From: a virus
Reading direction: 5' to 3' (one strand)
Length of the DNA stretch: 20,484 bases
IMG/VR virus record: IMGVR_UViG_3300032207_000164
Coordinates: 1 to 20,484 of that record
The position numbers and the translations under genes are program-made. Shown in pieces: positions 1-20,484 of this stretch. Within the stretch, counting starts at the first letter, position 1. Each line of letters starts with the position of its first letter. The notes below the pieces were generated by a model. It was not told the origin of the DNA, did not search any database, and saw only the letters and a list, made by a program, of their open reading frames with translations.

Positions 1-3000
1 ATTGAAAATTTCTTGTACAAAGAACGATCCAGCATACTCTGTAGTTGAGAATCCTTCAACAAAGATAATTTCATTGACTTCAAAGTTGTTCTTACTGCTA
101 GAAGCACAATAAACAAGATCAGTGTATGCCAAAGCACCACTAGGAATGACATCCTTATCGAGATTAGATGTCAAGGTAAACTTCTTAACACCAACCAGAC
201 CAGCAAATGTTGCAATCTTGTGGGTAGAATCAAATGTCAGTACGAGACCAACAGCGGCAGCATCAATCGTGTCACCCTTGATATAAACAGAATCTGCGTA
301 GATCTCATCAATTTTAATGATGTAGTCAGTAGGACTAAACTCTTTCCAGGTTGCATATTGTGCAAGAGTGCCACCTGAATATGCAGTGTTATTGATGTCT
401 ACATCAAAAGAACCAGCAATTCTAGTGAATACCCAGTTAACAGAACCGTCAGAGACCGTACCTACGTTATGAGTAGGTGCAGTTGTTCCAGACGTACCAG
501 TGCTAGATGCGGTGTAAATCTTACCATCGTTATAAACTTCATCACCAGTGGTGTATGGGTTGTTGTCACTCCACTGAGGAATTGTTGTTTCTACAGTAAA
601 GACTTGTGCAATCGTATTTTCATCGTTTGCAGTAGACTTCAGTTTCTTCTGGGTATCAAAGTTACCAATGATCTTACCGATTTTTACGGAGTTAGTACCA
701 ACTTCAACGATGGTTCCATATGCGTTAACAACATCTTGACCGCCAATGGTTTGATATTGTTGCAGGATAGAACCCTTAGTAAACGTTGCAGGTTGATTAA
801 ACGTTACTGTCTTAACAGCATCGATGCTGGTGTACAGAGCGTCTCTCAGATAGAACTTGGGAATAACCTTGGTATCCAGAAGCAATTTCTTACCCAACGG
901 AGTAGGAACAGTTGCAGTTCTAGTCTCATAAGTCTGCTCAATAGAAGAGAACGAGAAGAGACCCTCTACGTTATTGGATACAACATCACCGTAGTCAAGG
1001 ATTTGGATACCAGCAGGTCCAAGTTCCCAATCAGCAGCAGTGAGAGTTTGTGACTGATAAGTAAAATCGTTGATTGTAGATGCAACGATAACCGACATAC
1101 CTTGCTCAACAGTGTTGAGTGCATACGTACCAGTCTTAGTTTGCTCTCGATCGAGTTTGAAAGTAAACGCAGATACTTCCTTGTTGGAACCAGTTGCTTG
1201 TCCAGGAGTAAAGGTGTCGTCATACTTAACCACCTGAGAGATTGATACGTTATCAACCCAACCACCAAGAGAGGTTGTAACAACAGGTGAGGCAACACCC
1301 AGCATACGTACCTTCTCAAGGTTTGTATCGACAGTCGTACTTGTGATGCTGATTTCTTCGTTACCAGCAACATATACCTTATAAACGTAGTTACCAACAC
1401 TAGGAGACGACTTGACGAAAGCAACGTGTACGAATCCTTGGTTATTAAACGCTGTCCACATAGAAGTGCTTGTGGAGTAGTACGTATTTGCACCCAACTC
1501 CAATACCAACTTACCAAAGTTGGGACTTGTGGAATCACCATCAACACTCAAAGTTGCATTGGTACCTGTGTTAGGAATAACTTGGAACAGGAGTGGTTTA
1601 GATGCTTGTGCATTGTATTGAGCGGTGCCAATAGCCATCCAAGCTTCGCAAGTCCAATCAGTTGCAATATCAGCAGATCCATAATCAAGTAGGAGCGTAT
1701 TTGCAGCAGCAGTTGTTGATGCAGATTGTGCACCATACTTCCACTTGGAGTTGTCTAAAGTGGGAGCGGTACCCCAAGTGACTGTCAGATCATTGTTATA
1801 AGTCGAATCTGCACTATCGGTAGTCTCAAAATCGAGAATAGCAATTTCATTGGTTTCGATCTTGTTACCAACGATGATAGTGTCACCAGAGTTGTCATTT
1901 GTGATAGATGTTGGCTTAAATCCAATACCCTGATCTTGCTTAACATAAGCAGCAGTCAGTACGTTGTTGGTATTCCAAGAAACCTTGAAAATGACTGCAC
2001 GGTGATCATTGTATGAATACTTGACATATGCACCGACATCAATGTTACCAAAAATATCGAACTTGCAACCAGTCGAGTGAATATCATCAAAAGTTGCACC
2101 AGTTGGAGCAAAAATCTTAGCAACTGAAGGAGTCTTGAGATCATCAGGACTAAACTTCATATAGAGAATACCGACTCTGTTACCACTAGAAACGTTGGTA
2201 GCAGTAGCAGTTACATATCTAGATCCATAATCATCCTGAGTCATCTTAGGATTGGTGAATCTATATGCAGCATTTCCAAATTGACGACTCCACTGAACCT
2301 CAATAGTTGCAGTATCGTAGTACGTTTCACCAATAATGATATTACCAACACCAGCAGGGTCACTTTCACCAACAAATACAGTTCTATCATTACCAATGTA
2401 ATGAAGATCTGTCAGTTTCTCAGTACCAGTTGCAGAACAAATCTTACGCTTCTCCTTAACAGAACCATCCAGATTCAGCAAACCGATCCACATATCATCT
2501 GGACTCGGTGAGTTGGTGTCAGTAGTACCACCAACATAAATCTGACCATCTTCGTCAATAGTGACAGAAGAAATATAGTCACGACGAGTAGCACCAGAAA
2601 TACCAGCAATCTCACGCTGCCACTGAATAACAGCGGTGGGGTTGTTCAGACCATCAAAACCAGAGGTGAACTTAGCAACAACCAAGTCTGGGTTGTGAGT
2701 CAGGTTGGTAGAGTTTGGAATAGTCTCACCAACTACGTAGATATTATGGGGAGTTGAGTTCTCAATGTAGATTCTATTGAAGATACACTTCTTATCACCT
2801 GTGGCAGGTGCCAGAGGCAGCATAGTACGTGTCCAAAGCAGTCTTCCATCACTGTTGAACTTAGCAATCAGACCACCAGAGTCACCACTTACATCATCAG
2901 CGTGACCAACAACATAGAATGTACGGTCATCTGCAATAGCAACATCAACAATCTTACAAACTCTATTTTCACCACTGCTGTTTTCTTTCAGAACTGAGAG

Positions 3001-6000
3001 AGCATATTGTGCTTTCTTAAATCTCTGAGGGTGTGAAACACGAATTTCTGGGGCTTCATTTTCGTCATATCCAGAACCAGAGTTGATGATATTGACTTTC
3101 TTAACAGCACCAGATTCTTCTCTCGTAATAGAGAGTGCAAAGTCCTGACCAGAACCACTAACAACCTGGTAAGTCGGAGGAATATCTTCAGAATAACCAA
3201 GACCTTCTTGAGAAACCGTTACTCGCTCTACACCAGAGACGACTTTAACTCTGTACGTCTTATTGGTTTGATCGATAATAGGAATACTATCAACGATAAT
3301 TTCATCACCTGCTCTCAGATCGTGCTCACCAGTTGTAGTGATTTGACCGTAGGGGCGATCATCAATGATGGATGAGGTGTATCCAGTGATGTCAATACCT
3401 TTAACAGAATTGACCTTTGCAGATGCACCATAACCACCAGTACCTGTATTATCGAAGTACAGTTTGTCATTAACTTTATAGGATCTACCAGCATTCTCAA
3501 CCACGAATCCGCTAATTTGAGCATCCTCAAATTTGGTAGTAGTATCGATCTCAATATCAACCTGTGATCTAGTAGAAACACGAGGGTAGTAATCAAAGAG
3601 TTGCAGCACAGGTTCTTCTGAGATCTGAATCATCGCATCGATTTCAGTCTGTTGAAGAACACCGTCTCTATTAGTATCTTCGATTTCAAAGATGAAAGTA
3701 TCACCGAACTCAGTTACAAGAGTATCGGTATCTGCATTGGGTTGACGATCAATGTCAATATCAACATCTTGATATGGATCACGGAAACGAACAACATCAC
3801 CAGGAATGTTTGTTTGTACTGCATCCTGTGAATAGTTCCACTTATCAGGTGTGGAATACAGTTGAGGTCCACAAACGTACGGGAAGACGGGAAGACCTGC
3901 TTCTGATGCATCAATAGCAACGAAATAAGCGTAAACACCTTCAGGGTATTCTGGTGTCTTACAATATCTACCATTATACTGGTCAAGATCACCTTGCTGG
4001 AAGACGTACTCATAGTCTTCAATAAATGAATCTGCTGCCTCAGCACTTAGCAGTGGACCGTCAGCACGGACAGGGTTAGGGTTGGTGTCTGCATCATACA
4101 GAAGAACTGGTTTGATTCTGTAAGACGATACAACTCTCTTGATACCAGAAGACTGGTCAGCAGCATCAATATAACCATATGGACCATAGATGGGGTTGCC
4201 ATCATATGCCCAACCAATGATTGGAGAGTGTCTAAGACCTGTCTCAAGTTCTCTTAGATTGCCAGTTGCGGGATCACGGAAGACGTTATCACCGAGAACG
4301 TATCTAAGTTGCTTGGGATCTGAGAGGTGAGCATACTCACCACCGTACTGAGTGTTATAACCAGCGAACACATAACCACGGGAGGGATCGAAGAGACCAT
4401 CCAATTCTGTCTGAAGGTTCTTAGTCCACTCAAATACATTTGCGTTGAACACAGCATTCTCACCAATCGCCTCAAGACGAATAGTGGTAGTACCAGTTGC
4501 ATAACCAACACCACGGTTTTCAACGGTAACACCGAGAACTTTACCAGCGTCCTCACCAAATTGACCAATAATTGCTTTACCAACAGCACCATAACCTTCT
4601 CCGTTGATGACAACTCTTGGAGGAGAAGTATATCCGTTACCAGAAGCAATAATAGCGATGGATACGATACGACCATTAATGATGATTGGTTGGGCAACCG
4701 CACCTTCACCAGAGTTTAGTTTGATGTCGGGAGAAGATGTGTAACCAGAACCAGATGCAGTAATAGCAATACTTTGAATAGGACCACGTACTTCTGCTGT
4801 TGCAGTTGCACCCGTACCATTACCACCAGAGATAGACACTGTAGGAGAAGAGGTATATCCCTCACCAGGTGTCTCAACAAGAATCTTACTTACAACACCA
4901 TTAGTAATAACTGCAGTTGCAGTAGCGCCGAAACCGCCGCCACCAACAATAGATACCAGAGGTTGTGTGGTGTATCCTGTACCACCATTGGTAACGTCAA
5001 CAGAGAACAGAGAACCGTTAACTGTTACATCTGCAGTAGCACCAGATCCTTCACCACCTGTGATTTCAATGAGTGGTTTATTTGCAGCATCATAACCAGT
5101 ACCAGCATTAGTAATATCAATACTGGTAACACCACCAAACTTAACTTTAGATTGTGACTTATAAGACCAAGCAGCAACACCGTTAACCCAAGCACCGATA
5201 GGACCAAACTGAATGTCTTCACGACGAGAAACGGTCTCAACCTTTAGGGGGAAACGAGACAGTTTACGCTGGTTACCAGGAAGAAGTGCAGATCCAATAA
5301 ACGGACCAACCTTATAGTTGGGAATACCAGTTGTTGCAATATAAGCGTAATCGCTATTAAAGAATGTGTTCTGTACGTTAGTAGTATAATCTTCAATAGA
5401 AGCATTAATACTTTCTACATCAGACTTACCCTTGTTCAAGTCAACAGACATCAGGATATTACCCTGAGGTGCGTTAGGAGCAGGAGCAGCAATCTGATAT
5501 GAGAAAATAGTGTCGCTAATACGTGAAGTGACAGCGAACGTACCATTAAAGATCGTTGGGTTTGCACCGTAGATAGTTACGGAGTCACCAACAAGCAAAC
5601 CGTGATTATTTGTTGTATATACAGTTGCGGTTTGATTATTCAGACCACCAGGTTGGATTTCGTTAACCTGAATCAGTTTTTTGACGTTATACAGCCAAGA
5701 AGTGACCTTTTCATCTATAGAAGATGATCCAAGAGACGCAACATTCAGTTTATCTGTAGGCAGATAGTATGAACCAGTATCATTCAGGACAGTACCAGTT
5801 GCCTCAGCAATACCGAGAATACGCATCTTGACTTCGGTATCAAGACCACGGTTGATATAAACAAAGATGTCAGATTGAATTTCGGAACCAGCATCCCAAT
5901 CTTCGACAACACCGTTCTTAGAACGAGTACACTCGATGAACTGGTTCAGGGATTTCTCTTTATATTGTACGTACTCTTCATCACCGAGGATGATTAAACC

Positions 6001-8535
6001 ATTTCTTTCTGGCCAACCAATGGTAGAGTCAACAGTAATGATTGAATCTGTTTGGTTAACTGGTTCTACAAGAGTCGTCTTATAAGGAATTGTGAACTTA
6101 CCCTCAAGAGTTTCTTCAGAAATAGAGAGTTCGTAGATAGTTCCTACACCAGTGTTGATCGCAATAACGTTTTCAACCAGGCAAGTTGCATTTTTAACGC
6201 TGGTATCAACAGCATCTGCATATTGGAACAGCTGCGAATCAATAATGTTGCGGGGATCACCGCTAATTAGTTCAACACGAAGAATTGTCTCAACGCTCCA
6301 AGTTGCGTCAGACGGTTTGATGAGTTCGTCTTTGGGATATGATACGTCAACATCTTCAGAGAACAGGATCTTGAAGAGATACTCTGTTGCAATCTTCGTA
6401 CCTTTGGAGAGGTAGAAGTCTTTAATAGTCTTGATGATCTGCGGAGCATTGACTTTCTTGTAGTCAATCGGCGCATTAGGCAAGAATTGATTTACAAAAC
6501 GCTCATATAAGGTACGTGCAAAGAGTGCATCGAGGTTTTCGATGACTGTACCTGCCTCGTGAGAGGATTGGATGCTATCAACTTCTTGTGTGAATACTTG
6601 GTTGCCTCTAATATCGTAGTTAGCAACACCAGATACACCGCGCTTACAATTCTTAAATTGCGAAGGTTTATAGTTTTCGCCGTGAGAATGCAGAGTAAAA
6701 CCAGTAATTTCACCAAAACCAACATCACAAGACGCTGCAGCTGCCTTTGGTTCCGCAATGAAGACTGTAGGGGGTTCAGTTTCGGAATATCCATCACCAA
6801 AACTGGTAATATTGATGTCGGTGATCTCTCCATTGAAGATTGTTGCTACAGCGGTAGCACCAGTGCCGCCAATGGGATTGCCAGACAGATCTTTGCGATT
6901 ATCGACGATATACACAGAAGGAGCGTCTGTATAACCAGATCCGCCCGTCAAAAGTTCAATATCCGTCAATTTACCGCCAGTTACGGAAACATCGAGGATC
7001 TGTGCACCAATGGGATCAATAATTCTGCATCTAGGCGCAGAAGTGTAACCTCTACCGCCAGAAATGATTGTAACTCCGTTAACTCTGCCCTGATCGTCTA
7101 AAGTTGTTACGGCAGAAGCGGAAATTGGGTTTACAGCGTCTTCAGTTGGAGGATCGATGTAAACTGCAGGAGGAGTTGCATAATTAAGTCCTGCTTCGAC
7201 AACAGTGATAGAACCAGGTACGATGGACCCATCAGCGTCAATCTGAGAGTCGGAAATCTTTGCTCCACCAGGATTTACGAATGAAATCGAAGGAATGGAG
7301 TCGTATCCAGAACCAGAAGACTGTACGTTAATTGCAGTGACTTGACCACTAGCATCATCGACAGTTACAGTTGCTTTTGCGGGGATACCAGAGGGATCTG
7401 CAGGTTCATCAAAGATAATGATGGGTGGGTTTGCTGCAGTGTAACCTTGACCACCATCAATCAGGGTAATATCTTTAATACCATTAACAAGTGCCTCAGC
7501 AGTGGCATTTTCGCCAGTAGTGTCTGCAGGAGTTAGGATTGTGGTCTTAGGAGTAAAATTAATGCGGTATCCACTACCACCATTTTTTACAATGATGTCT
7601 TTGAGTTGACCGTTCTCAATTTTACTGATTGCACTAGCTGCTTTACCAAATTCTGGAGCAATTAGTTCTACAGCACGTACTGACAGAACAGTACCAAGAG
7701 AAAGTGCTTGTTTGAGGATAATCTTATCCTCGTAGATGGTATAGTCACTAAATGGTGTTTTTACAACACCATCAACTGCTACCAAGCAAGAAATGGTAGA
7801 CAGGGGAATATAAGGTGCACCACCAAGGGTGAGAGAATATACTTTTTGATCTTGATTATCAACTGCAACAGTTAGGTGGTCCAGTTTACGAACTGGCACA
7901 CTGGTATAACCAATAAGGTACTCAATACTGGTAACAGCAGTAGAGCCCTGAATAATTACGGGAGGAGTTTGGAAACGAATGTTAGATCCATCAAGGAAAT
8001 AGTCTACATCTGGTTCCAGTTGAATTCCATTGACAATAACGCGCAGATACTCGGCAGCAGAGGGCGTTACAGGAGTTCCGAGAAGTTTTAGAGGGAAAGA
8101 CGTACGACTTCCGTCAAACAACAACTTGATACTCTCAAGTTCTTGGATCTTCTTGTTAAATTCGGCAAGATTGACTCCAGGAGTGAAAACAACCTCTGGA
8201 GACTTAGAAATCTCTTCATAGTAGATGATTTCATTGTCAATCTTGATCGTACCGTCTCTTTCGAGAAAATAATCGATGTTTTCTACATCGATATTAATAT
8301 CGGAAGGTCCAACACGGTTCAGAACGATAGATTCCGACCCAATAAAGTTCGGATCATACTCACCCGAACTAATATCGGTGTACGATAAGATATTATTGAG
8401 AATATCGTAAGGTTTTCCAGATTTCTCCTGAGATCTGTAGTATTCTACAATCAGATCAACAAAAGCTTGATCCTCTTCCTTGATAAAGGCAGGAATCTGG
8501 TCCTTTACTCTCTGGGATACCTTAATTGACTTCAT
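1..8535 (-). CDS. Giant modular tail/baseplate structural protein, 3' end outside window
   Basis: The frame stays open for 2845 codons from ATG at 8535 and runs off the left edge, so the C terminus is missing. The start lies 21 bp after the gp6 stop with only a weak GAAG ribosome site. Visible modules in order: an N-terminal region beginning MKSIKVSQRVKDQIPAFIKE, typical of T4-like marine phage structural proteins; a GxGY repeat block (residues about 320-600); a region around 690-730 with the motif YPKDELIKPSD, common in these proteins; a second GxGY block (about 1147-1350); a YHYH domain with GWAYDGNPIYGPYGY near 1443-1457 and a TPEYPEGVYAYF motif further on; SBBP-like propeller repeats (about 1865-2220) with VVGHAD and FNSDGRLLWTR; a LamG/concanavalin-like domain (about 2233-2450); and a chitin-binding-like module (about 2647-2700). 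It occupies the place of T4 gp7 after gp6. I infer a peripheral baseplate or host-adhesion role; homology to gp7 itself is not shown. Confidence 0.88.
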   Translation of the reverse strand, partial: MKSIKVSQRVKDQIPAFIKEEDQAFVDLIVEYYRSQEKSGKPYDILNNILSYTDISSGEYDPNFIGSESIVLNRVGPSDINIDVENIDYFLERDGTIKIDNEIIYYEEISKSPEVVFTPGVNLAEFNKKIQELESIKLLFDGSRTSFPLKLLGTPVTPSAAEYLRVIVNGIQLEPDVDYFLDGSNIRFQTPPVIIQGSTAVTSIEYLIGYTSVPVRKLDHLTVAVDNQDQKVYSLTLGGAPYIPLSTISCLVAVDGVVKTPFSDYTIYEDKIILKQALSLGTVLSVRAVELIAPEFGKAASAISKIENGQLKDIIVKNGGSGYRINFTPKTTILTPADTTGENATAEALVNGIKDITLIDGGQGYTAANPPIIIFDEPADPSGIPAKATVTVDDASGQVTAINVQSSGSGYDSIPSISFVNPGGAKISDSQIDADGSIVPGSITVVEAGLNYATPPAVYIDPPTEDAVNPISASAVTTLDDQGRVNGVTIISGGRGYTSAPRCRIIDPIGAQILDVSVTGGKLTDIELLTGGSGYTDAPSVYIVDNRKDLSGNPIGGTGATAVATIFNGEITDINITSFGDGYSETEPPTVFIAEPKAAAASCDVGFGEITGFTLHSHGENYKPSQFKNCKRGVSGVANYDIRGNQVFTQEVDSIQSSHEAGTVIENLDALFARTLYERFVNQFLPNAPIDYKKVNAPQIIKTIKDFYLSKGTKIATEYLFKILFSEDVDVSYPKDELIKPSDATWSVETILRVELISGDPRNIIDSQLFQYADAVDTSVKNATCLVENVIAINTGVGTIYELSISEETLEGKFTIPYKTTLVEPVNQTDSIITVDSTIGWPERNGLIILGDEEYVQYKEKSLNQFIECTRSKNGVVEDWDAGSEIQSDIFVYINRGLDTEVKMRILGIAEATGTVLNDTGSYYLPTDKLNVASLGSSSIDEKVTSWLYNVKKLIQVNEIQPGGLNNQTATVYTTNNHGLLVGDSVTIYGANPTIFNGTFAVTSRISDTIFSYQIAAPAPNAPQGNILMSVDLNKGKSDVESINASIEDYTTNVQNTFFNSDYAYIATTGIPNYKVGPFIGSALLPGNQRKLSRFPLKVETVSRREDIQFGPIGAWVNGVAAWSYKSQSKVKFGGVTSIDITNAGTGYDAANKPLIEITGGEGSGATADVTVNGSLFSVDVTNGGTGYTTQPLVSIVGGGGFGATATAVITNGVVSKILVETPGEGYTSSPTVSISGGNGTGATATAEVRGPIQSIAITASGSGYTSSPDIKLNSGEGAVAQPIIINGRIVSIAIIASGNGYTSPPRVVINGEGYGAVGKAIIGQFGEDAGKVLGVTVENRGVGYATGTTTIRLEAIGENAVFNANVFEWTKNLQTELDGLFDPSRGYVFAGYNTQYGGEYAHLSDPKQLRYVLGDNVFRDPATGNLRELETGLRHSPIIGWAYDGNPIYGPYGYIDAADQSSGIKRVVSSYRIKPVLLYDADTNPNPVRADGPLLSAEAADSFIEDYEYVFQQGDLDQYNGRYCKTPEYPEGVYAYFVAIDASEAGLPVFPYVCGPQLYSTPDKWNYSQDAVQTNIPGDVVRFRDPYQDVDIDIDRQPNADTDTLVTEFGDTFIFEIEDTNRDGVLQQTEIDAMIQISEEPVLQLFDYYPRVSTRSQVDIEIDTTTKFEDAQISGFVVENAGRSYKVNDKLYFDNTGTGGYGASAKVNSVKGIDITGYTSSIIDDRPYGQITTTGEHDLRAGDEIIVDSIPIIDQTNKTYRVKVVSGVERVTVSQEGLGYSEDIPPTYQVVSGSGQDFALSITREESGAVKKVNIINSGSGYDENEAPEIRVSHPQRFKKAQYALSVLKENSSGENRVCKIVDVAIADDRTFYVVGHADDVSGDSGGLIAKFNSDGRLLWTRTMLPLAPATGDKKCIFNRIYIENSTPHNIYVVGETIPNSTNLTHNPDLVVAKFTSGFDGLNNPTAVIQWQREIAGISGATRRDYISSVTIDEDGQIYVGGTTDTNSPSPDDMWIGLLNLDGSVKEKRKICSATGTEKLTDLHYIGNDRTVFVGESDPAGVGNIIIGETYYDTATIEVQWSRQFGNAAYRFTNPKMTQDDYGSRYVTATATNVSSGNRVGILYMKFSPDDLKTPSVAKIFAPTGATFDDIHSTGCKFDIFGNIDVGAYVKYSYNDHRAVIFKVSWNTNNVLTAAYVKQDQGIGFKPTSITNDNSGDTIIVGNKIETNEIAILDFETTDSADSTYNNDLTVTWGTAPTLDNSKWKYGAQSASTTAAANTLLLDYGSADIATDWTCEAWMAIGTAQYNAQASKPLLFQVIPNTGTNATLSVDGDSTSPNFGKLVLELGANTYYSTSTSMWTAFNNQGFVHVAFVKSSPSVGNYVYKVYVAGNEEISITSTTVDTNLEKVRMLGVASPVVTTSLGGWVDNVSISQVVKYDDTFTPGQATGSNKEVSAFTFKLDREQTKTGTYALNTVEQGMSVIVASTINDFTYQSQTLTAADWELGPAGIQILDYGDVVSNNVEGLFSFSSIEQTYETRTATVPTPLGKKLLLDTKVIPKFYLRDALYTSIDAVKTVTFNQPATFTKGSILQQYQTIGGQDVVNAYGTIVEVGTNSVKIGKIIGNFDTQKKLKSTANDENTIAQVFTVETTIPQWSDNNPYTTGDEVYNDGKIYTASSTGTSGTTAPTHNVGTVSDGSVNWVFTRIAGSFDVDINNTAYSGGTLAQYATWKEFSPTDYIIKIDEIYADSVYIKGDTIDAAAVGLVLTFDSTHKIATFAGLVGVKKFTLTSNLDKDVIPSGALAYTDLVYCASSSKNNFEVNEIIFVEGFSTTEYAGSFFVQEIFN
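4490..5130 (-). repeat. Six GxGY(T) protein repeats inside the giant structural gene
   Basis: Six successive units carry a G-x-G-Y core followed by a short beta-strand-like segment and a Gly/Ala-rich linker such as GATAT. The Gly codons of the cores lie at residues about 1147, 1187, 1226, 1264, 1301 and 1344, giving a period of 37 to 43 residues. The DNA is diverged between units, so these are protein repeats, not recent tandem duplications. Repeats of this type are common in marine phage tail proteins. I infer a beta-rich rod or stalk. Confidence 0.85.
6690..7590 (-). repeat. N-terminal block of about seven GxGY protein repeats in the giant gene
   Basis: About seven units with cores such as GSGYR, GQGYT, GSGYD, GLNY, GRGYT, GSGYT and GDGYS span residues about 320 to 600. 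Each core is followed by a hydrophobic stretch with prolines (for example APSVYIVD or TPPAVYID). Spacing is less regular than in the second block. The units resemble the second block and two units in the 1156-aa protein encoded upstream, which suggests one widely reused fold. Confidence 0.8.
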
Positions 8536-8556
8536 TCTTCGTTTTCTGCCGTCTAA

Positions 8557-10653
8557 TTAGAAGCAAGCGTCGAATTCTGGGAACTCAAACACTGTCGTCG
8601 GATAATCAATGATATTTATCGAGGTTCCGTCGAAGTTAATTGGCGTAAAGTCGAACGGATCGAAGTTGGGAACTACTGTTCCATCAATGGTGTAGTCAAT
8701 CGTGATGACTTGTGGGTTAAAGATCGTAGGATCAACACCTGTACCGATATTTACGTTTCCAGACGCAATCAAAGCGGTAATAGGAATGCGATTTGTGCCA
8801 TCAGGAGTAGTTTGGACGTTAATAGGTCCAAGACAAACTTCACCAGTCTTATAATTGACTGTTCCGACTCCTTTTTTAAGGATAACTTCTTTCTCGTCGA
8901 GTTTCGAGACCATAATCAGTTCGCCACGACCATCATCACGTACATTTACGGGCAAAAGTGCCGATGTATCGTTATCGATGAACGTACTGGTGCTCAAAAC
9001 CGAGTTTGTAGTCAACTGTTGTGACTGAACTGCCAATTCGAGAAGATTTTCGGTGTATCCAGTCGAATAGAACGTACCAGACTTGACAGATGAGAACTTA
9101 GGATCACAAGTTTGACCTCCACCAGCGCCAGTACCAGTATTACCACCAGAAATGTCGCTAGGATTAACAATTTCGTTGTTAAAATCAACACATTGGGTAA
9201 ACGTACTACCAAACGGGAACCCTTCGACGTTCAAACCGAGGGTCATTGAGGTCTGGTTACCAACAATCGCGTTATTTGAGTTATCTACCATCGACTGGAA
9301 GGCAGATGTGTCGATTCTGCCGTTAAATCTGTTGGCAGAACCCTGAGTATTGTATTGATCGATAGCAGACAACACGGTTGTCGCCATTTCATTGTTAGAA
9401 AGGTTGGTTCTAGTGCCATCGAAGAAGACATACGTCTTCGGGCGGATGTATAGAGTAGTAGGATCGATGATGACTGGTTCGATTGCCGCCATCGAATACT
9501 TCAGAAGGTCATTCTTGATGCGCTTCTTAGTTGTTTCGTTCAGTGCTGCACCACTCTTGGTCTTGACAGCAACAAATACCTTGCCATAGATCGGAGGAGC
9601 AAGTCTTTCACCACCATAAGCAGTGACGGACTTTGCCATCGGATATACCATCTTGGTGATATACTCATAGTCCGACTCAGTAACCGCTCTATTCTGCGCT
9701 GAGAATGCCCTAGGAGCGTTATATTTGATGCTAACGATGTCTTCCCCTGTCTCACCGTCTTGAGAGGCGTCTACGGTCGTTACAGAGATGTTAGAGGAGG
9801 GTATGATACGACCAGTGTTATCAATAGCACGACCGATGAAAGTAAACTTCTTGCATCCGTTAGCAATGGGACCATCTGTACGTACATACTTGAATCTGAT
9901 GATCTCACCAGCAATCAATTCTCTACCGATGATGCCATCACCAAAGACGACTTTGTATCTCAGGTCATCAGTCTCTTCGAGAAAATAACCACGAGTAGTA
10001 CCATCAACCCCAACAATATCTGTAATGCGATTATATGTGTCAATTTCTTCTGACTGAGCGTTGGGAGAAATACTAACGTACAGAAGGTCAGTATCCACAT
10101 TGTCAACGGGAATATCATAAGCACGCTTCTTGACATCCTCAACGGTGTACTTGTACGTTAACAAGTTTCCTTGATAAACGACAGTTTTATTAAATTCTGC
10201 AATGCCAGTAGTCTGATCTACAGCAACCGTCAGATCTTGAGGCAGAGTGAACAGATAAGACTCACCATCCACGGAAGATACGAAAGTATCACCCTGTGGC
10301 AAGGTTACTGTTGAGGGGAAAGTTGTGCTGCTACCAATATATTGCGTCTGTACAGCGAAATGCAAACACGCTTTTGACGCTTTGATGGATCTTGGTGTAT
10401 AATTAAGTTGCTTCGCAATCTTAACAACGTTGTCTCTAATCGTTGCAGATTCAAGGAACGCCTCATTCATCGCCATATTAGCGTTGAACGCAGCATAGTA
10501 AGTGTTATATGCCAGTACGTCTAACAGATACGACGCAGCAGAACCCTCAAAATCGTAATCAGTAAACTCAGTTCTGGTTCTCAGATACGATCTGATAGAT
10601 TCTTTGATCTCTGTAAAGTCCAGAGATGTTAAATTTGAAGGGATTGCTGCCAT
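8557..10653 (-). CDS. 6: Baseplate wedge protein gp6
   Basis: This 698-aa protein is a T4 gp6-type baseplate wedge subunit. In T4, gp6 dimers join neighbouring wedges into the continuous inner ring of the baseplate around the hub. The N terminus (SLDFTEIKESIRSYLRTRTEFTD, followed by DFEGSAASYLLDVLAYNTYY and AMNEAFLESATIRDNVVK) is the most recognisable signature of cyanophage and T4-like gp6. Length is close to T4 gp6 (about 660 aa). A low-complexity GGNTGTGAGGG stretch sits near residue 510. The ATG lies 3 bp after the gp25 stop and the order gp25-gp6 is the standard one, so the two genes are very likely cotranscribed. The stop is TAA. Confidence 0.95.
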   Translation of the reverse strand: MAAIPSNLTSLDFTEIKESIRSYLRTRTEFTDYDFEGSAASYLLDVLAYNTYYAAFNANMAMNEAFLESATIRDNVVKIAKQLNYTPRSIKASKACLHFAVQTQYIGSSTTFPSTVTLPQGDTFVSSVDGESYLFTLPQDLTVAVDQTTGIAEFNKTVVYQGNLLTYKYTVEDVKKRAYDIPVDNVDTDLLYVSISPNAQSEEIDTYNRITDIVGVDGTTRGYFLEETDDLRYKVVFGDGIIGRELIAGEIIRFKYVRTDGPIANGCKKFTFIGRAIDNTGRIIPSSNISVTTVDASQDGETGEDIVSIKYNAPRAFSAQNRAVTESDYEYITKMVYPMAKSVTAYGGERLAPPIYGKVFVAVKTKSGAALNETTKKRIKNDLLKYSMAAIEPVIIDPTTLYIRPKTYVFFDGTRTNLSNNEMATTVLSAIDQYNTQGSANRFNGRIDTSAFQSMVDNSNNAIVGNQTSMTLGLNVEGFPFGSTFTQCVDFNNEIVNPSDISGGNTGTGAGGGQTCDPKFSSVKSGTFYSTGYTENLLELAVQSQQLTTNSVLSTSTFIDNDTSALLPVNVRDDGRGELIMVSKLDEKEVILKKGVGTVNYKTGEVCLGPINVQTTPDGTNRIPITALIASGNVNIGTGVDPTIFNPQVITIDYTIDGTVVPNFDPFDFTPINFDGTSINIIDYPTTVFEFPEFDACF
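8613..8620 (-). promoter_or_regulatory. T4-type late promoter octamer GATAAATA ahead of the giant gene
   Basis: On the minus strand the sequence reads CCTCGATAAATATC, matching the T4 late consensus TATAAATA at seven of eight positions. It lies inside the end of gp6, 78 bp before the giant gene start. The same octamer occurs only twice more in the window, both times before structural genes. Late transcription in T4-like phages uses the gp55 sigma factor with the gp45 clamp; that this site is used is inferred. Confidence 0.6.
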
Positions 10654-10656
10654 CTG

Positions 10657-11067
10657 TTAGGTTCTCTCTAGGAGGAAGTCAACTGTTTGTACTAAAGTCT
10701 CACCAACAATAGTGTAGTCTACCTCTATATCTAGGGTATTATCATCATCTCCAGGAGTGATACGTACATCATTCAGTACGACTCTTGGTTCAAATCTTGC
10801 TACTACGTTCTTGATCTCTTCTTTCAGATCTTCTCCCAAAAAGACATCATAGGGTTCAAATAGCATTTCTCTCAAACGAGACCCTGTATTGGGTTGAAAG
10901 GGTCTCTCGTACATACCCGTAGAGACTAAGTTACGGATAGACTGTTTAATAGCATTCTCATTTTTTACAACAGAAAAATCTTCAGTATTGGGATTTGCTT
11001 TGAATCCAATACTGAAGTCCTTAAATGCTCTGCTGAGCGTTCTATCTGCTCTAAATTTGTATGCCAT
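10657..11067 (-). CDS. 25: Baseplate wedge protein gp25
   Basis: This 136-aa protein belongs to the gp25/GPW family, the baseplate component that docks the first sheath ring and is shared by phage tails and type VI secretion (TssE). The family's EPR motif is present at residues 93-95 (RFEPRV), after the characteristic region NLVSTGMYERPFQPNTGSR at about residues 47-64. Length is close to T4 gp25 (132 aa). The start ATG overlaps the stop of the upstream 62-aa gene by one base (TAATG) and no clear Shine-Dalgarno is visible, so translation is probably coupled. A GATAAATA late promoter lies 103 bp upstream. Confidence 0.96.
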   Translation of the reverse strand: MAYKFRADRTLSRAFKDFSIGFKANPNTEDFSVVKNENAIKQSIRNLVSTGMYERPFQPNTGSRLREMLFEPYDVFLGEDLKEEIKNVVARFEPRVVLNDVRITPGDDDNTLDIEVDYTIVGETLVQTVDFLLERT

Positions 11068-11255
11068 TAAGTGTCAAAGCGTTCGACGTAATCATCGAAA
11101 CCACCTTCACCACCACATTGTCTAGATAAACGATCCGTAGGGGGATCGTTGGGTTTCTTTCGGTTCAAGTATTTATCAGCGCGGGGGTCGGTTATTAGAA
11201 CCATCCCGCTTTTGATGAAATCTTGACTTTGATCAGGGATAGGACTGTTTGCCAT
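11067..11255 (-). CDS. Hypothetical 62-aa protein upstream of gp25
   Basis: I do not recognise a family. The protein is hydrophilic, has no membrane segment, and is rich in Asp, Pro and Arg, with a Cys-Gly-Gly stretch (RQCGGEGG) near the C terminus. It is likely real: its stop overlaps the gp25 start as TAATG, it follows a GATAAATA late promoter by 54 bp, and it lies in an otherwise solid structural operon. It may be a minor baseplate or assembly factor, but this rests on position only. Confidence 0.75.
   Translation of the reverse strand: MANSPIPDQSQDFIKSGMVLITDPRADKYLNRKKPNDPPTDRLSRQCGGEGGFDDYVERFDT
11170..11177 (-). promoter_or_regulatory. T4-type late promoter octamer GATAAATA ahead of gp25
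   Basis: The minus strand reads GCTGATAAATACTTG, identical in its octamer to the two other late-type sites here. It lies within the 62-aa gene, 103 bp upstream of gp25, and could start a transcript covering gp25 and gp6. Confidence 0.6.
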
Positions 11256-11308
11256 TGTGCTCTGTATCTTAGGACAGAACTTTTATAGCGGTTACTATCG
11301 CTGCTTAG

Positions 11309-11316
11309 TATTTATC
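11309..11316 (-). promoter_or_regulatory. T4-type late promoter octamer GATAAATA ahead of the 62-aa gene
   Basis: The minus strand reads GCGATAAATACTAAG. It overlaps the stop codon of the basic 49-aa gene and lies 54 bp before the 62-aa gene start, a typical place for a late promoter. It shares the ten bases GATAAATACT with the gp25 site. Confidence 0.62.
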
Positions 11317-11461
11317 GCTTACCCTGACCCCTGTAACGCTTACGTGCCTTATTACGGGAACTTGAAGCGTACTTGGTATGCTGACCGTCACCTTGACGAG
11401 TTTTCTTGGGAACCGATTCAATCAGCTTCTGACCAGAGAGACCAACTTTTGCGCGTGCCAT
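11312..11461 (-). CDS. Small, strongly basic 49-aa phage protein
   Basis: This short gene runs from ATG at 11461 to TAA at 11312. The protein begins MARAKVGLSGQKLIESVPKK and ends SRNKARKRYRGQGKR. It is rich in Lys and Arg throughout and has only one Glu and one Asp. I recall similar short basic proteins near the tail genes of T4-like cyanophages, without an assigned function. A nucleic-acid-binding or packaging-related role is possible from charge alone. The gene lies between the PAAR gene and the 62-aa gene, on the same strand. Confidence 0.82.
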   Translation of the reverse strand: MARAKVGLSGQKLIESVPKKTRQGDGQHTKYASSSRNKARKRYRGQGKR

Positions 11462-11484
11462 AGAATTGTGTGTAGGACTCGCAA

Positions 11485-11490
11485 ATTATA
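11485..11490 (-). promoter_or_regulatory. Possible -10 element TATAAT before the 49-aa gene
   Basis: The 35-bp gap between the PAAR gene and the 49-aa gene contains a perfect TATAAT on the minus strand, about 25 bp before the ATG. No acceptable -35 box is visible at the right distance. It could be a weak host-type or middle promoter, or chance. Confidence 0.3.
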
Positions 11491-11496
11491 GCACGA

Positions 11497-12030
11497 TTAT
11501 GCAGAGAGGACAGTAGGAGAACCATAAGCAACCACTGACTTGCAGGGCCAAGAGAGGAATGGTTTACCAATACCAAGAGGGTCTAGCATTCTACCAATAG
11601 GTCTCTTCAGAGCGTACACTGTAAGCGTTGTTGCTTCACACATACGGAAGTGACCAACACCACCCATATCTTCCACTGTGAGCATACCGCAAGTAGTGGG
11701 TGTTGGGATAATACACATTGCCTTACCACAAGGGCACAGGTAATTAATGATGTTTGCCGTGGTTGATGTATGTGGTGTAAACACGTCACCAAACAACATA
11801 ATGGGCAAACCGTTGACTAGCACAGTTGCCCTAAGAGGATTGACCGCTTCAAGTGGAATTAGCGGTTGAGGTGCCCACCAACAAGTAAGGTCCTTAACAA
11901 CGATGCCAAAGGGGATAGGAGGCGTGCCACAGGGTTGTTGATTGTGGATAGATGCGGGTACGGGTAGTCCGTGTCCAGAACACGGAAGACCGTTAAGAGA
12001 CGCAACTGGTTTTAGAATTCCTAATGCCAT
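11497..12030 (-). CDS. PAAR-type tail spike tip protein
   Basis: This 177-aa protein has the look of a phage PAAR protein, the zinc-stabilised cone that sharpens the central tail spike (T4 gp5.4 position). Supporting features are short beta-strand segments with VNPLRATVLVNGLPIMLFGD (about residues 63-82), similar to the family's repeated strand-NG-strand-GD pattern, and a C-terminal AYGSPTVLSA. It is rich in potential metal ligands: C17, H20, H29, C34, C50, H87, C99, C101, C106, C114, H127, C131 and C163. It is longer than minimal PAAR proteins of about 100 residues. The start overlaps the stop of the 1156-aa structural gene as TGATG, which suggests that the two are made together and meet at the tail tip. 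Confidence 0.82.
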   Translation of the reverse strand: MALGILKPVASLNGLPCSGHGLPVPASIHNQQPCGTPPIPFGIVVKDLTCWWAPQPLIPLEAVNPLRATVLVNGLPIMLFGDVFTPHTSTTANIINYLCPCGKAMCIIPTPTTCGMLTVEDMGGVGHFRMCEATTLTVYALKRPIGRMLDPLGIGKPFLSWPCKSVVAYGSPTVLSA

Positions 12031-15000
12031 CAGTCAAACGTAATATCGCACTCATCAAAGTACGGGTTACCATAGTTATTTAACGTTTCATCCAGCAAAC
12101 GCGCAGATCCTGTTGAGTAGTTTCTCCAAAGCATACTACCCTCGTACGGTCCCATCTCAATACGGTTGTCGGAATTGATACGCTTGGGGTCAATAGCGAT
12201 AGCAGCGTGCTGTACCTCATTCAACGCAAGGCATCCTTGGAATGGTGGATTGGAGCAAAGGTCGTTTGCGGTAATTGGACTACCATCACATTCATATCCA
12301 GAGTTTACAGTCAACACGCCATCTGTAACAAAGTTGTGCCAGTTGTCATTACTGAACTTACCACCGCTACAACTGTTCAATGTGACACTGTTATACGTAC
12401 CCCAACCAACTCCACCTGTAGAATTACCTGTGTTTGTCTGTGATGTATTGCCCTCCTCATCCGTGGTCTCGGTGTACTCATATGAGGTCCAGGTAAACGG
12501 GGAGAACGTACTGTAGTTGCCTGCTCCGATCCAAGTTTCTAACTGATCAAGCTCTGTCATACCCTGATTAAGACCATAGTCAAAGGTATTCTCGTCACCA
12601 CCAAGAGGAACGAACGCATATTGACCGCTAGAAGTCTCATAGCAGCGCCCTTTAGCGTCACCATTAGTGCAAGGATGCGTTTTTTCATCTCCAGAACCAC
12701 CAGATTTAGGTACTTTGCGCGGTCTAGTGAGTTGTGGACGCCCCAAAGACTTCAACCAGTTCATAAAACGGGTGTTTACAGCTTCACCTGCGCCACTTAC
12801 ATCACCGTCTACCTGAATACTTACCTTCACTTTCGCAAGATCTAGTTTAGAAGCGCAGTATTTGTACGGCATCCACCCATAAAGCAGTTCATTACCCTCC
12901 GAATCGAAGGATTGATACGGACAGGGGATGTCAAAAAAGCGTCGAACACCATAAAGATTGCTCTGAGCAACCTCAATACACCCTCCAGGGAAGACTCCTG
13001 CCATACCATTAGACAGTTTTTCCTCGATCTGGTCCGCGTACGGTCTAGAACGTGAAAAGAAATCACCAAGCATACCGTTGTTGGCGTTAAAGTCGCCATT
13101 CAAACCGCGTAAATTGCTAAAGAGTGCCTGTTCATCGTAGTATTGCGCCCAATCTGACCACCCTTTACCAGAATCTGGTTGGAAACATAGACCAGGAACA
13201 ATCTTATCGCAGAACTTTTGCTTCTCTTCTGCATTGACATCGCCCATTTTAATGTATCCACGCGGATATGCAGTGGTCTTCTCACTGTTAAACAACTGCG
13301 AGTTCTCTAGAATGATGTCTCTATCCTGTTGAATCGCCGCATTTGCAGTCGCATCATTGTTTCCGAACTGACTCAGAGAGCGTTGGATCTCCACTTCATA
13401 GGGATTCATACCCTCAGCAACGTACTTATCCTTCCTAATACCCTGCTCACGGTCTACCACAACCACCTTGGGGCGGGTACCAGGAGAGTATCCACGACCT
13501 TTATTGGTAATAATTACATCAACGATGGATCCATTATCATCCAGAACCGCTTTGAACTCTGCTGCTTCGAGTGTTCCGTTAACATCAGACTCAGTAACGA
13601 AGGATTTGTTGCTAATTCTGGATGCAGACCTACGTGCTTTCTTGTCAAAGCGTTTGAAATCCGTCTCATCCTCTACATCTATCTGTACTTTTGTCGAAAA
13701 ATCATCCTCAAAGAACTCATCTACGTTAGATCCCGAGTCAGCGAATCCCTGTTCGCGCAATACCTCAGGGAATTCACAGGAAAGTTGCGGATTTACGTAG
13801 TCTTTTCCCGCATTAATGATCTTAACGCTTTGAACCCTACCCTTTTTATCAATTTTTGCTTGTAATACCGCTTCATCTATCGTACGTTGCGGGATCAAAG
13901 CGTTCTTATCGATCTCTACACGCATATAGGAGACCTGTTTAGGGAACTCAAACACTCCCCAGAACGCTCCTTTGTTAGCAATTCCGTATCCTGCCAGTAC
14001 AGTGATGCCACCATTGTTGGCAGAAGTGAATTGTTGACCATATGTGAACGTACTTCCTTGCCCTTCTTGTTGCAAAGAAGACAATTCCATATATCCACAG
14101 TTCATCTCATCACCAAAATAGCGGCAAGCAGTGATCATCCAACCATTAATACGCTCACCAACCTTAAAGAAACCACTGCTAGTGGTGTATCTAAAGAAGA
14201 TACGGTGGTCATCTGTACCTGCTGTCCAGAAAGATTCGTTTGCACCTGGTGTTAGATCAGGAGCATCAACAAACAATGTGGTCTTTTTAGTTACCCAAGC
14301 ATCCTGACGGATCACATAGTTATAGTTGTGGTACGTCAGAGTGGGTTGTGGTGGTGGACTACCACTTCTGTACGAAGTAGGAAGACACGGTGCATTGGTC
14401 TCAAAAAAGTTGATACCATAGATCGGTCCATTCCAGGGGTACGTTGTGTCGTACAGGTAGAATACAAACTGACCTTCAAAGGCATCGTGAAAGTTGATTG
14501 AGCGGGGCACTGCTGCCTTCACAGCGCCGTTCTTTCCATAAAACCACTCAAAGTATGCATCAGTGTCTAATAGGTCAACACTATTGCCCCAACCACGAGA
14601 AGATGTAGCAGGTACACCATCTTTATCCTTTAGGTAATCTATAAGGGTATATGGTGTACCGTACGCTCTTCTATTACCATAGCTATCATTAGGTGATACC
14701 CAGTCATACCAACTTGATCTATCAACTAGACCAGTGCACTGTGGACCACCAATCTCCTCATACCGTGCAACCGCCCTAGGACCTGGTGTAAGAGTTACGT
14801 ACCCAATGATACCTTGATACCGATACTCTTCACCTCTTGGGTCATTACAATCTGGTACACCAGATACACCAGTCTCCAGGTTGTTTTCGACTACAGGATT
14901 GACCGTATAGAAGTCGTTAGGACCCCTTTTACTGTCTCCAGGGTGTCTATAGTGGTAAAGGGGTCTTATCGCCTCTCCAGTGACCAGCAAACCGCTGCTG

Positions 15001-15500
15001 TTGGCAGCTGATTCACTGGTCCAGATATACCCCAGATTCTCTCCACCACCATTACCAGTCTCTAGTTTGTGATTCTCCTCACTACTATTGTACACAGAGC
15101 GAAGACGTACTGTACCACTTACTGAATCTCTCAGTGTAGTGAAGTACCTTGCGCCTCTCTGACGAGGTTCTCTATTGTATGACCTATGCTTATGTTCGTC
15201 TTCCTTGACTTCCTTGTTCTTACTATACAGGTGGTTCCTCAACTTACCTGAATAGAACCTAAAAATAGTTCTTCTTTCACTGGCGCAGAATGCTACGCAA
15301 GTCTCTTGTCTCTCGCCAATATAAAACACCTCATCCTTTCCAAACTTATACCCACCAGGACCATTGTCCTCGTACGTTATCTGGTAACCGTTTGGAACGT
15401 TAGCAGCATCTGCTTCTGCACCCGACCAAGTTTTATTATAATCTTCGGAGTCAACGGGGTTCTCATAAGAGCGCCCCGTCTCCTGTACGTAAATTGCCAC
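12030..15500 (-). CDS. 1156-aa tail-tip structural protein with DUF5648-like and GxGY modules
   Basis: The gene starts with GTG at 15500, overlapping the upstream stop as TAGTG. The N-terminal 240 residues contain segments resembling the DUF5648/beta-trefoil-like lectin family: TIFRFYSGKLRNHLYS (near 80-95), RPLYHYRHPGD (near 180-190) followed by DFYTV, and QGIIGYV (near 228-234). Two GxGY-like units lie at about 568 (GKDYVNPQ) and 670 (GRGYSPGTRP), similar to those in the giant protein. The second half is Gly, Asn and Ser rich, with many Cys. The C terminus contains QHAAIAIDPKRINS and ends in an acidic tail. Coupling to the PAAR gene suggests a hub or tail-tip protein, perhaps glycan binding. 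No lysozyme motif was recognised, so I do not call it gp5. Confidence 0.85.
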   Translation of the reverse strand: MAIYVQETGRSYENPVDSEDYNKTWSGAEADAANVPNGYQITYEDNGPGGYKFGKDEVFYIGERQETCVAFCASERRTIFRFYSGKLRNHLYSKNKEVKEDEHKHRSYNREPRQRGARYFTTLRDSVSGTVRLRSVYNSSEENHKLETGNGGGENLGYIWTSESAANSSGLLVTGEAIRPLYHYRHPGDSKRGPNDFYTVNPVVENNLETGVSGVPDCNDPRGEEYRYQGIIGYVTLTPGPRAVARYEEIGGPQCTGLVDRSSWYDWVSPNDSYGNRRAYGTPYTLIDYLKDKDGVPATSSRGWGNSVDLLDTDAYFEWFYGKNGAVKAAVPRSINFHDAFEGQFVFYLYDTTYPWNGPIYGINFFETNAPCLPTSYRSGSPPPQPTLTYHNYNYVIRQDAWVTKKTTLFVDAPDLTPGANESFWTAGTDDHRIFFRYTTSSGFFKVGERINGWMITACRYFGDEMNCGYMELSSLQQEGQGSTFTYGQQFTSANNGGITVLAGYGIANKGAFWGVFEFPKQVSYMRVEIDKNALIPQRTIDEAVLQAKIDKKGRVQSVKIINAGKDYVNPQLSCEFPEVLREQGFADSGSNVDEFFEDDFSTKVQIDVEDETDFKRFDKKARRSASRISNKSFVTESDVNGTLEAAEFKAVLDDNGSIVDVIITNKGRGYSPGTRPKVVVVDREQGIRKDKYVAEGMNPYEVEIQRSLSQFGNNDATANAAIQQDRDIILENSQLFNSEKTTAYPRGYIKMGDVNAEEKQKFCDKIVPGLCFQPDSGKGWSDWAQYYDEQALFSNLRGLNGDFNANNGMLGDFFSRSRPYADQIEEKLSNGMAGVFPGGCIEVAQSNLYGVRRFFDIPCPYQSFDSEGNELLYGWMPYKYCASKLDLAKVKVSIQVDGDVSGAGEAVNTRFMNWLKSLGRPQLTRPRKVPKSGGSGDEKTHPCTNGDAKGRCYETSSGQYAFVPLGGDENTFDYGLNQGMTELDQLETWIGAGNYSTFSPFTWTSYEYTETTDEEGNTSQTNTGNSTGGVGWGTYNSVTLNSCSGGKFSNDNWHNFVTDGVLTVNSGYECDGSPITANDLCSNPPFQGCLALNEVQHAAIAIDPKRINSDNRIEMGPYEGSMLWRNYSTGSARLLDETLNNYGNPYFDECDITFD

Positions 15501-15769
15501 TAATCACTAGAGAGTTTCTCTTCGATTTTATTTAGTCGCTCAAACAGATTATCAAACAGTTTTGTCAGGTTACTGTAGTCAGTATCACCAGGGATTTTAT
15601 ACTGAATCATATCAGCACCGCGTGATAGCAGTTGTTCCATTCTACCAACGCGCTGTGCAAGATTCGTACAAGTCTTGGCAATCATTTCAAATCGCCACTC
15701 GTTTTCTTCTTCTTTATTAGCAAAGTTGGGGATCTCTAGATCCTGTGGGATTTCAAAGTCTTCAGACAT
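15500..15769 (-). CDS. Small acidic 89-aa coiled-coil-like protein in the tail operon
   Basis: No family is recognised with confidence. The protein starts MSEDFEIPQDLEIPNFANKE and has heptad-like helices around residues 25-50 (MIAKTCTNLAQRVGRMEQLL) and 65-88 (LTKLFDNLFERLNKIEEKL), so it probably forms helical oligomers. It overlaps its neighbours by one base on both sides: TAATG with the oxygenase upstream and TAGTG with the 1156-aa gene downstream. Tight coupling suggests a chaperone or a trimerising partner for the large tail protein; this is inference. Confidence 0.82.
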   Translation of the reverse strand: MSEDFEIPQDLEIPNFANKEEENEWRFEMIAKTCTNLAQRVGRMEQLLSRGADMIQYKIPGDTDYSNLTKLFDNLFERLNKIEEKLSSD

Positions 15770-16314
15770 TAAAAGTAATTGATGTTAAGGACAACACGGT
15801 ACTTCTCGTTAGTAGTAGACGTACCGCTATGAGGGGTGTTCACAGGGAATTTTACCAGACGGTTGGCAACAGAGTCAACCCTTCCATTATGGAACTTGGT
15901 ATAACCATTATTACTATTAAGATAAAGGATAGCAGTCGTTGCTCCTTCAAACTCTTCACTACCATACTCACCACAATCAGTATGGAATGCATACTCTTGT
16001 AGACTATCCGTATGGTGATTCAGGTTTGCCTTAATACGGATGAGCGCACGCGGTTTTAACAGGTTGATAATAGGCAATACGTACTCATACATCTGACTCA
16101 ATGGTTGACCATTACCATACAGGTAATTAACCATTTGCCAGTTGTAGATCTCTGCTGCTTGTAGTTCAGGATCAAACATCCGTGCTACGTGCATTACCTT
16201 TGCTTTATTCACAAACCAGGGAAAATCCTGACCCGTGAATACTTCCGATATACGTTCAAACTCCTCAGGAGGTAAGAAGTTATCGATGATTTCTAAGTTT
16301 GCCAATGGATCCAT
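15769..16314 (-). CDS. 2OG-Fe(II) oxygenase in the tail gene cluster
   Basis: This is a putative 2-oxoglutarate- and iron-dependent dioxygenase of the prolyl-hydroxylase type, 181 aa from ATG at 16314. That start (MDPLANLEIIDNFLPPEEFE) matches the usual family N terminus and keeps the gene clear of its upstream neighbour; an upstream in-frame ATG at 16383 would overlap it. Metal ligands are visible as H111-x-D113 (AFHTDCG) and distal H162 (NTPHSGTS), with a likely 2OG-binding Arg at 173 (KYRVVLNINYF). The stop overlaps the start of the 89-aa gene (TAATG), so it is coupled to structural genes. Its substrate is unknown. A tail protein is one possibility suggested by position; host proteins or nucleotides are alternatives. 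Confidence 0.88.
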   Translation of the reverse strand: MDPLANLEIIDNFLPPEEFERISEVFTGQDFPWFVNKAKVMHVARMFDPELQAAEIYNWQMVNYLYGNGQPLSQMYEYVLPIINLLKPRALIRIKANLNHHTDSLQEYAFHTDCGEYGSEEFEGATTAILYLNSNNGYTKFHNGRVDSVANRLVKFPVNTPHSGTSTTNEKYRVVLNINYF

Positions 16315-16360
16315 AATCTTTAGAATAGTTACGACGCTCGCGGGGGCGCGGTTTTTGAGG

Positions 16361-16552
16361 CTAGTCAATAAAACTCGATGCATTCAGTTTGGTTTGGATA
16401 CTTCGCCATAGGGTCTGTACCTTGACGAGTTCTTTGCCGCCCTGAACATCTGCTTTGTATATGAGACACCACTGTGCTGAGTTACACAGTAGTTTGCGTT
16501 CCGCATCAGTGAGTGTGATAGTCCACTCAGTCGGTTTCTCTGTAGGGTCCAT
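16361..16552 (-). CDS. Hypothetical 63-aa protein
   Basis: I choose ATG at 16552 (MDPTEKPTEWTITLTDAERK). A longer in-frame start at 16657 would overlap the upstream gene by 131 bp and gives unlikely sequence. The protein looks helical and soluble, with a segment LTDAERKLLCNSAQWCLIYK. No family was recognised. The start overlaps the end of the 57-aa gene by 26 bp in a different frame. Confidence 0.68.
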   Translation of the reverse strand: MDPTEKPTEWTITLTDAERKLLCNSAQWCLIYKADVQGGKELVKVQTLWRSIQTKLNASSFID

Positions 16553-16700
16553 AGAGGTTAACACGTTGTGCGATTTTCTGCAAGATTGCATCGCACTCAT
16601 CATAGCGATCTTTTTTGAATGGTCCAACCGTATTCGATTGATAGTAACGAACTGCATTATATACAGTTTTAAGTTCGTCAGTGGTGAGAAGTTTACTCAT
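16527..16700 (-). CDS. Hypothetical 57-aa protein
   Basis: The protein begins MSKLLTTDELKTVYNAVRYY and appears helical and charged, ending GPYRETD. No family is recognised. The start overlaps the end of the 53-aa AbrB-like gene by eight bases (ATGAGTAA), a common arrangement for translational coupling in phages. It may be real because of this overlap and its phage-like composition. Confidence 0.7.
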   Translation of the reverse strand: MSKLLTTDELKTVYNAVRYYQSNTVGPFKKDRYDECDAILQKIAQRVNLYGPYRETD

Positions 16701-16854
16701 TAATTTTACGAAGGATTACACAGTCATCTTGGACATCATACTCTAGTGTGTCGCCATAGTCCCATCCTGCTTCATCTAACAGAGTGTCTGGTAAAGTAAT
16801 AAACAGATCTCCGTGTTCATCCTCCTCCACTGGAAGAATGTATCTTTGTGACAT
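16693..16854 (-). CDS. Small AbrB/MazE-like protein, 53 aa
   Basis: The protein reads from MSQRYILPVEEDEHGDLFIT through LPDTLLDEAGWDYGDTLEYD to a C terminus CVILRKINE. The pattern (ITLPDTLLDEAGWDYGDTLE followed by a hydrophobic strand) fits the swapped-hairpin AbrB/SpoVT domain used by transition-state regulators and MazE antitoxins, where the sequence is usually I-P-x-x-L-x-x-x-G-x-x-x-G-D-x-L. The domain fills the whole protein, so no extra effector domain is present. It overlaps the NlpC/P60-like gene upstream (TAATG) and the 57-aa gene downstream. It is strongly acidic for a DNA-binding AbrB protein, so its target is uncertain. No toxin gene was recognised beside it. Confidence 0.68.
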   Translation of the reverse strand: MSQRYILPVEEDEHGDLFITLPDTLLDEAGWDYGDTLEYDVQDDCVILRKINE

Positions 16855-17300
16855 TAGACTTTACGAAGTACGTATCGTATATGTGGTATATAGGGTTTTA
16901 CGTACTCTAGTCGTGAAACGTCGTGTGCCTTGTGATGTAGTAGGATACCATCCCCTAGGTACATTGCAGCGTGCTTCAGACGCCCTCTAGCGGTCTTGAT
17001 GTGTGGTTCAGTAAGATCGAACGACATTACCAATACATCGTTTTTTTCTAATTCTTCTGTGTTAATATCAACGTCTCCCTCTTCTGATTCCTGGACAGCT
17101 TCCCATCCTTCCATCACCCAGAGGTCTTTGATAAAGTCACGTACAGTTAGAGAGTAGTCTTCACGACACTCGTGTAGTCCTGTCTTCTTGCCGTAATCGA
17201 AGAGTAGACTAAAACACCCACCACCTCTCTGACCACCCCAAGGGCGACCTAGAAACTCTTCATACTCCTCCGAGTATTCTTGCATCAACCTATCTGCCAT
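16854..17300 (-). CDS. NlpC/P60-like cell-wall peptidase
   Basis: This 148-aa protein resembles phage NlpC/P60 peptidases, which cut peptide cross-links of peptidoglycan during lysis or DNA entry. The likely catalytic Cys is C29 in GQRGGGCFSLLFDYGKKTGL, followed later by H110 in KHAAMYLGDGILLHHK, with H122 or H123 as possible third residues. The usual DCxxL context is replaced by GGCFSLL, so the assignment is moderate. There is no signal peptide or membrane segment. The start at 17300 has a good ribosome site, GGAG at 17308-17311, seven bases before the ATG. The stop overlaps the 53-aa gene as TAATG. It could be an endolysin or a tail-associated enzyme; position near the tail block does not settle this. 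Confidence 0.68.
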   Translation of the reverse strand: MADRLMQEYSEEYEEFLGRPWGGQRGGGCFSLLFDYGKKTGLHECREDYSLTVRDFIKDLWVMEGWEAVQESEEGDVDINTEELEKNDVLVMSFDLTEPHIKTARGRLKHAAMYLGDGILLHHKAHDVSRLEYVKPYIPHIRYVLRKV

Positions 17301-17418
17301 AATTTTTCTCCGAGAATTTTTTTGTATATGGGGGGACCCAAAGTGCGATTTCGATAATATATGCTCCCCTATACTGTTGTAGGTTAGCAGAGGGGACCCT
17401 TTTTAATATGTCGAAATG
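17301..17418 (-). other. Intergenic leader with repeated GGGGACCC and complementary CTCCCCT
   Basis: This 118-bp gap lies between the 62-aa gene and the peptidase gene. It holds GGGGACCC twice on the plus strand (17332-17339 and 17392-17399), 60 bp apart, and between them TCCCCT (17365-17370), which can pair with either copy. On the minus strand a TATATT sits between them without a good -35. A structured leader or a transcription end are both possible. Confidence 0.4.
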
Positions 17419-17607
17419 TCAACAATCGTCCCCAACATTCACAGAGTAGCAGAGCCCTTCGGTCACATAATAATCGATGAGTTGTTTATACTCAGTGTAC
17501 CACGGTTCTTGTTCAGTGTCAACCAAATATTGCACCCACTCGATGATCTCTTGAGGGGGCAGATTACCCTCCTCATAGAGTTCAGCGAAGAACGAATACT
17601 TCTTCAC
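17419..17607 (-). CDS. Acidic 62-aa hypothetical protein with GTG start
   Basis: The start is GTG at 17607, supported by a four-base overlap (GTGA) with the stop of the upstream 49-aa gene. The protein (beginning KKYSFFAELYEEGNLPPQE after the initiator) is acidic, rich in Tyr and Glu, and probably helical. No family is recognised. It is the third gene of a compact block behind a sigma70-type promoter, so early expression is likely. Confidence 0.68.
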   Translation of the reverse strand: MKKYSFFAELYEEGNLPPQEIIEWVQYLVDTEQEPWYTEYKQLIDYYVTEGLCYSVNVGDDC

Positions 17608-17753
17608 GATTGTGTAGTGTAATCGAGGTCAATATCCCCATAGGATTGATCATCAAACTCTAGGTCCTCAAATATATCTTCCGAGGTATCTTCGAGCATT
17701 TGATCAATCCAATCGTCTGCTGTAGTTAGTGACATCAACTCCTCTTCGTTCAT
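17604..17753 (-). CDS. Extremely acidic 49-aa protein
   Basis: The gene runs from ATG at 17753 to TGA at 17604. The product has 11 Asp and 7 Glu in 49 residues and no Lys, Arg or His. Key stretches are ADDWIDQMLEDTSEDIFEDL and FDDQSYGDIDLDY. It starts 2 bp after the stop of the 60-aa gene and overlaps the next gene by GTGA, so it belongs to one translation unit. No family is recognised. Acidic phage microproteins sometimes act as DNA mimics or polymerase inhibitors; this is only a possibility here. Confidence 0.72.
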   Translation of the reverse strand: MNEEELMSLTTADDWIDQMLEDTSEDIFEDLEFDDQSYGDIDLDYTTQS

Positions 17754-17755
17754 TG

Positions 17756-17938
17756 TCAATAATCCTCCGAGTCTATTTGATAGTTTTTCCCTTGACGGTT
17801 CTTGTTAGTTTGTGTGTCATCGAGAGTATCACTGTACGTGTCGCTCGATTTCTTTCTACTACCGTAAGCACGTTTCTCTCTCAAACTCTTAGGACGGTTT
17901 GATCTATAAACGTCATTCCGTTTGTATGTACGACCCAT
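17756..17938 (-). CDS. Charge-polarised 60-aa hypothetical protein
   Basis: The first half is very basic (MGRTYKRNDVYRSNRPKSLR and KRAYGSRKK) and the second half is acidic and Gln/Asn rich, ending YQIDSEDY. It is probably disordered, with no hydrophobic core. It is the first gene after the sigma70-type promoter whose -10 lies about 40 bp upstream of the ATG. No clear Shine-Dalgarno is visible. Function unknown. Confidence 0.72.
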   Translation of the reverse strand: MGRTYKRNDVYRSNRPKSLREKRAYGSRKKSSDTYSDTLDDTQTNKNRQGKNYQIDSEDY

Positions 17939-18187
17939 TGAAATGTGTTGGATAGGTGTTCTTCAGTGGACAACGGTAATATAGAAGATTTTTCAGAATT
18001 TGTCAAAGGTGGTGTCAGAAACTGTTTCGTCCCTATGTGTTGACAAACCCTCGGTCGTGTGCTAACGTCCTTAGGTTGCAACATCTCAGAGGTTTCTAAC
18101 ACTTTATTCCACAGTTTAGATATACTTTTCCACAAGGATGTGGAGAGAGATAAAATACCTAACTATGTTTTTTTAACCATTTATTTA
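17939..18187. other. 249-bp non-coding spacer with hairpin and promoter
   Basis: No gene is supported here. It contains the sigma70-type promoter at 17978-18006 and a perfect six-base inverted repeat, TCCACA-AGGA-TGTGGA, at 18129-18144. The hairpin is not followed by a T run on either strand, so it is not a standard terminator. An AATAAATA at the right edge (18182-18189) overlaps the end of the HNH gene and weakly resembles a late promoter. Confidence 0.5.
17978..18006 (-). promoter_or_regulatory. Strong sigma70-type promoter
   Basis: On the minus strand a perfect TTGACA (18001-18006) is followed after exactly 17 bp by TATATT (17978-17983), five of six matches to TATAAT. Transcription would start near 17971 and read the 60-aa, 49-aa and 62-aa genes. 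T4-like phages use host sigma70 promoters for early genes, so this marks the block as early. Confidence 0.75.
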
Positions 18188-18529
18188 TTACGGATTAAAC
18201 CACCGTAAGTTAGAGAAATGGTCATTAAGTTTGTCTCCATCGATGTGTCTAACCTGTTGGTAATACTGGTCATTAGTTGATATAAACGCCTCCGCACATA
18301 GACGCGCAATTCTTCTTACTACAGTCTTACCATTTTGTCTGAGAGTAACACGTCTGTATCCATTTTCATTCAAATGTGTGTTTAACTCTCTCCACTTGCC
18401 ATACTTTGTGGAAAACACATTGCCGTGTTCGTTGATAAAGTATTCTTCGTAATTAGGGATGGGTTTGTATAACGTACCGTCTTGATCTTTGTACGTTGTT
18501 TCATCTACTTTGGTGAATGAGTAAATCAT
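18188..18529 (-). CDS. HNH homing endonuclease with NUMOD4-like domain
   Basis: I choose ATG at 18529, giving 113 aa, because a longer frame starting at 18634 would lie over the end of the upstream oxygenase gene and has no homology-like sequence. Residues about 21-45 (YKPIPNYEEYFINEHGNVFS) match the NUMOD4 DNA-binding motif. The C-terminal half has the HNH_3 pattern: AEAF, then RHIDGDKLND (about 94-103) and NLRWFNP. Such free-standing endonucleases spread by cutting allelic sites lacking them. The gene begins one base after the oxygenase stop (TAATATG), which fits an insertion directly behind a resident gene. It is short for the family but seems intact, with the expected His and Asn residues. 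Confidence 0.85.
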   Translation of the reverse strand: MIYSFTKVDETTYKDQDGTLYKPIPNYEEYFINEHGNVFSTKYGKWRELNTHLNENGYRRVTLRQNGKTVVRRIARLCAEAFISTNDQYYQQVRHIDGDKLNDHFSNLRWFNP

Positions 18530-18530
18530 A

Positions 18531-19166
18531 TTAAAAGGGTGCAATGTTGAAGGATAATGCAATTCTATTGCCGTGACCATTGTTCTCATATCCGTGTTGG
18601 ATATTAGGGGGATGGATGATAACATCTCCTTCATTATGTGGGATCTCTGCTTCTAGTTGGTTGAAGGCATTTTGTCCAGTATAGTTCATCTGAAGCACAG
18701 GATAATGGGGCGAACCGATATAACGGCGAAACTTCATTATGCTATGCTTTTGAATATCGAAGTTGATGTAATATGTGCCACTGTAGATAACATTGCTGTG
18801 TTCGTGTGGTGCATACATTCCCCCTTCATTTGTCAATTCAATGTATGAATCAACAATGGAGATTTTATCGAGAGCATAATTGTAAGATGACTTATTTGCC
18901 TTGTGTACAGCATCAATAATCATCTCTTTAATTGGTGCGAGTTGTGGCATCTCTAGTACGTTATCTGGACCGAGTTGAGTAATACCACGGGAGATATATG
19001 GGCGCGGTTCGTTCTTCACTTGCTGGAGTCCTTGAATATACTCCATCAGGATAGTTTTGTGTTCGATATGATCTTTGTTGATATATCTTGCTACGGGAGT
19101 CATAAACAACCCGTACGCAGTTGCGTCAGAAATGTTTTCAAAACCGTCTGAAAGATTGGTCTCCAT
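18531..19166 (-). CDS. Putative 2OG-Fe(II) oxygenase, second copy type
   Basis: This 211-aa protein matches the 2OG-FeII_Oxy_5 type found in many cyanophages. Key elements: APHEHSNVIYSGTYYINF (H121 and H123, with the SGxYY strand) and VIIHPPNIQHGYENNGHGNR (distal H191, Arg201), then IALSFNI at the C terminus. I chose ATG at 19166 because an upstream in-frame ATG at 19223 would place the terminator at 19185-19212 inside the coding sequence. No clear ribosome site is visible. Substrate unknown. It differs in motif and length from the oxygenase at 15769-16314, so the two are not recent duplicates. Confidence 0.87.
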   Translation of the reverse strand: METNLSDGFENISDATAYGLFMTPVARYINKDHIEHKTILMEYIQGLQQVKNEPRPYISRGITQLGPDNVLEMPQLAPIKEMIIDAVHKANKSSYNYALDKISIVDSYIELTNEGGMYAPHEHSNVIYSGTYYINFDIQKHSIMKFRRYIGSPHYPVLQMNYTGQNAFNQLEAEIPHNEGDVIIHPPNIQHGYENNGHGNRIALSFNIAPF

Positions 19167-19184
19167 AGTGTTAGTTAAGGACAA

Positions 19185-19212
19185 TAAAAAAGGAGGGGTT
19201 TCATACCCTCCA
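19185..19212 (-). terminator. Rho-independent terminator after the 37-aa gene
   Basis: On the minus strand GGAGGG is followed by an eight-base loop and CCCTCC, then six T. The stem is six GC-rich pairs. It lies 8 bp behind the stop of the 37-aa gene and in front of the oxygenase gene, so it closes the small-gene operon to the right. Confidence 0.85.
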
Positions 19213-19219
19213 TTATGTA

Positions 19220-19333
19220 TCATTTTGCCTGTTTTGTCAAATGTTTGTCAGAGGGTTGGTTATTAACAAACTTGAGACGGATAGGGCGAGAATTGATACG
19301 AATAGCGTTTGCAGTACGTTGTTCACGAGACAT
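19220..19333 (-). CDS. Tiny 37-aa basic protein
   Basis: The frame reads MSREQRTANAIRINSRPIRL and ends KHLTKQAK with TGA at 19220. It starts one base after the stop of the 43-aa gene (TGAAATG) and ends just before a terminator, which supports it as a real last gene of an operon. It is very basic with no hydrophobic segment. No family recognised. Confidence 0.6.
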   Translation of the reverse strand: MSREQRTANAIRINSRPIRLKFVNNQPSDKHLTKQAK

Positions 19334-19334
19334 T

Positions 19335-19466
19335 TCAAAGTTGATCGAGTTGGCGTTGAATAGTGGCGTTGCGCTCATTGATAACATCGGACAAAGTTGA
19401 GTCCATTAGTTGAATACCAAGGTTTGCACCGAGGATAACAAAGAGAGCAACAAAGAAGATACGCAT
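19335..19466 (-). CDS. Tiny 43-aa membrane protein
   Basis: I choose ATG at 19466. The protein starts MRIFFVALFVILGANLGIQL, one hydrophobic helix of about 17 residues that could be a membrane anchor or a signal peptide, followed by a polar tail (INERNATIQRQLDQL) that is probably helical. A longer frame from 19523 would overlap the 115-aa gene by 26 bp. Function unknown; small inner-membrane phage proteins can act in lysis or exclusion, but nothing here proves it. Confidence 0.62.
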   Translation of the reverse strand: MRIFFVALFVILGANLGIQLMDSTLSDVINERNATIQRQLDQL

Positions 19467-19497
19467 TTGTGTTAGTGAAGAAAGTGAACTTAGGTTA

Positions 19498-19845
19498 TCA
19501 GGCGAAGATGTAACCGTTGTCAAATTCTTCAGTCACAAACACTTTTTCAGTGCCATTTTGTCCAACAAACTTACGAACAAACCACTTGAAATTCTTCTGG
19601 AAAACACCTTCGCCAGCAATGCAAAATTCATCACAAAGTGCATTAAGGCGAGATTTTGTGGTGTTGGATTGCCAACCGCCATCAAAAATGGTCATCGAAG
19701 TGTCATCAATCTCAGCGATTTTGTTGCCGTGGAGACGTACAACAGAGACACCAGTCTCAGCGTCAAAGTGAACAGAAGTGTTGGCAGATTGCCAGTCGAT
19801 GTTCTTCTGAACAGCGGCACACATTTGAGATTCGATCTTACGCAT
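19498..19845 (-). CDS. Conserved-looking 115-aa phage protein of unknown function
   Basis: The protein contains VVRLHGNKIAEIDD (about residues 35-48), IFDGGWQSNTTKSRLNAL (about 53-70) and FQKNFKWFVRKF. This pattern of a short beta domain followed by a W-x-x-x-TT-x-SR-x-N-A-L segment is one I recall from small proteins of many cyanophages and other marine phages, without a known function. It is soluble, with no signal peptide. A TATAAT lies about 65 bp upstream. The stop precedes the 43-aa gene by 31 bp. Confidence 0.82.
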   Translation of the reverse strand: MRKIESQMCAAVQKNIDWQSANTSVHFDAETGVSVVRLHGNKIAEIDDTSMTIFDGGWQSNTTKSRLNALCDEFCIAGEGVFQKNFKWFVRKFVGQNGTEKVFVTEEFDNGYIFA

Positions 19846-19909
19846 TTTGTGGTTGAAAGTGAAGTGAATTGGTGTCGGTTGGTTGGTTTCCCTCCCTCCC
19901 GATGTCTTT

Positions 19910-19915
19910 ATTATA
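19910..19915 (-). promoter_or_regulatory. Possible promoter -10 TATAAT before the 115-aa gene
   Basis: The minus strand reads GTGCCCTATAATAAAGAC, with a perfect -10 box. A CTTACA, four of six matches to TTGACA, lies 16 bp upstream. The start would lie about 60 bp before the 115-aa ATG, leaving a G-rich then A/C-rich leader (GGGAGGGAGGG then CCAACCAACC). Moderate evidence. Confidence 0.5.
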
Positions 19916-19938
19916 GGGCACCAGGAGCGCCTGTAAGG

Positions 19939-19971
19939 GGGTTCAGTGCCACTTTATGGACTGGCACACCC
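19939..19971. other. Intergenic hairpin between the 70-aa and 115-aa genes
   Basis: GTGCCA (19946-19951) and TGGCAC (19962-19967) form a perfect six-base stem around a 10-base loop. A further GGG/CCC pairing extends it across an asymmetric bulge. It begins 9 bp after the stop of the 70-aa gene. No T run follows on the minus strand, so it may stop exonucleases or slow transcription, not act as a standard terminator. Confidence 0.6.
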
Positions 19972-19979
19972 TAGAGGCG

Positions 19980-20192
19980 TTAATTGTAACTTTTGAGCAT
20001 ATAATGATAGTCAATATCTAACACAGGAAAACCGATCGCAGTTGTTATTTCTTCCACCAAATCTTCGCTGTCTGCTGCTTCCCAAACCGTGCACAATACT
20101 TCGTCAATAATATCTTGCTGCATTTGTGGTGATGCTTCAAAGTCATCATCTTTGAAGTCGATGTTAATTGCTTCAACGCGGAAAGTGTTCAT
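19980..20192 (-). CDS. Acidic 70-aa conserved-looking phage protein
   Basis: I choose ATG at 20192 (MNTFRVEAINIDFKDDDFEA) because the longer frame from 20306 would overlap the 75-aa gene by 80 bp and gives unlikely Cys- and Arg-rich sequence. The protein has a beta-type N terminus, then a helix QMQQDIIDEVLCTVWEAADS and an acidic middle. It resembles small cyanophage proteins of unknown function that I recall. No membrane segment. Confidence 0.75.
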   Translation of the reverse strand: MNTFRVEAINIDFKDDDFEASPQMQQDIIDEVLCTVWEAADSEDLVEEITTAIGFPVLDIDYHYMLKSYN

Positions 20193-20226
20193 AATAGTGC
20201 GGAAAATTGGTGTACGTTGCGCGGTA

Positions 20227-20454
20227 TCAACCGCCAAACATTTCATCGAAGAGGTTAGGCATCTCCTGCATTTCTGCGTGGCGATCGAGTTCATCACGCA
20301 TTGCAATCAGTGATGCTTGCTTAGCACGAAGTTTGTCAATTTCTACGTTCAAGTAGTGCAATTTGTTGTTAATTTGACAGCGGTCAAGACCACCGACGGT
20401 GGGCATATCGTAGACAGTGTTATTGATTTTGCGTGGTTGGCGTTGAACGGTCAT
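20227..20454 (-). CDS. Helical 75-aa hypothetical phage protein
   Basis: The protein begins MTVQRQPRKINNTVYDMPTV and contains a long helix (INNKLHYLNVEIDKLRAKQA through MRDELDRHAEM) likely to form a coiled coil, ending NLFDEMFGG. The ATG at 20454 is preceded by AAAGGAA, nine bases upstream, a fair ribosome site. A TATAAG lies at 20475-20480 near the window edge and could be a -10 box, but its -35 would fall outside. Confidence 0.75.
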   Translation of the reverse strand: MTVQRQPRKINNTVYDMPTVGGLDRCQINNKLHYLNVEIDKLRAKQASLIAMRDELDRHAEMQEMPNLFDEMFGG

Positions 20455-20484
20455 TGAGGTGTGTTCCTTTGACTCTTATAGAAT

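Follow-up and report, generated by a model that had tools for sequence, protein, structure and literature searches.

Giant virion proteins are already known from the Kyanoviridae, with S-WAM1 AOV61558, S-SZBM1_208, P-RSM6 CPXG_00128 and P-TIM40 PTIM40_99 as examples. S-SZBM1_208, a protein of 724.20 kDa and 6619 aa, was detected by LC-MS of virions with 71 peptides and 13.5% coverage, and the same paper reports long tail fibres to be absent from S-SZBM1, S-WAM1, P-RSM6 and P-TIM40 (PMC9146016). According to a second paper, T4 gp7 is absent from cyanomyophages, VrlC stands in its place, and YHYH and concanavalin-type domains are listed in the structural operon with a suggested role in receptor binding (PMC7029224). 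The general idea of the first-pass annotation of the present DNA, i.e. a giant tail protein with potentially receptor-binding modules, is therefore already in print (PMC7029224).

The window, by which we mean the whole stretch of 20,484 bases analysed here and which is the entire virus record, carries a giant-gene frame on its minus strand (8535..1) that begins with an ATG at 8535 and runs for 2845 codons, stop-free to base 1, while the plus-strand reading of 1..8535 is full of stops. The C terminus of the protein is missing because the record ends inside the gene; a long frame lacking its C terminus had been claimed without mention of the strand, and the claim held. That the giant gene is an artefact or a plus-strand feature was ruled out by the intact minus-strand frame and by conservation of the family. 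A tblastn search of 50,697 phage records detected the window protein in 481, and in 276 of these the match spans 80% or more of the protein length; the names of the 481 include 375 Synechococcus phages, 61 Cyanophage and 24 Prochlorococcus phages. Residues 1-2844 matched PHROG 701 at profile positions 1-2826 of 6136 (E 0), and an NCBIfam search of the window protein returned nothing above cut-off. In the IMG/VR relatives L018 and L030 the complete gene encodes 6481 aa (this protein is termed REF below) at 98% identity across the window part, so the window holds about 44% of the giant protein, namely its N-terminal part. The complete giant genes of 15 phages encode 5422 to 8573 residues, the range reaching 8862 aa with the composite G003 (L025 + L122), and the frame is single and uninterrupted in all 15 as translated, in REF and in G003. 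Judged by these sequence comparisons, the window frame is the N-terminal 44% of an already known cyanomyovirus baseplate protein (PHROG 701), of which it is a new family member. Its nearest named relatives are S-SZBM1, S-WAM1, P-RSM6 and P-TIM40. It shares the gene order of the Kyanoviridae giants and is collinear with them through the window part, at 48-49% identity to S-WAM1, S-SZBM1 and P-RSM6 and about 41-42% to other Kyanoviridae groups; it differs from the named giants in forming a sequence lineage of its own and in being cut at residue 2845.

The giant gene (1..8535, minus strand, phrog_701, running beyond the record end) is directly preceded by a gp6-type baseplate wedge gene (8557..10653, minus, phrog_219) and a gp25-type baseplate wedge subunit (10657..11067, minus, phrog_261), the names gp6 and gp25 both being taken from synteny in the relatives. 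The order gp25-gp6-giant was found in the window and in 15 other phages, with the gp9/gp10 side lying beyond the window end. Elsewhere in the window, a 177-aa frame (11497-12030, minus) matches the PAAR-motif family phrog_281, and a second large gene of 1156 aa (12030-15500, minus) matches phrog_22792, of unknown function, and weakly the baseplate wedge family phrog_719; genes of about 880-1430 aa, compared by position alone, lie upstream of gp25 in three relatives. Megablast to named phages gave matches solely at 19490-19920 and 10409-10710 (84% to S-CAM22).

Record labels for the giant gene vary between gp7, baseplate wedge initiator, virion structural protein and putative fiber. The giant protein, about six times as long as T4 gp7, resembles it in following gp6 and in a stretch at residues 678-814 (6094..6504, minus), to which a phiM12 wedge protein, the record note of which cites the gp7 family (PHA02579), matched at E 8e-9. 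The same stretch matched the baseplate wedge family phrog_17744 at residues 678-806 (E 1.1e-16) and is common to baseplate wedge proteins outside cyanophages, while PF23786 stayed under cut-off in the window protein (E 0.0069) and a direct profile search of residues 800-1600 against solved structures gave no match. Position after gp6 and this wedge-anchor-like stretch are what support the gp7 label; it is doubtful because the literature places gp7 outside the phage group of the giant protein and reports VrlC in its stead (PMC7029224).

Analysis of the window part by profile searches and structure prediction revealed a series of modules, most conserved at residues about 500-1700 (100-residue bins, 15 named phages). 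GSGY-type repeats, which are common to many phage structural proteins, occupy residues about 1131-1350 (4486..5145, minus; boundaries by eye; stretches of phrog_460, phrog_5342 and phrog_438) and are followed by a YHYH domain at residues 1370-1543 (3907..4428, minus), where PF14240 matched at E 2.9e-29 with 102.9 bits against a curated cut-off of 25, confirming the YHYH motif that had been read directly from the sequence. A beta-propeller is predicted at residues 1837-2231 (1843..3027, minus) from an SBBP repeat at residues 1981-2007 (PF06739, E 1.3e-5, 25.4 bits against a cut-off of 20.5) and from an AlphaFold2 model of residues 1810-2845, which matched the propeller of CylK (PDB 7ron) with Z 33.0, rmsd 3.0, 355 aligned residues and 19% identity; DUF5122 remained under cut-off in the window protein (E 0.026). 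The SBBP-like propeller of the first-pass annotation was thus borne out by a match above cut-off and by a CylK-like predicted fold, a likeness drawn from the fold alone, CylK, unlike a baseplate protein, being an enzyme. Residues 2232-2449 (1189..1842, minus) were modelled as an all-beta domain, mostly at pLDDT about 90. The window protein itself gave no LamG-type Pfam match, and Laminin_G_2 was found in 4 and Laminin_G_3 in 1 of 24 alignment members; model and relatives together agree with the LamG-type domain that had been placed from about residue 2233. The LamG-like domain appears to sit inserted within the propeller, since the CylK match (model range 35..729) continues past residue 2450, and residues 2451-2461 (1153..1185, minus) form what the model ranges suggest to be the strand closing the propeller. 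Finally, the module with YTTGDEVYNDGKIYTA, which had been called chitin-binding-like, proved real, but its assignment changed: CBM_5_12 was below threshold in the window protein (E 0.49, 10.9 bits against a cut-off of 26.2; E<=0.1 in 11 of 24 alignment members, best 6.2e-4), and the module was matched better by 7eea, a receptor-binding domain from the tailspike of a short-tailed cyanophage (E 3.4e-6, and 1e-9 by family profile). This tailspike-like module lies at residues 2650-2707 (415..588, minus) and resembles part of that domain, the shared part being one 57-residue module and the rest of the tailspike being unmatched.

Taken with the position of the gene, these modules lead us to regard the protein as probably a giant T4-like cyanophage baseplate protein that is docked in the wedge beside gp6 and putatively acts as an accessory adhesin through its LamG-like and tailspike-like modules. 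Residues about 500-1700 would dock the giant protein in the baseplate wedge next to gp6, the propeller would present the LamG-like domain outward, and the LamG-like and tailspike-like modules would touch cyanobacterial surface glycans. The missing C-terminal half would bear a second lectin and phycobiliprotein-like domains, as expected from the 98% identity of the N-terminal part to REF; in L018 the second lectin is a Laminin_G_3 match at residues about 4361-4500 (E 6.6e-15). With module functions assigned by resemblance, the role as accessory adhesin is likely though putative; counting against it, contacts between proteins are also made through LamG and propeller folds.

To see how the modules diverge, we compared REF with L020, L022, L025, S-SZBM1, S-WAM1, P-TIM40 and P-RSM6, in that order. 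Identities were 86, 86, 82, 62, 62, 57 and 63% for residues 641-900; 91, 88, 83, 66, 66, 64 and 64% for the YHYH domain; 80, 75, 67, 36, 36, 34 and 37% for the propeller; 67, 64, 58, 29, 25, 28 and 29% for the LamG-like module; 69, 76, 76, 40, 43, 52 and 47% for the tailspike-like module; and 58, 59, 50, 45, 42, 31 and 41% for the second, downstream lectin. Among the modules of the window part, the LamG-like one thus showed the lowest conservation in all seven comparisons. No module swaps were seen in the window part in 100-residue bins (15 named phages; eight relatives against REF), and identity along it falls gradually and in register. The prediction of faster exchange in the LamG-like and later modules than in the N terminus therefore held in part: the LamG-like module does change faster (25-67%, against 57-86% for residues 641-900), but the modules diverge in register without exchange.

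Such smooth divergence, following phylogeny and contrasting with strongly conserved residues 500-1700, is what would be expected if the role of the lectin-type folds were purely architectural, that is, if they were spacers or inter-subunit contacts of the baseplate, exposed and weakly constrained and so fast to diverge. We consider this a real but secondary alternative to the accessory adhesin, as one chain combines two separate domains of lectin type, at residues 2232-2449 and at about 4361-4500, with a module resembling a receptor-binding domain of a tailspike.

Less probable is that phages trade the LamG-like and later modules among themselves and that these modules decide the choice of cyanobacterial host. 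Low conservation of the LamG-like stretch would fit this explanation, as would the reported lack of long tail fibres in the four nearest named relatives (PMC9146016). Divergence, however, proceeded in register without swaps and showed no link to isolation host: the LamG-like modules of P-RSM6 and P-TIM40, both isolated on NATL2A, share 32% identity, while those of S-WAM1 and P-RSM6, the host genera of which differ, share 43%, the same as S-WAM1 and S-SZBM1, both from Synechococcus. In these sequences LamG divergence follows phage relatedness. Furthermore, the giant proteins of P-RSM4 (Prochlorococcus) and S-TIM4 (Synechococcus) agree at all but 9 of 6603 residues, the exceptions lying at 1245 and then at 4292 and beyond, so that their lectins are identical though the host genera differ. 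Residues 4292-6078, in the half that bears the phycobiliprotein-like copies, account for eight of the nine differences. The giant gene is also identical among the chemostat isolates S-RIM8 A.HR1, A.HR3 and A.HR5, in the names of which HR presumably stands for host range; as a control this identity is weak because the 49 kb downstream differ at no more than 3 positions. In a host-adaptation experiment with S-TIM4, the YadA-domain protein ORF108 was highlighted, and the giant ORF101 is unnamed in the main text, the full set of 20 mutated genes being listed in a figure (PMC6224464). Isolation host being a mere proxy for host range, these observations only weaken the idea, and on sequence grounds a host-range role of the lectin-type modules is possible. 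Of the suggested host-surface specificity near the baseplate, a virion protein of the baseplate region with lectin-type modules stands, while the divergence of these modules takes no account of isolation host.

Cleavage of the giant chain after synthesis, with parts going to different virion structures and the lectins perhaps off the baseplate, is compatible with the 13.5% peptide coverage of S-SZBM1_208, which leaves one intact chain unproven, but is very unlikely given that all 71 peptides were assigned to one protein (PMC9146016) and that the frame is uninterrupted in 15 of 15 complete giant genes, in REF and in G003.

The accessory adhesin reading concerns the window part; the data on the C-terminal half all come from proteins of relatives, outside the window. 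The C-terminal 3636 residues of the L018 protein matched the Phycobilisome family PF00502 at E 6.2e-10 and 39.7 bits (cut-off 22.2), the match spanning profile positions 33-84 of 155 only; with a 370-aa L018 segment alone the score was 21.9 bits, and 10 of 12 members reached E<=0.1. The tandem phycobiliprotein-like domains occupy L018 residues about 4536-4905 (locus 23606-24715, outside the window). A search of the PDB with the single L018 sequence gave 36 matches at E<=1 (best 0.014), 35 of which were phycobiliproteins or fluorescent proteins listed alongside, the odd one being a glycosyl transferase. With a 12-sequence profile there were 127 matches at E<=1, the best 60 all of the phycobiliprotein type (top E 3e-6), and in the best two the phage cysteine was aligned with the cysteine of a CARD/CLRD motif. 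An AlphaFold2 model of two tandem copies (32 sequences, pLDDT 74.5) was compared with known structures by VIA-align, and all 50 matches listed were phycobiliproteins or derived from them (best Z 17.7; 7lj0_B with Z 17.1, rmsd 2.1 and an alignment over 140 of its 145 residues); the Foldseek listing held such proteins as well, though at weak E values of 0.05-0.2. For helical models, Z values to about 14 may be unspecific, and those of 16-18 lie above this level but not by much; the sequence profile, the CxRD motif and the Z values therefore carry the case for the fold jointly.

Phycobiliproteins frequently attach their bilin at a CxRD motif (PMC10151467). In the 32-sequence alignment the C, R and D of this motif are present in 32, 28 and 32 sequences in copy 1 and in 30, 29 and 30 in copy 2, with a variable X in both, and distant clades carry C-K-x-D at this place. 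That the C-terminal halves of the relatives bear domains with a predicted phycobiliprotein fold and a conserved CxRD is thus well supported by profiles and models. These domains resemble phycobiliproteins (PF00502) in predicted fold and motif and differ from them in being parts of a giant virion protein. Iterated HMM searches of 16 giant proteins revealed 84 copies (fragments counted), 3 to 10 per protein, with C..D in 66 and C.RD in 27, the arginine being absent mainly outside the clade of the window. Since the arginine is missing from many copies and C..D from 18 of 84, not all copies would be ordinary bilin sites. The giant protein of G003 (8862 aa) shares 72% identity with REF in the first 5172 residues and is longer by 2,525 residues at 5166-7689, after REF residue about 5170, the sole large change seen. 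The HMM does not recognise these as further phycobiliprotein-like copies, giving 7 copies in G003 and 7 in REF; C..D motifs recur in the listed part of the insert at spacings of about 60-86 residues.

The phycobiliprotein-like domain occurs in the giant proteins of cyanophages, and certain annotated tail fibres carry it too. A general marine-phage domain, as similar motifs in SAR11 phages might suggest, was rejected, since tblastn with three queries returned cyanophages in 288 of 288 records, in 358 of 358 and, at E up to 10, in 325 of 326. The domain profile had no match in HTVC008M, T4, phiM12, P-SSM2, S-SM2 and S-SSM7. A simple link to pebS was likewise rejected: P-SSM2 and S-SSM7 possess pebS and ho1 yet lack the domain, and several domain-positive phages are without pebS in the table of the same paper (PMC3037559). 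CpeT (PF06206), by contrast with pebS, accompanies the domain; it is a phycobilin lyase family (PMC10665884). In 23 records (16 plus 7 more, with T4 and phiM12 excluded from this comparison), domain and CpeT occurred together in 18, the domain alone in S-SKS1, CpeT alone in none, and neither in P-SSM2, S-SM2, S-SSM7 and HTVC008M. Agreement thus extended to 22 of the 23 records, CpeT being present in 18 of the 19 with the domain and in none of the 4 lacking it (one-sided Fisher test, 5.6e-4, or 2.6e-3 when HTVC008M is left out, over related records and with phylogeny not controlled); as the records are related, few independent events may underlie the association. Among the 23, ACG-2014d counted as positive only by the threshold of Pfam and with adjacent pieces included (best E 0.0037, none at 0.001), and Syn1, S-SM2 and S-SSM7 had been picked as CpeT-less in a 2010 table, Syn1 turning out to have both. 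The CpeT match of S-MbCM100 has an internal TAA in one piece (record 13426-13641). A lyase could load a bilin of the host, so the missing link to pebS leaves bilin loading possible. On this basis one may speculate, at rather long odds, that the C-terminal array was captured from host phycobiliproteins and is putatively loaded by CpeT at the CxRD cysteine, which would give a pigmented baseplate.

For the phage group, the domain map assigns both a lectin-type and a tailspike-like module to a baseplate protein, and it is useful since the nearest relatives of the window phage are reported without long tail fibres (PMC9146016). In the open literature as far as it was available, subscription journals and preprints lying outside this scope, we found no description of a phycobiliprotein-like domain in the giant cyanophage protein; such domains seem to be unreported, although automatic Pfam annotation may already flag them. 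What the phycobilin genes of cyanophages (pebS, pcyA) do has been termed a mystery, because Prochlorococcus is without intact phycobilisomes (PMC3037559, PMC2984593). The conserved CxRD cysteine makes the virion protein a concrete candidate bilin acceptor, which can be checked on purified virions. If bilin is indeed loaded, the giant virion protein would be the acceptor for the bilin-pathway genes of the phage, and a pigmented baseplate could serve light sensing, quenching or baseplate stability; the phycobiliprotein-like array would then matter more than the domain map of the window part.
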